This document shows positions 1-64,000 of a stretch of 64,000 nucleotides of DNA, piece by piece (the first letter of the stretch is position 1; each line of letters starts with the position of its first letter). The DNA lies in NCBI GenBank assembly GCA_004299845.1, contig CP036201.1:2852001-2916000 (forward strand), read 5' to 3'. The DNA is from Verrucomicrobia bacterium S94. GTDB taxonomy: Bacteria > Verrucomicrobiota > Kiritimatiellia > Kiritimatiellales > Pontiellaceae. The translations under genes and the position numbers were made by a program. The notes under the pieces are model-generated. The model had not been told where the DNA came from. It saw only the letters and a list, made by a program, of their open reading frames with translations, and did no database searches.

Positions 1-36
1 CCGGTATTTTATTAAATGTTTCCCGAAGGTACCTGT

Positions 37-70
37 AAAAAAGCCCAGGAGCTGCAGCAGCTCCTGAGCA
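37..70 (-). terminator. Rho-independent terminator of htrA
   Basis: Read on the minus strand, a GC-rich self-complementary stem (CAGGAGCTGC / GCAGCTCCTG) is followed by six T residues. It lies about 70 bases beyond the htrA stop codon and fits an intrinsic terminator for that gene. Confidence 0.75.
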
Positions 71-139
71 AGTTTCACCCCCTGGAAAAATCGATGGTTC
101 CAAAAACTCGATTCTCCAGGAGTTTATTGAATCGCCGGA

Positions 140-1546
140 TTAATCATCCAGATTCACCACCACGAAACGGGAAACCCGGCCGTCGGTAATCAGGAAGAGA
201 ATGCGATGGCCTTCATTCTCCGAAACGGCTTTCCGGAAAGCCCGGACCGAATCGATCGGCTTGCGGTTCACCGTGGTAATCACCTGTCCCGGCTGCAGTC
301 CGGCATTCCAGGCGGCACTGCCCCGTTCGACCTCGGTAATAATGACTCCTTCGATACCTTCGTATCCCATACGGCGGGCCGTATCGCCCTCCATACTTTC
401 AACCGAAATGCCCAGTTTATTGAAGGTATCGTTTTGCTGAGCGACCACTCCGGAATCATCGCTTTCCATCTCTTTCGTGACCGCTGAAATGTTGATGTAT
501 TTCCCATCACGGAAAATCTTCAGTTCAATTTTTGTATTCGGCGGCGTGTTGGCTACGCGGTTACGGAACGCATGAAGTTTTCTCACCGGCTTACCGTTCA
601 TTTCAACCACAATATCCCCGCCTTTAATACCGGCCTCCTCAGCGGCGGAATCCTCTACGACCTGATTGATCAGCACGCCGCCTTTCTGGTCCAGCCCGAA
701 GGTCGCGGCAAGGTCCTCATCCACCTCCTGCAGATAAACACCAAGCACGCTGCGTGAAACCCGGCCGTATTTAATCAGCTGCTCCTTGATATTGACGGCC
801 TGATTGATCGGAATGGCAAAACCGATGCCCATATAGCCGCCGCTCCGGGTATAGATCGCGGTATTAATGCCGACCACTTCACCGTCAATATTCAGCAGCG
901 GCCCTCCGGAATTCCCCGGATTGATCGCGGCATCGGTCTGAATAAAGTCGCCGTATTCCGCAATCCCGGTTTCATCGCGCCCTTTGGCGCTGACAATACC
1001 GGCGGTAATCGTCTGCGAAAGTCCGAAAGGGTTGCCTGCGGCAATCACCCATTCACCCACGCGAAGCGCATCGGAATCGCCCAGCGGAACCACCGGCAGC
1101 TCTTCATGTCCATCAATCTTAATCAGCGCAACTTCGGTTTTGGGATCCGTACCGATCAGCTTGGCTTCAAACTCACGCCCGTCGCCCAGCGTGACCGTGA
1201 TTTTATCGGCATTGTTCACCACATGGTTGTTGGTCAGAATATAACCGTCTTTGGAAATAATAAATCCGGACCCCTGACCGCGCTGCTGATACTCGCGTGT
1301 TTCCGGCTCACTCGGATACCCCCAGTAGCCACGCCCGAAAAATTCCTCCAGCGGATGCCGGTATCTGGTCGGCACTTCGACCGTCGTTTCGACATCAATA
1401 AAAACAACGGCGGGCAGAGCCTCCTGAGCTACCTCGGCGAACGCATCGCCCGTCTGTTTTAATGCCGCCTTTCCGGCAACGGCCGGCTCAATGCCCAGCA
1501 ATGCAACAGCCGCAAAACCGGCTGTAAGATATTTCACAACACGCAT
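140..1546 (-). CDS. htrA: HtrA/DegP-type periplasmic serine protease with two PDZ domains
   Basis: This is a trypsin-like protease/chaperone of envelope quality control. The ATG at 1546 is preferred over an upstream in-frame start because AAGGAG sits six bases before it and it begins a clean signal peptide (MRVVKYLTAGFAAVALLG, Ala-rich cleavage region). Counted from this start the catalytic triad is about His108 (TNNHVV), Asp134 (TDPKTEVALIKI) and Ser213 (NPGNSGGPL). Two PDZ domains follow at roughly residues 260-350 and 370-465, the length and order usual for DegP/DegQ/MucD. An intrinsic terminator follows. The next gene upstream on this strand is a pseudopilin gene about 110 bases away, so the gene probably has its own promoter. 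Family assignment is firm; whether it is DegP or DegQ cannot be told. Confidence 0.95.
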   Translation of the reverse strand: MRVVKYLTAGFAAVALLGIEPAVAGKAALKQTGDAFAEVAQEALPAVVFIDVETTVEVPTRYRHPLEEFFGRGYWGYPSEPETREYQQRGQGSGFIISKDGYILTNNHVVNNADKITVTLGDGREFEAKLIGTDPKTEVALIKIDGHEELPVVPLGDSDALRVGEWVIAAGNPFGLSQTITAGIVSAKGRDETGIAEYGDFIQTDAAINPGNSGGPLLNIDGEVVGINTAIYTRSGGYMGIGFAIPINQAVNIKEQLIKYGRVSRSVLGVYLQEVDEDLAATFGLDQKGGVLINQVVEDSAAEEAGIKGGDIVVEMNGKPVRKLHAFRNRVANTPPNTKIELKIFRDGKYINISAVTKEMESDDSGVVAQQNDTFNKLGISVESMEGDTARRMGYEGIEGVIITEVERGSAAWNAGLQPGQVITTVNRKPIDSVRAFRKAVSENEGHRILFLITDGRVSRFVVVNLDD

Positions 1547-1657
1547 TCTATACTCCTTGTTGTTCATCGTTTTTGAAGACGGAGTTTTAGAGAGCGGGCT
1601 AATCGATTTGTTCAAAGAAAGCTGTCCGGTTTTTCCGGGGTCTGGAAAAGCGGAACC

Positions 1658-2146
1658 TCAGTGCCAGCTGAAAATAACATCATTGGTATTTCCGGTCGCA
1701 TCGTACAGACCGGTGGAAACCGCCGCCGTTTTTCGACCCGCGGTGGCCCCCATGATATCCACGGTTCCGTCATAATCGGTATCGAGTACCACCTGATACG
1801 GCACGCCCCACGGATCAAGAAAAACGCCGACCGGTTCTCCCTGTGGTTCGAGGAAAACAATCTTTGCCGGATTCAACACTTCATCTTTTCCGGTGATGAC
1901 AGTGATGATCGTCGCACTGTCTGTATAATCCTCCAGACCCTGGCACGAATCCGGTGCAGGCAGTTTCCCATATTTATTAAAGTAGGCCATTATACCGGTT
2001 TCGATGGCTTTCATTTCCACGTGCGCTTTAGCCTTGCGGGCATTGATGCGTGCGGCACGCAGCCCTTTGGACCCCAGCGTGAGCAGCAGACCAAGAATAA
2101 CAATAACAACCAGCAGTTCAATCAATGTGAATCCGCGCGTTTTCAT
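1658..2146 (-). CDS. Type II secretion GspG-like pseudopilin
   Basis: The 162-residue protein starts MKTRG/FTLIELLVVIVIL, a class III prepilin signal. Prepilin peptidase would cut after Gly5, giving N-methyl-Phe, with Glu5 of the mature chain present, followed by one hydrophobic helix. The C-terminal half has a GspG-like pattern (DPWGVPYQVVLDTDYDG, resembling the calcium-binding loop of major pseudopilins). It starts two bases after the stop of another pseudopilin gene and lies downstream of fabZ and lpxA in the same direction, so the four are probably one transcript. Other type II secretion genes are not in this window, so it could serve secretion or a type IV-like pilus. Secretion is favoured by the DPWG motif. 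Confidence 0.8.
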   Translation of the reverse strand: MKTRGFTLIELLVVIVILGLLLTLGSKGLRAARINARKAKAHVEMKAIETGIMAYFNKYGKLPAPDSCQGLEDYTDSATIITVITGKDEVLNPAKIVFLEPQGEPVGVFLDPWGVPYQVVLDTDYDGTVDIMGATAGRKTAAVSTGLYDATGNTNDVIFSWH

Positions 2147-2148
2147 AA

Positions 2149-2586
2149 TCAGTATCCTACACGGGACGGATCAATGTTGTCAGCATCATCCTCCGCATCA
2201 ATGCCCTGCGAATAGATAACATAACTGAACCGGTTGGTGCTGCAGTATTGATAAGCCCGGCCCCACGGATCGACAGCCTGCAGCTCGCCGCTGACCAACG
2301 GACTCAGTACATTGGTAACGACCGCCACGGGACCGACGGCCGGCGGATAGCGTCCATATTCCACCCGATACTCTTCGAGCGCATTGCGGAACAGTTCAAT
2401 ATCGGCTTTGGCCTGCCCCTCTTTGGCAGAGCGCCGGGCAAGAGCATAGCCTCCGGCCCCGAGACTGATCAGAATCCCGATAATGAGCAGCACCACCAAC
2501 AGCTCAAGCAGCGTGAATCCGCACTTCCCGAAACCCGGAAACTCCCAGGACCCGGAACATTCCAGCCTCTGAAAGTTTCCTTTCAT
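2149..2586 (-). CDS. Second prepilin-type N-terminal cleavage/methylation protein
   Basis: The 145-residue protein has a longer leader than its neighbour (about 22 residues) ending in KCG/FTLLELLVVLLIIGIL, a class III signal with cleavage after Gly and Glu at mature position 5. The body ends YGRYPPAVGPVA...DPWGRAYQYCSTNRFSYVIYSQG, again GspG-like with a DPWG loop and a terminal DADNIDPSR segment. The ATG at 2586 is chosen because TAGGATTCCC precedes it, seven bases after the lpxA stop codon. A longer in-frame ORF exists but would run into lpxA and has no ribosome site. Paired pseudopilins in tandem suggest major and minor subunits, or divergent duplicates. Confidence 0.8.
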   Translation of the reverse strand: MKGNFQRLECSGSWEFPGFGKCGFTLLELLVVLLIIGILISLGAGGYALARRSAKEGQAKADIELFRNALEEYRVEYGRYPPAVGPVAVVTNVLSPLVSGELQAVDPWGRAYQYCSTNRFSYVIYSQGIDAEDDADNIDPSRVGY

Positions 2587-2593
2587 GGGAATC

Positions 2594-3370
2594 CTAGCGG
2601 GCAATACCTTTTTCTGAAGCCCGGCAGAATTCAAGCAGATGAACGATTTCCGGAGTCTGCTCGACTTCGGCCTCAATACGCTCGAGGGCTTCGGAGGTAT
2701 TCAGACCCTCCTGGCGGTAGAGAATTCGGTAGGCTTCCTTGACCGCTTTCCGGCCCTCTTCCGAAACTCCGCGGCGCTCCATGCCGATACGGTTAAAACT
2801 GCGCACGGCAATCGGATCGCCGTGCCCGATCATGTAGGGCGGAACATCTTTGGTGATTTTGGACATCGCGCCGATATAGGCCATGGAGCCGACGCGCATG
2901 AACTGCACAATCCCCACCGAACCTTCAATCGTAGCAAAATCTTCAATCACCACATGCCCGGCAATCTGACAGGCATTCACAATCACCACACCGTTCCCGA
3001 CTTCGCAGCAGTGCGCGATATGGGAATAGGCCAGAATATGACAATCGTTACCGACCGTCGTGTAATTGTTGTCGTTAGTAGCGGCATTGATCGTGACATA
3101 TTCGCGGATCGTATTGTTATCGCCGATCCTCACTCCGGGATTGCCGCCTTTGAATTTAAGATCCTGGGTTTTTCCGCCGAGCACGGCAAAAGGAGAGACG
3201 GTGTTGTTCCGGCCCAGCGTTGTATTCCCTTCAATCACCACATGAGATATCAGCCGGGTGCCGCTGCCGATGACGGCATCGGCACTGATGGTGCAATAGG
3301 GTCCGATGAAGGCATCATCTGCAATCTGAGCCCCGTCGGCCACAATGGCTGTCGGATGGATATCGGCCAT
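2594..3370 (-). CDS. lpxA: Acyl-ACP--UDP-N-acetylglucosamine O-acyltransferase
   Basis: First step of lipid A synthesis: transfer of a hydroxyacyl chain from ACP to UDP-GlcNAc in the cytosol. The 258 residues match the family's usual length of about 260. The N-terminal two thirds are a left-handed beta helix of hexapeptide repeats (IHPTAIVADGAQIADDAFIG onward), with the catalytic His region ILAYSHIAHCCEVGNGVVI (the family has AHDCxVG). The C-terminal helical part is present (IGMERRGVSEE). It lies three bases after fabZ, a pairing conserved across Gram-negative bacteria. Its presence shows the organism makes lipid A. Confidence 0.96.
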   Translation of the reverse strand: MADIHPTAIVADGAQIADDAFIGPYCTISADAVIGSGTRLISHVVIEGNTTLGRNNTVSPFAVLGGKTQDLKFKGGNPGVRIGDNNTIREYVTINAATNDNNYTTVGNDCHILAYSHIAHCCEVGNGVVIVNACQIAGHVVIEDFATIEGSVGIVQFMRVGSMAYIGAMSKITKDVPPYMIGHGDPIAVRSFNRIGMERRGVSEEGRKAVKEAYRILYRQEGLNTSEALERIEAEVEQTPEIVHLLEFCRASEKGIAR

Positions 3371-3373
3371 GGT

Positions 3374-3808
3374 TTACGCCCCGTAACCGAACATCAGATC
3401 GGCCTGACTGGCAATTTCGTTGTCGACATAGGCTTTCCCGGAAACCGTGGCCATGCGCGAACGCATGCGGGTAATTTCAATTTCCATACGGAGACAGTCC
3501 CCCGGCACCACTTTGCGACGGAATTTGGCTTTATCAATCGCCATGAAATAGGCGATGGCCCCTTCGCGGTCTTTGATTTTGTTCAGCAGAATACCCGCAA
3601 CCTGAGCCATGGCTTCGAGCTGCTTCACTCCCGGCATAATCGGTTCGCCCGGAAAATGACCCTGAAAATAAGGTTCATTGAATGTAAGGTTTTTATAGCC
3701 GACGATTTTCTGGTTTTCCAAATCCAGTTCCGTGATGCGGTCGACCAGCAGAAAGGGGTAGCGATGCGGCAGAATCCCCATGATATCGTTAATGTCCATT
3801 ACACTCAT
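3374..3808 (-). CDS. fabZ: 3-hydroxyacyl-ACP dehydratase FabZ
   Basis: Dehydrates 3-hydroxyacyl-ACP in fatty acid elongation. The 144-residue hotdog-fold protein has the N-terminal motif ILPHRYPFLLVDRI and the active-site helix HFPGEPIMPGVKQLEAMAQ (His and Glu catalytic). AAGGAG lies six bases before the ATG at 3808. It is a free-standing FabZ, not the LpxC-FabZ fusion found in some other phyla, and is followed at once by lpxA. Confidence 0.96.
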   Translation of the reverse strand: MSVMDINDIMGILPHRYPFLLVDRITELDLENQKIVGYKNLTFNEPYFQGHFPGEPIMPGVKQLEAMAQVAGILLNKIKDREGAIAYFMAIDKAKFRRKVVPGDCLRMEIEITRMRSRMATVSGKAYVDNEIASQADLMFGYGA

Positions 3809-3859
3809 GAATCTCTCCTTAGTTAGTAAAAGTGGTAAACGCTAGGGTTTTAAGAACCT

Positions 3860-4207
3860 CTATTCAACATTTTTCTGTTCAGCCGAAAGGCGGTCCAGTT
3901 CCGGACAGCCTCCGGGAACGCTCCACGCATACGGGAAGGAGCTACACTGCTCCGGACGTGCCTCATACACCCGGCAGCGGTCCCCTTCGAGAAATTCGCA
4001 ACTCCCGTCCGCCTGATCCAGCAGTGCCAGCTGCTTCCGGTTCGGGGCCAGCCGGGTGTGTTTTTCAATAAAATCCGCTTCACTTAATCTCAGATAAGCC
4101 GCCATTTGATGAATATCATCATCCGTCAGAAGCACGGAGCCGCCCCACCGGCAGCATTCTCCGCAGCCGGAACACTGGAATCTCTTTAATATTTCGGGAT
4201 TTAACAT
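3860..4207 (-). CDS. YkgJ-family cysteine-cluster (putative zinc or iron-binding) protein
   Basis: The 115-residue protein has the family's N-terminal CSGCGECCRWGG cluster and a second set of cysteines downstream (CEFLEGDRCRVYEARPEQC, then SFPYAW). This is the YkgJ/UPF0153 pattern, thought to bind a metal; the biological role is not known. The ATG at 4207 is preferred over a TTG six codons upstream because AAAGGA lies nine bases before it. It is monocistronic between fabZ and the divergent SurA-like gene. Confidence 0.85.
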   Translation of the reverse strand: MLNPEILKRFQCSGCGECCRWGGSVLLTDDDIHQMAAYLRLSEADFIEKHTRLAPNRKQLALLDQADGSCEFLEGDRCRVYEARPEQCSSFPYAWSVPGGCPELDRLSAEQKNVE

Positions 4208-4240
4208 TGAACGGCATCCTTTCAAAAGCGTCTGATTTCG

Positions 4241-4269
4241 TTGACATTTAAGTCCGCAGCGAACACTAT
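4241..4269 (+). promoter_or_regulatory. Possible sigma-70 promoter of the SurA-like gene
   Basis: A perfect TTGACA (4241-4246) is followed 17 bases later only by a poor -10 (CACTAT). It lies about 70 bases before the start codon of the peptidyl-prolyl isomerase gene in a divergent intergenic space. The -35 is convincing; the -10 is not. Confidence 0.3.
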
Positions 4270-4337
4270 GTGCTCTTCATGCCGCATTTACGCCGGTGCG
4301 GTGTATTAGTTGAAACTCCAAGAAAGGATCAAGAACG

Positions 4338-5414
4338 ATGTTCGACAATTTGGTGAATAAGAAGACCATGATGATTCTTCCCATGGCCGCCGCCCTGCTC
4401 ATGATCGGCTGCAAGGAAGAAGATGCAAACGCAGCACCGGCTCCGGAGCCGGTCGACCTCTCCGCCACAGAAGACCTCTTTGCAGAACCCGTTCAGGCCA
4501 ATCCGCTGACCCAGGATCCTGCCGCTGTAGTCGTCCGCGTCAATGGCGAAGACATTACCCGCGGCGAAATTCTTGAAATGATGAATATTGCCATGCAGCG
4601 ACTCCAGGGCCGCGTTAACCCGCAGCAGCTTCCGCAGATTCAGAGTCAGATGTATGAACAGATCAAAAACGATCTGATTACCAAAAAGCTGATCGACGCC
4701 GCCGTTGCCAAGGCCAAAATCACGATTGATTCCGCAGAAGTGGATGAAACCATCACCTCGCTGCAGAGCCGCATTCCGCAGGGACAGACCCTCGAAGCCG
4801 CACTGGCTGCTCAGGGCACCACCCTGGAAGAGCTCAAAGAGAACATCAGTAACGATTTGAAAACCCGCAAATTCCTCGAAGCAAAAACCGAAGGTGTTGC
4901 CGCGGCAACCGAAGCGGAAGCGAAGGAATTCTATGACTCCAATCCGCAGAACTTTGAAAAGCAGGAAAGTGTGGCCGCTTCCCATATTCTGATTAAAACC
5001 GACACCGCCACCAACGATGTCCAGAAAGCCGAACTCAAAGCGGAACTCGCACAGATCCGTGCCGACATTATTGCCGGAAAGATCTCCTTCGAAGATGCGG
5101 CATCCCAGTATTCCGGTTGCCCGAGTAAAGCCCAGGGCGGTTCCCTCGGCACCTTTGGAAAAGGTCAGATGGTTCCGGAATTTGAAATCGCAGCCTTTAC
5201 CCAGGAAGTCGGAGAAGTCGGCGACATCATCGAAACCCAGTTCGGCTACCATATCATCAAGGTCACCGATCACGCTGAGCCGGGTACTGTTTCCTTCGAA
5301 GAAGCCAAGGAGCAGATTATTTCATTCCTGAGCGGACAGAAAAAACAGCAGGCCGTACAGGAATACATCAAAAGCCTGCGCGACAGCGCTACGATCGAAG
5401 AGATCCAGAGCTGA
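4338..5414 (+). CDS. SurA/PrsA-like peptidyl-prolyl isomerase lipoprotein
   Basis: A 358-residue envelope folding factor. The N-terminus is a lipoprotein signal (PMAAALLMIGC, lipobox at about Cys25), followed by a short acidic, proline-rich linker. Then come a SurA-N-like helical chaperone region (about residues 55-185) and one parvulin-type rotamase domain (about 210-305, with VAASHILIKTD, CPSKAQGGSLGTFGKGQMV and TQFGYHIIKVTD). AAAGGA precedes the ATG. Being lipid-anchored with a single parvulin domain it is closer to PrsA in design than to soluble two-domain SurA, but in a diderm it would act on outer-membrane or secreted proteins. A strong terminator follows. Confidence 0.88.
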   Translation: MFDNLVNKKTMMILPMAAALLMIGCKEEDANAAPAPEPVDLSATEDLFAEPVQANPLTQDPAAVVVRVNGEDITRGEILEMMNIAMQRLQGRVNPQQLPQIQSQMYEQIKNDLITKKLIDAAVAKAKITIDSAEVDETITSLQSRIPQGQTLEAALAAQGTTLEELKENISNDLKTRKFLEAKTEGVAAATEAEAKEFYDSNPQNFEKQESVAASHILIKTDTATNDVQKAELKAELAQIRADIIAGKISFEDAASQYSGCPSKAQGGSLGTFGKGQMVPEFEIAAFTQEVGEVGDIIETQFGYHIIKVTDHAEPGTVSFEEAKEQIISFLSGQKKQQAVQEYIKSLRDSATIEEIQS

Positions 5415-5440
5415 TCCGGCCTTTCACCGGAATCCGCAAA

Positions 5441-5469
5441 ACACCCTGTTTACTGCAGGGTGTTTTTTT
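5441..5469 (+). terminator. Rho-independent terminator after the SurA-like gene
   Basis: An eight-base perfect stem (ACACCCTG / CAGGGTGT) with a seven-base loop is followed by a run of seven T residues, 27 bases after the stop codon. Confidence 0.9.
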
Positions 5470-5518
5470 GTATCCGGCCCTTTTAATCTCAGAAAATTCA
5501 ATAGAATGGAGCAGATGA

Positions 5519-5974
5519 ATGTACACCCTGTATAAAGAAACAACCGTCGGAACCACACCGGAAAAAGCCTGGAATTTTATCCGATCCCCCGCCAACCTCA
5601 ACCTGATCACCCCGGATGATATGACGTTCGAAATCGTCTCGGACCTCCCGGAAGAAATGACCGAAGGTATCCTGATAACGTATCGCGTAAAACTTCCTTT
5701 ATTGGGCAGAACAACATGGCTGAGCGAGCTCAAACACATTGTTCCCGGCGTCTCGTTTGTAGATGAACAGAAGATCGGACCGTACAGACTCTGGTATCAC
5801 TATCATGCAATTCACCCGACGGAACAGGGCGTTCTCTTCATCGACCGCGTGACATACGAAATGCCTTTCGGCCTGCTCGGCCGACTGGCTCACGGCCTGT
5901 TCATCCGGAAAACGCTGGAACGCATCTTTACCTACCGGGAACACCGCCTGCAGCAACTGCTCGGTTCAGCATAG
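5519..5974 (+). CDS. SRPBCC-superfamily ligand-binding protein
   Basis: A 151-residue cytosolic protein with no signal peptide. It starts YKETTVGTTPEKAWNFIRSPANLNLITP, a typical START/Bet v1-like (polyketide-cyclase-like) opening, and continues with the alternating strands of that fold (YRVKLPLLGRTTWLSEL, FIDRVTYEMPFGLLG) and a C-terminal helix (FTYREHRLQQLL). Related proteins bind hydrophobic ligands; no catalytic function can be assigned. It stands alone between a terminator and a gene-poor stretch. Confidence 0.75.
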   Translation: MYTLYKETTVGTTPEKAWNFIRSPANLNLITPDDMTFEIVSDLPEEMTEGILITYRVKLPLLGRTTWLSELKHIVPGVSFVDEQKIGPYRLWYHYHAIHPTEQGVLFIDRVTYEMPFGLLGRLAHGLFIRKTLERIFTYREHRLQQLLGSA

Positions 5975-6392
5975 CGTATAACCTTCACCCAACAAAGCAG
6001 CATGCCATATCCGGCCCCGACCGTTCCACGAGAAGATCCCCTCACAACGTTCGGACCGCGAAACCGCCTATTTACTGCACAAGGAACCCGTTCAGCATAA
6101 AGAGTATAGAATACCTTTCCGACTGAAGAAAAATAAGCTAATATCTAAATATAAAACACGGATTTCGACGCGCTGTACGATCTTTTCCAATTCATTTTCT
6201 GTGCCGCAACCGAAGACCGGGTTTAAACCCCGTTTTCGGAAGGAGCTATTCAAACGTAAAATGCCGGTCCATCCGCTTATAGAACACAGAAATGTAAACC
6301 GGAAACACCGCATCCTAATCGTTGTTTCTATACTGATCTTTTTATGAGGGCCAATTCCCTCCTGCTTCGAACCTGTAGTAACGGAGATTGAT
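5975..6392. other. Gene-poor interval
   Basis: About 420 bases with no convincing coding sequence. One short minus-strand ORF (6092-6313) has no ribosome site and no family features. The interval probably holds the promoter of the glutathione peroxidase gene, but no clear -35/-10 pair was identified. Confidence 0.5.
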
Positions 6393-6887
6393 GTGAACTT
6401 ATTTTATGATCTCAAAGCCGAAACTGTTTCCGGCAGAATCGTAAAAATGGCGGCCTATAAAGGCAAAGTACTACTCATCGTCAACACTGCCGGCAAATGC
6501 GGTTTCACCAGACAGTATGAAGGCCTGCAAAGGCTCTATGAAGCCTATCAGGGTCAAGGATTCGAGATCCTCGGATTCCCCTCAAATGACTTCCTGAAAC
6601 AAGAGCCGGGTTCAAATGAAGCGATCGCATCATTCTGCAAATTGAACTATGGCATAACATTTACAATATTCAGAAAAATTGCAGTAAAAGGTCCCGGCCG
6701 GCATCCGTTATACAGCTATCTCACCTCCCCTGAAAACAACCCGGTGTATGGTGGAAAAATTTCCTGGAATTTCAATAAGTTCCTGATTTCCCGTAATGGC
6801 GAAGTTGCTGGCCGTTTCGGCAGTCGGACAAAACCCCAGAATCCCGATCTCATTGCAGCGATAAAAAAGGAGCTGAATCCCCCATGA
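6393..6887 (+). CDS. Glutathione peroxidase-family thiol peroxidase
   Basis: Reduces organic or lipid peroxides using thioredoxin or glutathione. The 164 residues carry the peroxidatic Cys in NTAGKCGFTRQYEGL (Cys, not selenocysteine) and the WNFNKFLI motif that supplies the catalytic Trp and Asn. The segment normally FPCNQF reads FPSNDF, so the usual catalytic Gln is Asp here. A cysteine in EAIASFCKLNYG may act as the resolving residue. Translation starts at GTG 6393, with GGAG six bases upstream. It overlaps the lipocalin gene by four bases (ATGA), so the two are translationally coupled, which suggests a joint role in oxidative or lipid-damage defence. Confidence 0.9.
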   Translation: MNLFYDLKAETVSGRIVKMAAYKGKVLLIVNTAGKCGFTRQYEGLQRLYEAYQGQGFEILGFPSNDFLKQEPGSNEAIASFCKLNYGITFTIFRKIAVKGPGRHPLYSYLTSPENNPVYGGKISWNFNKFLISRNGEVAGRFGSRTKPQNPDLIAAIKKELNPP

Positions 6888-7405
6888 AACTGAAATGGAT
6901 AAGCCTGTGTACCCTACTGATTGCAGGATGCAATTCGACTGAAAATCTGGATGCGGTTTCCAATTTTGAGCCGGACCGTTATCTTGGCGTCTGGTACGAA
7001 ATTGCCCGCTTCCCCCACCGCTTTGAAGATGGCATGAGCAATGTTACAGCCACCTATTCCTTCAACGAAAACGGCAGTATTAACGTTGTCAATAGAGGCT
7101 ATCTCGATGAAGAACAGCAATGGAAACAGGCCGAAGCACATGCAGAACTGAAAGGTGCTCCGACAACAGGATGGCTGAAAGTCAGCTTTTTCAAACCCTT
7201 CTACGGCTCCTATAAAATCATCGATCTCAATGACGACTATTCGCGTGCCATCGTAACAACCGGCTCCTTCAACTATCTCTGGCTGCTCGCCCGCAAACCG
7301 CAGCTTGAGACAGAAACGTATCACGCGATGGTACAGCGAGCCAGCGAGCTGGGATTTGAAATTGAGAAGCTGATTCCAGTTGATCAATCCCGAAATATAA
7401 AATGA
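6884..7405 (+). CDS. blc: Outer-membrane lipocalin lipoprotein (Blc-like)
   Basis: A 173-residue lipoprotein with signal and lipobox (LCTLLIAGC), then the lipocalin signature in FEPDRYLGVWYEIARFPHRFE (the GxW motif) and the later strands YGSYKIIDLNDDYSRAIV and YLWLLARKP, typical of bacterial Blc. Blc proteins bind fatty acids or lysophospholipids at the outer membrane. Coupling to glutathione peroxidase fits handling of damaged lipids (inference). No clear terminator was seen downstream. Confidence 0.9.
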   Translation: MKLKWISLCTLLIAGCNSTENLDAVSNFEPDRYLGVWYEIARFPHRFEDGMSNVTATYSFNENGSINVVNRGYLDEEQQWKQAEAHAELKGAPTTGWLKVSFFKPFYGSYKIIDLNDDYSRAIVTTGSFNYLWLLARKPQLETETYHAMVQRASELGFEIEKLIPVDQSRNIK

Positions 7406-7632
7406 GGCCATCGCTCCAGAGAATCGTCTCCCTGACAACCGACCTGCCGCACGGCCTTTATTTTCGACATATTAAACTAACACGGTATAAAACAACTGAA
7501 AGTTCATCTGCGGAGCAATAAGGTAAAGAAAAAAAGAGCTCACCGGCAGGAACATCCCCTTCTGCATAGCCGCACTTGAAGAAGCCTTCCCCCTCCCCGA
7601 AAAGACGGGTAAGCCCTGACCGGAAGAAAGGA

Positions 7633-8928
7633 CTATTCATCTCCTGAACGCGTCGCATATTCGTATGCCGTACGAGGCGAAGCAAACGAGGTACCATAAT
7701 GAACCTTGCCGTCAAACTTAACGGTCCCGGAAGCATAGGTATCAGCCGCAGTATTGGAATAATCGGCGACATGACCGCTGCCGTCCGTTGCCCCAACAGA
7801 AACCGTAACCGGATTCGCCGCCGGATTTACTGCAACATTCAGACCGTCATTCCCGCTGGCCACAAAAATTGCTATCCCCTGCGAAGCAGCGTACTCAACT
7901 GCGTTTTCCAGAAAACCAACCTCATCATAGGTTCCGAAACTGAGATTGATCACCTCAACATCTGAAGCCAGTGCATAGTTGATCGCACTCATGAGCACAT
8001 CCGATGAAGTCATCCCGTTTTCGTCGAACACCTTCACCGCCAGAACCGGCGCACCCGTTTTTCCGCTTTCCTCCCCCAGCGGTGTAATAGCACCGGATGC
8101 AATGAGCGAAACCAGTGTTCCGTGTCCTGTTGGATCATCCACAGCGTCCCCCGGATTCAGCGCATTCCAGGAACCACGGATAAAATCCATATCGGCATAT
8201 GCCGGATCAAGACCGGAATCGAAAACTGCAATAGCGGTTTCGCCGGGAGCGAGCCCCAGGTTAAGACCGGCATGCGTTCCGGAGATAGGAACCGTAGGCA
8301 TGGCCGCATTCGAATAAGCCAGATTCAGCTCTGCTGCCTCAACACTCTCATGCGCTGCAGCAATGGCCAATGCCTTCTCTGCACTCAGATCATCATTCAG
8401 ACGGATCCGGTAAATGCCCGGCGGATTAATCACCTCAACCACAGTTCCATTCAGTTTTCGCAACAGCAGGTTGAGATCGTTCACGGTAGAGCCCTCTTTA
8501 AACCCCACCAGAATTTCACCGCGCACATACTTCACGCCATTCGTACCCTCCACCACATCCAGCACACGCTCGGGCTGACTGATGCGCTTTGCCGCCGATG
8601 CCCGGTCACCGAAAACCCGGATCGAGGAAACCTGATAAAACGCACCCAGAGGACTGTCGACCCGTTTCCACTGAACGGAATAACTGTTCGGGCTGACGAG
8701 CTGAGCGATCAGCCGCTCCACTTTTGTCCCTTCCCATTCACCGGTCACCCGTCCGAGTTCCAGTGACGGATCAATCAGCACCTCTGCACCCCGCTGTTCA
8801 AACAGATAGAGGATTTTGGAAAGCGGTGTGCCCTCGGATTTAAGCCACGCGTTTTCACCCTCAATCCGCAATGTTGCGGCCTGGGCCGCAGCGACCAGCA
8901 AAACTCCAATGACAGGAAGAATCTTCAT
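7633..8928 (-). CDS. Secreted subtilisin-family (S8) serine protease with an STN-like N-terminal domain
   Basis: A 431-residue protein with a signal peptide (MKILPVIGVLLVAAAQAA). Residues about 25-90 (PLSKILYLFEQRGAEVLID ... GTKVERLIAQLVSPNSYSVQW) look like the STN (secretin/TonB N-terminal) fold. An inhibitor-I9-like or linker segment follows (ILVGFKEGSTVNDLNLLLRK), then the catalytic domain with Asp in AIAVFDSGLDP, His in DPTGHGTLVSL, Asn in FVASGNDGLN and Ser in YGTSFASPRTAY. The chain ends only about a dozen residues after the serine motif, shorter than usual, and no frame of the DNA beyond the stop resumes a recognisable subtilase helix. No clear ribosome site is visible. Protease family is certain; the STN assignment is tentative. 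Confidence 0.85.
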   Translation of the reverse strand: MKILPVIGVLLVAAAQAATLRIEGENAWLKSEGTPLSKILYLFEQRGAEVLIDPSLELGRVTGEWEGTKVERLIAQLVSPNSYSVQWKRVDSPLGAFYQVSSIRVFGDRASAAKRISQPERVLDVVEGTNGVKYVRGEILVGFKEGSTVNDLNLLLRKLNGTVVEVINPPGIYRIRLNDDLSAEKALAIAAAHESVEAAELNLAYSNAAMPTVPISGTHAGLNLGLAPGETAIAVFDSGLDPAYADMDFIRGSWNALNPGDAVDDPTGHGTLVSLIASGAITPLGEESGKTGAPVLAVKVFDENGMTSSDVLMSAINYALASDVEVINLSFGTYDEVGFLENAVEYAASQGIAIFVASGNDGLNVAVNPAANPVTVSVGATDGSGHVADYSNTAADTYASGTVKFDGKVHYGTSFASPRTAYEYATRSGDE

Positions 8929-9029
8929 CAGGAAAGCATAACGCCCAGCCGCCGGAAAACAATGCGCGATTTTTTCAATACGGCACCGGAAGCTGACACC
9001 TTCCCGCGCGGCTTCCGTCAGAAAATGTT

Positions 9030-10361
9030 CTATTCGGTGAGCTTCAGCCAGTCGAGATTAACCAGTTTGGTTCCGCCCCAGTCCGGCTTGAACACCACCA
9101 CCAGATTATGCACCCCGTCAACCGGCTCTTTGATTTCCGCCTCGATGGTTTCCCAGCTGTTCCAGCCACCCGTATAATGTACCGGAAATTCCGCCAGCAG
9201 TTTTCCCCAGATTTGATTCTGACGAATCTCGAATTTCCCGTAGGTCTGCCCGCAGGCGATCCGGGCCTGGATTTTTTTCGCACCGGTGAAGTCCACGCGA
9301 TCAAAACGGACATAGCTGTTCGGTTTCGTTTCGGTCACCATCCAGCCGCGATAGCCGTCATGTTCAAGAAAAGCCGTTTCACAACCGTTAATTTCGTTAT
9401 ACCGATCAACCTGGATCAACTCACCGAGCCCCGGCGTTCCAATACCCCGAAGGGTCGGCTTCACCTTCAGAATACTGCCGTCTTTATGAAACTGCAGATA
9501 ATCCGCCCGCATGGAGCGCAGTTTATTGAATCCGCTGATATCCCACCAATGATAGAACAGAATCCACAGTCCTCTGTATTTGGTGATGGAATGATGGTTG
9601 GTGCCGTTGCCGATGTTGTCCATGATTTTTCCACCGTATACAAACGGTCCCATCGGTGAGTCCGACGTGGCATAACCAATCGTATACCCTTCCTGCGGGA
9701 AGGTATGCGCAAAGGTCATGTAATAAATTCCGTTCCGTTTAAACATGAAGGAGGCTTCTTTATAACCTTTCGGCAGATGCTCAACCTTTTTCGGCGGCGC
9801 GGCGATTTCCTTCATGTTGTCTTTCAACGGGACCACAAACAGTTCATGTCCGCCGCCGAAATAGAGATAGGCCCTGTTATCGTCATCAACGAACAGGCCG
9901 GGATCGATCCCCTTCACCCCCTCGATATAGTGCGGCTCCCATGTAAACGGACCTTCGGGCGAATCAGATACCCCCACCCCGATACGGCGGAAAGCCGAAC
10001 CGTCCAGCGGAGCCGCCGGGAAATAATAATAATATTTCCCATCCTTTTCGATACAGTCCGGCGCCCACATCGCAAAAGAATCTTTTTTCCCCCACGGCAC
10101 CTCATTCTGATCCAGCACCGGCCCGACATCCGTCCACGTCGCCCCCCCATCAAGACGGAACATGCGATACCCCGGCATACAGAAATCGTTGGCCTTTCTT
10201 CCCTCCGGCGGAACCTGATCACTCGAAGGATAAATATACAGCGTATCATTGAAAACGCGGGCGGTCGGGTCCGCCGTATACATGTGGGTGACCAGCGGGT
10301 TCTGCGCCATGGTACCTCCGGCAGCTGCGGCCAGAACGAGAACGGTGTATCGTATATTCAT
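9030..10361 (-). CDS. Secreted glycoside hydrolase family 43 enzyme with C-terminal CBM6-like module
   Basis: 443 residues with a signal peptide (MNIRYTVLVLAAAAGGTMAQ). The start is set by AGGAGA five bases before the ATG at 10361; the longer in-frame ORF has no such site. GH43 residues visible are the catalytic base Asp31 in YTADPTARVF, the second Asp in KGIDPGLFVDDD and the acid Glu in YKEASFMFKRNGIYYMTF. The five-bladed propeller spans about residues 25-310. The last 125 residues (YVRFDRVDFTGAKKIQARI ... LVVVFKPDW ... LVNLDWLKLTE) are a CBM6-like beta sandwich. Likely an arabinofuranosidase or xylosidase; the substrate cannot be fixed from sequence. It lies downstream of a terminator, so it is transcribed separately from the FAD protein. 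Confidence 0.9.
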   Translation of the reverse strand: MNIRYTVLVLAAAAGGTMAQNPLVTHMYTADPTARVFNDTLYIYPSSDQVPPEGRKANDFCMPGYRMFRLDGGATWTDVGPVLDQNEVPWGKKDSFAMWAPDCIEKDGKYYYYFPAAPLDGSAFRRIGVGVSDSPEGPFTWEPHYIEGVKGIDPGLFVDDDNRAYLYFGGGHELFVVPLKDNMKEIAAPPKKVEHLPKGYKEASFMFKRNGIYYMTFAHTFPQEGYTIGYATSDSPMGPFVYGGKIMDNIGNGTNHHSITKYRGLWILFYHWWDISGFNKLRSMRADYLQFHKDGSILKVKPTLRGIGTPGLGELIQVDRYNEINGCETAFLEHDGYRGWMVTETKPNSYVRFDRVDFTGAKKIQARIACGQTYGKFEIRQNQIWGKLLAEFPVHYTGGWNSWETIEAEIKEPVDGVHNLVVVFKPDWGGTKLVNLDWLKLTE

Positions 10362-10469
10362 CTGAATCTCCTGTTTCTCCAAGACTGAGAACGTAAACAG
10401 TCCGAAAGCAACTGGCAATAAGAAATCACCCGTCCGATCAAAAATATTCCTTCCTTTCAGACACCCGAC

Positions 10470-10500
10470 AAAAAAGCCACCGCCCGGAACAGGCGGTGGC
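10470..10500 (-). terminator. Rho-independent terminator after the FAD oxidoreductase gene
   Basis: On the minus strand an eight- to nine-base stem (GCCACCGCC / GGCGGTGGC) is followed by six T residues, about 25 bases after the stop codon of the F5/8C fragment. Confidence 0.88.
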
Positions 10501-10525
10501 AAATCACAGATTCCGTACCGTAAAA

Positions 10526-10924
10526 CTATTCGTTATAAGCCCGTACCTCAAAAATTCGTGCCGATTTATCGCCGTTGGTCTGCAGGACATTAATCCGGAT
10601 TCTGGAAACCTCCAGCGGCTGGAACCGATGGATTAAACGTCGCTGAAAATTATCTTCCACTTCAGCCACAGTCTGCCAGCTTCCATCCACCAGCACCTCC
10701 ACGGAATAATCGCGGATACTTTCCGGAACAAACCGTTCACTTTCCTTAAATTCCCAGGATGCATGCCGTTTGTCATTCAAATCAGTATCCAGCGTCACAT
10801 AAATGGCATTCATTCTTTTGGCCTGCCCAAAATCCAGTTCCAGCCATTGCGGCATCGGCTGCGCCGGATCAGACATCCACATGTTTTTGACATCACCGAC
10901 AATCCGGCTCACCCCGCTGATCAC
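10526..10924 (-). pseudogene. C-terminal F5/8 type C (discoidin-like) domain cut off from the FAD oxidoreductase by a frameshift
   Basis: This frame encodes most of a discoidin/F5-8C carbohydrate-binding domain (PQWLELDFGQAKRMNAIYVT ... IRDYSVEVLVDGSWQTVAEV ... SRIRINVLQ). The domain's first strand ([16 protein letters not shown]) is in the upstream gene's frame. The join is the G6 tract at 10936-10941: one extra G, or a -1 slip on it, would give [19 protein letters not shown] and continue without a stop. The ORF itself begins at a GTG overlapping the upstream TGA by four bases, so separate translation is possible. Since the domain is split inside its fold, I read it as one broken gene. Confidence 0.8.
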
Positions 10925-13506
10925 CTGCTCCGGTTCCCCCCTGCCATAAAACTGGAAGCTGAAACCGTTGCACTGCGGGCCAGATCAGCCGGATCTTCGT
11001 TTTTAAGGCCAATGATGTACTGATCATCCTTAAGTAACTGCTGCTGCAGTTCTTTGATATGATTCCGATACAGGCCGCGCGGATTAACTTCTTTTGCAAC
11101 ACACATCGCAGCTGCGGTACCCGCCGCCTGACCCAGCACCCCGGTGGTTCCCTGAACACGTACATTGCCCAGAGCCACATGTGTGGCCGAAACCTGGCGC
11201 CCGGCAAACAGCAGGTTATCAATGTTCTTCGAATACAGAATCCGGAACGGAAGCTGGTTGGCGGGAGCCAACGTATTGAAATCAAACGGGCCTTCTTCCG
11301 ACCAGATTCCCTTTGGATGGTGCACATCCAGCGACCATCCGCCGGTAGCCACCGCATCTTCAAATTTACGCGCAGAAAGCACATCATCCTGCGTCAGGAT
11401 ATGATCACCCACCAAACGCCGCGTTTCCCGCTTGGCATTACCAATTGGCAGGATCGTCAGACGATAGTTCGCCGCCTCATCCTTTACCGAAGAATAGTTT
11501 TTAATCCAGTTCCAGTAACTCAGATTCAGTATAATCAGCTCATCACGTGCATTTTCCGGATCCCAAAGGTCATCCGTTTCGCCCACGTTTTCATGCCACC
11601 AGCGGCCATAGGTATGACTGCCTTCGAATCCATTGCGGGCCTCCAGATTTTTTCCGTTCGGCCGAAGATCCCACAGCCACTCAGGGCCATTGTAAGGCTG
11701 AGGACTCTTTTCCTTTTTGGTATTATAGGAAAGCGTGTGACCGGTCATCAGACAGCCGCTCATCGTGATCTTATCCGGCTGTTCCGGTGCATGGCTTTCG
11801 TTGAATTCCGACCGCGCCTCACGGCCATGACGATATTCAGCACCGGCATAATATCCCAGCCAGCCGTCGCCCGTGCAGTCGATGAACTGTTTCGCGGTAT
11901 AGCGGGTACGCGAACCATCTACCATATCAAATGCCTTCACCGCCTTAATCGCAGCTCCATCCATCTCCACTTCATTCACATGGGTGTTCAGGAAAATCGT
12001 TAAGTTCGTTTCTGCGGCCGCCACAATTTCAGCACCACGACTCCATTTTCCGTGATAATTATAAGCCCGGACCCGCCCGATTTCCTCGTTCAGTCCGCTC
12101 TCACGCATGTTCGGTTTCCCGTGATTTGCCGGTCCGGAAACAATGACCCCCAGCTCCAGACTGTTGTTGCCGCCGATCATCGGACGATCCTGAATCAACG
12201 CAGTTTTAGCACCGGTACGCGCCGACGAAATGGCGGCATTGATTCCCGCCACGCCTGCTCCAACCACGATGACATCGTAGTCCCCTTTAAATTCAGCCTT
12301 CAACGACTGACCGGTCAGTCGGGCACGTTCGTTTTTATACGCCTGCAGTTCGGCCGGCGGCGTATAGTTTTGATCGGACGTCAGAATAATCGCATCGCAG
12401 CGACCGTAAAAACCGGTCAGGTCATGCAGGGCCAGTGCAGCATCACCTTTCTCCAGTGTCACCGTTCCCCCATCTTCCCAGACCCATTTCCCACTGGCTT
12501 CCGCACCAAACGTTTTTTTCAGAGCCATTCCATTTACAGCCAGATTAAACGTTCCCGGCGCATGCTCCTTCAGCCAGTTCTTCGACCGCACCCAGATCCG
12601 GTAGGTCCCGGCTTCAGGCACCGTCAATGTGGTCACCGCATCCTTCACCGGCTGACCGATTCCGGTGGCCAGCAGATACGGCGATCCCATCTGCGGGACA
12701 AACTGCGTATCCATACTCCAGCCGCCATAATCAGCAAAATCTTCCGCATCAATCCAGATAAACCCGGGAACCGCCATTTCAGGAATACGCCGTTTTTTCT
12801 TCTCAAAAAACTGAGGAAATGTGCTGTCCTCCCGTGCCACCTGATACGCTCCTTCGTGATAGGAATCATAAATTTCCTGTTCACTCCATCCGCGACCCGC
12901 CACCCTGACCTCATCCATACGGCCGGGAACACGCGATTTTCCATCGGTCGAACCGATCACCAGACTCGACCGGCTTTTATCAATTTTCCCTGAAACCTTC
13001 TTTTCCGCATCCTTCACCCCGTCGGCATACAACGCGAGGGTTTCTCCATCATATGTCGCCGCCACATACGTCCACACGCTGTTGGGCCACTCGGTACGGC
13101 GGGAGGTCAGTTCAACCGCCTCCCCGTTGATCATCAGCTCCACCGAAAGCTTTCCGCCCGGAGCAAACCGGAATGCATAGGAACCTTTTTTGGTGATGAT
13201 TTCCGGATAGTTTTTGTAGGGCAGATTCCACATTTTCACCCAGGCTTCGACAGTCAACCCCTCCGCCGGACTCAGGCTGGAATCGTTGCCGGCATTCACA
13301 AACCCTCCGGCATTAAACAGCAGACCGGCATTGTTCACGCCCTTGTCCCACGTCACCCCTTGGGCAAATCCGATATTTCCGTTACCCGATGCATCCGATA
13401 TTTCCACTCCGGTGCCATCATCAAAATTCCACTGTCCACGCAGATCCGGATCCGCCGCACCTGCAGCCAGCACCATACTCGCGCACATCATCAACACACG
13501 TTTCAT
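10921..13506 (-). CDS. Secreted LamG-FAD-dependent oxidoreductase (3' end frameshifted)
   Basis: About 860 residues. Signal peptide, then a LamG/concanavalin-like domain (about 25-220, [20 protein letters not shown]), a carbohydrate-binding-like segment (about 245-380) and an FAD_oxidored (PF12831-like) domain from about 410. The last has the Rossmann motif [20 protein letters not shown] and [13 protein letters not shown]. Such proteins recur in polysaccharide-degrading PVC bacteria; their substrate is unknown. AGAGG precedes the ATG at 13506 by seven bases; an ATG two codons upstream is too close to it. The natural C-terminus is an F5/8C domain that is out of frame after the G6 tract at 10936-10941, so the encoded tail (NRSR, then TGA) is spurious. 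Neighbouring GH43 suggests joint action on a glycan (inference). Confidence 0.85.
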
Positions 13507-13629
13507 AGCCATACCTCTTCCAATACCAGTAGTTCAACATTCAACGTATCGGCTAAGAGCAAGACCGAATACTCCATGTATCGCAGAAGGAGAGCACATT
13601 TGCGCCACAATCCTCGCCAAAGGAAAAGA

Positions 13630-16600
13630 TCAGGGAACCCGCAGAATTAATTTAGCCGCATACATGCTCGGCAGATAAACCAGCAGATAGACCCCCAGCC
13701 AGCCCAGATCTTTCCGGGTACCCGGAAAGGAAAAGAACGACGCATTTTGCAGGGCACGCGGATAATTCACCGTCACGGAAACCACCTGCTCCGATACCTC
13801 CAGCCACGTCGAAGGTTCCCGCGGCACGCGTTGACCGAATGCAAGATTGAATTCCATTTCTGTTAAATCCCCGATCTTCAACGCAGCCGGGAAGGCACCC
13901 TCTGCCGTGTCCGGCACCTGGACCAACCAAGTCAGTTTCTGCGGCGGCACCCTGCTTTTCAGATAGGCATTCAGGCTCGTCAGCATCGTTTTCCGTACCT
14001 GCTCCCCCGCCGCCTGTACCTCCCAGGGCAGCTCCGGCATATCACTGCCCTCCAGCCAGCCGGCACGGATACGCTCAAGCTCCGCGCGAATCGGCGGCAG
14101 CATCTGTACCGCATCCGAATCTAGTTTCAGCGGCGCAGCCACCGATAGCGAAACCGGCTCGGCACAATCCCCGTCCACTTCGACCACAATGCTCACCATA
14201 CGCCCCGGCTGCGCGTTCCACGACGCCGGGTCCACCCGCGCCGGGAACCACATAAAAACCATAACCATCGGCCCCAGAATCAAGGCTAACGGAACCATCG
14301 AAGCTTTCAGAATCCGCATCGTAACCGGAGCCGCAAGTGCTTCCATTTTTTTACGAAGTTCACTGCCGCCCGGCAGTTTGGCAGCCGCTTTTCGCAATCG
14401 GCCCGACCGTCGCTTCGCTTCAAACAGGCGCTCATTATCCGTCAGCAGTTTCTGCCCGATTATCGGCAGCAGTCCGAATAAACCGGCCACAACGGCGACT
14501 GTCCCGACCATACCAACACTGCGAATCAGCGGCCACAGAAGTACATCCAGAAGGCCAAATACCGGATCGTGCAGCAACGGCGACGGAAACAGAAAAACCA
14601 GAGCCAGCAACACCCCCCAAACGATCGAAGCCATCAGTCCGATCCGGTTCGCCGCCGCCTCTTTAGCGCTTGGCGGCGGCGGAATTTCAACACGCGGAAT
14701 GGCGGTATTTTCAACCGGCTCGGCATTCGCACGGTAAATCCGGCCGGCCTGGGCATCCACCGTAATCCGTTCACCCGGTTTCAGCAGCTCCGTAGCACCG
14801 TCCAGCACCACCGCCGGCAGCCCCATTTCACGCGCCACCACAGCCCCGTGCGAAAGTGAGCCCCCGCGCTCCAGCACCAGACCGCCCGCCTTTGCAAACA
14901 GCGGTGTCCATGAAGGGTCGGTCGACGGACAGACCAGAATCGTCCCCGGCGGGAAATCAGGACAACGCTCCGGCGACCGCACAATTTCAACATAGCCTTC
15001 AACCAGACCGCTCGATACCGAATGCGCATCCAAAGTCGGGCCATCGGCTCGAACCGGTGCTGTTCCAAGCTGAGGAATATCATCGGCCTCGATAACATGC
15101 GGCACCTGAAACCGCTGTTCCACGACATATTCCAGTTTCCGCTGTGCCACGCGGTCCTTCGGAACAAAACCGGTTTCCAATGATTGAAAAATTTCGTCGG
15201 GCCGGAGGAAAAAGATGTCCTCACCCAGCTGAAGCCGGCGGCCGAACTCCAGAGCCGTTAACCGCAATACGCTGTAGGCCCGCATGAGATAAAACTTGCC
15301 GTCTTCACGGAATCGCAGATACCGCCGCACAATATCCGAGGTGGTTTTAACCTTTTCAAAAACATCCGGATCCAGCTTACCGCGCAACCGGACCAGACAA
15401 TCCTCCGCCGCCTGCATACGCTCGCGGTGCACCTGCTCCAGATCAGCATTCCCCAACCGCACGGCGAGCTGTGCCACATCCTGCGGCCGCTCGCGCCAGC
15501 GTGGCGATGCCAAATCGAATTCTGCCGGCGCACGGAATCCGTATCTTTCAATCCACGCATCAGGACTCAGCCGCTTCAGTTCGATATTGGCGGCCATGGT
15601 CCGGTCCGGAACCGTACCGACACAGAGCGTGGAAACCACCTCCTCCGGTTCTTCATCCCAGAGATATTCATTCAGAATCTGACGCAGTTCCTCCACCGCC
15701 ACGGCCTCAACCATACTGGGCAGAAACGCGGTTTTCCCAAAATCATCCAGCACAACAGCCGTCTGTTCTTTCCACAATGCAATCAGCGCATCATTTTCAA
15801 CCTCCGGAAGACGCAGTGCCTCCTGCTTCTCCGACCACGCCAGCAGCTTCGGAACAAATTCAACATCAAATTCCCGGTCAAGCGTTCCGGTCAGCTTTTC
15901 AATTTTTGCGGCGGCTTTCCGAGCCAGCCTTGCCGCATCACTGATAGCCCGCAGGCCGCCCTGCGGAAGCGTAGGCGGATTCTGAGCTGCATCGGGATCA
16001 CTGCGCAGCAGTTCCGGATCATAAGCAAACGGATAGTTTTCCGAAAACATCTCCGTCATCAGCGAGCAATCCATATAAATTTCGCCGCCGATACGGTCGA
16101 GGAAACTGCGCGCTTTCACCGCGCTGCCCGGTGAAAACCCGAGCTGTTCGTGCATTTTTCCAAAACCGCCGCAACCCGACATAAAATGCGAAACCAGGCT
16201 CCAGCTCAGCGGCGTCGGATGCGGCAGCGTTTCTCCCAGATTATGACGCACCCAGAAACCGCCCCCCTCTTCCAGACGCCGGCAGAGATACGCCCGCGTT
16301 TCTCTCAGTAACCGGTTATAACAGTCCGTCTCAGCCAGTGTGGTAATTGATCGGGCCTGCAGCATCAGCATCCGACCCTCTTCCACGGCCCACTCGATAT
16401 CCTGCGGCGCACCGAAATATTTTTCGGCACGTCGCCCCAGATCACGCAGCTGAACGATCGCTTCATAACTAAGACACGCGCGGTTCTGCAGCTCCTCCGG
16501 TACCGGTTCAACACTGGTGCCTCCGGGATAAAGGGCCTGTTTTTTCAGCGCTACGTCGTACGACAGAATGTCATCCCCGTTAACCGCCACACGCACCACA

Positions 16601-17166
16601 TCCGGCTGCACCTCACCGGAAACCAGTGCTTCGCCCAATCCCCAGGCGGCTTCAATCAGCATATGCTCCCGAGAACCGGTCTGCGGATCCACCGTAAACA
16701 GCACGCCTGCAACATCCGCCGAAACCTGCTGCTGAACCACCACCGCCATAGCCACTTCTGCCGGATCGATTCCATGCTCGGCCAAATAGGCCTCGGTCCG
16801 GGGAGAGCGGATACTGCGCCAGCACTTTTCCACCGCCTCAATGACCGCTTCCGCACCCTGCAGATTCAGAAAGGTGTCATACTGTCCGGCCATGGAGGCG
16901 CCGGCCATATCTTCGGCTGTTGCCGAAGAACGGGCCGCCATCCGTTTACCGGAAAAAGGAATCAGTGCTTCGCGGATCTGCTGCGCCAAAGCATCAGATA
17001 CACGCCCGTCTTCCGAACCCCTGAATGCCTCGGTGGTAATGACAAAACCGTCGGGCACCGGCAAATCAGCCCGCATCAGCCGGGCCAGATTGATCGCCTT
17101 TCCGCCCACCAGCCCCAATTCACAGGCCTCCGGAATGCCGACGATCCAGCGATTATGACCCTTCAT
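13630..17166 (-). CDS. Rifampin-phosphotransferase/PEP-synthase-like dikinase fused to a C-terminal membrane domain
   Basis: About 1178 residues. Residues 1-300 are a PEP/pyruvate-binding ATP-grasp domain ([60 protein letters not shown]). Residues about 300-740 resemble the substrate domain of rifampin phosphotransferases ([35 protein letters not shown]). Residues about 745-830 are the swivelling phosphohistidine domain with the active His near 773 ([20 protein letters not shown]). The last 330 residues are unlike the family: three or four hydrophobic helices separated by a basic stretch ([16 protein letters not shown]) and a periplasmic-looking beta-rich part. The helix layout faintly recalls EMC3/TMCO1-type proteins. 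The start overlaps the PQQ gene's 3' end by 14 bases, so translation is coupled. The phosphoryl acceptor is unknown. Confidence 0.8.
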
Positions 17167-18775
17167 AACAGCGGAGCCCCCCGGTTTCACTGCCCACATA
17201 AATCCGGCCGTCCTGAATCATGGGTGAACTGATCGAAAGGCCCTGTTCGCCCGGACGGGTCCGGGCATTGATATAAATTCTATCCAGCACCTCACCGGTC
17301 TCAAGCGCAAGCGTTACCAGATACCCGTCATGACTGACCGCATAGACGTGATCCCCGGCAATAGACGCCCCCGCCAGAACCGGGGCCTGTCCGCTGACAG
17401 CCGTCGACCAGATCTCCTGCCCCGTCGCCGGATCAAGCGCCTTCACCTTTCCGGACGCCACAGGTGCAATCAAATATTTTCCCGCGGCCACAGCACCGAG
17501 CACCGCATCGGGCATAGCGGTTGTCCATTTTATTCTTCCGGTTTCAGCATCAAGTGCCATCACCACTCCGGCAGGATCCGGATCGCGGAACACAAAGTCT
17601 CCATTACCTCCGCCAACGATCAGCGTATCATCCACCAGCGTCACCGCCCCCGTAATCGGATACGGCGTTTCCGTCCGCCAGATTTCACGCGGCTGACCAT
17701 TCAGCTCCGGTTCCGTCCGCAGAGCCACAACCGCCTTTCCGTTAAATCCACTGCCGATATACACCACACCGTCTTTCACAACCGGCGAACTTTCAGGATC
17801 GGCCACATCGTGCCGCCAGAGTTCTTTGCCGTCTTCAATACGAACAGCCATTACATACCCGGCATGACTGACCGGTTTATGCGTATCCGGATCCTCAATG
17901 GCTCCGGCACCGACGTAGACCACACCGTTTTCGATAACCGGAGAACTTTCAATGTGCAGTTCGGTTTGTACCGTCCAGTGAATCCTCCCCTTTTCGGCAT
18001 CAATACAGATCAGCCGGCAGTCCGTATCCGGATGCAGCCCCTGACCGATCAGCACATAGTTTCCGTCGGCCGTAACCGCCGGAGAACTGAAGAATCCCAT
18101 CAGTTCTTCACCGTCCACCTGATCAATCGACCACAGGGTATCTCCGGAATCCGCATCCACACAGAAAACAAGGCCATAACTGTCCGGCGGATCGAGCTCG
18201 CACGAAGCCGCATAAATCCGGTTGCCGAAAACCGCCGGACTCGAAAGCACCATAGCCGCTTCAACCACCTCCACTGTGCCGTCATCGTCCACCCAGCTCG
18301 GATAATAATCCCACACCAGATTCAGCTTTCCCTCCGGCGCGGAACCCGATGCTCCGAGACGGGCGGCTCCGCCTCGGAAAATCACCGGCGCTTCAGTAAC
18401 AGCCGTTTCAGACGAAACTGCCGGCCGGGACTGAACCGGAGTCCTTTCGCTTCGGCCTCTGGCTTTAATACTTTGAAGAGCTACTTCCGTCCAGTCGATA
18501 TAGACGGGTTCGGACGCCGCTGAACGGCGTGCTGATTCGCTGTCGGACAACTCTCCGCCATGCGCTGGCCAGAGCTTTACCGCCATCCAGATGCCCGCAC
18601 CAGCCAGCAGAACGCCCACCGGAAGCAGCGGTTTTTCCCGACAGGCTTTGAGCAACGCTCTGGGTTTAAACAGCAGGGCAAAAAAGGTGGCGATTCCCGC
18701 CGCCATGGCCGGAAGCAATGCCGCCCCCGCATTGACAAAGATCGGAACAACAGCAAGATCACCAGGCAGCATCAT
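17153..18775 (-). CDS. Membrane-anchored PQQ-like beta-propeller protein
   Basis: About 540 residues. Two N-terminal hydrophobic helices ([39 protein letters not shown]) are followed by a low-complexity linker and then an eight-blade-like set of PQQ/PQQ_2 repeats ([77 protein letters not shown]). No PQQ-enzyme active-site residues were recognised, so it is probably a scaffold or substrate-binding propeller in the periplasm rather than a dehydrogenase. The start at 18775 has GGGG six bases upstream; an upstream TTG would also be in frame. It overlaps the FG-GAP gene before it and the dikinase gene after it, so the three are one translation-coupled operon. Confidence 0.82.
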
Positions 18776-20732
18776 CAGAATCCCCACGCTCAATCACAAT
18801 CGATGCGCGTTTGGTTCCGGTCAGATCCACTTCCGCATCGCGTACATGCCCGTCGGCATATTCAACACTCACGTTATATGTTCCCGGCTGACGCACCGCA
18901 AAACAGACCGCATCCGGACTGCGGCATCCCGTGGCCGTATTACGACCCAGATCCTTCCGGGCAACAACCCTTCCGGCTTCATTCAGCAGCCGGACTTTCG
19001 CTCCGACCACCCCTTTCGGCCCGAGAACCCGGACCGAACAGAGCACTGTCTCCAACAGCCGTTTTTCATCTTTCGTCAACAGTTCATTTTCATCCCGCAT
19101 CGACAGCGTATCGTTCTCAATTAAAAACAGCTGCCCCTGTTCGTTGCCGATCAGCAGGTCCGGCGCGCCATCATCATTCACATCACCCACCGCAAGCGAC
19201 CGTCCGCCGGACCCATGGGCCGGTCCTTTGAAAAGCGGTTTTTCATCCACATGCACTTTCGCATGCATATAGGATCCGTATCCCCGGTTGATAATAAACC
19301 GGTTCTCTTTCTGCTGATCGCAAACGGTGTAGATATCCATGTAGCCATCCAAATTGAGGTCGGCATAGACCGTCGCCAGATGATAATCTGAACCTTCGCT
19401 GATCTCATTGCCGTACATAGTAATATCGGTCGGAACGCCGTCACGGTTTTCGATAATCAGCCAGTCCTTTTCAATCGGAACCACCAGATCCATCTGATCC
19501 TGCCGATAGGTCGGCATAAAAACACCGGCGCCGGTTTTACCGATTTCATCCATTCCGGTCCTGAAGGAAAAATCGATGTCGTGTTCCAGCGGAGCAAACC
19601 AGCCGTTTTCATCCTGCACCAGAAAATGACCGCGCCCTTCGGAATAGAAAAAATCCGTGCGGGCATCACCGTTCCAGTCGCCGGTTACGACATAGCCGTT
19701 TCCTGCATCCGGAAGTCCGGCGGAATATCCCTGGAAATCCGTTCCGGTTTCGGACGGATTCAGCAGGGTCTGCAGTCCCCCGCCCTTCAGACTGATGACC
19801 ACATCCGGAAAACCGTCTCCGTTCAGCTCAACAAATGATGCACTTTTCAGTGCCGCAGCGTTTTCCACGCTCAGCCAGTCTGTTTTCTCCAGTCCATAGG
19901 TTTTATTAAATGTACCCTTATAAATGGAGGCCCCCAGCATCAGATCCGCAAGTCCATCGCAATCCACATCGGCTGCAGAACAACTTTCAGAGGCGGAATT
20001 GATGCCCAGCGATTCGGTAACATCGGAAAACGTCATCGGTTCCACCTGCAGAAAGATACGGTCACCCTTTGGCGAACAGGCCACCAGATCCTCCATGCCG
20101 TCGCCGTTGAGATCGTACATCGCCACCCCCTCAACAGAGCCCTCCAGCTGACTGACCAGCATATCAGGTTTAAATCGGACATAGGCTTTGCGCGGATAAT
20201 ACTCCGTGTCTGCCGCCATGTCCTCCAGCATCTGAATCAACTGCCCGGTCATCCCGCAGTAAATACCGGCCAGCGTATTGACGGACCGGCCTTCCGGGTC
20301 CTTTTCGGAACCATCCGATGTACCGATATGCAGCAGCTGGGTTTCCTGGACTTCTCCGACAAAAAATTCATCGAAATACATCCGGACCTGACGCTTCGAC
20401 TTACGACGGCTCGGTTTACCCGCAAAAACCGGAAACGCTTTACCGACTTCAAAAACGCCGGCCGACACCCGCTCGGCCACCTGACTTTTCATTACACCGG
20501 TGAATACGATTTTAATGAACTGTTCCGGCAAATAGGTCCCTTTAAGGGATTTTACAACAGAACACGACAGAACCCCGGCTTCAACATCGACCGCATCAAG
20601 CCGCAGCACCATCACATGATCATATTTATCGTAATAGACATCGGGCTGCAGCGCCGGGTTGATGACCGCATGCGCCGAACCGATACCGAAAACCGCGGCC
20701 AGACCACACAGAAGTTTATTATAAAATTTCAT
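18759..20732 (-). CDS. Secreted FG-GAP/VCBS repeat protein
   Basis: 657 residues with a signal peptide ([22 protein letters not shown]). Residues about 25-165 form a beta-rich N-terminal domain of unknown type. From about 200 there are at least six FG-GAP/VCBS repeats with Dx(D/N)xDGxxD-like calcium loops ([69 protein letters not shown]), an integrin-alpha-like propeller. A C-terminal beta-sandwich domain ([20 protein letters not shown]) resembles the ASPIC/UnbV end domain of such proteins. It overlaps the PQQ propeller gene and follows the CHB_HEX_C gene by 11 bases. Likely extracellular or periplasmic partner of the operon; function unknown. Confidence 0.8.
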
Positions 20733-20743
20733 GCTGTATTTTC

Positions 20744-22324
20744 CTATCGGATGACATAGGTCGTAGTATAGGTCGGGCTGAAACCTACACCTTTTTTATA
20801 GGCCTTAACCGTCAGCTTCGTAGTTTTAGTCAGTTTAATCGGTTTGGTGTAGGCCGGAGACTGGGCGCCCGGTTCCGTACCGTCAGTTGTATAACGGATT
20901 TTCGCACCCGGCACGCGCGTCCGGACCTCGACCTCAACCGGCTCATCAAAAATAACAGCCACCGGCGTTTCAATCTGGTTGTTTCCCTTTCCTACTTTGC
21001 GAACCGTGGTGTTTTCCGGCAAAGTCCTCAGTTGAAAAGGTTCGTATACTCCAAGATGCTGATTCATGGACGCCATGGCTTTGAGTGTCAGACCGTATTC
21101 CGACCGCTGGTCCCCGCGGCCGTGGTAATAGGAATTAGGATCCGCTTTCATTTCAGCCACCAGCTTTTTCGGATTCGATGACGCACACTTTTTCCCGAAC
21201 GTCACATTTTTCCAGGTCTTCACCGCATCCTCATCAAACAGGCCGATACCGTCCTCCGCAATATAATCAAAATGCACCCCGTCAAGCTGCACGTCGCCGG
21301 CGAGCTGCAGCATCACACCCTTTTCATCATCGGCTTTTTCACCGGCCCGGCCCACTTCACGCCCCTGCCCGTCCGTAAAATCGTCTACAGATGTAATGGA
21401 AGTAACCACCAGCCGCGCTTTTTTCGGGTTTTCAGAATAGACACGGATCATTGAACCCAGCGCCGCATACAGCCCCGAACGCCCCGGCTTGTCATTCACG
21501 GCAAAACCAAGGCACAGATACGCATCCTCCGTCAGCGGCCGCTCCGGCGATCCCGCCTGCAGCACACCGTTACGGTAGATATTCACATTATAAACCGCCT
21601 TGCGGTTATCATTGATGAACGGAGCCAGACGGCCGCCGGACTGGATTTCAAGAATGCCGCCGTCATATACCTCAAACGCACCTTTATTGGTTGCCCCGCT
21701 GAATCGGAAGTCGCCGCTGATAATACACTTTCCATGCTGCAGCATCACTTCATCGCTCACACCGACGTTACTCAGAAACTCCACCGATTTTGTGCCGATC
21801 TTGCCAATCTGAAACTTATGGGAAATCTGCGAATTACAGCATTTTTCCTTCGGTGGATTTTTTGAACAGTGCCGATACACCCGACCGTCTCCCGGGAAAA
21901 CCGACTCCTCGATATTAAAATAGGTGTCTTTATCGCCGCGGATCGAAATGAAATGAATCCAGCCGCCCTCCTTCACATCTACGTTTCCCCAGATTTCCAA
22001 CTCATTCCGGTGCCGGCCTTTCAGTTCGGCATTCTCCTCTATCACCACGTGGCGGACCTGATGCTTACGCGAACCGGTTACGACATAATATTTTTCTGAT
22101 GCCGGAAGCAGAATATCAGTATTCCGATCGGGCGGCGCAGACGCGGTTTTTCCGTTTTCCGTCCAGTTGGAGGTATCACCGACCTCACCGCTCGTCCCCG
22201 GATTCGCCCAGACCAGCTGCCGCCCTTCGTCCCACGTTTCCTGCTTCCACAGCGGTTCCACCGCCTTCACTCCGGAAATGCCGCCCAGACCAACCAATAT
22301 CCCCAATAAAAAACGTAACTTCAT
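20744..22324 (-). CDS. Secreted protein with C-terminal chitobiase/beta-hexosaminidase-type (CHB_HEX_C) domain
   Basis: About 526 residues with a signal peptide ([21 protein letters not shown]). The main body is beta-rich, with a right-handed-helix or G8-like feel ([52 protein letters not shown]). It contains a double cysteine segment KEKCCNSQ. The last 75 residues are a CHB_HEX_C_1 module ([20 protein letters not shown] ... [20 protein letters not shown]), found at the ends of many surface enzymes. No catalytic domain was recognised. First gene of the operon that continues into the FG-GAP, PQQ and dikinase genes. Confidence 0.72.
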
Positions 22325-22487
22325 TATGATCAAATCCCCGTCGGTTATATGTTCTCATACTTCACAGAAAATCCCCCTGTTTAGGCACTATACATTGAAT
22401 ATTTTACAAGACAGCCCGATCCCGGAGAGCGCTCCCATCTCTATCTGATTCCCGAACAAGAGGATAGCGAACGGCGGCGCAGAAAAG

Positions 22488-22512
22488 AAAAAGGCCAGCC
22501 TTTCAGCTGGCC
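22488..22512 (-). terminator. Rho-independent terminator after the beta-CASP RNase gene
   Basis: On the minus strand GGCCAGC / GCTGGCC form a seven-base stem with a six-base loop, followed by a T-rich run. It sits about 90 bases after the stop codon at 22599. Confidence 0.7.
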
Positions 22513-22598
22513 CGAATGTTGATTTATCCGTCTTGCCGGCGGGGAAAATCGACAATCTGAGCGATTCAGAGAGCCGCCTCCCCACATCCATGTACCAA

Positions 22599-24005
22599 CT
22601 AATCCAGCACCACTTCCTGTTCATATTCCGGAACGATGCAGTTCCAACCGGTCTTTTCAGTCAGAAATCTTCCGAAAGCCTCGGCCTGCTCTTCCTCCCC
22701 GTGGGTAATGAACACTTTTTTCGGCGGCTGCTTAATGGATGAAATCCATTGGTACAGTTCGTTCTGATCAGCATGTGCAGAGAATCCTGAAATTTTAGCC
22801 ACACGGGCTTTTACCGGCATTGTTTCACCAAACAGCCGAACCTCTTCCGCTCCATCCAGAATAATGCGGCCGAGCGTCCCGCGCGACTGATACCCGACAA
22901 AAAGAATGGTGCTTTCCGGACGTTCCAGATTGCTCTTCAAATGATGCTTCACCCGCCCGCCGGTACACATCCCGGAACCGGCAATGATGATGGCCGATTC
23001 TTTTACATGGGCAATGGCCTTGGACTGATCCACCGTTCTCGACATTTCCAGACGCGGGAAATCGCAGGGTTTATCCCCCGCCCGCAGCTGCTCCAGGGTT
23101 TCATCGTCGAACAGGTCCGGATGCTTTTTGAATACATCCGTTATTTTGATCGCCATCGGGCTGTCGACAAAAACGGGCAGCAGCGGAATACGCTCTTCAT
23201 TCACCAGCCCGTTGAGGTGATAGAGCAGTTCCTGCGTACGCTCGAGCGCAAAGCTCGGGATAATGATATTCCCGCCGGCTTCAACCGTTTCATTAATAAT
23301 GCGTGCGAGTTCACCCGGAATGTCTTTTACCTCGCCGTGCACCCGATCTCCGTAGGTCGATTCAATCAGCACATAATCCGCAGTCTCATACTGATGCGGA
23401 TCGCGCATAATCGGCAGATCCCAGCGACCGACATCGCCGGAGAACAGAATGGTCCGGGTTTCACCGCCCTGCGTAATTGAAATACGGATGGAAGAAGAGC
23501 CGAAGACATGCCCCGCCTCGCGGAATTCGGCGGTTATTCCTTCGCCAATCGTCAGGGGCCGGGCATATTTCACCTTCTGAAACATGGAACTCACCTTCTG
23601 CGCATCCTCCATCGTGTAGAGCGGCTCATAAGGAAACGGACTTTTTTTACCCTGTTTTTCATGCCGACGCTTCTTGTGTTTGATGTCCTCTTCCTGAATA
23701 TGCGCCGAATCCTGCATAATGATATTGGCAATTTCGGCCGTCGCCGACGTCGCATAAACCGTCCCCTCAAACCCCTCTTTCACCAGTTTCGGAATGCGCC
23801 CGCAATGATCCAGATGAGCATGGGTCAGCAGAACCCCGTCAATCGTATTGGCCGGCACCGGAAATTCAGCCCAGTTGCGTGGCTTCAGATCGCGTTCCTG
23901 ATACAGGCCGCAGTCAATCAGAAACCGCTTCCCGTTGGCTTCGAGATAATAGCAGGATCCCGTTACATTTTTTGCCGCGCCGAAAAAGTTGAGTTTAATC
24001 TGCAT
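22599..24005 (-). CDS. Metallo-beta-lactamase fold, beta-CASP RNA-processing exonuclease
   Basis: 468 residues. The zinc site is visible as THAHLDHCGRIPKL, with an upstream Asp in RFLIDCGLYQE and a later FSGDVGRWDLPIM. The beta-CASP insert includes the KSNLERPESTILFVGYQSRG region and a C-terminal GFSAHADQNELYQWI histidine motif. This is the YSH1/CPSF73-like bacterial type rather than RNase J (no long C-terminal domain). AGGAG lies six bases before the ATG. Likely an RNA endo- or exonuclease in the cytosol. Confidence 0.9.
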   Translation of the reverse strand: MQIKLNFFGAAKNVTGSCYYLEANGKRFLIDCGLYQERDLKPRNWAEFPVPANTIDGVLLTHAHLDHCGRIPKLVKEGFEGTVYATSATAEIANIIMQDSAHIQEEDIKHKKRRHEKQGKKSPFPYEPLYTMEDAQKVSSMFQKVKYARPLTIGEGITAEFREAGHVFGSSSIRISITQGGETRTILFSGDVGRWDLPIMRDPHQYETADYVLIESTYGDRVHGEVKDIPGELARIINETVEAGGNIIIPSFALERTQELLYHLNGLVNEERIPLLPVFVDSPMAIKITDVFKKHPDLFDDETLEQLRAGDKPCDFPRLEMSRTVDQSKAIAHVKESAIIIAGSGMCTGGRVKHHLKSNLERPESTILFVGYQSRGTLGRIILDGAEEVRLFGETMPVKARVAKISGFSAHADQNELYQWISSIKQPPKKVFITHGEEEQAEAFGRFLTEKTGWNCIVPEYEQEVVLD

Positions 24006-24101
24006 CTCCTGCTCCTATGTTATTTTTGATTTCCGATTGCTGATTTTTGATTCCCGGTTCTGCACCTGAATTCCACAATCTGAAGATCCGCAGGCTGAAA
24101 A

Positions 24102-27100
24102 TCAAAAATACGCTATATCTTCCCAGTCAACCGCCTCGGTGCGGCAAATGGACGTATAGTCATTATACGCGGCAATCAAAGGATCAACAGCGAAATCGCC
24201 CGCTTTCAATTTTCCGATATTGCGTTCCAGCGTCCGGAAAAACCCGGGCAGCATGCCCTCTTCATCCATTGGGATCAGGCTTTTCTGAAACTGCTTTCCA
24301 AGCCTTGAAAAATCGCGTTCGCAGATCAGATAGCCGGCTTCCGTCCGGGCATTGGCATCCGCCGTATTGACTTCCCCGAAAAACTGCTGCTGCGCCGCAA
24401 GCGCATACACCGGAAGCTGACAATCGAGATTCCGAATAATCTCTGCGATATATTCATCCCGCTTCGTGCGGGCCTTTGACGACCCTTTATAATCCAGTAC
24501 CCGCACTTTCTGCAGTTCCCCCGTCTCCTCAAAAATAAGATCAATGCGATCGATAGCCCCATGCACTTTCGTGCAGCTCAGGTCAACCGCAGTCTCGCCC
24601 CCGAATTTCAGTTCAAACAGTGCCGGATAGCGGTTTTCAGCGGCGCAGGTTTCCACATCATAACGCACAAAATTCAACACCATCTCAAGAATCTTCCGCC
24701 GCTCCGCCGCCCAGATACCGGGATGTCCCAGTTGTTCCTCATCCATCATCCGGTTCGCCACATCAAGGGCAAAGGCTTCGTAGTCCGCACAACGCTCCGG
24801 ATCAAACGCCGCCAGCGGAACGGCATCCACACCGCCTTCGCTCCGGCGGCTCCATCCTCTGGAAGTTTTAACAGCAAAAAGGCGCGGCGCATCGATCCCG
24901 GATGTTCCGTTGGCAACGGCCGAATAAATTTCGTAGAGAATGGAGTGAATCAGTCCTCCGCGCTCCATCGGATCGGGCGTATCGTCCGCCACGCGCGGAT
25001 CATAAATCCCGAATACACGTTCGAGCAGAAAAATATAGCGGTTCTGCGCCAGCGCTTCCAATGCCGTCGCACTGAGCTCCTGTTTCTTTTCCAACCACCG
25101 GTTCACCTGATCCTTCAACGCCTCAATATGCCCGCAGTAGACCGACGGTTTACGGTCTTCAATGGCGGTTTCCAGATACTCCTCACGTTCCGCTTCCATC
25201 TGCAGCATTTGCACCAGATGCTCAAGCCGGCCGCTAACAGGCGTTGCACGTTCAATACCGTCGGCAGACCGCCCGCCTTGAACCGCCGACTGCAAGGCCT
25301 CATCTTCCGCCCTGCACAACGGAAGCGGGATAATCGGCAGGAACGACTCTCCAGGCATCGGCAGGCGATCTTCGGGAGTCGTTAACTGCTGCGATTGCCA
25401 ATGATCTGAAATAAAATTATCTTCGGCCAGAACGATAAGCCGACACTGATCGTACGGACTGAGCCGCATTTCTTCCTGCGCCGGCCAGCCCGCCAGATTC
25501 CACAGTTTGCGGAAATATTCGCCTTCGCCTTTTTCATTCCCCTCCTGGTCAACGGCCTGATAGGAAAATACCAATTGTTCGCGCGCCATCCCCAGTGCCG
25601 TTAAAAAGAGTACTGACTGCTGTTCAAATAAAACATCGGCCTTTGGCAATGCCATTTTGGGCAGGTGGCGCCCCTGCTGCTCCAAATGAGTCCGCAACAT
25701 AAAACGCTCCCGGTCATTCAGCAGTGCATCCTGTTGCGGAACCGCCGGAAATTCCCCTTCATTCAGTCCGGCGAAAAGCACCACATCGAAATCGAGCCCG
25801 ACCGCATCATGAGGATTGATAATCCAGACCCCCTGCTCATGCGAATCGCGCGGCTTTACGGTTTCATTTTCCAGCAGTTTCTCGACCAGGTCCACCAGCT
25901 CGTCAAGCGGAAGTGCCTGACTGCCGATACACTCAAGTACGTCCTTCAGCCGCTGCAAGGCCTCCCGGTTAAAATGATCCTCCGGCTCAATCACTTTCGC
26001 ATTCAGCTGCTGCAGAGCCTGCAGTCCGGACATGTCTTTAACCGGCATGCGTAAACGCGGCGGTTCCCGCAGGAGCCGTTCTGTTTCCGCCTCGCGGTCA
26101 TCGAATGCAAGCACCGGGTTCCGCACCAGATCCAGCATGATGTTGCGCTCCGGCCGCAGTGGAAAAGCAAGCCATGCCATAAAGGATTTCACCACCGCCG
26201 ATGAAAGTACCGGCCGACCGCGCCGGAAAAAATAAGGAATCTGAAAACGGCTGAAAACATTCGGAACAACATCCTGCACCTGTCCGATATTGGGAACGAC
26301 CAGCGCAATTCGGTTTGCCGGAATGTGCAGCGTCTGGAGATTCCAGCAGATTCGCCGCGCAAGATCCTCTATTTCGCCATAAGTCCCGGCCGACCGCGAA
26401 AAACTGATGCGCGAGACATCCGACAAACTCAGGATTTCCGGACTGTTGACCGCCAGTGCGTCTCCAAGATCCTCCGTCCACATCGCCCAGGGTTCGGCCA
26501 TAATCTCAGCCTGAATTTTCTGTCCAAGCCGATCCGCCGCCGCTTCCGCATGCGCATGCGGCAATGCCGATTCCACCGAAATTTTCAATTTCTGATTCAG
26601 CGCCGAAACACACTGTTCCTCAAACGGATTGAACCAGCGCACCGACCGGAACGTCAGACGGCTGCAGTCCCGCAGAATCGGCGGCCATTTATTCCGGTTT
26701 CCCCGCAGCAGTTTCAGAATCGCCCCATTCACGCCGATGGCATCGACAACCCCCTCCTGCTGCAACGTCGCACGCCAGATGCTCGCAAGCGTTCCCAGCT
26801 GATAAAGTCGGGACCCTTTGCGCTGCCCCAGCAGCCAGTTAATGATTTCCTGCGCATCGGCCGGAAGCGAAGCCAGTTCGGTGATCAGCTTTTCCAGCAC
26901 CTCGGCCAATGCATTGGCCGAGAGTTTTCCCAGCGCCCCCTGCCCGGTGAAATGCCCGAAAGCCACTTCAACCACCTGCCGCTGTAGAAGCAGTTGCTGC
27001 ACGGCCTCCATCGGCGTTCCTTTTATGGATGCGTAGGGCAGACAGATTTTCCGAAGCCTGGAAAATGTCGTATGGCCGGACGCGTCTACAAAGCCGCTTT

Positions 27101-27179
27101 TCAACGCTTCCTGCTGTTGAAAACGCCGCAACGCCAGCTCCGTCGGAAAAACAATCAGCTCATGAACGCGTTGCGGCAT
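24102..27179 (-). CDS. AddB-like PD-(D/E)XK nuclease/inactivated helicase protein
   Basis: 1025 residues. The middle has UvrD/AddB-like helicase remnants (NRIALVVPNIGQVQDVVPNV, VLFAGLNEGEFPAVPQQDAL, REQLVFSYQAVDQEGNEKGE). The C-terminal 270 residues are a RecB/AddB-type nuclease (ERGGLIHSILYEIYSAVANG, VHGAIDRIDLIF, VRVLDYKGSSKA, LDCQLPVYALAAQQ), giving the D and DxK metal-binding pattern. The N-terminus (ELIVFPTELALRRFQ) fits AddB/RexB rather than RecB. No AddA-type helicase lies in the window; downstream on this strand is the beta-CASP RNase. Presumed role is double-strand-break end processing. Confidence 0.82.
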   Translation of the reverse strand: MPQRVHELIVFPTELALRRFQQQEALKSGFVDASGHTTFSRLRKICLPYASIKGTPMEAVQQLLLQRQVVEVAFGHFTGQGALGKLSANALAEVLEKLITELASLPADAQEIINWLLGQRKGSRLYQLGTLASIWRATLQQEGVVDAIGVNGAILKLLRGNRNKWPPILRDCSRLTFRSVRWFNPFEEQCVSALNQKLKISVESALPHAHAEAAADRLGQKIQAEIMAEPWAMWTEDLGDALAVNSPEILSLSDVSRISFSRSAGTYGEIEDLARRICWNLQTLHIPANRIALVVPNIGQVQDVVPNVFSRFQIPYFFRRGRPVLSSAVVKSFMAWLAFPLRPERNIMLDLVRNPVLAFDDREAETERLLREPPRLRMPVKDMSGLQALQQLNAKVIEPEDHFNREALQRLKDVLECIGSQALPLDELVDLVEKLLENETVKPRDSHEQGVWIINPHDAVGLDFDVVLFAGLNEGEFPAVPQQDALLNDRERFMLRTHLEQQGRHLPKMALPKADVLFEQQSVLFLTALGMAREQLVFSYQAVDQEGNEKGEGEYFRKLWNLAGWPAQEEMRLSPYDQCRLIVLAEDNFISDHWQSQQLTTPEDRLPMPGESFLPIIPLPLCRAEDEALQSAVQGGRSADGIERATPVSGRLEHLVQMLQMEAEREEYLETAIEDRKPSVYCGHIEALKDQVNRWLEKKQELSATALEALAQNRYIFLLERVFGIYDPRVADDTPDPMERGGLIHSILYEIYSAVANGTSGIDAPRLFAVKTSRGWSRRSEGGVDAVPLAAFDPERCADYEAFALDVANRMMDEEQLGHPGIWAAERRKILEMVLNFVRYDVETCAAENRYPALFELKFGGETAVDLSCTKVHGAIDRIDLIFEETGELQKVRVLDYKGSSKARTKRDEYIAEIIRNLDCQLPVYALAAQQQFFGEVNTADANARTEAGYLICERDFSRLGKQFQKSLIPMDEEGMLPGFFRTLERNIGKLKAGDFAVDPLIAAYNDYTSICRTEAVDWEDIAYF

Positions 27180-27194
27180 AATCCAAAGGGTGAC

Positions 27195-28370
27195 TTAGAG
27201 TTTTTCGATGAAACGGGCGATGCGCACCATGGCTTCTTTGATCTCTTCGAGTGACGTCGCGTAGGAACAGCGGATGAAACCTTCGCCGCACTTGCCGAAA
27301 GCCGTTCCGGGAACACAGGCTACGTTCTGTTCATCAAGAAGCTTGAGGGCAAATTCCTTCGAAGTCATACCGAATTTTGAAATATCGGCAAAGGCATAGA
27401 ATGCGCCGTCAGGATAGACACATGGAATTCCCATCTCTTCAAATGAGGAGTGGATGTAGTTCCGGCGCTTTTTATACTCGGCCTTCATGTACACAATATC
27501 GGCATCCGCACTTCTGAGAGCTTCCACTGCGGCCTCCTGACTCAGAATCGGCGCGCAGAGCATGGTGTACTGATGAATCTTCATCATCGCCTCGGTCAGT
27601 TCCGGCGGTGCACAGGTGAAGCCCATGCGGAAACCGGTCATGGCCCAGGCCTTGGAAAATCCGTGCAGATAAATCGTGCGTTCGCGCATGCCCGGAACCG
27701 AAATGATGCTGTAATGCTCTTTGTCGTAGGTAAGCTCGTCATAGATCTCATCGGTCAGCACAATCAGATCGTGTTCGATAGCAAAGGCCGCGATATCTTC
27801 AACATCGGCTTTTGAAAGCGCCACTCCCGTCGGATTGTTCGGATAATTGAGCAGCAGCACCTTGGTTTTTTCGGAAACATTTTTCTCCAGATCCTGACGG
27901 GTCAGACGAAAGCCGTTTTCTTTTCTGGTCTGTATGGCTACCGGCTTGCCGTGAGCAAACTGAATCAGCGGATTATAGGAAACATAGCTCGGCTCATGAT
28001 AGAGCACTTCATCACCCGGCTCAACCAGTGCCCGGACCGCCAGATCGAGCCCTTCCGATACTCCGACGGTAACCAGCACTTCGGTTTCCGGGCGATAACG
28101 GACCCCGGTCTTCTTTTCCACATATTGTGAAATGCCGCGGCGCAGCGACAGCAGCCCCATATTCGAGGTATAACTGGTCTGCCCGCGCTCAAGCGCCAGC
28201 GTGGCGGCTTCGCGGATATGCCAGGGAGTGACGAAGTCGGGCTCCCCGATCCCCAGCGAAATTACATCTTCGCGGGAACTGACAATATCGAAAAAATCGC
28301 GGATTCCGGATCGTGGAATTTCATGAACGACTTTTGAAATACGGCTATGGAGAGACTTTGAGTCGTTCAT
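27195..28370 (-). CDS. Class I/II pyridoxal-phosphate aminotransferase
   Basis: 391 residues of the aspartate aminotransferase I-gamma type. Motifs: ISLGIGEPDFVTPWHIREAA, the substrate and PLP-binding NYPNNPTGVALSK, LTDEIYDELTY, the Schiff-base lysine in LHGFSKAWAMTGFRMGF, and the Arg in GFIRCSYATS. AGGAG is six bases upstream of the second of two adjacent ATGs (28370). The gene overlaps the Lrp/AsnC regulator gene upstream by about 26 bases, so the two are co-translated; the regulator probably senses the amino acid this enzyme handles (inference). Substrate cannot be set from sequence. Confidence 0.92.
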   Translation of the reverse strand: MNDSKSLHSRISKVVHEIPRSGIRDFFDIVSSREDVISLGIGEPDFVTPWHIREAATLALERGQTSYTSNMGLLSLRRGISQYVEKKTGVRYRPETEVLVTVGVSEGLDLAVRALVEPGDEVLYHEPSYVSYNPLIQFAHGKPVAIQTRKENGFRLTRQDLEKNVSEKTKVLLLNYPNNPTGVALSKADVEDIAAFAIEHDLIVLTDEIYDELTYDKEHYSIISVPGMRERTIYLHGFSKAWAMTGFRMGFTCAPPELTEAMMKIHQYTMLCAPILSQEAAVEALRSADADIVYMKAEYKKRRNYIHSSFEEMGIPCVYPDGAFYAFADISKFGMTSKEFALKLLDEQNVACVPGTAFGKCGEGFIRCSYATSLEEIKEAMVRIARFIEKL

Positions 28371-28824
28371 CATCGTCTCCTGTATTCATCACGATACCGT
28401 TCTGTTTATAAGCTTTCATCATAAAATGGGTTGCGGTTGAGGTCACGCCGGGCATGGTGGAAAGTTTGTCGCTGACAAACCGGAAGGAATCCTGCATGGA
28501 ACGGCCTTTAATAAAGAGCAGCAGATCAAAGCCGCCGGACATCAGAAAACAGGAATCCACTTCCGGAAATTTACTGATCCGGTCGGCAATTCGGTTAAAC
28601 CCGCCCTCGCTTTCGGGCGTTACTTTGACCTCAATCACGGTCGTAACCAGCGAGGCATCCAGCTTTTCTTCGTTCACCACCGCCTGATAGGCGCGGATGA
28701 TTCCTTCTTTTTCAAAATCGGCAATCTGCTTCCTTACGTCATCCGCCGATGTTCCCAGCATTTTGGCCAGATTTTCAGGCGATTCGAGCGCATTCTGTTT
28801 CAGCAGGTTCAGCAGTTCATTCAT
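28345..28824 (-). CDS. Lrp/AsnC-family transcriptional regulator
   Basis: 159 residues: an N-terminal winged HTH (MNELLNLLKQNALESPENLAKMLGTSADDVRKQIADFEKEGIIRAY) and a C-terminal RAM/ACT-like ligand domain (TTVIEVKVTPESEGGFNRIA, VDSCFLMSGGFDLLLFIKG). The ATG at 28824 is chosen because AGAGG lies eight bases upstream; a GTG three codons earlier is the alternative. It leads the aminotransferase gene in an overlapping pair. A role in controlling that enzyme in response to an amino acid is inferred from context. Confidence 0.9.
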   Translation of the reverse strand: MNELLNLLKQNALESPENLAKMLGTSADDVRKQIADFEKEGIIRAYQAVVNEEKLDASLVTTVIEVKVTPESEGGFNRIADRISKFPEVDSCFLMSGGFDLLLFIKGRSMQDSFRFVSDKLSTMPGVTSTATHFMMKAYKQNGIVMNTGDDDERLKVSP

Positions 28825-28893
28825 GGCTTGCACCTCTTGGTTATAGTTGAAAGTCCTGTGGATGGTATCGCTTTACATTAAAACGACCAAACC

Positions 28894-28920
28894 AAAAAAA
28901 ACGCCCCGGCTACGGGGCGT
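28894..28920 (-). terminator. Rho-independent terminator after the putative porin gene
   Basis: An eight-base perfect GC stem (ACGCCCCG / CGGGGCGT) with a four-base loop, followed on the minus strand by seven or eight T residues, starts 24 bases after the stop codon at 28944. Confidence 0.92.
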
Positions 28921-28943
28921 TTGCAACGGGCTTACCGAATCGA

Positions 28944-29759
28944 TTAAAAATCGTAGGCAATATTGACGCCGCCCCAGAATTTCTGGTCGTCTTCGTAAAT
29001 CTCTTTCGCACCGTTTTCGATGGCCCCGCCATAAAGACCGGTGTAGGTCAGATTGAAGCTGGCAGTCAAGCCATCCAGAATCTCATAGGAAACGGTACCG
29101 TAAATGTTGTAGTCTACAAATCCCTTTTCTGCACTTGGGCTATAGTAAAACTTGTTGTAACGGGCATTACCCCACCCGGTAGAGACTCCGCCTTCAACGG
29201 AAAGATAATCGCTGATCTGGTAAGGAGCAGCAATATCGAACAGGATGTATGAACCATCAACCTCTTTGACGTCACCGAAGAAGGTCACGGAAGGAATGAT
29301 ATAATCCTGCAGGGTCAGCAAGTGGGCGGATGCAAAGAGCTCGGTGGTTGATTTGCCCTGTGCATAACCGGACTTGCTGTTTGCCGGGAACTGATAGTTG
29401 ATCACCCCGATATCGAAAGAAATATCATTCAGATTGAGCGGAAGAGTGTATGCCAGCGAGAGGTCAATTTCCGAGAGATCATTTTCCACCCCGGTGTAGT
29501 TTCCGCTGAAGTCATAGTTCGCCCAGATATTGAAGCTGAAACCATACTGACTGACGGACAGCTGAGGCTGAAGTACCATATCCTGATCCTGAACGGTACC
29601 ACGCCATACATAAGCGGACAACAGAGCCATTTCCGCAGTTATTTCGGGTTGACTGCGGTCATTCGAAGGCACCTGACCGACCATCACAACATCGTTTTGC
29701 GCATTCGAAACGCCTGCAGCAAATACTGCTACCATACCAACTATCATCAACTTCTTCAT
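28944..29759 (-). CDS. Outer-membrane beta-barrel protein, TorF-like putative porin
   Basis: 271 residues after a clear start at 29759 (AGGAGG nine bases upstream) with signal peptide MKKLMIVGMVAVFAAGVSNA. The rest is alternating amphipathic strands ending in the aromatic-terminal strand FWGGVNIAYDF, the BAM recognition signal of outer-membrane barrels. The early segment (AEMALLSAYVWRGTVQDQDM) resembles the TorF/gcw_chp family, where S-x-Y-x-x-RG marks the first hairpin. The leader between the metG stop and this start is about 190 bases and contains ATGGGT/ACCCAT dyads, possibly regulatory. Porin function is inferred. Confidence 0.7.
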   Translation of the reverse strand: MKKLMIVGMVAVFAAGVSNAQNDVVMVGQVPSNDRSQPEITAEMALLSAYVWRGTVQDQDMVLQPQLSVSQYGFSFNIWANYDFSGNYTGVENDLSEIDLSLAYTLPLNLNDISFDIGVINYQFPANSKSGYAQGKSTTELFASAHLLTLQDYIIPSVTFFGDVKEVDGSYILFDIAAPYQISDYLSVEGGVSTGWGNARYNKFYYSPSAEKGFVDYNIYGTVSYEILDGLTASFNLTYTGLYGGAIENGAKEIYEDDQKFWGGVNIAYDF

Positions 29760-29948
29760 TGGAATAAAACCTCCTGTTAATCCGCATTTTAAATATCCAT
29801 ACCACGCCCATCGCGATATTTTGCGAAAACATCGTTTAAGATTGCAGTTGCCCATGGGTGTTGCAACCCATTTTCTTTTAAAATTATTGTTCACAGGACA
29901 GGGACCTGCAGCCTGTCGGCAAAAGATTTTCGAGACCATGCAAATGCT

Positions 29949-31907
29949 TTACTTCACCGATGCGCCGGCCCCGATTTCGCCCTCAACAGTAACCAGCTTC
30001 AGCCTGTCCCCGGCCGAAGCCGCCAACAGCATACCCTCCGATTTCACACCGCGCAGCTTGGCCGGCTTCAGGTTGGCTACCACCACGATGATTTTTCCGA
30101 TGAGCTCTTCCGGTTTATAGTGCAGAGCAATACCCGCTACCAGCTGACGTTTTTCCGCACCGAGATCCACCTGCAGTTTCAACAGCTTATCGGCCCCTTC
30201 GATTTTCTCCGCCTCAAGCACCACGGCGGTTTTCAGATCCACCGCCATCACCTGATCAAACGTAATCAGACCGTCTTTCTGCGATTCATCTTTTTTCTTA
30301 GGCTGTTGCTGCTTCTGCTTTTTCGGTTTTTCAGCCGGCTTTTCCTCTTTCTTCTCCAGCTCAATACGCGGAAAAAGAGCTCCGGGCTGCGAAATGGGCG
30401 TACCCGCTTCGAGAACACCGAAAGTGGTCAGCTTATCGAGTTGCGGCCGGACATCCGCCATTCCGAGTGCCGAGCGTAACGCCGGCATTTTTTCCGGCAT
30501 CACCGGATAGAGCAGTGCCGCACAGACCCGCAGACATTCCGCTGCCGTATAGAGACAGCAGGCAATCTGAGCTTCGTTCCCTTCTTTCCTGGCCAGACTC
30601 CACGGTGCACGTTCCTGCAGGTAGACATTGATTTTACGAACCACACCCATCACCGCCGCCACGGAAGCATCCAGCTTCATGTCGCTGATCATTCCGCCCA
30701 TCTGTTCTGCAACCGCCGCAGTTTCAGCCCAGAGCGCTTCCTCCAGCGTCATGTCTATTCCGTCTTTTGAACATGGCGGAATTTTACCCTCGCAATAACG
30801 CGAAATCATGTTCAGCACGCGGTTGGTCACGTTGCCGAGGTCATTGGCCAGATCGGAATTATAGCGTTTCACAAACGCCTCCTCCGTGAACGATGCATCC
30901 TGCCCCAGCGTCATTTCGGCAATCAGGAAATACCGGAACGCATCAACACCGTATTTATCGATCATGTCCATCGGATTCACGACGTTGCCCAGCGATTTAC
31001 TCATTTTGGTTCGGCCGGTCAGCCACCATCCATGCGCAAAAATGGATTCCGGCATTTCAACATTCATCGCTTTCAGCATCGTCGGCCAATAGACCGTGTG
31101 CGTCGTCAGAATATCTTTACCGATCAGGTGCGTGGAACACGGCCACCACTTCTTAAAGGTCTCTTCATCGGATTTATAGCCGACCGCGGAAATATAGTTA
31201 ATCAGCGCATCGAACCAGACATAGGTCACAAATTCCGTATCAAACGGCAGCTCAATGCCCCACGCCAGACGCGACTTCGGCCGCGAAATACAGAGATCCT
31301 GAAGTTTCTTGTTTTTCAGAAAACCCAGCGTTTCATTGGCCCGGAACGCCGGCTGAATGAAACCGGGATGCTCCTCAATATACCGGATCAGCCAGTCCTG
31401 ATATTTGCTCATGCGGAAAAAATAGTTGGATTCGATAATCTTATCCACCGGACGACCGCATTCCGGGCAGTTGCCATCCACCAGGTCTTTTTCCGTGAAG
31501 AAGCGTTCGCAGCCGACACAATACCAGCCTTCGTATTCCGCCTTATAGATTTCGTCACGATCAAAGAGTTCCTGCAGCGTTTCCTGCACCACCGTTTTAT
31601 GACGCGGCTCCGTTGTCCGGATAAAATCATCATGCTGAATTTCGAGGCGTTTCCACAGCTCCTGAAAACGGACCACCGTCTGATCGCACTGTTCCTGCGG
31701 AGTAATTCCATTTGCCTCTGCCGCCTGCTGCACCTTCTGTCCGTGCTCATCCGTCCCGGTCAGGAACCAGGTCGGCACATCAAGCAGACGGTGATAACTC
31801 GCCAGCACATCGGCCAGAATCGTGGTGTACGAATGGCCGATATGCGGCTTGTCGTTCACATAATAAATCGGCGTGGTTACATAATATTTAGATGGTTTTT
31901 CGCTCAT
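29949..31907 (-). CDS. metG: Methionyl-tRNA synthetase
   Basis: 652 residues of class I aminoacyl-tRNA synthetase. The HIGH motif is PHIGHSYT, the KMSKS motif is GRTKMSKSLGN, and the zinc knuckle has two CxxC pairs (CVGCERFF ... GNCPECGRP). The C-terminal 110 residues are the dimerising tRNA-binding (EMAP-II-like) domain (ITFDQVMAVDLKTAVVLEAE), linked by a Lys/Pro/Gln-rich spacer at about residues 505-535. AGAAGAGAAG precedes the ATG. Confidence 0.97.
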   Translation of the reverse strand: MSEKPSKYYVTTPIYYVNDKPHIGHSYTTILADVLASYHRLLDVPTWFLTGTDEHGQKVQQAAEANGITPQEQCDQTVVRFQELWKRLEIQHDDFIRTTEPRHKTVVQETLQELFDRDEIYKAEYEGWYCVGCERFFTEKDLVDGNCPECGRPVDKIIESNYFFRMSKYQDWLIRYIEEHPGFIQPAFRANETLGFLKNKKLQDLCISRPKSRLAWGIELPFDTEFVTYVWFDALINYISAVGYKSDEETFKKWWPCSTHLIGKDILTTHTVYWPTMLKAMNVEMPESIFAHGWWLTGRTKMSKSLGNVVNPMDMIDKYGVDAFRYFLIAEMTLGQDASFTEEAFVKRYNSDLANDLGNVTNRVLNMISRYCEGKIPPCSKDGIDMTLEEALWAETAAVAEQMGGMISDMKLDASVAAVMGVVRKINVYLQERAPWSLARKEGNEAQIACCLYTAAECLRVCAALLYPVMPEKMPALRSALGMADVRPQLDKLTTFGVLEAGTPISQPGALFPRIELEKKEEKPAEKPKKQKQQQPKKKDESQKDGLITFDQVMAVDLKTAVVLEAEKIEGADKLLKLQVDLGAEKRQLVAGIALHYKPEELIGKIIVVVANLKPAKLRGVKSEGMLLAASAGDRLKLVTVEGEIGAGASVK

Positions 31908-32221
31908 GGGACTTCTCTTCTTAAAAAATTAAAACGGACGGGCGATGATAGGCAGAATACCGGAAGATACAAGCGGAACTTAGAAGTCAACCTGTGAATT
32001 TCAGTTCCAGCCCTCTTTTCCGCCTCAGGCCCTCCGGACTCCGGCACCTCTCATCCCCTCCTGCCGCAAACAAAAATTTGAAAAAGAGCGGAAAGACCCT
32101 TCGGGTCTTCAGCGAAAACTGACGAACAGCACGAATCCAAAGAACAGGACGCGTCCATATACCCCCTGCTTCCCTCTGACTCCGTGTTGGCTTCTGTTTT
32201 GTTCAGCCCGGGGACTTCTGC
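31908..32221. other. Intergenic interval before the IS5 remnant
   Basis: About 310 bases without a supported gene. A short perfect hairpin (AAGACCC / GGGTCTT, three-base loop) lies at 32093-32109, without a proper T tract on either strand. Confidence 0.45.
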
Positions 32222-32401
32222 TTACCGGACGACTGAACTGCAGAGCTTTTCGTTGAGCCGCTTTTCAAGCACCGGACAAAACAGCTCCCAGTCCTCCGTT
32301 TCATTCAACCTATCGAGCGCGATTGTGCGCTGTTTGGGTTTCTCCACCCGTTCCTGATAATCGAAGAGTCCGCCGGCACTGTTGTGTTTTCTGCATTTCA
32401 T
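32222..32401 (-). pseudogene. N-terminal remnant of an IS5-family transposase
   Basis: A 59-codon ORF on the minus strand (ATG at 32401, TAA at 32222) encodes MKCRKHNSAGGLFDYQERVE, then LDRLNETEDWELFCPVLEK. This matches the opening of IS5-family transposases (LFDYxxRxxKL, then LxxLNxxxDWExF). The catalytic DDE part is missing, so this is a decayed fragment. No inverted repeats were identified around it. It marks an old insertion at the edge of the accessory stretch that includes the PEP-CTERM gene. Confidence 0.7.
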
Positions 32402-32535
32402 AAGTATAGGTTCATCTTTGTATCAAACCTGCAGCGGAAGTTTTTAGATGCGCCCCGCAATCTGTCATTCTTAATAAGCCTATTCCCTCTTCAATGAAAT
32501 ATGCATTAGATGTTGCGATTTCTCACATTTCAGAG

Positions 32536-32563
32536 TTGCCTGCAGAATTCCCGACGCTATCCT
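32536..32563 (+). promoter_or_regulatory. Candidate sigma-70 promoter of the 54-aa gene
   Basis: TTGCCT at 32536-32541 and TATCCT at 32558-32563 with a 16-base spacer, about 50 bases before the ATG at 32616. Each box matches consensus in four of six bases. Confidence 0.4.
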
Positions 32564-32615
32564 AGACCGCATTAGTACTAATTGAGATCCAACCAAGTAA
32601 TATAAGGAGAACACC

Positions 32616-32780
32616 ATGAACGTTGATCAGCACCTGAAAGTGGCCACGTGGCACATCGAACAGGCGCGTCTTCACGCCACCGTTGAAGAAGGCCACAAAT
32701 GCGGCTGCCCGCTGAACGATGACTATGCGAAAATCATCGAACAGGTTGAGTCCGGCAACATTGTCGACGAAGGTCACTAA
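32616..32780 (+). CDS. 54-residue acidic, His/Cys-containing small protein
   Basis: ATG at 32616 follows AAGGAG by six bases; TAA ends at 32780. The sequence runs MNVDQHLKVATWHIEQARLH, then a CGC pair, and ends NIVDEGH. It has no signal peptide or membrane helix, is acidic, carries five His and a Cys-Gly-Cys, and reads as a predicted two-helix protein. It has its own candidate promoter upstream and a textbook terminator downstream, so it looks like a real, well expressed monocistronic gene. The His and Cys content would allow metal binding, but no family was recognised and no function is proposed. Confidence 0.75.
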   Translation: MNVDQHLKVATWHIEQARLHATVEEGHKCGCPLNDDYAKIIEQVESGNIVDEGH

Positions 32781-32806
32781 GCCGAACCGCTCAATCTGAG
32801 CCTGAA

Positions 32807-32836
32807 GAACCGCCCATTGCCAGGCGGTTCTTTTTT
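32807..32836 (+). terminator. Rho-independent terminator of the 54-aa gene
   Basis: GAACCGCC / GGCGGTTC form a perfect eight-base stem with an eight-base loop, followed by six T residues, 27 bases after the stop codon. Confidence 0.92.
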
Positions 32837-33135
32837 GTATCCCGAAGCATTCAGCCTGCTCCGTAAACCTCAACCCGTTACTCTCCACAGAATCCGCCCT
32901 TCCGAACCCCTCTTCCAGTCCCGGAAACCATCGACGACACAGCTCCGGTTTCCATCCGCAGCAACAGATACTCATGCTACGCCGCTGAACTCATGCTGCG
33001 ATGTACATTAATGACCCGCACAATCTGCAGAACATTTTTTTATGCAAATACACTTGTCTTAAGTGCGTTTATAATTAGTTTACGATGCCTATTTTCTGAA
33101 AAAATACAGAAAAAGGGATAAATACAGATTATTTT

Positions 33136-33192
33136 ACCCGAATGAGCCGCCCGACAGACAATCACGCTGCCGGGCGGCTCATTCGGGTTTTT
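33136..33192 (+). promoter_or_regulatory. Strong orphan hairpin with T tract (small-RNA terminator or attenuator)
   Basis: An 18-base perfect stem (33136-33153 with 33171-33188, ACCCGAATGAGCCGCCCG and its complement) has a 17-base loop and is followed by five T residues. It has no gene immediately upstream. A TATAAT lies at 33070-33075, with no good -35. The PEP-CTERM start codon is 63 bases downstream, and a second perfect hairpin (GTGCATTT / AAATGCAC, 33193-33211) follows directly. Together they look like a short transcript with its own terminator, or a leader attenuator for the PEP-CTERM gene. The rest of the 32837-33254 interval holds nothing recognised. Confidence 0.6.
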
Positions 33193-33254
33193 GTGCATTT
33201 TGCAAATGCACCTTTAACAGAAAAACAACCAGAAAAGGAAAAACAGGACAGACC

Positions 33255-34094
33255 ATGAAATACGCAGTATTCGTTACATCGTTATTAACAGCTCTGATAG
33301 CTCATGACGCTCAATCGGCCGCAATTGAAGTTTCCGGCGTGCAGACGTATGTCGGAGGGACAACCGACGTTACCGGAAGTGGTAGCACAGGTAATTTTTC
33401 TCTTGGAACCGGAGTGGGCAGCTATGCCGTCTTTGATATGCAGATAGACGGAAGCGATTATGCAGACCTGCGGGTCAGCTATATTGCTGACGACGGGGGG
33501 ATCGGCTCAAATGTAATGATTGCACAGACCTCTAACAGTCAGAACCTTAAGGATACCGGAACTGTTTCCATCCTGTTTAATATCGGAAACAGCTCCGGAG
33601 GTGGCGGAACCTTTCAGTTCGACTGGTTTACAGCCGGATCATTTGTCAACGGTGTAGAACAGTCCGGCAGCTCTCTGCTGACCGATTCCATTCTCTACAC
33701 CACATTCGACATCGACTACGAACAGTATGTTGCGACCGATTCCAGCCAGCTGAATTATTACGCACTGGATGACGACACCATACTGACCGCTGACCTCAAT
33801 GAAACGACTGGTATGCTCAACATCAAGGACAATGATGCAAATTCGACCTTTGATAACCCGGAAACAGCAGCCCAGTTCATGACCACAGGTACCGCTTCCC
33901 ATCAGTTTGAAATGGGCAAACAATTCGAAGACGGAAACGCACTGTTTATGTTCGAATTCAGGGATCCCAGTGAAGTTCTCGCGGAAACAGGCTTTAATCC
34001 GGTTCAGGTCAGCATCCCGGAACCCTCTTCCGTCACGCTGTCCGCTCTGACCCTTGTCGCGGCCTTTGGATTACGCCGTATTTTCCGAATTTAA
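33255..34094 (+). CDS. PEP-CTERM sorting-signal secreted protein
   Basis: 279 residues. The signal peptide (MKYAVFVTSLLTALIAHDAQ) is followed by a Gly/Ser/Thr-rich, acidic beta-type body of unknown fold. The C-terminus is a full PEP-CTERM signal: IPEPSSV, a hydrophobic segment (TLSALTLVAAFGL), and a basic end (RRIFRI). Such tails are cut by an exosortase, which is not in this window, and the protein would go to the cell surface or matrix. AGGA is present shortly upstream of the ATG, and a terminator follows. It sits alone behind the unusual hairpin at 33136-33192. Confidence 0.85.
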   Translation: MKYAVFVTSLLTALIAHDAQSAAIEVSGVQTYVGGTTDVTGSGSTGNFSLGTGVGSYAVFDMQIDGSDYADLRVSYIADDGGIGSNVMIAQTSNSQNLKDTGTVSILFNIGNSSGGGGTFQFDWFTAGSFVNGVEQSGSSLLTDSILYTTFDIDYEQYVATDSSQLNYYALDDDTILTADLNETTGMLNIKDNDANSTFDNPETAAQFMTTGTASHQFEMGKQFEDGNALFMFEFRDPSEVLAETGFNPVQVSIPEPSSVTLSALTLVAAFGLRRIFRI

Positions 34095-34117
34095 TCTGCG
34101 AATATACGCAGGCAGAG

Positions 34118-34144
34118 GCGGGAGGCGTGTCCTTCCGCTTTTTT
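34118..34144 (+). terminator. Rho-independent terminator after the PEP-CTERM gene
   Basis: GCGGGAGG / CCTTCCGC pair over eight bases (one G-T) with a five-base loop and six T residues, 24 bases after the stop codon. Its end touches the convergent folC stop. Confidence 0.8.
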
Positions 34145-35396
34145 ATTTCTTCATCTCAAGCATGCTTTTCAGGTAGAGCGATCCGGTCACCACGACGAGA
34201 CGGTCGGCTTCTGATGCCCACCTTTTCGCGGAAGACCAGGCGTCGGCGACGGACCGGGCCTCGGCATCAATACCCGCCACACCGCACTGCAGCGACGCCT
34301 GCTCAGCGGTTGTACCGCGTGGGGCATCAATGCCCACCGTCCAGGCTTTCGCAATCAGCGGCTTCAGCGCCCTCAGAAACTCCACGGAATCCTTGTCGTC
34401 GAGAAATCCGAAAATGAACCCGATCTGCTTTTTCGGGTAGAGTTCCTTCAAAGTTTTGGTCAATGCCCGGCCGGCCGATGGATTATGCGCACCATCGAGA
34501 ATCATCAGCGGCTCTTTTTCCAGCGTCTGAAACCGTGCGCCCCACTGTACCGATTCCAGCCCCTTTTTAAACGCAAGCCCGCAACCGACGATGTCTGAAA
34601 AAATTTCAAGAGCCGCAACGGCCACCCCCGCATTTTCGCGCTGACATTCTCCAAGCAGAGGCAAATTTACCGGCGGCAGATTCTGAGAATGCGTCTCAAT
34701 CTTCAGTTTCTGCGGAGCAGCGATCCGGCTGACCGCCACGGCCTCAGCACTTGCGAGGATCGGAACACCGGCTTTTTTCAGCACAGCCATGGCCGCATCG
34801 CACTGCGGCGCGGAAACCACCGGTCGTCCCGACTTGATGATGCCCGCCTTTTCCGCAGCAATCTCTTCGACGGAATTTCCGAGAAAATGGGTGTGGTCAA
34901 TGTCGATATGCGTGATAACCGAGATCAGCGGAATTACCACATTCGTCGCATCCCAGCGACCTCCCATACCCGTTTCAATGATGGCGATATCAACCTTTTC
35001 ATCCGCGAAATACTGAAAAGCAATCGCCGTGGAAATTTCAAAAAATGTAGCACCGCGCAGGCCGGTAGACACCTCCACTTCATCCGCCGTTTTTTCCAGC
35101 GTCTGGATATAAGCGTTGAGTTTTTCCTCCGCAATCTCTACTCCATTAACACGAAAACGCTCTGAAAAACGGATCAGGTGCGGAGAGGTGTAAAGACCGG
35201 TTTTAAATCCCGACGCACGCAGAACGGATTCAATCATCGCACAGACGGAGCCTTTTCCATTGGTCCCGGCCACATGAATAACCGCCAGTTTCTGATGGGG
35301 ATTTTCCAGCGCCTCCAGCAATGCAGTAATAACTTCAAGGCCGGGCTTAATGCCGGCCGTTGTGCGTTTGAACAGTTTTTCGTACTGGCCGCTCAT
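34143..35396 (-). CDS. folC: Bifunctional dihydrofolate/folylpolyglutamate synthase
   Basis: 417 residues of the Mur-ligase-like FPGS family, adding glutamate to folates. The ATP-binding loop is HVAGTNGKGSVCAMIESVL; further motifs are TSPHLIRFSERFRVNG, the Mg-binding ITHIDIDHTHFLG, and the C-terminal-domain motif PLMILDGAHNPSA. Last gene of the tatD-SH3-comF-accD-folC minus-strand run; accD followed by folC is a common bacterial pairing. Confidence 0.96.
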   Translation of the reverse strand: MSGQYEKLFKRTTAGIKPGLEVITALLEALENPHQKLAVIHVAGTNGKGSVCAMIESVLRASGFKTGLYTSPHLIRFSERFRVNGVEIAEEKLNAYIQTLEKTADEVEVSTGLRGATFFEISTAIAFQYFADEKVDIAIIETGMGGRWDATNVVIPLISVITHIDIDHTHFLGNSVEEIAAEKAGIIKSGRPVVSAPQCDAAMAVLKKAGVPILASAEAVAVSRIAAPQKLKIETHSQNLPPVNLPLLGECQRENAGVAVAALEIFSDIVGCGLAFKKGLESVQWGARFQTLEKEPLMILDGAHNPSAGRALTKTLKELYPKKQIGFIFGFLDDKDSVEFLRALKPLIAKAWTVGIDAPRGTTAEQASLQCGVAGIDAEARSVADAWSSAKRWASEADRLVVVTGSLYLKSMLEMKK

Positions 35397-35468
35397 CGTA
35401 AATGCCCCGCAGACCTTAAAAAAACGGAAATCTAAATGCTGAAATCGACAATGAGCGGCGTTGCCGCA

Positions 35469-36317
35469 TTAGTTGTCACAAAGATAGTCAAGAATCAGAA
35501 TCATCTGCTCGCGGAGCTCACTGCGGGGAATCACTCTGTCGATCAGGCCGTGATCCTGCAGAAATTCCGAACGCTGGAATCCTTCCGGCAGATCCTGCTG
35601 CGTGGTCTCTTTAATCACGCGCGGCCCGGCAAATCCGATCAGCGCCTCCGGCTCGGCCACAATCAGGTCGCCCAGTGTGGCAAATGAAGCCATCACCCCC
35701 GCCATGGTTGGATGGGTCAGAATCGGAATAAACGGAAGACCGGCACTCGCATGACGGGCCAGCGCGGCAGAAGTTTTCGCCATCTGCATCAAACTCAGCA
35801 ATCCTTCATACATGCGGGCACCACCGGATGCACAGACGAGCAGCACCGGCCGCCCTTCTTTGGTAGAACGTTCGATCAGATAGGTGATCCGCTCACCGAC
35901 CACACTGCCCATGGAAGCTCCGAGAAAGGAAAAATCCATTACCCCAAGACCGATCTCCCGGCCGTTCAGTGTGCAGCCGCCCACCGTAACAGCGTCATCC
36001 CAGCCCGTTTTTTTCTGATTGGCTTCCAGTTTCTCGATATAGGACTGTTTACCGGTAAATCCGAGCGTATCCACCGATTTAATGCCGGCAGCCCATTCTG
36101 TGAAGCTACCCTCATCCGACAGCAAATCAATACGCGCCTTACGCGGAAGGGTGAAATGATGACCGCATTTAATACAGACTTCCAGGTTTGCCGAGACCTC
36201 TTCCTTATAAACAATTTCCGAGCAGGATGGACATTTCATCCAGAGCCCATCCGGCACATCGCGTTTTTTCACGGTGATGGTGGAATAGTTTTTCTTACTG
36301 CCGCCAAACAAAGCCAT
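35469..36317 (-). CDS. accD: Acetyl-CoA carboxylase carboxyltransferase subunit beta
   Basis: 282 residues. The N-terminal zinc ribbon is visible ([15 protein letters not shown] ... [11 protein letters not shown]), followed by the crotonase-like carboxyltransferase domain ([60 protein letters not shown]). It works with AccA, which is not here, on malonyl-CoA synthesis. AGAGGA precedes the ATG. The gene starts 15 bases after comF. A GCGGC/GCCGC hairpin lies just beyond the stop but lacks a T tract. Confidence 0.97.
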
Positions 36318-36332
36318 TATCAGATCCTCTCG

Positions 36333-37037
36333 TTATCCGCGCGCCACCGTCAGCACATGTACTGACGCTGCCCCACCCTTTTTCAGGGCTTTTGCGCATG
36401 CATTCACGGTCGCCCCCGTGGTCATCACATCGTCAACCAGCAGAATGCGATTTCCTGCCGGCCGTTGCTCTCTCCTAGTCTCAAAAGCGTTCTTGACGTT
36501 ACTAAGCCGCTGAGGGGCTGTCAAATTTGTTTGCGTAGCCGTCGGCCGAATTCGGCGCAGTATTCCGGACATCAATTTCACCTTCATCCGTTTTGCCAGT
36601 GCCCGGGCCAGCTCGGCCGACTGATTATAACCCCGCTCCCGCCGACGGACATGAAACAGCGGAACCGGCACCACACCATCCACCTCCAACCCTGGAAACT
36701 CGGCCTGCAGGCAGTTAAACAGGATCTGCGCCAAATCGGGAACCAGATGTAGCGCGTGTTCATATTTGAGCTGGCGCAGTGCCTCGCCAACCACCCCTTC
36801 GTAACGCACCGCCGAACGCGCCGCATCGAAAGCAGGTTTTTCCGCCGAGCAGGAATAGCAGATAAAACCGTGTTCCACAGAACCGGCAACGGGATCCCCG
36901 CACAGGGCGCAGAACGGAGGCTCAACCATGGAAGCGGCGGACCAGCAGTCCCAGCAGATAAACCGGAAGGTCGAAGGAGCAGAAACCCCGCAACCGATAC
37001 AGTTACGGGGATACAGCATATCCAGCCAGCCGGTCAT
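36333..37037 (-). CDS. comF: ComF-family phosphoribosyltransferase-like protein
   Basis: 234 residues. Two N-terminal zinc-ribbon-like pairs (CIGCGVSAPSTFRFICWDC and CALCGDPVAGSVEHGFICYSC), a double-wing segment (GVVGEALRQLKYEHALHLVPD), and a type I PRTase loop (NRILLVDDVMTTGATVNACA) match ComF/GntX. These proteins take part in DNA uptake or nucleic-acid salvage. It starts eight bases after the SH3-domain gene's stop. Confidence 0.93.
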   Translation of the reverse strand: MTGWLDMLYPRNCIGCGVSAPSTFRFICWDCWSAASMVEPPFCALCGDPVAGSVEHGFICYSCSAEKPAFDAARSAVRYEGVVGEALRQLKYEHALHLVPDLAQILFNCLQAEFPGLEVDGVVPVPLFHVRRRERGYNQSAELARALAKRMKVKLMSGILRRIRPTATQTNLTAPQRLSNVKNAFETRREQRPAGNRILLVDDVMTTGATVNACAKALKKGGAASVHVLTVARG

Positions 37038-37045
37038 ATCCCTAA

Positions 37046-37873
37046 TTATTCGGAGAGAATGGGATTCGGAATAATATGCGTCGGAATCATGACCGGCACA
37101 TCCACATCCTTAACCCAGTAAATATTACCTTTGAGCAGCACCGGATAATTCAGAAACTTCTCCATCTGATTGATGTCCCCCCGAATCAGACAAATCGTTT
37201 CCTCGAAGGTGTCCGTTTTGAGCACCAGTTTATACAGTCCGGGATTTGCCCGACGGATAATGCCCGGATACTCGTCGGCCTCACCCTGTTTCCGCGCTTT
37301 GTCGAGCGACATCAGAAACGCCGGAGTCTCCGCCTTCGCCGGCGCTTCCGCCACTTCCTCTTTCAGCTCCTCCTGCACTTCCGGCTCCGGCTCTGGTTTC
37401 GGCTCCGGTTCCGCAGTCGCAACAGACTTCGGTTTTGGCGGCTGAATGATTTCGGAATAATCGGAACTGATCCAGACCCGGGTGCCTTTCGGCGGCGCAA
37501 TTTTCACCCATCCATTAAACTCTCCGCGAACATCAACGAGCTCATCCCGCAGCACAATCGTCACGACATTATAGTTCTGACTCGGACCGGACCGCACATT
37601 CAGCTTTTTGGGAAGCACCTTTCCGTTATCCACATACTCCCCGAAAACCCAGAAATTGAGATTGCTCGGAGCCTGCACCGCATACCAGCCGTTGGTATGG
37701 TCGATATAAAGCAGTTCCTCGCCACGCATTGCCCGGTCAAGCAGCTCGCCCTCAAGACCGGGCTGAGCACGGATACTGACTCGATCCCCCGTCACTTTGA
37801 CACGCGGATAGACATTCGACTGAGCAAATGCGGTGCCGGCGGCGACCGCGAGAAATAGCATTAAAATTTTCAT
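37046..37873 (-). CDS. Secreted SH3-domain protein
   Basis: 275 residues with a signal peptide (MKILMLFLAVAAGTAFA). Two tandem bacterial SH3 modules follow (VTGDRVSIRAQPGLEGELLD ... GWYAVQAPSN; KKLNVRSGPSQNYNVVTIVL ... GWVKIAPPKGTRVWI), then a Pro/Glu-rich spacer (PEPEPKPEPEPEVQEELKEE) and a C-terminal beta domain (NPGLYKLVLKTDTFEETICL). Peptidoglycan or cell-wall binding is typical of such SH3 repeats. GGTGG lies five bases before the ATG. It sits between tatD and comF. Confidence 0.82.
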   Translation of the reverse strand: MKILMLFLAVAAGTAFAQSNVYPRVKVTGDRVSIRAQPGLEGELLDRAMRGEELLYIDHTNGWYAVQAPSNLNFWVFGEYVDNGKVLPKKLNVRSGPSQNYNVVTIVLRDELVDVRGEFNGWVKIAPPKGTRVWISSDYSEIIQPPKPKSVATAEPEPKPEPEPEVQEELKEEVAEAPAKAETPAFLMSLDKARKQGEADEYPGIIRRANPGLYKLVLKTDTFEETICLIRGDINQMEKFLNYPVLLKGNIYWVKDVDVPVMIPTHIIPNPILSE

Positions 37874-37893
37874 TATTTCCACCCCTTGGAAGT

Positions 37894-38670
37894 TTAAAGC
37901 GCAAACAGGGTGCGCGCGTTTTCTGCCGTTAATTCAGCCACGGATTCTAACGGAATCCCTTTCAGTTCCGCAAGTTTTTCAGCAGTGTGAACCACATAGG
38001 CCGGTTCACAGCGATTCCCCCGCATCGGCACCGGCGCCAGATACGGCGAATCTGTTTCAATCAGCAGCCGGTCATCCGGCACATACTGCACCATTTCACG
38101 CAATGCACCCGCATTATTAAACGTCAGAATTCCACTGAAACTGATATAGAGCCCCAGATCCAGCACGGCCCGGGCGAATTTTTCATCGCGCGTAAAACAG
38201 TGCAGCACACCACGGCACAGCTCATCGCCCTTCCAGGCCTCGGAAAAATCCCGCAGCAGGCTGATGGTATCCTCGTCAGCATCACGCGAATGCACCACCA
38301 CCGGCTTTTCAAATTCAACGGCCAACGCCAGATTTTCATTGAACAGCTTTTTCTGTTCTGCCGCCGTATCGGCCGTGTAATAATAATCCAGCCCCGTTTC
38401 ACCGACCGCCTTCACCATCGGGTCTTCCAGCAATTCGCGGAGGCTGGAAAAATCGAGTTCGTGGGTCGCCTCGTCGCGGTCGTAACCGGCACAGCCGAAA
38501 ATCCGGCCGGGATATTCGCCGGCCAGGCGGGCGGAACGCGCATTGGCCTCAGCACTTCCGCCGATGGCAATCATTTCGTGCACTCCCGCTTCTTTTGCGG
38601 CAGCCAGAATTTCTTCAAGCGTGCCGTCTTTATCAAAACAGTCAAAATGTACATGTGAATCAATAAACAT
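37894..38670 (-). CDS. tatD: TatD-family metal-dependent hydrolase (DNase)
   Basis: 258 residues. TIM-barrel amidohydrolase-like motifs: FIDSHVHFDCF at the N-terminus, VKAVGETGLDYYY, KPVVVHSRDADEDT, GVLHCFTRDEKFARA and LLIETDSPYLAPVPMRG, giving the four His, Glu and Asp metal ligands. The longer in-frame ORF upstream of the ATG at 38670 lacks family sequence. No good ribosome site is seen. First gene of a five-gene minus-strand run ending with folC. Confidence 0.93.
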   Translation of the reverse strand: MFIDSHVHFDCFDKDGTLEEILAAAKEAGVHEMIAIGGSAEANARSARLAGEYPGRIFGCAGYDRDEATHELDFSSLRELLEDPMVKAVGETGLDYYYTADTAAEQKKLFNENLALAVEFEKPVVVHSRDADEDTISLLRDFSEAWKGDELCRGVLHCFTRDEKFARAVLDLGLYISFSGILTFNNAGALREMVQYVPDDRLLIETDSPYLAPVPMRGNRCEPAYVVHTAEKLAELKGIPLESVAELTAENARTLFAL

Positions 38671-39020
38671 AATGCGCGGCAGTAAAGCGGAACCGGCGGG
38701 CGGCCTGCGAGAATTATTCCCCGGAATCAGCCTACTTTTATTTGCGGGGAGAATCTCCACGACAAGAAACTTTGACAGCCATAGGAAGAATATGCGTATC
38801 TTTACCCTCATATTTCAAAAATAACTTTTGCGTTTTACGCAATTTGTTCCACCTGAAAATCGCCAGTTTACAGCCAAGGAGCAGATGCGTTGGGACGCGC
38901 CCACTCGGGCGCGGCTTCGGCATAATTCTTGGCGGGTGTCTGGCGATACCTCAGGTGGAGTGTGTTTGGGGTCGCGCCTCTTCTCTTGGGGAGGTGCATA
39001 ATCAGTAGAGAGGAATCGTC
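38671..39020. other. Intergenic interval with a perfect dyad
   Basis: 350 bases between tatD and the divergent TSP3-repeat surface gene, with no supported gene. It contains a perfect palindrome TTGCGTTTTACGCAA at 38828-38842, a possible operator, and a TTGACA at about 38772 without a good -10. Confidence 0.45.
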
Positions 39021-40914
39021 ATGAAAGTGGGTCTTCGTTATTTTTTTTATGCTCACCACGCTATCGGCATTTGCCACCCCGCCTACTCCACCGTTGCCGG
39101 GTGGAGGGGGAGATGGTTCCGGCGGGGACGGGGAAGCGGTGCCGCCCTCGCCGCCGGAGCTACGGTTTAAAACCGGCGTTGATTTCGGAACACATGCTGA
39201 ACTGTTCGAACGGGATCATCTCCTCTACGACCCGTGGCGCATTAGGGAGGATCGTATGGCGGTTACCGGGGAAACGTATTTTGCATGGACTGATCATACG
39301 GCGAGCAATGTGAACCACCGCTTCTACATTTTCAACAGTCTGCTCAACGATACGGACGGGGATGGTTTTACGGATTTGCGCGAGACGATGTTCGAGGGCA
39401 CCAGCCCCACCAATTTTAACCATGTGGATGTGGACAACGACGGCATGCACGACTGGAATGAACGCCTATTTTTTGGTTCCCTCGATGAGGGAGCCGAGGG
39501 TGATTTCGATGAAGACGGGCTGGAAAATGCCGAGGAAATGGAATACCGAACCTCCGGCTATGGCGCCCCACGGGTCGTTATCTATTCCGATCCCGCCAAT
39601 CCGGATACGGACGGCGACGGGATGGATGACTATTATGAAACCGTCACCGAATCCTGGCTCGATCCCACCGATCCGCGCGATGCGGACTGGGACCGGGACC
39701 GCGACGGCCTGAGCAACCTTGAGGAATATCACCTCGGAACAGATCTTCGGGAAGAGGACACGGATGGGGACGGTTTTTCAGATTATGAAGAACACCACTT
39801 CGGCCTTGATCCGCTTAACGCATGGCCCTCGGAACGGACTGTGGATTCGGACGGCGACGGCATGCCCAACGGGTACGAACTCGAAAACTACCTGAATGCG
39901 TTCGATGCTTCCGATAAATTCGAAGACATGGATAATGATGGCCTTTCAAACTTTTACGAGTATGAAAACGATCTGCTTGCCGGAAACTGGGACACCGACG
40001 CAGACGGTTTTTCCGACGGCATTGAGGTGGACTGGGGCACCGACCCCAAGGTCTGGGATGATCCTGAATCCGATGACGATGAAGATGTCTTGAACCTGAG
40101 AGCAGAGTATCAGTTCGGCACCAACCCCGGGATGGCCGACTCCGACGGAGACGGAATATCGGATGGAACGGAAGCCGGCCAGGGTTCCAACCCCGCCGAC
40201 GGTTCCGACAGCGGCGAAGAACCCGAGGTCGACGATACCACGCAGCTCAAACTCACTGTGGGAGACCATTCCACCAGTGAGTCCGAAATCTATGAAATGA
40301 CGGTATCCGGAGAACGCACCATCCGGCTCAACTCCGGCACCTACGGCGAAGTGGTCAGTGAAACCTTCACGTTCAAACGGGGCGAAACCTATACGGTTAC
40401 GATCCGGCATATCGGTACCTCGCCCGAACAGCTCGAAAAATACAACAAACCCGACTTCGACTACACCGCACTTGTTAGTTTTGAGAATGGCTGGGTTCTT
40501 GATGATACGGAGGGTATTTTGCGGGTGCGCAGCAACTATGGCTCCGACTCTTTCCGTGCCGCGGGTAAACAGGCCAAAGTACACGCAGTGAAACTTAAGC
40601 TTGAAATGCAAAACCGCGATGACGGGTGGGTATCCTCCGGTCAGAAGGCTGTAGAAGTCATGGTCGGCGAAACATTCGGGTTCCGAGCCACAGTAAAACC
40701 TGAAGCCATTGCAGCCGATAACCCTGTCAGTTGGTCAGGACAGGCCACCGGTGCCGGAGATGAAGTGGATGTGAGTTTTGACAGTCCTTCCCCAAGTTAC
40801 CAAGACCCCCATTCCGTGGTGGCAACGCTGGCCGGACATTCGGTTACCAGTAAGGTGGCCGTGGCCGCAGATATAAAGCGGGCATACAGTGCTGCGCAGG
40901 AAAATTATTCTCCA
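39021..40914 (+). pseudogene. 5' part of a large TSP3-repeat surface protein gene (frameshifted, then split by an IS)
   Basis: The natural start is ATG 39021 (GAGAGGAATCGTC before it). The signal peptide reads MKVGLRYFF and then needs the frame that continues MLTTLSAFATPPTPP. The T8 tract at 39041-39048 is one base too long; seven T would join them. The open frame from 39049 encodes a proline/glycine linker and about ten calcium-binding thrombospondin type-3-like repeats (DTDGDGFTD, DVDNDGMHD, DTDGDGMDD, DSDGDGISD and others), then a beta-rich domain. At 40914 the gene is cut by an IS1182-type element; the frame resumes at 42528. Products of this type are exported surface proteins, often joined to RHS or adhesion domains. 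Confidence 0.8.
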
Positions 40915-42527
40915 AGCAGTCTGTCGGACTTATCTATTTTAGATTTAAGGCACCTACGATAGACTGGTTTAGTCTTAACGGATTAGACTTATGGCTACTC
41001 GACTCAAAAACCTCGACCGCAATACCCCGATGCTTTTACCGCCGGATCTTCGCGACTGGATTCCTCAGAACCACATCGTTCATTTTCTGATTGATGCCGT
41101 GGAACGGCTTCCGAGCGAAAACTTCCACGTCAACCGGCGGGGAACCGGCGACGAGCAGTATCCACCGCGCATGATGCTGACCCTGCTCATCTATTGCTAC
41201 GCTACAGGCCGCTTCTCCTCGCGCGTGATTGAGGAGGCATCCTGGTCGGATGTCATCGTTCGTTATATCTGCGGGGGCGACCTGCATCCCGATCACGACA
41301 CCATCTGCACGTTCCGCCGTACGAATCGCGAGCTGTTCGAAAAGGCTTTCGTGCAGGTGTTGCTTATGGCGCAGGAGACCGCCGGGCTCAAGAAGGTCGG
41401 CACCGTGAGCATCGACGGCACCAAAATCAAGGCCAATGCCAGCAGGCACTCCGCCGTCAGCTATAAATACGCAGGCGAGCAGATCGAACTGCTGCGCCGG
41501 GAGGTTGAGCAACTCACGGCCAAAGCCGAACAAATCGACAACGTTCCGCTCGACGACGGGCTGAGCATTCCAGACGAAATCGTCCGGCGCGAAGACCGAA
41601 TCAAGAGCTTGGAGCAAGCCCGCTCCATCATCGAGGAGCGTTACAAAGAAGAACACCTGCAGAAACAAGCGGACTACGAAAAGAAGAAATCCAGGCGCGA
41701 CGACCAACGTAGAAATGGACGCAAACCGCGCGGCAAGGAGCCCCAGCCTCCATCGGAAACGCCGCCCGACCACAAGCAGTACAACTTCACCGATCCCGAA
41801 AGCCGGATCATGAAAGCCGGGAACGGAAACCACTTCGAGCAGGCCTATAACGCACAGGCCGCAGTCGATACCGAAACCTATCTGATCGTCGGCCAGCTCG
41901 TCACCGACGCACCCAACGACAAGCAGCAACTCAACCCCGTGCTCGAAAGCATCCCTGCCGAGGTTGCCGATCCGGAAAACGTTCTTGCCGATACCGGCTA
42001 CTACAGCGAAGACGCCGTCAGGAAAGCGGAGGCCAACGCTGGTCCGAGCGTTTATTGCGCCATGGCCAAAAGTGGACACCACGTCAGCGTCGCCGATCTT
42101 GAAAAACAATCCATCGCCCTTGCGCCGCCGCCGGACGCATCCGCAAAGGAGCAGATGGCCCACCGCCTCAATACGCCCGAAGGCAAAGCACTCTATAAAA
42201 AACGTAAGCAGACCGTGGAGCCCGTCTTCGGGATCATCAAGGAAGTCCTCGGCTTCCGCCGGTTCTCTATGCGAGGGAAAGAGAAGGCCGAAACCGAATG
42301 GAGCCTCGTCTGCCTCAGCTACAATCTAAAGAAAATCTTCACCCTATCGGGAAGGTGCGCCCCGGAACGACCGCTCCGAACCGCAAAACAGCACGCCAAG
42401 GCCTTGGCGCGACCTATTCTCGCGTTTTCCCGGGTTAAATCCTGCATCGAGATGAATTATTTGGCTTCAGCAGAAAAGTCTTTCGTAGTTTTGCAGTCAG
42501 GCAGTGTTTTAACTCCGACAGGCTGCT
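40915..42527 (+). mobile_element. IS1182-family insertion sequence
   Basis: Imperfect inverted ends match: AGCAGTCTGTCGGACTTAT at 40915-40933 against AGCAGCCTGTCGGAGTTAA read inward from 42527 (16 of 19). The element carries one DDE transposase gene. No convincing target-site duplication is visible. Removing exactly this span leaves the host gene's reading frame open (TCT CCA then AGC CAA ATT), which supports these boundaries. Confidence 0.85.
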
Positions 42528-42529
42528 AG
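40991..42529 (+). CDS. IS1182-family DDE transposase
   Basis: 512 residues. N-terminal region LLPPDLRDWIPQNHIVHFLI, DUF772-like helix PPRMMLTLLIYCYATGRFSS, first catalytic Asp in VSIDGTKIKANAS, second in VLADTGYYSEDA, and Glu in TVEPVFGIIKEVLGFRRFSM, followed by WSLVCLSYNLKKI. This is the standard IS1182 layout, with a coiled-coil insertion at about residues 155-235. The last codons lie in the right inverted repeat, and the TAG stop is completed by the two bases beyond the element, so the stop depends on the target. It appears intact and may be active. Confidence 0.93.
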   Translation: MATRLKNLDRNTPMLLPPDLRDWIPQNHIVHFLIDAVERLPSENFHVNRRGTGDEQYPPRMMLTLLIYCYATGRFSSRVIEEASWSDVIVRYICGGDLHPDHDTICTFRRTNRELFEKAFVQVLLMAQETAGLKKVGTVSIDGTKIKANASRHSAVSYKYAGEQIELLRREVEQLTAKAEQIDNVPLDDGLSIPDEIVRREDRIKSLEQARSIIEERYKEEHLQKQADYEKKKSRRDDQRRNGRKPRGKEPQPPSETPPDHKQYNFTDPESRIMKAGNGNHFEQAYNAQAAVDTETYLIVGQLVTDAPNDKQQLNPVLESIPAEVADPENVLADTGYYSEDAVRKAEANAGPSVYCAMAKSGHHVSVADLEKQSIALAPPPDASAKEQMAHRLNTPEGKALYKKRKQTVEPVFGIIKEVLGFRRFSMRGKEKAETEWSLVCLSYNLKKIFTLSGRCAPERPLRTAKQHAKALARPILAFSRVKSCIEMNYLASAEKSFVVLQSGSVLTPTGC

Positions 42530-43346
42530 CCAAATTGATGTTCGGACTTATGAGCTGAAGACCCCCCTCTATACGTGGTTCGGTTTTTTTATTCCTGGGG
42601 GAGGAGGCTTACTCAGGTATGAACAGATTGGCGTCGCTACTTGGCAGTATGAGGCAAGTAGGGATGGAAACAATCAACCAACGGGAATAACCCGCCACAC
42701 CGAATGGGAACCGCCTCTGAAACATGGTTTGCAGTATACCATCACCAACTCGCTGGGAAGTGCCAGCTATGATCGGGAAACGGTAGATCTCCACTGCCAA
42801 CAATATCTTGATGTGCGCGAGGAAAAACTGGACCTCATCAATACCCTGCATGCCGATGCCAACACCCTGCTGGGGGAAAATGCCGCGATGCGGATCGACC
42901 TTCCCCAACAATATCCAAATTATAATTCGACGCTCACCGAGGTGTTCGGACTGTTTGATGATCGCGCCGAGGTGTTCAACGAACGTGAGCACCTGCAGAC
43001 GGCAAAAGATATACTGGACCTGAAAAGTAAATATGTGGATACGCCCAAAGAAATCATCCAGACGATTGGGACGGGGTTCAGCCCCCAGCGGATTGCCATG
43101 ATGGTCTACGGTTCGGTCGTGACTGCGGCGATCTATGAACAGGGCATGGCCGAGACCGCTCTTCAGATTCAGCAGTACGATGGCCAGATTAATGCAAAAC
43201 TCTCCAGCATTTCAGGTGCTATCCAAGGGTTGAACCAAATGCGCCAGAATGATTTGCTGGCCTACGGCTACAAAGCCGAAGCTGCCGGGCACGATAAGTT
43301 GCTCGACGAACTGCATACCGAACTCACCACCAAGGAAGGGCTGCCT
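42528..43346 (+). pseudogene. Continuation of the TSP3 surface gene beyond the IS, cut again at its 3' side
   Basis: The frame is open from the first base after the IS (SQIDVRTYELKTPLYTWFGF) to the junction at 43346. It is in phase with the upstream part once the IS is removed. It encodes a beta segment (YEQIGVATWQYEASRDGNNQ, KHGLQYTITNSLGSAS), then a long helical, coiled-coil-like region (REEKLDLINTLHADANTLLG, NEREHLQTAKDILDLKSKYV, QIQQYDGQINAKLSSISGAI). It ends abruptly at GLPE where the RAYT unit starts. No start codon or ribosome site precedes it, so by itself it is not a gene. Confidence 0.75.
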
Positions 43347-44196
43347 GAGTCAAGGGGTCAGGTCTGCACTTTGCACACTTTTTCAAGCCTCTTCATCGCA
43401 TGCTGTATCTGAGAATCCGCTTTTGAGCGCATGATAAATCTCCGAAGCCCCATGTTCACTGCACTATAATCGCGGTATCCACATTTACCGGCAATCTCTT
43501 TCAAGGTCATCCCAGCAAATCTCTGCGCTCCCCAATAAACCAAAAAACGCCCCCACTCACCTCGAGCCTGCTGCTCCTCCCAGCTCTTTCCGCAGATCTG
43601 CTCCACCTCCGAAATCACCCGTTCCCAGGAAACCCGTTGGCGTAACTCTCTGTTGCCGGCAATATCCCGGTCTGTTGCTGTACATATTGATTTGATCTGC
43701 TCCAGAAACGCTTCACTTCCAATAGCCAAGCGGTTCTTGAGTTGATTCTCAAACCGCTCTTCATGTCCGTGGAGTCAAGGGGTCAGGTCTGCACTTTGCA
43801 CACTTTTTCAAGCCTCTTCATCGCATGCTGTATCTGAGAATCCGCTTTTGAGCGCATGATAAATCTCCGAAGCCCCATGTTCACTGCACTATAATCGCGG
43901 TATCCACATTTACCGGCAATCTCTTTCAAGGTCATCCCAGCAAATCTCTGCGCTCCCCAATAAACCAAAAAACGCCCCCACTCACCTCGAGCCTGCTGCT
44001 CCTCCCAGCTCTTTCCGCAGATCTGCTCCACCTCCGAAATCACCCGTTCCCAGGAAACCCGTTGGCGTAACTCTCTGTTGCCGGCAATATCCCGGTCTGT
44101 TGCTGTACATATTGATTTGATCTGCTCCAGAAACGCTTCACTTCCAATAGCCAAGCGGTTCTTGAGTTGATTCTCAAACCGCTCTTCATGTCCGTG
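43347..44196. repeat. Perfect 425-bp tandem duplication of the 3' half of the RAYT unit
   Basis: 43347-43771 and 43772-44196 are two head-to-tail copies of the same 425 bases; I saw no difference between them on reading. Each begins GAGTCAAGGGGTCAGGTCTG and ends CTTCATGTCCGTG (shared junction). The perfect identity implies a very recent event. Confidence 0.92.
43358..43771 (-). pseudogene. Duplicated C-terminal part of the REP-associated tyrosine transposase
   Basis: The minus frame of the first 425-bp copy encodes the last 125 or so residues of the neighbouring transposase, identical to it, including the DnaA-C-like HTH (GEWGRFLVYWGAQRFAGMTL). The Y1 nuclease domain is absent, and no ribosome site is visible. 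If translated at all it would give a free DNA-binding domain. Confidence 0.85.
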
Positions 44197-44890
44197 CGCG
44201 ACACGCGCCTCCGCTAAACGAAGATATTCTGCACGAGCACCCCGACTGGAAACGCGGTCAAGAATCTCAGAGATATTCAACCATTCCGGAACCTTTCGTC
44301 GAATACCCACGTAATACGCATACGAACTCCATCGAAATCCCCTCAAGGCATCCAACCGCCGCTGCGCCTCTTCCTCAGACGGCTTAACCCAGCCCGCCCC
44401 CTCAGCTTGCTTTCTCAATTTATCCAAACTCAACGCCTTTATGCGCACTGGATTTAAATGGACATACAAACTCAACTCCACCAACCAGCTTTCAGTGGAG
44501 TCCACAAGCTCACTTCTAAAACGCCCCTGAAACAAAGGACCGACTCGATGGTACTTCGCATTAAACCACATGCTGTATGAAACTTTTATCCACTGCAAAG
44601 CACGACTCAAATTGGCATCCGGCGTACAAACGATCAGGTGGAAATGATTATCCATCAAAACATAAGCATATATCTGCAACCGAAAGCGTTCCTGAGCCGA
44701 AGCCAGAATATCCAAAAAATGGTACCGGTCCTTATCGCACTTAAAAATCACGCACCGATCAATTCCACGGCTCATCACATGATACGTGCCCCCCTCTATA
44801 TCAACTCTCAAAGGTCTCGCCATAACGAAAGAAACCTACGCGCAATCACAAACATGTCAACAAAATGTTATATGTGCAGATCTGACCCCC
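43772..44890 (-). mobile_element. RAYT (IS200-like) mobile unit
   Basis: The transposase gene is bracketed by nearly identical inverted 16-mers: GGGGTCAGGTCTGCAC at 43779-43794 and GGGGTCAGATCTGCAC read inward from 44889 (15 of 16). A subterminal AACAT/ATGTT stem lies just inside the right end, as expected for single-strand transposition by Y1 enzymes. The right end occurs three more times at 46794-47113. Confidence 0.75.
43783..44823 (-). CDS. REP-associated tyrosine transposase (Y1 HUH) with DnaA-C-like HTH
   Basis: 346 residues. The N-terminal Y1 domain starts MARPLRVDIEGGTYHVMSRG, with the HUH motif in DNHFHLIV and the catalytic Tyr in ELSLYVHLNPVRI. The C-terminal 100 residues are a DnaA-C-terminal-like helix-turn-helix (FAGMTLKEIAGKCGYRDYSA). 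The C-terminal codons and TGA stop lie inside the unit's left terminal repeat. AGG lies well upstream of the ATG; no strong ribosome site. Enzymes of this kind cut and join single-stranded DNA at REP-like hairpins. The gene appears complete. Confidence 0.92.
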   Translation of the reverse strand: MARPLRVDIEGGTYHVMSRGIDRCVIFKCDKDRYHFLDILASAQERFRLQIYAYVLMDNHFHLIVCTPDANLSRALQWIKVSYSMWFNAKYHRVGPLFQGRFRSELVDSTESWLVELSLYVHLNPVRIKALSLDKLRKQAEGAGWVKPSEEEAQRRLDALRGFRWSSYAYYVGIRRKVPEWLNISEILDRVSSRGARAEYLRLAEARVAHGHEERFENQLKNRLAIGSEAFLEQIKSICTATDRDIAGNRELRQRVSWERVISEVEQICGKSWEEQQARGEWGRFLVYWGAQRFAGMTLKEIAGKCGYRDYSAVNMGLRRFIMRSKADSQIQHAMKRLEKVCKVQT

Positions 44891-45233
44891 TACACAAAAA
44901 GGTTTTCACTTTAGGACGTCGCAATTGCCAAATGGAGAAAATCCCAAAAAGCAGGCCCAATGGTATGAACAAAAGAAGAAAATAAGACCTTTTTACACAG
45001 AGGTGATAAGGATGCTTATTTTTAATTTTATTGCTTAAGCGAAACAGAAGCACTGCTCCCAATATAGCCGTTAACGAAGTGAAGCTCACACAAGCAGCTA
45101 CTGGCACTCTTGACCATTCGGGAACTTGATCAATTTCAAGGACAAGACGTGCCAATCCAGCAATACCAATTGCGAAACCAAGTAGGGACAGCCCTTTATA
45201 CCATCGCAAAACACTTTCGATTTTTGATTCCAT
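44868..45233 (-). CDS. Small membrane protein, candidate immunity partner of the RHS tip (3' end altered)
   Basis: 121 residues starting at ATG 45233, 28 bases after the RHS stop. Hydrophobic helices are at about 15-33 (LSLLGFAIGIAGLARLVL), 45-67 (VPVAACVSFTSLTAILGAVL) and 85-103 (YFLLLFIPLGLLFGIFSIW), giving a three-helix membrane protein with basic loops. The last eight codons are read from the terminal repeat of the RAYT unit, so the original C-terminus is lost or replaced. Position directly after an RHS C-terminal tip is where immunity genes lie. That role is inferred from place only, and no family was recognised. Confidence 0.6.
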   Translation of the reverse strand: MESKIESVLRWYKGLSLLGFAIGIAGLARLVLEIDQVPEWSRVPVAACVSFTSLTAILGAVLLFRLSNKIKNKHPYHLCVKRSYFLLLFIPLGLLFGIFSIWQLRRPKVKTFLCRGSDLHI

Positions 45234-45261
45234 AACTCCCCCCAAAAAAAACAAAGCAGTA

Positions 45262-46797
45262 TTACCAGATTGGTATGACGATAGTATTGTCTCGGAGAAC
45301 TCCCCCTCCCGCTTCAGCAGCAATGCTAAACTCTGTCTCCTGTGTCTCAATATTTTGAGTCACACCACCTATAACATGAGCTTTTGCATACCAATCTGAA
45401 ACACCCCGTTGATCTCGGACCCCTCCTTCAGAAGAAGAAATTGCTCCGGCACCCTTGGCAATCCAGTCCAACAACGTACTGTCGATTCCACCACCAATAC
45501 CAATGCCACCAGCAAAACGGATATACAAGCCACCATCACCAGCATTATCCCAAATGATTCCGACATCGATTTCACCAGCAAGCACAAGCATCGCCGATAT
45601 GCTGGCAATAGAAAACTTGCGAGACTCCGTCTCACAGAGCCCCATCGGATCAATCTTGTTTACAGGATCATTTCCGCAGAAGACATATAGATTGAGGCCC
45701 CCACTAATCCCGATGGGGTCTTTAGAGAGCCATCTGCCGGAGGTGGGATCGTAATCGCGGGCGCCGAAGCGGACGAGGCCGGTGACGGAGTCGGTCTGGC
45801 CGCCCTGAAATCCGAAGGGCTGGAAGCCGGGGTGGGTGTCGCGCGTGACGCGCCCGAAGCTGTCATAGTCAATGCGCTGGGCGACGGTGCCGTCGGTTGT
45901 ATTGACGACCAGCCGCACCGATCCGACTGGGTCGGTTATCAGCCGATAGGTTGTTCCATTCTTCATCATCAGTTCCGGCACATTTGCTTTTGCGCCATAA
46001 ATAAAAGTAGCTAAGACATTACCATCCCCGTCGAGTTCCGCAACCGGATTGAGCGCGTCTTTGTAGACCCAGCGTTGTGTAACTTCACCGTCAACCTTGC
46101 GCCCGATGCGGCGATTCAGCGCGTCGGTTTCGTATTCGACGGAGGTGCCGTCGGGCAGATCGACCTGCAGCAGTTCGCCGAAGGGGCCATATTTAAATTC
46201 GGTGACGCCGACTGCATTGGAGGATGAAACCAGCGTGCCGTTGGCATCGTAGGTGTATGCGGTGCCGCCATAGCGGGTCATGCGGTCCTGTGCATCGACT
46301 TCGCCGGTTGCGGTGACTCCGTCCACAACGGCTTCAAGACGGTTTCCGTTGGCGTCGTACCGATAGGCTTCGGTAGAGACCCCGTCCGTCAGGACGTTGG
46401 TGAGCTGTCCGACGGCATCATACTGATAGTCGATCACCTGCACGGTTCCGCCGATCGTTTCGGTTTTGCAGGCGATGCGGCCCAGGGCGTCGCGCTGACA
46501 GGCGGCGGTGTAGAGCTGCGCTGAACCGGAGGAGGCCGTGTAGTTCGTCGTTTCACCGAAGAGGTTGAGCTCGATAGAATCACTGACGGTGCCGCAGGAC
46601 GAACCGGTCAGGTCGCCGCTGTCGGGATGGCGGGTATAGTCGAGCGCGCCGGCTCGGGTGAGCAGTCCGTCGAGGTCGTATTCATAGTCGGCCAGCAGCT
46701 CGCCGTTGAGGGTCAGGCCGGACAGTTCCCAGTAGTCGTTGTAGTCCAGCCCCAGCTGTGCGTTGACTGCGCCGCTGAGTGTGACGTTGGTGAGCAC
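45262..46797 (-). pseudogene. 5'-truncated RHS-repeat gene with a variable C-terminal tip
   Basis: The frame enters at 46797 directly from a RAYT-end repeat, with no start site, so the N-terminal part is missing. About 380 residues of YD/RHS repeats follow (YEYDLDGLLTRAGALDY, YQYDAVGQLTNVLTD, YRYDANGNRLEAVVD, YTYDANGTLVSSSN). Then comes the RHS core (GLVRFGARDYDPTSGRWLSK, DPIGISGGLNLYVFCGNDPV), ending DPMGL. After this boundary lies a tip of about 125 residues rich in Gly, Ala and Ile (IDVGIIWDNAGDGGLYIRFA, GGIGIGGG, VIGGVTQNIETQETEFSIAA) of no recognised toxin family. RHS proteins deliver such tips to rivals. Confidence 0.82.
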
Positions 46798-46933
46798 CGA
46801 TCAATTCCACGGCTCATCACATGATACGTGCCCCCTCTATATCAACTCTCAAAGGTCTCGCCATAACGAAAGAAACCTACTCGCAATCACAAACATGTCA
46901 ACAAAATGTTATATGTGCAGATCTGACCCCTTA
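46794..46933 (-). repeat. Second copy of the RAYT 5'-end block
   Basis: About 137 bases almost identical to 44752-44890 (GCACCGATCAATTCCAC onward, to GTGCAGATCTGACCCC), differing by one C in a C run and one base (ACTCGCAATC for ACGCGCAATC). It contains the first codons of the transposase and the right terminal repeat. Its start is the point where the RHS gene is cut. Confidence 0.88.
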
Positions 46934-46937
46934 CCCC

Positions 46938-46976
46938 CAACAAAATGTTATATGTGCAGATCTGACCCCTTACCCC
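46938..46976 (-). repeat. Short partial copy of the RAYT end
   Basis: CAACAAAATGTTATATGTGC and AGATCTGACCCCTTACCCC are repeated directly after the longer copy. Only the terminal 39 bases are present. Confidence 0.88.
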
Positions 46977-46977
46977 C

Positions 46978-47113
46978 AATTCCACGGCTCATCACATGAT
47001 ACGTGCCCCCCTCTATATCAACTCTCAAAGGTCTCGCCATAACGAAAGAAACCTACTCGCAATCACAAACATGTCAACAAAATGTTATATGTGCAGATCT
47101 GACCCCTTACCCC
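46978..47113 (-). repeat. Third long copy of the RAYT 5'-end block
   Basis: Begins AATTCCACGGCTCATCAC and runs to GATCTGACCCCTTACCCC, like the copy at 46794 but lacking its first nine bases. A further partial GACCCCTTACCCC follows. Beyond it the sequence is unrelated up to the toxin-antitoxin promoter. Confidence 0.88.
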
Positions 47114-47250
47114 GACCCCTTACCCCGCGGCTCGCCGGAGCAGCCCACGGAACCCCCGAGGGCACACCTCTTAATTTAAAGGGAAAATGACCGAGGCGCC
47201 ATCAACTTCAGGCATAAGGTCCTGTCTCAATAATATCCAAAATACGGAAT

Positions 47251-47286
47251 CGACATTTGTACATTAATCCGTACCATTTTGAGTAC
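47251..47286 (+). promoter_or_regulatory. Probable promoter/operator of the toxin-antitoxin operon
   Basis: Three GTAC cores at 47259, 47271 and 47283 are exactly 12 bases apart, each in a partly self-complementary context (TGTACA, CGTACC, AGTACA). They lie 18-45 bases before the antitoxin ATG, where autoregulating antitoxins bind. AAGGAG follows at about 47291. Confidence 0.5.
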
Positions 47287-47303
47287 ACAGAAGGAGTAAA
47301 CTC

Positions 47304-47585
47304 ATGCAAAGATTGATTCTAGATCAAGATATTAAACCAATGTCTGAATTCAGAGCACATACTGCGGCCTGCATCCAGCAAGTTCAGAGATCAAAGCGTC
47401 CTGTGGTGATTACACAACACGGTAAAAGTGCTGCTGTTTTGATTGATGTTTCAGAATTTGAAGCCATGTCCCAACGGTTGGAGGTTTTGGAAGACATTGC
47501 ACTGGGAGAATCCATGATTGATGAAGGAAAAGGGATTCCACACAGCAAAGCCAAAGAAATGGTTTTGAAGAGAATTTCCAGATGA
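47304..47585 (+). CDS. Phd/YefM-family antitoxin
   Basis: 93 residues. The N-terminal DNA-binding region (ILDQDIKPMSEFRAHTAACI, KRPVVITQHGKSAAVLIDV, FEAMSQRLEVLEDI) has the Phd/YefM pattern. The C-terminal tail (GESMIDEGKGIPHSKAKEMV) would wrap the toxin. AAGGAG precedes the ATG. It overlaps the toxin gene by four bases (ATGA). The pair stands between RAYT-end repeats and a lipoprotein stub, a typical site for a stabilising module in a plastic region. Confidence 0.92.
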   Translation: MQRLILDQDIKPMSEFRAHTAACIQQVQRSKRPVVITQHGKSAAVLIDVSEFEAMSQRLEVLEDIALGESMIDEGKGIPHSKAKEMVLKRISR

Positions 47586-47881
47586 AGATTCAGTGGTCTC
47601 CCCTCTCAATTGATCGTATCAGCGAAATTTCAGAATACATTGCCCAAGACAGTCCAAATGCGGCAGAGCGTTGGGTACGCTCGATTTTTGACCGAGTTGA
47701 ACAGGTCAAAGATTTTTCTGAAAGTGGACAGCCGGTTCCAGAAACAAACAGAAAAGATATTCAACAGTTGATCATTTCCAATTACCGCATCATTTATCGA
47801 GTGGAACCCAAAATGGTTTCAATTCTGACTGTCAGACATTGCCGCCAGATTCTTCCGGATGAAGACATTGACAATACATAA
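47582..47881 (+). CDS. RelE/ParE-family toxin
   Basis: 99 residues. Motifs MKIQWSPLSIDRISEISEYI, NAAERWVRSIFDRVEQV, QLIISNYRIIYRVEPKMVSI and LTVRHCRQIL match the ParE/RelE fold. The N-terminal helix pattern (SIDRISEISEYIAQDSPNAA) fits ParE-like members more than ribosome-dependent RelE, so gyrase or mRNA as target cannot be decided. Translationally coupled to the antitoxin and apparently intact. Confidence 0.92.
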   Translation: MKIQWSPLSIDRISEISEYIAQDSPNAAERWVRSIFDRVEQVKDFSESGQPVPETNRKDIQQLIISNYRIIYRVEPKMVSILTVRHCRQILPDEDIDNT

Positions 47882-47987
47882 AAGTAAAATCTGACAGAAC
47901 CAGTGGGTGGAGCCTACGGTGGCCGACGCCTGTTGAGTCAGCCAAGTTTATGTTCACCGGCGGCTCACCTATAACGTTCGAAGGAAA

Positions 47988-48062
47988 ATGAAAAGCATAT
48001 TGATTATCATTGCGTCAGTGACCCTTTTTGGTTGTTCCCAGAGGAAAGTGTCAGTCCTATGA
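47988..48062 (+). pseudogene. 24-codon lipoprotein stub
   Basis: AAGGAAA precedes ATG 47988; the frame reads MKSILIIIASVTLFGCSQRK and stops after three more residues (TGA at 48060). It has a full lipoprotein signal with lipobox LFGC and almost no mature part, so it is most likely the 5' end of a lost lipoprotein gene. A genuine micro-lipoprotein is possible. Confidence 0.55.
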
Positions 48063-48075
48063 TTTCGTCATTTTC

Positions 48076-49611
48076 TCAAACCCAAAGTTGCCGGTCGAGC
48101 GTGCGGTACTGGATCGCTTCGGCGATGTGGTTGGGCTGAATGGATTCAGATGCGGCCAAGTCGGCAATGGTGCGGGCGACTTTTAAAATCCGGTCGTAAG
48201 CGCGGGCGCTGAAGTTGAGGTCGCTCATGGCCGTTTTCAGGATCTGCTCTGCATCGGATTCCATTTTACAGGTCTGATGCAGTGTTTTGCTGCGCATGTT
48301 GGCATTGCAGTGTGTGCCGGGCTGATCTTTGTAGCGCTCCTGCTGAATCCGTCGGGCGGCCACCACGCGCTTTCGGACTTCGAAGGAGGATTCGCCCGGT
48401 TTGAGTTTTGAAAGTTCGTCGAAGGAAATCGCGGGAACTTCAACATGAATATCAATGCGGTCCAGCAGCGGGCCGGAGATTCTGGAGCGGTAGCGCGCAA
48501 TCTGGGTCGGTGAACAGCGGCACTCGCGTTTGGGATCGGTCTGATAGCCGCACGGGCACGGGTTCATGGCGGCGACGAGCATAAAGCGACAGGGATAGGT
48601 GACGCTCGCGGCAGCGCGGGCAATCGTGACCTCTCCGTCCTCGAGCGGTTGGCGCATCACTTCAAGAACGCTGCGCTGAAATTCCGGCAGCTCATCGAGA
48701 AACAGTACGCCGTTATGACCGAGACTCACGGCACCGGGCATAGGGTTGGTGCCGCCGCCGAGCAGTCCGGCATCCGAAATCGTATGATGCGGCGCGTGGA
48801 ACGGCCGGGTGGCCACCAGGGCCTGATGCGATTTCAATGATCCGGAAATGGAATGAATCTTGGTGGTCTCCAGCGCCTCTTCCAGCGTCATATTCGGCAG
48901 AATGGAGGGAATGCGTTTGGCGAGCATACTCTTTCCGGTGCCCGGCGGACCGATGAGCAGAATATTGTGCGAACCGGCCACGGCCACTTCGAGAGCGCGC
49001 TTGGCCGACTCCTGCCCTTTAACATCGGAAAAATCATCTTCATAGCGACTGTTGGCCTCGAAAACCGAATCAATATCCAGGTGATACGGGCTGAGTTTAA
49101 TATCCTGATTCAGAAAATCGGCAGCTTCGCGAAGGTTTCGAACAGGAAAGACTTTAATGCCGTCAACAACCGCGGCCTCTTCCGCATTCTCCGCCGGAAC
49201 CATGATCGCTTTAAGACCGGCCTGTTTAGCCATCAGTGTTATCGGAAGAATACCCCGCACTTTACGGACTGCTCCGCTGAGCGCCAGTTCGCCGACAATG
49301 GCTATCCGCGGAAGCAGATCCGCCTTCATATCGTCAAGAGCGGCAATAATTCCCAATGCAATCGGAAGATCAAAACTCGGCCCTTCTTTCTTCATATCCG
49401 CCGGAGCGAGGTTGATGGTGGTACGGCCCATCGGAGGGCGGAAACCGGAATTGATGAGCGCCGTCCAGACCCGGTCGGAACTCTCTTTTACAGCCGCATC
49501 CGGCAGTCCAACAATCACGACCTTCGGTTCGCCATGCCCGGCATTCACTTCAATCTCAACCGGAAACGCATCAATACCGACCACCGCACCTGAATTCACC
49601 TGTGAAAGCAT
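48076..49611 (-). CDS. comM: YifB/ComM-family AAA+ ATPase (Mg-chelatase-like)
   Basis: 511 residues. The N-terminal Lon-protease-like fold region ([40 protein letters not shown]) leads into an AAA+ module with Walker [20 protein letters not shown], Walker [12 protein letters not shown], and the CxCGxxxxxxRxC zinc-like segment ([18 protein letters not shown]). ComM is a branch-migration helicase in natural transformation; together with comF in this window it hints at DNA uptake (inference). Confidence 0.95.
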
Positions 49612-49689
49612 TGCTTCTCCTTCTTACAAAAACAAAATAAGAGTAAACCGATTCAGCCGGACTGATCCCAGAAAAATCACCGAATCAAT

Positions 49690-49705
49690 ATAATATTAAT
49701 ATTAT
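49690..49705. promoter_or_regulatory. Perfect 16-bp AT palindrome between divergent genes
   Basis: ATAATATTAATATTAT is fully self-complementary and lies between comM (minus) and the large secreted protein gene (plus), within probable promoter distance of both. It could be an operator; an AT-rich -10 region by chance is the alternative. Confidence 0.35.
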
Positions 49706-49794
49706 GATCAACTTTCACATATTCATTGACTTTATAAACTGCGGGAATCCAGAATATTCCATACAAACGCATTGATTCTAACGGGAGAAAAAAC

Positions 49795-51861
49795 ATGAAT
49801 GCGCACGTCCACAGCAATCCACTACGGCTGTTCTGCAGCTTCCGCCTGACGGCAGCACTTCTCATTTCCGCCTTTTCGGCAGGCGGAGTACGGGCTGAAT
49901 TCAGCATGACGCTTAATCTCGATCATACGGGCGGCTCCTTATATCCGTATATTTCTTTCTTCGCCGACGGCGCAGCGGAACCGCTGACGTACCACCGGAT
50001 CGAATCACCGAACGGTCTGTTCTATCGCAACACCGGAAGCCGGAATGACTACAGTTACGGCAGCCAAACCTATGCAGATGTGATTGATGAATGTACCGAC
50101 GGACCATGGACCCTCACCACCAACGTCGGTGATCCCTCTGAGGAAGAATATACGTTCACCGTCAGTATATCCGGATTGAGTGCAGGAATGTTCGGCGAAA
50201 CCTCCGTCACCAATCCGGCCGAATATGCCACGGTGTCGACCAATCAGCCGCTCATTGAATGGACCGGAACGTCTCTGTTTCCCGAAATCCACATTCAGGT
50301 GCATAACGGGGTACAACCGCCGGAACCCGGAAACTATTACACCGCTCCGGCCCCCTTCAACAGCTGGACGCCGCCGGCGCCGGTGCTGCCCGGCACAAAC
50401 CATATTTATCTCGCCTACCAGACCAACAGCTTTGCAGGCATCACCTTCACCACGCCGATGACCGGCGGCGGATCGCCACTCACCGGCTGGAATGCATCCG
50501 CGGATGTCAGCAGTTATGACTCCACGACATTTATCGCTCCGGGCAGCTGCACAGACCCCTTCAATATTGCGGTCGAATGCCCCGGCTTCAACTGGTACAC
50601 CGATGAATACGAGCCCTGGGTGGTCTCATACGACAACTTTACAGCGGGCTCCTCGTCGTTGCAGAGCACGGCCGCTGAATGGGGATATTCTTATCTGGAA
50701 GCCATCGTCCAGGGTCCCGCAGTTATCACCTTCGATTGGGCCCTGTTCGGGAGCGATGGCGATTCCTTCGAGTTTTACTCGTACGACGACGGAACCTCTT
50801 ATGATGAGGATTTCTTCTATTACGAGGGCTATGATGTCTACGGCTGGGATACCCACACCGTCACCCTCTCCTCCAATGACATCTATTATCTCACCTGGTC
50901 CTTCTACAACGATGATACCAACGCCTTCTATCCGGACTCCGCCTTCCTCGACAACATCCGCTATACATATACTGGAGACAACAGCAACAGTGTCAGCCAC
51001 GAAGCGGAATTCGAGGTTGAAATTCAGCGGGTCACTTCCGGCACCAACACGCACTACCTGATTTTACCGCGCCTGAACAATATCATTCCATCCTCCAGTC
51101 TCGACGAAGTGGTATCGCCCAACAACCGCTGCTCCGGCACGGAAAACTCATCGTCTTCCATTAATTTTCCCACGCTGCAGGCGGTGATCGACGAATTGCA
51201 AGACGGGCCCTGGACCATCTACTTCGACCGCAACGGGGCCACCTACGAATATGACTTCACCATAAATGTCAATTCGCTCAGCACCAATGACCTCCCGCCG
51301 GTCACCATCACGCAGCCGCTCGATGGTTCCACAGGCATCTCTACCGCTTCTGCTTTCGAATGGAGCGGGCCTTCCAGTTGGGACTCGGCCTTCATCTATG
51401 TCCGCGATGCTGAAGCCCCTGCAACCGTTGACAGCAGCTCCATTTCACCGTCTGACACAAACTGGACGGCGTCTGTCCCGCTTCCGGAAGCCACAAACAG
51501 CGTATCGATCAGCTACTCGGAATACGGTTTCTCCGGACTCTCCTTCAGCCATCCCTCCAACGGTTCCCAATCGCTCGCAAGCTGGTCTGCTTCGGTTGAC
51601 CTCGGCTCACGCGGCCTCTCAGAGTTTGTCGTAGGAATCACTCCCCAGCCCGTCAGCATCCTATCCCCGGTCCTGTCCGCAGGAAACTTCGGTCTGTCGT
51701 TTATATCGCAGTCCGGCACAACCCACATTGTGGAATGGACCCCCAGCCTGACCAATACCACGTGGTATTCCGCCACCAACTTTCCCGGCGACGGCATGAC
51801 CAATCTCGTGAACCTTCCAACCACCAATCCGGCAGCCTACTTCCGCGTTAAAACCCAGTAA
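49795..51861 (+). CDS. Large secreted protein of two related halves with Verrucomicrobia-type C-terminal domain
   Basis: 688 residues with a long signal peptide (hydrophobic core FRLTAALLISAFSAG). Residues about 35-255 and 405-625 are related modules: each has a VIDE or VIDELQDGPW strand, a YTFTVS/YDFTIN strand, a NQPLIEW/ASAFEW strand, a NHIYLAY/NSVSISY strand and a LTGWNASADV/LASWSASVDL end. Between them is a domain rich in Tyr and Asp (FEFYSYDDGTSYDEDFFYYE) resembling MAM/jelly-roll folds. The last 70 residues (HIVEWTPSLTNTTWYSATNF ... AAYFRVKTQ) match a C-terminal segment common on secreted PVC proteins. No enzyme motif. Probably an extracellular binding protein. Confidence 0.75.
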   Translation: MNAHVHSNPLRLFCSFRLTAALLISAFSAGGVRAEFSMTLNLDHTGGSLYPYISFFADGAAEPLTYHRIESPNGLFYRNTGSRNDYSYGSQTYADVIDECTDGPWTLTTNVGDPSEEEYTFTVSISGLSAGMFGETSVTNPAEYATVSTNQPLIEWTGTSLFPEIHIQVHNGVQPPEPGNYYTAPAPFNSWTPPAPVLPGTNHIYLAYQTNSFAGITFTTPMTGGGSPLTGWNASADVSSYDSTTFIAPGSCTDPFNIAVECPGFNWYTDEYEPWVVSYDNFTAGSSSLQSTAAEWGYSYLEAIVQGPAVITFDWALFGSDGDSFEFYSYDDGTSYDEDFFYYEGYDVYGWDTHTVTLSSNDIYYLTWSFYNDDTNAFYPDSAFLDNIRYTYTGDNSNSVSHEAEFEVEIQRVTSGTNTHYLILPRLNNIIPSSSLDEVVSPNNRCSGTENSSSSINFPTLQAVIDELQDGPWTIYFDRNGATYEYDFTINVNSLSTNDLPPVTITQPLDGSTGISTASAFEWSGPSSWDSAFIYVRDAEAPATVDSSSISPSDTNWTASVPLPEATNSVSISYSEYGFSGLSFSHPSNGSQSLASWSASVDLGSRGLSEFVVGITPQPVSILSPVLSAGNFGLSFISQSGTTHIVEWTPSLTNTTWYSATNFPGDGMTNLVNLPTTNPAAYFRVKTQ

Positions 51862-51891
51862 CCGGCAACCGGCCGGACAGCCCTTCAGCAT

Positions 51892-51927
51892 ATCCAGAGG
51901 CGGAAAAAATCCGCCTCTGGATTTTTT
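51892..51927 (+). terminator. Rho-independent terminator after the two-half secreted protein
   Basis: ATCCAGAGGCGGA / TCCGCCTCTGGAT form a perfect 13-base stem with a five-base A loop, then six T residues. Confidence 0.95.
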
Positions 51928-52003
51928 GTGCATTTTTCCAGACATTGGAACCGAACTCCCATAGGGTATCCCGCGATTATAACCCTTTAAAAAACTGATT
52001 TAT

Positions 52004-54379
52004 ATGAGCGCACAAGAACATCATAACGACGTGGAAATTGAAATTATCGCCGATGCCGAGGTACCGGATCTCCTGCCGGTGATGCCCTTGAAGAACTTTG
52101 TCCTTTTTCCCCAGATGGTGGCCCCGTTGATCATCACCACAGAGGAATCGAAAAAACTGGTTGCGGAACTCTCCACCAAAACACCGCATTTCATCACGGC
52201 ACTTCAGCGGAAAGATGAGATCGATGAAGCCAAACTGACCCGGGACGATATCTACCGTGTCGGTTGCGTGGCGCGGCTGATCAAAACCCTCAACTTTCCG
52301 GACGGCTCAACGCACGTCCTGGTGGAAGGACTGTCGCGGTGTGAGATGACCGATCTGAATATGGATCAGGAATACCCCACCGCGCATTACACCATGATTC
52401 ATGATGAGCTCGAGGATTCCCTCGAAGCTCAGGCTCTTGCCCGCAGCGCGGCCGAACAGTTCCAGCAGATCGTTACCATGTCGCCCAATCTGCCGGATGA
52501 ACTCAGTGTTGCCATTTTCAATATGGAATCGCCCTCCCAGCTTTCCGATCTGATTGCCACCAACCTGCCGGTTCCACTCAGTGTACGCCAGAATCTGCTG
52601 GCCGAAGCCAGCCCGAATAAACGGCTCAAAACCCTGATGGAATTTCTGAACCGCGAATATCAGATTCTGAAACTGGGAAATAAAATTGAAACCAAGGTTC
52701 ATGAAACCTTCACCAAAACACAGCGTGAAATCTTCCTGCGCGAACAGCTGAAAACCATCCAGAAGGAACTGGGGGAGGACGATCCCCAAGCCAGTGAAAT
52801 TCTGGAACTGGAGAAGAAACTTGCAGAAGCCAAACTGCCTCCCGAAGCCAAAGAGGCCGCAGACAAAGAACTGCAGCGGCTGAAAGCCGTGCCGTCTGCC
52901 TCGCCGGAACACGGCGTAATCCGCACGTACCTTGACGTCATGGCCGAACTCCCCTGGAGTAAATCCACGGAGGATCATCTGGATATTCTGGAAGCCCGGA
53001 AAATTCTGAACAAAGACCACTACGGACTCGATAAAGTGAAGGACCGCATTCTTGAATACCTCTCGGTTCTGAAACTGAAACAGGATCTCAAAGGGCCCAT
53101 TCTCTGTCTGGCCGGACCTCCGGGGGTTGGAAAAACCTCGCTTGGAAAATCTGTGGCCCGCGCTCTGGGCCGCGAATTCATCCGCATTTCGCTTGGCGGC
53201 ATGCACGACGAAGCCGAAATACGCGGGCACCGCCGCACCTATATCGGTGCGATGCCCGGCCGCATTATCGAGAGTCTGCGGCGCTGCGGCTCCAACAACC
53301 CGGTTATCATGCTGGATGAAATCGACAAAGTCGGCAGCGATTTCCGCGGCGATCCCGCCTCGGCTCTGCTCGAAGTCCTCGACCCGGAACAGAACTCCAC
53401 CTTCCAGGACCACTATCTCGATGTGCAGTTCGACCTTTCAAAAGTGCTGTTTATCACCACCGCCAATATGCTCGAAACCATTCCGGGCCCACTGCGCGAC
53501 CGCATGGAAGTCATCCGTATTTCCGGCTACACCCTTCAGGAAAAAACCGCGATTGCCCGTCGCTATCTGGTACCGAAAGCCATCCGCGAGCACGGTCTTA
53601 AACGCGGACAGGTTAAATTCAAACCGGAAGCTCTCGAAGCAATCATCAGCGGCTACACCGCCGAAGCCGGCGTCCGAAATCTGGAGCGGCAGATCGCCAA
53701 CGTCTGCCGGAAAGTTGCACGCGGCTTTGCCGAAGGAAAAAAGCGGCCGGTGGAAGTAACCCCCCGTAAACTCAAGGGATTTCTGGGACCGATCAAAATC
53801 GAAAAGGACGTGGCCGAAAACGCCGCCATGACCGGCGTTGTAACCGGCCTGGCCTGGACGCCCTACGGCGGCGATATTCTCTTTATTGAAGCCACAGCCA
53901 TGCCGGGGAAAGGCGGACTCATCCTGACCGGTTCGCTCGGCGATGTGATGAAGGAATCAGCACGCGCTTCTTTGAGTTATCTCAAAGCCAATGCCCGGAC
54001 CTTTAAGATTGATCCGGATGTTTTTGCCAAATCCGACCTGCATATCCATGTTCCGGCCGGTGCAACCCCCAAAGACGGACCGTCCGCCGGCGTCGCTATT
54101 TCGCTGGCGATTCTATCCATTCTGACCGATCAGCCGATCCGCCCGGATCTGGCCATGACCGGCGAAATTTCACTGCGCGGCCGTGTACTGCCGATCGGTG
54201 GTCTAAAGGAAAAAGTCCTGGCGGCTTCGCGCGCCGGCATCAAACACATCATGCTGCCGGAAAAAAATAAAATCGATCTTAACGAAATTCCGGATGATGT
54301 TAAAAATAAGCTGACATTTAAAACCGTGAAAAATATTGACCAGGCGCTGCGCTATGCGCTGAAGCTCTCAGAACAATAA
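52004..54379 (+). CDS. lon: ATP-dependent Lon protease
   Basis: 791 residues, full length. N-terminal substrate domain ([20 protein letters not shown]), coiled-coil ([20 protein letters not shown]), AAA+ with Walker [12 protein letters not shown] near residue 371 and Walker [12 protein letters not shown]. The C-terminal Ser/Lys protease domain has Ser near 694 ([14 protein letters not shown]) and Lys near 737 ([15 protein letters not shown]). No Shine-Dalgarno is evident upstream of the ATG, and no heat-shock sigma site could be shown. Confidence 0.97.
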
Positions 54380-54386
54380 ATTTTAA

Positions 54387-54434
54387 CCGCAGAGAACACA
54401 GAGTTCTCAGAGCATTTCCTCTGTGTACTTCGTG
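54387..54434. repeat. Short imperfect inverted repeat after lon
   Basis: CACAGAG (54397-54403) and CTCTGTG (54419-54425) are the core of a purine-rich sequence CCGCAGAGAACACAGAG and its imperfect complement. It lacks a T tract. Sequence of this flavour is often seen as dispersed intergenic repeats, but only one copy lies in this window. Confidence 0.3.
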
Positions 54435-54457
54435 ATCTCTAGCGAAGCGGGTGGTAA

Positions 54458-55123
54458 ATGAAAAATATACTAATAGTAATTATGTGTTTAGGTCTCAGCC
54501 TGACGGGGTTTGCAGAGGAGCAGCCCTCGGCCGACCATATTCTGAGCATGGTTCAGGAAAAACTGCCTTCGCGACCGCTCAAACTGACCGGCAAACTGAA
54601 AGCCAAAGCAAAAAACGGCTTCACCAAATCCTATCCTGTAACGATGGAGCTCGACTGGCATGCCGTCCCGGCAACAGCGCATTATAAAATCGATAAGGAA
54701 GAGCTGACCATCACCTGGCAGAACGGCAAACCAAGCTATACCTTCTCGGAGCCCGGGCAAAACCCGACCTCCGAAATCATGGGCACCGGTTTCACCTGGG
54801 CGGACCTCAGCTTTTCCGTTCTCTGGTGGCCGAATTCCAGACTTATCGGCGAAGATAAAAAACTGAATCGCGATACCTACATCATTGATGTCCCAATCCC
54901 CGAAAGCGAAAATATCATGCGGCTCTGGGTGGATCAGCACATGGGTATGGTGATGGAAGCACAGACGCTGGATGCATCGGAAAATCAGCTGAGCCGACTG
55001 AAGATTAAAAGCATTAAAAAAATGGACGGCATGTGGATTGCAAAGGATCTGGAACTTTCCGATAAAATATCCGGACAGAAAACCACATTAACGGTTTCCG
55101 ACCTGAAATGGATGGATGAATGA
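54458..55123 (+). CDS. LolA-like outer-membrane lipoprotein-sorting protein
   Basis: 221 residues with a signal peptide (MKNILIVIMCLGLSLTGFA). The mature part has the one-sheet half-barrel pattern of LolA/LppX-like proteins: ADHILSMVQEKLPSRPLKLT, VTMELDWHAVPATAHYKI, TYIIDVPIPESENIMRLWVD, and NQLSRLKIKSIKKMDGMWI. It is likely periplasmic and lipid- or lipoprotein-handling; the match is by pattern only. It overlaps the DUF423 gene by four bases and begins a three-gene operon. Confidence 0.6.
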   Translation: MKNILIVIMCLGLSLTGFAEEQPSADHILSMVQEKLPSRPLKLTGKLKAKAKNGFTKSYPVTMELDWHAVPATAHYKIDKEELTITWQNGKPSYTFSEPGQNPTSEIMGTGFTWADLSFSVLWWPNSRLIGEDKKLNRDTYIIDVPIPESENIMRLWVDQHMGMVMEAQTLDASENQLSRLKIKSIKKMDGMWIAKDLELSDKISGQKTTLTVSDLKWMDE

Positions 55124-55500
55124 ATACGACGGCCAGACTTTTCCTTTCCCTTGGGGCCATTAGCGGCGCGTTCGGCGTGATGCTCGGCGCATTCGGAGCG
55201 CACGGCCTGCAGCATAAACTGTCTGCAAAAATGATGGCCACCTGGCAGACAGGCGTGGAGTATCAGTTTTATCACACCTTTGCCCTGCTGGTTGTCGGAC
55301 TGCTGGCCCTGAAATTCCAGTCCGGTGTATTAACTGCCGGTGGATGGAGCTTTCTCGCCGGAATCATCATTTTTTCCGGCAGTCTCTATACACTTTCCCT
55401 CAGCGGTATCACCAGACTCGGAGCCATCACCCCGATCGGAGGACTGTTCTTCATCGCCGGCTGGATACTGCTGGCCTGCGCAGTACTGAAAGGAGACTGA
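55120..55500 (+). CDS. DUF423 (YgdD-like) integral membrane protein
   Basis: 126 residues with four hydrophobic helices. The family motif is GAFGVMLGAFGAHGLQHKLS, then WQTGVEYQFYHTFALLVVGL and SLSGITRLGAITPIGGLFFI. Function is unknown across the family. Its ATG overlaps the preceding stop, and a small lipoprotein gene follows after one base. Confidence 0.92.
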   Translation: MNTTARLFLSLGAISGAFGVMLGAFGAHGLQHKLSAKMMATWQTGVEYQFYHTFALLVVGLLALKFQSGVLTAGGWSFLAGIIIFSGSLYTLSLSGITRLGAITPIGGLFFIAGWILLACAVLKGD

Positions 55501-55501
55501 A

Positions 55502-55693
55502 GTGAAATTTCTGCTTTCCATGATCTCCCTCGTCAGTTTTTGCGGATGCTCAACCCTTTCCTTTAAAGATGCGGGAAAGAGTCTGACTATTGCCGCAGCC
55601 TATGAACAATCAGACGAAAAACAACAGGGCATGACGCAACGCGATTACGAAACCATGATCCGCACCAAGTCGTCACAATCCCGCCAACGTTAA
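55502..55693 (+). CDS. Small lipoprotein of unknown function
   Basis: 63 residues from GTG 55502, one base after the DUF423 stop. Signal and lipobox (SLVSFCGC), then a short polar mature part (STLSFKDAGKSLTIAAAYEQ ... QRDYETMIRTKSSQSRQR). No family recognised. Last gene of the LolA-like/DUF423 operon, close to the NO reductase promoter. Confidence 0.7.
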   Translation: MKFLLSMISLVSFCGCSTLSFKDAGKSLTIAAAYEQSDEKQQGMTQRDYETMIRTKSSQSRQR

Positions 55694-55730
55694 CCGGTCT
55701 TTCTTTTTCCGAAATCCGACTGCCCGTTTT

Positions 55731-55787
55731 AAATATTCAAATTATTTGAATGTTTGCTTTGACACCACCCCGGTTTTAAATATTCTG
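55731..55787 (+). promoter_or_regulatory. Dyad operator and promoter of the nitric oxide reductase gene
   Basis: A 25-base dyad at 55731-55755 (AAATATTCAAAT, T, then its near-complement ATTTGAATGTTT; 11 of 12 paired) lies just upstream of TTGACA (55759-55764) and TATTCT (55781-55786), spacer 16. A second AAATATTC half overlaps the -10 box at 55778-55785. An Rrf2 regulator of the NsrR type is encoded downstream, and the 11-1-11-like layout is like known NsrR sites, though the base sequence differs. Likely NO-responsive repression. Confidence 0.65.
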
Positions 55788-55820
55788 ACCTCATGAATCT
55801 TTAAACAAAGGAGACCCCTG

Positions 55821-58073
55821 GTGAGTACGAAAAAACATTGGATCGCCCTGACCCTGTGCCTGACTGTGGCTTTTTCCATTCTGGGCTATTTTGGAATTGA
55901 TATCTATCGCGAAGCCCCGCCGCTGCCGCAGCGGATTGTAAGTGCTTCCGGAGAAGAGCTGTTTACACTGGATGATCTTCAGCAGGGCCAGCTGGTCTGG
56001 CAGTCTACCGGCGGACAGCAGATGGGCTCGGTCTGGGGACACGGGGCCTATCAGGCGCCGGACTGGTCGGCCGACTGGCTGCACCGTGAAAGCATCGCCC
56101 TGCTCAATATCTGGAGTCAGCGCGAACTGGGCGTGGATTTTGCGCAGGCGGATGCCGGACAGCAGGCGGTCCTGCAGGCCCGCCTGAAGGAAGAGATGCG
56201 GCATAACGGCTATAATCCCGAAACCGGAACGCTCACCCTTTCCGACGACCGGACCGCCGCCATGCGCATCGTGGCCGCGCATTATGAATCGCTTTTCAGC
56301 GGAGACCCGGAACTGCAGGATCTCCGGGAAGCCTATGCCATGCACAATCATGCCGTTAAAGAGGTTTTCCGCCGGAAACAGCTCGCCGGATTTTTCTTCT
56401 GGACCAGCTGGGCCTGTGCCGCGGAACGTCCCGGACTATCGATCAGCTATACCAACAACTGGCCGCATGAACCGCTGATCGGGAACACCCCCACCGGCGC
56501 AAATTTTATGTGGTCCATGATCAGCATTATTTCTCTGCTGGCGGCTGTCGGCGGCCTGGTCTGGTATGAAGCATTCCGCCGTAGAAAAGAAGATGACCAT
56601 TTTCCGCCGGCCCCCACCGCCGACCCGTTGAAAAAGCTGGTGATTACACCCTCCATGAAAGCCCTGTGGAAATATGCACTGGTGGTATTTGTCCTGTTCG
56701 GAGTTCAGGTGATGCTTGGCGCGCTGACCGCCCACTACACGGTTGAAGGGCAGGACTTTTTCGGCATTCCGATCGCCGAAATCCTTCCCTATGCCGTATC
56801 CCGCACCTGGCATATTCAGACCGCGATGTTCTGGATTGCCACGGCATTTCTGACAGCAGGCCTGTTCCTTGCTCCCATTATCGGCGGGCACGAACCAAAG
56901 TTCCAGCGCCTGGGTGTGAATGTCCTTTTCGTTGCACTGCTGCTCGTTGTGGCGGGTTCGCTGGCCGGCGAATGGCTGGGCGTCATGCAGACAATGGAAT
57001 TGAAATATAATTTCTGGTTCGGGCACCAGGGCTATGAATATGTGGATCTCGGCCGCTTCTGGCAGATTCTGCTCTTCAGCGGTCTGCTGCTCTGGCTGAT
57101 TCTGGTGCTGCGCGGACTCTGGCCGGCACTGAAAAAGAAAGACGACAACCGTCATATGGTCGCCATCTTTATTTTCGCCGCCACAGCCATCGGCCTCTTC
57201 TATGCCTCCGGTTTTTTCTACGGAGCCAAAACCCATATCTCCGTCATGGAATACTGGCGCTGGTGGGTGGTCCATCTCTGGGTGGAAGGCTTCTTCGAAG
57301 TCTTCGCCACCATTGCCATCGCAACCATCTTCTGCAAGCTCGGTCTGGTCCGTGCGGGCAGCGCCAGCCGGGCCGTACTCTACTCCAGCTGCATCTTTCT
57401 GATCGGCGGAATTCCGGGCACGTTCCACCATCTCTACTTTTCCGGTACGCCTTTCTCCGTAGTGGCCATCGGGGCCATGTTCTCGGCACTAGAAGTGGTT
57501 CCCCTGCTGCTCATTGGCCTGGAAGCCCGGGAAACCAGCAGACATATCGAAAGCGCCGAATGGATGCAGCGCTATAAATGGCCGCTGACCTTTTTCATGG
57601 GCGTTGCCTTCTGGAATTTTGTAGGGGCCGGCGTATTCGGCTTCCTGATCAATCCTCCGATCGCGCTGTATTATATGCAGGGCCTCAACACCACACCGGT
57701 CCATGCCCATGCCGCTCTGTTCGGGGTTTACGGTTTACTCAGTCTCGGCCTGGTTCTGCTCGTTATCCGCTGCATTCAGCCCGACCGGGTATGGAACGAC
57801 CGCGTACTGAAACTGGCCTACTGGGGCATGAACGGCGGACTTGCACTGATGATTGCACTGAGCCTGCTGCCTATCGGCATTGCCCAGACCGTTGCCAGCG
57901 TGGATGTCGGTCTCTGGTATGCGCGCAGTGCCGATTTTCTCCAGCAGGGCTGGGTGCAGAATCTGCGCTGGCTGCGGATGATCGGCGATGTGGTGTTTAT
58001 GGCCGGTGTGTCCGGCCTCCTCTTCTTCGGAGCCGGCCTGCTGCGCCCCAAACCCGAAGGGAAAAAGAATTAA
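55821..58073 (+). CDS. norB: Quinol-dependent nitric oxide reductase (single-subunit qNOR)
   Basis: 750 residues. AAAGGAG is seven bases before GTG 55821. The N-terminal fused NorC-like extension (QGQLVWQSTGGQQMGSVWGH, YAPDWSAD-type) and a periplasmic region precede a 12-13-helix heme-copper-oxidase-like core. Heme and FeB His ligands lie in the segments SRTWHIQTAMFWIATAF, WWVVHLWVEGFFEVFATI, PGTFHHLYFSGTP and HAHAALFGVYG. The Glu in VEGFFE fits NO reductases. Reduces NO to N2O using quinol at the inner membrane. No denitrification genes surround it, so the role is detoxification. Confidence 0.95.
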   Translation: MSTKKHWIALTLCLTVAFSILGYFGIDIYREAPPLPQRIVSASGEELFTLDDLQQGQLVWQSTGGQQMGSVWGHGAYQAPDWSADWLHRESIALLNIWSQRELGVDFAQADAGQQAVLQARLKEEMRHNGYNPETGTLTLSDDRTAAMRIVAAHYESLFSGDPELQDLREAYAMHNHAVKEVFRRKQLAGFFFWTSWACAAERPGLSISYTNNWPHEPLIGNTPTGANFMWSMISIISLLAAVGGLVWYEAFRRRKEDDHFPPAPTADPLKKLVITPSMKALWKYALVVFVLFGVQVMLGALTAHYTVEGQDFFGIPIAEILPYAVSRTWHIQTAMFWIATAFLTAGLFLAPIIGGHEPKFQRLGVNVLFVALLLVVAGSLAGEWLGVMQTMELKYNFWFGHQGYEYVDLGRFWQILLFSGLLLWLILVLRGLWPALKKKDDNRHMVAIFIFAATAIGLFYASGFFYGAKTHISVMEYWRWWVVHLWVEGFFEVFATIAIATIFCKLGLVRAGSASRAVLYSSCIFLIGGIPGTFHHLYFSGTPFSVVAIGAMFSALEVVPLLLIGLEARETSRHIESAEWMQRYKWPLTFFMGVAFWNFVGAGVFGFLINPPIALYYMQGLNTTPVHAHAALFGVYGLLSLGLVLLVIRCIQPDRVWNDRVLKLAYWGMNGGLALMIALSLLPIGIAQTVASVDVGLWYARSADFLQQGWVQNLRWLRMIGDVVFMAGVSGLLFFGAGLLRPKPEGKKN

Positions 58074-58142
58074 TCCGACAGCCGCCGGCTGATATATTCA
58101 TCCGCCGGCGGAACACCGCCCGCTGTAAAAGGAGAATAAACC

Positions 58143-58558
58143 ATGCAACTTAAACAGAATACCGATTATGCGCTGCGCATCCTGATGTATGTCGCCAGAA
58201 GTAAAGAACCCCTGGTCTCCTCCCGGGAAATCAGCGAATTTTATGATATCTCCTACAGCCACGTGGTGAAAACCGTGAACCGCCTGGGTAAATTCGGCTA
58301 TCTCGAACTCAAACGCGGCCGCTACGGCGGCGGCATCAGGCTGGGAAAGAATCCTGCAGAGATCGACATTGGAACCGTAGTGCGTCAGTTCGAAACCAAC
58401 CTCGATATTGTGGAGTGTTTCGACGAAGACCGAAACCAATGCACCATTGCCGGCGGATGCCGGCTTAAAGCCCTGTTCCAGGATGCCCTGGGGCCTTCTT
58501 CGATGCCCTGGAAGGAAAAACTCTGGCCGACATCATTCCGGTGCCGGCCTCCAAATAA
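58143..58558 (+). pseudogene. nsrR: NsrR-like Rrf2-family NO-sensing regulator, frameshifted at its C-terminus
   Basis: The N-terminal 120 residues are an intact Rrf2 regulator: wHTH (MQLKQNTDYALRILMYVARS ... YSHVVKTVNRLGKFGYLELK), RGRYGGGIRLGK, and three Cys of an iron-sulfur site (ECFDEDRNQCTIAGGCRLK). At the GGGG run 58490-58493 one G is missing: with five G the frame would read GAFFDALEGKTLADIIPVPA and end SK-stop at 58558, the normal family ending. As it stands the frame runs on into the next gene's coding sequence and makes a 387-residue fusion. GGAGAATAAACC precedes the ATG. Likely repressor of norB and of itself. Confidence 0.85.
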
Positions 58559-58568
58559 GGATCTGATT

Positions 58569-59306
58569 ATGAATACACTCATCAACCCGAACATCACCGT
58601 AGGCAACCTTGTTGTTCGCCATCCGCAATTACGTCAGAAACTCGAAGAACTCGGTATTGATTACTGCTGCGGCGGAAAACGCCCACTGACCGAAGCCGTA
58701 GAAGCCGCCGGACAACACTGGCCGGAAACCGAAGCGGCTCTGCTGGCCGTACTGGAGCAGCGGCCGGAAATGGATTCCACCGACTGGAGCTCCGCTCCGC
58801 TGAGCGAACTGATCGACCATATTGTGAACACCCACCATGTGTTTACAAAGGAACAGCTGCCCCGCCTCGATGGACTGCTGGAAAAAGTACAGATTGCCCA
58901 CGGAGAACATCATGGCGAAATGCTCGGGAAACTCAGGCTGGCCTATACAGCCATCCGGACCGAACTTGAATCCCACCTGATGAAAGAGGAACAGATTCTG
59001 TTTCCGCTGATTAAAGCCACCGAAGCCTTTATCAACGGTTCAGCCCCCAGACCCGTATCCCATTGCGGCAGTGTAGTCAATCCGATCCGCCAGATGGAAG
59101 TCGAGCACGACGATGCCGGAGACGAACTGGCGGTAATGCGGAAACTGACCGGAAACTACACCCTCCCGGATGGAGCCTGCCCGACCTTCGAGGCGCTGTA
59201 TGACGGGCTGGCCGCGCTGGAGAATGATCTTCATCAGCATATTCATCTGGAAAACAATATTCTTTTTCCAAAGGCGGTAAAACAGGAGGCCCAGGCCAAC
59301 GCATGA
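58569..59306 (+). CDS. ric: RIC/ScdA (YtfE-like) iron-sulfur cluster repair di-iron protein
   Basis: 245 residues from ATG 58569, with AAGGA upstream. The ScdA_N/DUF542 module (NPNITVGNLVVRHPQLRQKL, EELGIDYCCGGKRPLTEA) is followed by a hemerythrin-like four-helix domain with the His and Glu ligands (LIDHIVNTHHVFTKEQLPRL, HGEHHGEMLGKL, ESHLMKEEQILFPLI, MEVEHDDAGDELAV, HQHIHLENNILFPKAV). It repairs iron-sulfur clusters or releases NO-iron after nitrosative stress. As read the frame is open back into the NsrR gene because of its frameshift; the ATG here and its ribosome site mark the original start. Confidence 0.92.
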   Translation: MNTLINPNITVGNLVVRHPQLRQKLEELGIDYCCGGKRPLTEAVEAAGQHWPETEAALLAVLEQRPEMDSTDWSSAPLSELIDHIVNTHHVFTKEQLPRLDGLLEKVQIAHGEHHGEMLGKLRLAYTAIRTELESHLMKEEQILFPLIKATEAFINGSAPRPVSHCGSVVNPIRQMEVEHDDAGDELAVMRKLTGNYTLPDGACPTFEALYDGLAALENDLHQHIHLENNILFPKAVKQEAQANA

Positions 59307-59674
59307 ACTCCCGGCCTGAACAGATTCTGATCAAGCGGATCTATGACCCGCCCGCCGCCGACGACGGCTGGCGGGTGCTGGTGGACCGGCTCTGGCCGCG
59401 GGGAGTCGCAAAAGAAAATGCCGAAATCGATGAATGGGCCAAAGACCTTTCCCCGAGCCCGGAACTGCGAAAATGGTATAGCCATGCCCCGAACAAATGG
59501 CCGGAATTCAGCCGGCTTTATCGAAACGAACTGAAAACGAAAAGCGAACAGCTGACGCACCTGATTGAACGCTGCCCGAAACGTACACTCACACTGCTGT
59601 ATGCGGCAAAAGATACCGCACACTGTCATGCCCGTGTGTTGCAGAACGAGCTGAAGAACATCAGACAAACATAA
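59303..59674 (+). CDS. DUF488 family protein (YeaO-like)
   Basis: 123 residues. The family opening IKRIYDPPAADDGWRVLVDR, LWPRGVAKENAEIDEWAKDL, SPSPELRKWYSH and the C-terminal TLLYAAKDTAHCHARVLQNE are all present. Function is unknown; members often sit with stress and redox genes. Overlaps the RIC gene by four bases, so probably part of the NO-response operon. Confidence 0.92.
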   Translation: MNSRPEQILIKRIYDPPAADDGWRVLVDRLWPRGVAKENAEIDEWAKDLSPSPELRKWYSHAPNKWPEFSRLYRNELKTKSEQLTHLIERCPKRTLTLLYAAKDTAHCHARVLQNELKNIRQT

Positions 59675-59697
59675 CCCCGAACAGAAAAGGAAACCTC

Positions 59698-60390
59698 ATG
59701 AAACGGATCGGCTTAATCGGCGGACTGAGCCCGGAATCAACGGTTCATTATTATCAGATTCTCTGCCGGGAATATAACCGCCGGACCGGCGGGCTGAACT
59801 TTCCGGAAATCACCCTCGAAAGTCTGAACCTGCAGGAACTCGTTACCCGGTTTAAAAAAAATGACTGGGACGGCGTGGGGACCATCCTGCTCACCGCTCT
59901 CCAACGGCTGGAAAAAGCCGGAGCTGACGTTGCCGCCATTCTGGCAAACACCCCGCATAATGCCTATGACCGGATTCGTGCTCAATCCCCGCTGCCCATT
60001 CTGACCATTATGGATGCAACAGCCGCCGCACTGAAAAAAGATCAACGTACCAAAGTGGCCCTGCTCGGGACCAAACCCACGATGGAATTCGGTTTTTTCC
60101 AGAAAACCTTTTCCGCCGCCGGCATTGAAACGCTGGTCCCCGAAAGCAGCCAACGCACCGAGCTCGACCGCATTGTCTGGGATGAGCTGTCGCACGGAAT
60201 AACCGAAGTCCCCTCCCGCGAAGCCATGAAAGCCATGATTTCAGACCTCGAAAATCAGGGGGCTGAAGCCGTCATTCTCGGCTGTACGGAACTGAGTCTG
60301 CTCATCGCGGAATCCGACAGTTCACTCCCGCTCTATGACACCACCCGGATTCATGCAGAAGCCATTCTTGAATTCGCCCTTCAGAAATAG
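59698..60390 (+). CDS. Aspartate/glutamate racemase family protein
   Basis: 230 residues. MKRIGLIGGLSPESTVHYYQ, ANTPHNAYDRI and the second catalytic segment VILGCTELSLLI. The first catalytic Cys of classical Asp/Glu racemases is Ala here (LANTPH in place of CNTxH); the second Cys is kept. A ribosome site (AAAAGGAAACCTC) precedes the ATG. It follows DUF488 by 23 bases in the NO-response gene run. Substrate and two-base chemistry are therefore uncertain. Confidence 0.88.
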   Translation: MKRIGLIGGLSPESTVHYYQILCREYNRRTGGLNFPEITLESLNLQELVTRFKKNDWDGVGTILLTALQRLEKAGADVAAILANTPHNAYDRIRAQSPLPILTIMDATAAALKKDQRTKVALLGTKPTMEFGFFQKTFSAAGIETLVPESSQRTELDRIVWDELSHGITEVPSREAMKAMISDLENQGAEAVILGCTELSLLIAESDSSLPLYDTTRIHAEAILEFALQK

Positions 60391-60397
60391 AAAACCG

Positions 60398-61387
60398 ATG
60401 CATATCGAAACCGTAAACACCATTCTGTATTGTGAAAACTGGAAAGAAACCGTTGCGTTTTACCGCGAAATAATCGGTCTGAAAGAAAATGCCTCCACCG
60501 ACTGGATGGTCGAATTTTTAATCACGCCCCAGTCCTGCCTCAGTGTCGCAGATGCAAAACGAACAACGATACTTCCAAACCTTGGAAAAGGCATTACCCT
60601 CACGTTCAAAGTAGTCAATCTGCACGAAACCTGGCGGCTTTTAAAAAAGCGGAATATGCATGTTGACCCGATCCGCGACTGCAAAATGGGCGGGGAAGCC
60701 TTTTTTCTGCGCGATCCCGAGGGCAACCGCCTGGAATTCTGGGCTGATTCACCCTGGAGTGATCCGAAGATGGTTGCCCGGCTCTCTTCCACGCCGCCGA
60801 ATTCCGTATTAATGCGCTTTGCCGAAAAGGAACTTCAACGCAAAACCGGAAACCGGCTGCTTGATATCGGCTGCGGTGCGGGATGCAACGCCGTTCCCCT
60901 GGCCAGAGCCGGGTGGAAGGTGCTCGGGATCGACCTTTCACAACCCATGCTCGCAGCGGCGCAGCGACGGGCCGGCGACGGCGGCCTGACAGAACAGCTG
61001 AAACTGAAAACCGCCCCGATGGACCGGCTGCCGGTCGAAGATGAAGGCTTCGATTTTATCGTCGCGCACGGTGTCTGGAACCTGGCCCGATCAGCAACAG
61101 AATTCCGCACGGCTGTTCACGAAGCCGCCCGCGCTGCCAAACCCGGCGCGCTCCTTTTTATCTACACCTTTTCGAGAAGCACACTGCCGCCGGAAGCGGT
61201 TCCGATCGTAGGTGAGTCGTTTATCTTCACCGGACCGTCCGGAAAACCGGCGTGCTTCCTGACGGAAGAGCAGCTGATCAAGGAACTGGCTGAGGCCGGA
61301 TTTGCTCAGGAAACGCCCATCACCGAATACGACGCAATCCCCGACGGTAAACCCGCCATTCTTGAGGGCATTTTCCGGCGTCAGTAA
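60398..61387 (+). CDS. VOC (glyoxalase-like) domain fused to a class I SAM methyltransferase
   Basis: 329 residues. Residues 1-125 are a vicinal-oxygen-chelate domain (HIETVNTILYCENWKETVAF, YREIIGLKE, EAFFLRDPEGNRLEFW). Residues about 140-329 are a Rossmann methyltransferase with SAM motif LLDIGCGAGCNAVPLARAG, a GIDLSQPMLAAAQRRA acidic-loop segment and a HGVWNLARSATEF post-motif. The ATG at 60398 is used rather than an upstream in-frame one inside the racemase gene. No ribosome site is evident; the racemase stop is seven bases upstream, so coupling is likely. A single polypeptide with both folds is unusual. Confidence 0.82.
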   Translation: MHIETVNTILYCENWKETVAFYREIIGLKENASTDWMVEFLITPQSCLSVADAKRTTILPNLGKGITLTFKVVNLHETWRLLKKRNMHVDPIRDCKMGGEAFFLRDPEGNRLEFWADSPWSDPKMVARLSSTPPNSVLMRFAEKELQRKTGNRLLDIGCGAGCNAVPLARAGWKVLGIDLSQPMLAAAQRRAGDGGLTEQLKLKTAPMDRLPVEDEGFDFIVAHGVWNLARSATEFRTAVHEAARAAKPGALLFIYTFSRSTLPPEAVPIVGESFIFTGPSGKPACFLTEEQLIKELAEAGFAQETPITEYDAIPDGKPAILEGIFRRQ

Positions 61388-61419
61388 AAACAGGGCAGAA
61401 GAACCGTCATCCGATGACA

Positions 61420-63483
61420 TCAGTCGAGCGTGCATTCCATGACGAAATCGTCCATCAGGAATCCGGATCCGATATCTTTCTTTATCTCATCGGTAACCTC
61501 AAAACCTTTCCGCCGGTACCACTCAATGGCCGGGGTATTATTCCGATTGACCGTCAAACAGATCGCGCTTGCACCGGACTCCTCCGCACGTGCTTTACTG
61601 TACTCGAGAAAGATTCCGCCAAGACCTGATCCGCGGCATGAATCTTTAACGTAAATTTTGCTGATCATCAGCTTTCCATCAATATGATTCGGGATCAGGC
61701 TCAGGTATCCCACGGGATCATCACCGTGCAGAGCCAGATAGTATTCATAGCCGGAGTCTATCTGGGATTCGAGCGCCTCAATACTTTGAAACTGCTCCAG
61801 CATATAATCCACCTGTTCCTGACCGATTATTTCCGGGAAATGCTCATTCCATATTTCCGCAGCCAATGAGGCCAGAACATCAACCTGCTGACGGTTTGTA
61901 ACCCGTTCAATCGTAATGTCCATGAGACATTCTCCGGATACCGTCTTAAGCCTCACCTCTGCAGGGGATGGCCTGTCATCACCGGCATACTGATCCGGAC
62001 GATCTTCCTTTTCGGCAGAAACGTCCTCCGCAACCGCATTCAGCAGAACCGACCGTATAGTCTCCTCTTCGCTGGCATGAGCCAGCACGGTCACCTGATC
62101 TCCCCCGTGCAGATGAGTCGATCCCTTGGGAGCGATCAGCAGTTTACCCCGCGTAATCAAAGTAATCACCGCCCCGGCAGGAAGCTGAAGTTCGGCGATG
62201 GTTTTACCGACCACTCCCTGAGGGTCGGGCAGATCCACGACAATCAAATCGAAATCGCTTTTACTCATGGTAACGAGCTCCAGATTGAACAAGGGCCTGG
62301 GACGCATCGGACAGGTCAGCTTCAACCATTTTGCCAGCACCCCCAGCGTGCTTCCCTGCACTGCAATAGACAGAAGGACCGCAAAGAAAACCATGTTGAA
62401 AATATCCTGCCCGACGGCCAGTCCGGCAGCGGCGGGATAGGTGGCGAGCACGATCGGAACCGATCCGCGCAACCCGGCCCAGGCGATAAACATTTTATCC
62501 TTCCATCCCAGGCGCATACCGATCGTTCCGATTAAAACCGCCAGCGGGCGGGAGATGAACGTCAGAACCGCGAAAACAATAATTCCCTGCATCCAGATGT
62601 TCGCCCATTGGTGCGGAAACACCTGTAGTCCCAGCATGACGAACATGGCAATGTTGGCCACGGTGGAGAGCGCCGCTGAAAAGTTGGTCACCCCCTGTTT
62701 ATGAACAAAGGGCCGGTTCCCCATCACATAACCGGCAACGAAAACCGCAAGCATGCCGCTGGCCTGAAGCGCATCTGCAATGCCGTAAGTCAGCAGGATC
62801 ATGCCCAGCGAAAGTACATAATAATGTCCCCGGTCCTGAGGGCTCAGCCGATTAAACAGCCACAGACCTGCGCGCCCGATCGCCCACCCCACCAGCGGTG
62901 CCGCCGAAAATTTCCAGATAAATTGAACCACGGTCATCGGCAGAGCCGTATCGGACGAAGTCAGCATGCCCAAAACAGCGGCCGTGAGCAGCACGGCCAT
63001 CGGGTCGTTGGCCCCGCTTTCAATTTCAGTAATTGAAGAGAGCTTTTTCGGAAGCGACTGCCGGCGGAGAATCGAAAAAATGGCCGCTGCATCGGTGGAG
63101 GAGATAATGACGGAAAGCAGAATCGACTGTTCAAACGGCCATTCGAGAAGATAGCGCAAGACCCCGAAGGTGGTGGCTGCAGTCAGAATAACGCCCCATG
63201 TAGCCAGGCCTCCGGCCGGCAGGGCCACCGCCTTAAAGTCCGATTTCCGGGTCGAGAAGCCGCCATGAAAAAGAATGAACACCAGGGCCAGGTTTGCGAT
63301 CTGCTTCGTTAGACCGATGTCGTCGAAGTACCAGAGATTGAGCACATCACTGCCGCAGAGAATTCCGGCACACAGCGCAATCAGGATGACCGGGACGCTC
63401 CAGCGGTCCAGCCATACGGCGGCAAGAACAACTCCGATCAGAATCAACGATCCTATTAAATACACCGAATCCATGGTCTCCAT
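61420..63483 (-). CDS. NhaP2-type K+/H+ antiporter with TrkA-C domain, fused to a GNAT acetyltransferase
   Basis: 687 residues. Residues 1-390 are a CPA1/NhaP2-like antiporter with about 12 helices (LALVFILFHGGFSTRKSDFK, SSTDAAAIFSILRRQSLP, IESGANDPMAVLLTAAVL, GLRGSVPIVLATYPAAAG). About 410-500 is a RCK/TrkA-C domain (VVDLPDPQGVVGKTIAELQL, HLHGGDQVTVLAHASEEET). The last 167 residues are a GNAT domain (ISKIYVKDSCRGSGLGGIFL, AIEWYRRKGFEVTDE). The GNAT part begins at an in-frame ATG (61923) with GGAG eight bases before it, so the acetyltransferase may also be made alone. Convergent with the VOC-methyltransferase gene. Confidence 0.88.
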   Translation of the reverse strand: METMDSVYLIGSLILIGVVLAAVWLDRWSVPVILIALCAGILCGSDVLNLWYFDDIGLTKQIANLALVFILFHGGFSTRKSDFKAVALPAGGLATWGVILTAATTFGVLRYLLEWPFEQSILLSVIISSTDAAAIFSILRRQSLPKKLSSITEIESGANDPMAVLLTAAVLGMLTSSDTALPMTVVQFIWKFSAAPLVGWAIGRAGLWLFNRLSPQDRGHYYVLSLGMILLTYGIADALQASGMLAVFVAGYVMGNRPFVHKQGVTNFSAALSTVANIAMFVMLGLQVFPHQWANIWMQGIIVFAVLTFISRPLAVLIGTIGMRLGWKDKMFIAWAGLRGSVPIVLATYPAAAGLAVGQDIFNMVFFAVLLSIAVQGSTLGVLAKWLKLTCPMRPRPLFNLELVTMSKSDFDLIVVDLPDPQGVVGKTIAELQLPAGAVITLITRGKLLIAPKGSTHLHGGDQVTVLAHASEEETIRSVLLNAVAEDVSAEKEDRPDQYAGDDRPSPAEVRLKTVSGECLMDITIERVTNRQQVDVLASLAAEIWNEHFPEIIGQEQVDYMLEQFQSIEALESQIDSGYEYYLALHGDDPVGYLSLIPNHIDGKLMISKIYVKDSCRGSGLGGIFLEYSKARAEESGASAICLTVNRNNTPAIEWYRRKGFEVTDEIKKDIGSGFLMDDFVMECTLD

Positions 63484-64000
63484 CTCATTCTCTGATATTT
63501 TTTATTGGGCGATGCCCCTCGGACAGCGCCAACGGCGTGTAAGCGTTGTATGAATTCCCGAAAAGGGAATCTATCATATTCTGTTTGTTTTACGCTGAAA
63601 ACCGGCTTCTTCCTGTAACAGATCAGCGAACCCGGCATTAGATGATTTTTCGCATCATCCCCCTCATTGCAGCCCGGTTCCGACCCATAGTGTTGCTCTC
63701 GCTCTGGATTGTCTGTAATAGAAAACTCTCAATTTTCGGAAAACAATCCGCAGGTCATCTGTCAGTTCAACTTCACACAACTACGACCACATGTGCCGTC
63801 GAACAAACCGGGGACAAACGCCCCATGCGGGATATTTCGCCCCGTTTCCTCAGGCAGCAGCCGACCGGAAAAATCTTTATACCCGACCAAGCCGCATCAA
63901 AAAGATAACGCCCTAACCCCTATCAGTAGCGCCCGTTATACCAATTACCATATCCCTCCATCAACATCTTCCGGACCGTCCGCCTTCACGGGCATACTTG
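63484..64000. other. Terminal intergenic stretch
   Basis: About 500 bases upstream of the antiporter with no supported coding sequence. A short hairpin ATTCCCGAAAAGGGAAT lies at about 63551-63567. A small plus-strand ORF at 63642-63908 has no ribosome site or family features and is not called. Confidence 0.5.

Follow-up and report, generated by a model that had tools for sequence, protein, structure and literature searches.

A phosphohistidine dikinase fused to or encoded beside an EMC3/TMCO1-type membrane domain and linked to a PQQ propeller in bacteria

The operon described here encodes a phosphohistidine dikinase whose C-terminal tail is an EMC3/TMCO1-type (archaeal YidC, PF01956) domain of the Oxa1 superfamily with an inserted periplasmic beta-sandwich. 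Together with a PQQ protein, the dikinase and the EMC3-like domain constitute a near-invariant core, to which an FG-GAP protein is frequently and a further secreted protein, SURF, occasionally added. The analysis established gene linkage, purifying selection, intact catalytic residues and, for every part, its fold and family. Known families account for all the parts; their combination was not found described in the open-access literature, and in this sense the system has no known counterpart. We propose, with roughly even confidence, that the parts form an inner-membrane machine in which the dikinase sits where an EMC3-type Oxa1 groove opens to the cytoplasm and the propellers lie outside.

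The window, the whole stretch of 64,000 nucleotides that was analysed, corresponds to positions 2852001-2916000 on a single 4.1-Mb contig. Its open reading frames place four minus-strand genes between 22333 and 13630 in the order SURF, FG-GAP, PQQ and DIK, the dikinase (Table 1). SURF and FG-GAP are separated by an 11-base gap, FG-GAP and PQQ overlap by 17 bases (18775/18759), and PQQ and the dikinase overlap by 14 bases (17166/17153), so the tight packing reported in a preliminary description of this DNA was borne out by the open frames. The operon proteins are 78-92% identical to those of a same-genus genome, and dN/dS between the window and the same-genus locus L042 ranged from 0.05 to 0.19 across the genes (SURF 0.05, FG-GAP 0.16, PQQ 0.14; within the dikinase, 0.186 for the catalytic part and 0.136 for the tail). 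All four genes are thus under purifying selection in this comparison. The 78-92% identity and the dN/dS of each gene (0.05-0.17) indicate that the operon is not a product of chance. A further frame, FADox (10924-13512), was considered as an operon member; it adjoins the dikinase in L042 and was excluded because it is missing from L007-L011.

Table 1 Minus-strand features of the operon, in window coordinates
Feature	Coordinates	Strand	Evidence
SURF, secreted, with C-terminal CHB_HEX_C_1 domain; optional partner	20744..22333	-	Pfam, orthologues
SURF start and stop: ATG 22324 (possible TTG 22333), stop 20744		-	Open frame
FG-GAP repeat secreted protein; frequent partner	18759..20732	-	Pfam, relatives in 20 loci
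PQQ, membrane-anchored propeller; core; ATG 18775	17153..18775	-	Pfam, AF2, Foldseek/VIA, synteny
Whole dikinase frame, fused tail included	17166-13630	-	Open frame
RPH/PEP-synthase-like dikinase part: ATP-grasp, helical middle domain, swivel domain with H773	14689..17166	-	Pfam, solved relatives
EMC3/TMCO1-type C-terminal domain of the dikinase	13630..14688	-	MJ0480 match, hhalign, AF2, VIA

About 350 residues of the dikinase lie beyond the phosphohistidine domain. Some 330 residues of membrane and periplasmic sequence had been assigned to this tail earlier; a membrane domain is indeed fused there, but it is a specific EMC3/TMCO1-type domain of the Oxa1 superfamily rather than a generic one. 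In a sister branch, dikinases end after the phosphohistidine domain and lie beside separate EMC3-like proteins of ~290 residues. All six separate homologues scanned matched Pfam EMC3_TMCO1 (best 35.3 bits, E 1.3e-8, cut-off 27.1), and the fused tails aligned with these separate PF01956 proteins in hhalign at 97.9% (E 4.7e-13, 268 columns). A profile of the fused tails only retrieved the archaeal YidC MJ0480 (5c8j) as the top PDB sequence (E 7.2e-9), and the combined profile of fused and separate forms reached 8.9e-12 against MJ0480, with a weak second stretch covering the last helix. By itself, the window tail scores 12.4 bits against PF01956, below the 27.1 cut-off, which is why a plain Pfam scan misses it.

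AlphaFold2 (AF2) prediction of the C-terminal region, a check suggested in the preliminary description, gave a model with a mean pLDDT of 90 and an Oxa1 layout: an added helix (residues 8-33), H1 (40-82), a hairpin (85-103), H4 (110-151), a beta-domain (about 158-313) and H5 (329-349). The tail is therefore predicted to keep the three-helix core, with H1 and H4 joined through a cytoplasmic hairpin. In VIA-align its best row was TMCO1 from the multipass translocon (7tut_8; Z 8.1, rmsd 4.2, 137 aligned), and a second TMCO1 (6w6l_6) scored Z 6.4; the remaining listed rows match the beta-domain only, and Foldseek found no significant match to the tail in the PDB. Since a Z near 8 is by itself modest for helical folds, we base the identity of the tail on the sequence evidence. 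The 44-residue hairpin region contains 10.2 K+R on average, a charge that assigns it to the cytoplasmic side, and the model, the positive-inside charges and the family together suggest an N-out/C-in topology. One TM helix is added before H1 in the fused form and is missing from the separate form; it would enable a cytoplasmic dikinase to precede an N-out Oxa1 core. YidC has a charged residue mid-membrane in H1; no invariant charged residue was found in the middle of H1 in the alignment of the tail's homologues. The last helix, H5, carries a GWLxxYL motif.

The catalytic part of the dikinase matched Pfam PPDK_N (3e-75) and PEP-utilizers (2.7e-23). Among solved structures, it is nearest to the rifampin phosphotransferase (RPH) entries 5fbs, 5hv1 and 5hv2 (E about 1e-86), the similarity extending to the second half of the RPH substrate-binding domain, and 41-42 of 42 aligned dikinases retain K23, R79, E258, Q270, R272 and H773. 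Judged from its sequence, the protein belongs to the RPH/PEP-synthase superfamily, with the ATP-grasp domain, the swivel histidine domain and the catalytic residues in place. The earlier label of a rifampin-phosphotransferase-like enzyme consequently stands for an RPH/PEP-synthase-like protein with an intact active site, and falls for rifampin specificity: the score against NF041857 (rifamycin-inactivating phosphotransferase) was 371 bits, far beneath the cut-off of 999, and rifampin kinase identity was rejected on this ground. None of the curated NCBIfam rifampin or PEP-synthase models was exceeded. PEP synthase identity was also rejected, since the Pfam scan found no pyruvate-binding PEP_utilizers_C domain and the residue two before the phosphohistidine is Leu in 42 of 42 dikinases, not the regulatory Thr that PEP synthase has there (PMC12167813). 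Through a swivelling histidine, enzymes of the RPH-type branch transfer phosphate to lipophilic hydroxyl compounds (PMC12167813).

The PQQ protein (Pfam PQQ_2, 1.5e-34) was modelled by AF2 (m773bbf39c445) as an N-terminal two-helix membrane hairpin, a disordered linker and an eight-bladed propeller, which in Foldseek and VIA resembles BamB, tetrathionate hydrolase and eight-bladed designs. The two N-terminal helices flank a positively charged loop, and the propeller is predicted to be periplasmic and anchored in the inner membrane. It scores 97.9 bits against the BamB model TIGR03300 (cut-off 285) and 20.8 bits against the EMC1-type PF25293 (cut-off 34), the latter a weak match. PQQ homologues of the split branch, in which the EMC3-like protein is separate, appear to hold two propellers, and no EMC1-type match was found in them; these two results do not support a specific EMC1 homology of the propeller. 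The window's genome encodes a single PQQ protein of this kind. The FG-GAP protein (Pfam FG-GAP_3, 1.9e-25) begins with a Sec-type signal peptide followed by an 'INPxxxP' motif. In SURF, a C-terminal CHB_HEX_C_1/Fn3_assoc region (1e-15) is the sole Pfam match above cut-off, and the Pfam scan detected no propeller repeats. The propeller assignments made earlier thus held for FG-GAP and PQQ and had to be withdrawn for SURF, leaving just two propellers among the four operon proteins.

Loci for comparison were chosen by dikinase similarity alone, yielding 41 besides the window and hence 42 dikinases in all. Wherever the contig extends far enough to tell, in 37 of 37 loci, the gene immediately upstream of the dikinase is PQQ, in the same orientation; the remaining four are cut off by contig edges. 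An EMC3-like domain accompanies the dikinase at 40 of the 41 loci (15 fused, 25 separate), with L115 having the dikinase and propeller without an EMC3-like gene and L113 showing the order PQQ, EMC3-like, DIK. The full-length dikinase with its tail recurs in L007-L011 at 44-70% identity and in a phylum survey at 37-78%, and its nearest named relative, from a Pontiellaceae bacterium (Kiritimatiellota), shares 70% identity across almost the entire dikinase. The complete order SURF, FG-GAP, PQQ, DIK occurs in L042, L007 and L009, and L008 and L010 keep FG-GAP, PQQ and DIK up to the contig end. Conservation of the gene order and of the C-terminal domain in relatives, on which the preliminary description had made its proposal depend, was therefore confirmed, the tail being present at full length in 15 further fused loci.

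The outer genes are more variable. FG-GAP relatives lie at most 4.5 kb from the core in 20 loci and can be aligned along their length in both dikinase branches. A SURF orthologue immediately precedes FG-GAP in L042, L007 and L009, distant SURF-FG-GAP pairs occur in L108-L110 and L112, and the genome of L008 has a SURF orthologue at the extreme end of a different contig. SURF is the least conserved part of the system.

The dikinase homologues form two branches, one with the tail fused and one in which a tail-less dikinase accompanies a separate membrane protein. The fused forms make up one clade (support 100/99) and the separate forms another (98/98), with the long-branched L115 apart; genomes G015, G157 and G311 carry both. 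In the two phyla sampled, genuine PF01956 hits numbered seven in the window's phylum and seven in that of L010 (Planctomycetota), all at such dikinases; one of the latter seven, L137, was reached solely via PF01956, a dikinase then being found directly upstream. Hits in frames of ~600 aa in the phylum survey were set aside as they look like housekeeping YidC (three that were translated read as YidC), as were other non-dikinase hits, which look like noise. The window's genome encodes one EMC3-like protein plus a normal YidC; as the cell has its own YidC, the module is not the housekeeping insertase. It is present in three of ten genomes of the window's genus, which marks it as accessory.

In the proposed inner-membrane machine, the core would consist of the PEP-synthase/RPH-type dikinase, the EMC3/TMCO1-type domain and the membrane-anchored periplasmic PQQ propeller, with the secreted FG-GAP propeller as an added outer partner. 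The ATP-grasp domain would use ATP, releasing AMP and Pi, to phosphorylate H773 of the swivel domain, which would hand the phosphate on to an acceptor with a hydroxyl group, bound in the middle domain. Most likely this would be a membrane-associated lipophilic molecule or a lipid-linked head group at the cytoplasmic mouth of the groove, as suggested by the RPH/HpeHI branch (PMC12167813) and by the lipid scrambling of Oxa1-superfamily insertases (PMC10491306). The Oxa1-type groove may thin the bilayer and let a polar group reach or cross the membrane, and the propellers and beta-sandwich may receive or hold the partner outside. A physical complex (which the preliminary description pictured as reaching outward), the acceptor, the direction and an insertase activity are what we infer. 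Weighing against the proposal are the lack of a clear charged residue mid-membrane in H1, the accessory distribution of the module and locus L115 with its missing EMC3-like gene. More tentatively, the system may be an EMC-like machine energised by the phosphohistidine dikinase, in which ATP-driven phosphotransfer and the passage of a client, lipid-linked or protein, through the EMC3-type groove are coupled, with PQQ and FG-GAP as outer receptors.

Alternative explanations were weighed against the same evidence. It is rather unlikely that the module is a specialised insertase or chaperone like the eukaryotic EMC, with the EMC3-like domain inserting or folding membrane or surface clients, the dikinase gating or powering the cycle and the propeller acting like that of EMC1. 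The pairing of an EMC3-family core with a PQQ protein (apparently two propellers in the split branch) does parallel EMC3 plus EMC1, the beta-sandwich in the tail recalls those of EMC7 and EMC10, and FG-GAP and SURF could be clients; however, the resemblance of the propeller to EMC1 is weak in the window and absent from the two-propeller proteins, and to our knowledge no insertase uses a dikinase. We also consider it fairly improbable that the tail is purely an anchor for a membrane-tethered RPH-like kinase acting on a small lipophilic compound in detoxification or biosynthesis, the Oxa1 fold having lost its role in transport. Such a kinase would suit the RPH branch, which detoxifies or activates small hydroxyl compounds, as well as the accessory distribution and the lack of an obvious charged residue in the groove. 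Yet the tail is constrained at least as much as the catalytic part (dN/dS 0.136 vs 0.186) and retains all Oxa1 elements, the propeller is present at every testable locus, and the occurrence of the tail as a separate gene in the sister clade indicates that it is unnecessary in cis as an anchor. The chance that the operon is an assembly chimera or an adjacency of unrelated genes is negligible, given that independent assemblies, drawn from more than one phylum, show the identical fusion and order and that the fused forms constitute one clade.

Insertases of the EMC3/TMCO1 type have been described in archaea and in the ER of eukaryotes, and bacteria are credited with YidC alone in the literature covered; a treatment of prokaryotic Oxa1 proteins drew only archaeal sequences from PF01956 (PMC8675477). 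Complementation of insertase-deficient strains has been tested before for EMC3/6 (PMC8887752). Open-access PubMed Central yielded no description of bacterial EMC3-like proteins tied to a dikinase, or of the gene set, in agreement with the initial impression that no system of such composition had been described. That a bacterial EMC3-like form accompanies a dikinase in two phyla or more points to another means by which an Oxa1-type groove could be energised or used, and an EMC-like machine, if true, would represent a principle of membrane transport or biogenesis without known counterpart. Because the trio of dikinase, propeller and EMC3-like domain is compact and sharply defined, with its catalytic residues intact, it can be tested directly.

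Compared with known systems, the dikinase shares with rifampin phosphotransferase and HpeHI-type enzymes the ATP-grasp domain, a helical middle domain with a homologous second half, the swivel histidine and a non-Thr residue two before it, but differs from them in being membrane-fused or membrane-linked and in scoring far below the rifampin-specific model. BamB has the same eight-bladed PQQ-type fold as the window PQQ protein; it is anchored as a lipoprotein, whereas the PQQ protein has a predicted inner-membrane two-helix hairpin and scores under the BamB cut-off. The tail has in common with EMC3, TMCO1 and MJ0480 its sequence profile, the three-helix core, the cytoplasmic hairpin, a probable N-out/C-in topology and a GWLxxY-type last helix. 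Unlike them, it is bacterial and occurs beside a normal YidC, carries a ~150-residue beta-sandwich between H4 and H5, is fused to or encoded with a dikinase and, in the fused form, has an extra TM helix. In the eukaryotic EMC, EMC1 has PQQ-like repeats in two lumenal propellers, and EMC7 and EMC10 have beta-sandwiches (PMC7188443, PMC7785296). EMC1 and EMC3 thus likewise combine an EMC3-family core and a PQQ-type propeller that is anchored in the membrane and directed to the exterior or lumen, but the system in the window is distinguished by the dikinase predicted on its cytoplasmic side and by a propeller that is not specifically EMC1-like.

The fused module, whose EMC3-like domain forms the dikinase tail, and the split module, whose EMC3-like protein comes from a separate neighbouring gene, occur together in three genomes, G157, G311 and G015 (locus pairs L045/L056, L046/L055 and L047/L057). 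This co-occurrence suggests that the two forms may act on different clients or substrates.

At loci L108, L109, L110 and L112, a gene resembling that of the secreted CHB_HEX_C_1 protein adjoins an FG-GAP gene, the two forming a separate pair close to the core; L108 has two such pairs, and in some cases the pairs lie on the opposite strand or downstream.

Compared with its counterpart at the same-genus locus L042, the FAD-dependent oxidoreductase showed 92% identity, against 78-84% for the PQQ, FG-GAP and dikinase proteins there. It is not beside the dikinase at loci L007-L011. The beta-CASP protein scored 415 bits against the NCBIfam type VII CRISPR Cas14 model, well below the cut-off of 800, and is probably an ordinary beta-CASP nuclease. 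The 688-residue frame had no Pfam match at E 0.001.

Further features of the window
Feature	Coordinates	Position
FAD-dependent oxidoreductase, N-terminal LamG-like domain	10924-13512	directly downstream of dikinase
Beta-CASP metallo-beta-lactamase protein	22602-24005	upstream of operon
Open frame, 688 residues	49795-51858	
Single fused frame: Na+/H+ exchanger, TrkA_C domain, C-terminal GNAT acetyltransferase domain	61423-63483	

In the phylum survey, the Pfam EMC3_TMCO1 model also matched ordinary YidC, with low scores, at L061, L068 and L070, a direct sequence sign of the Oxa1 superfamily link.
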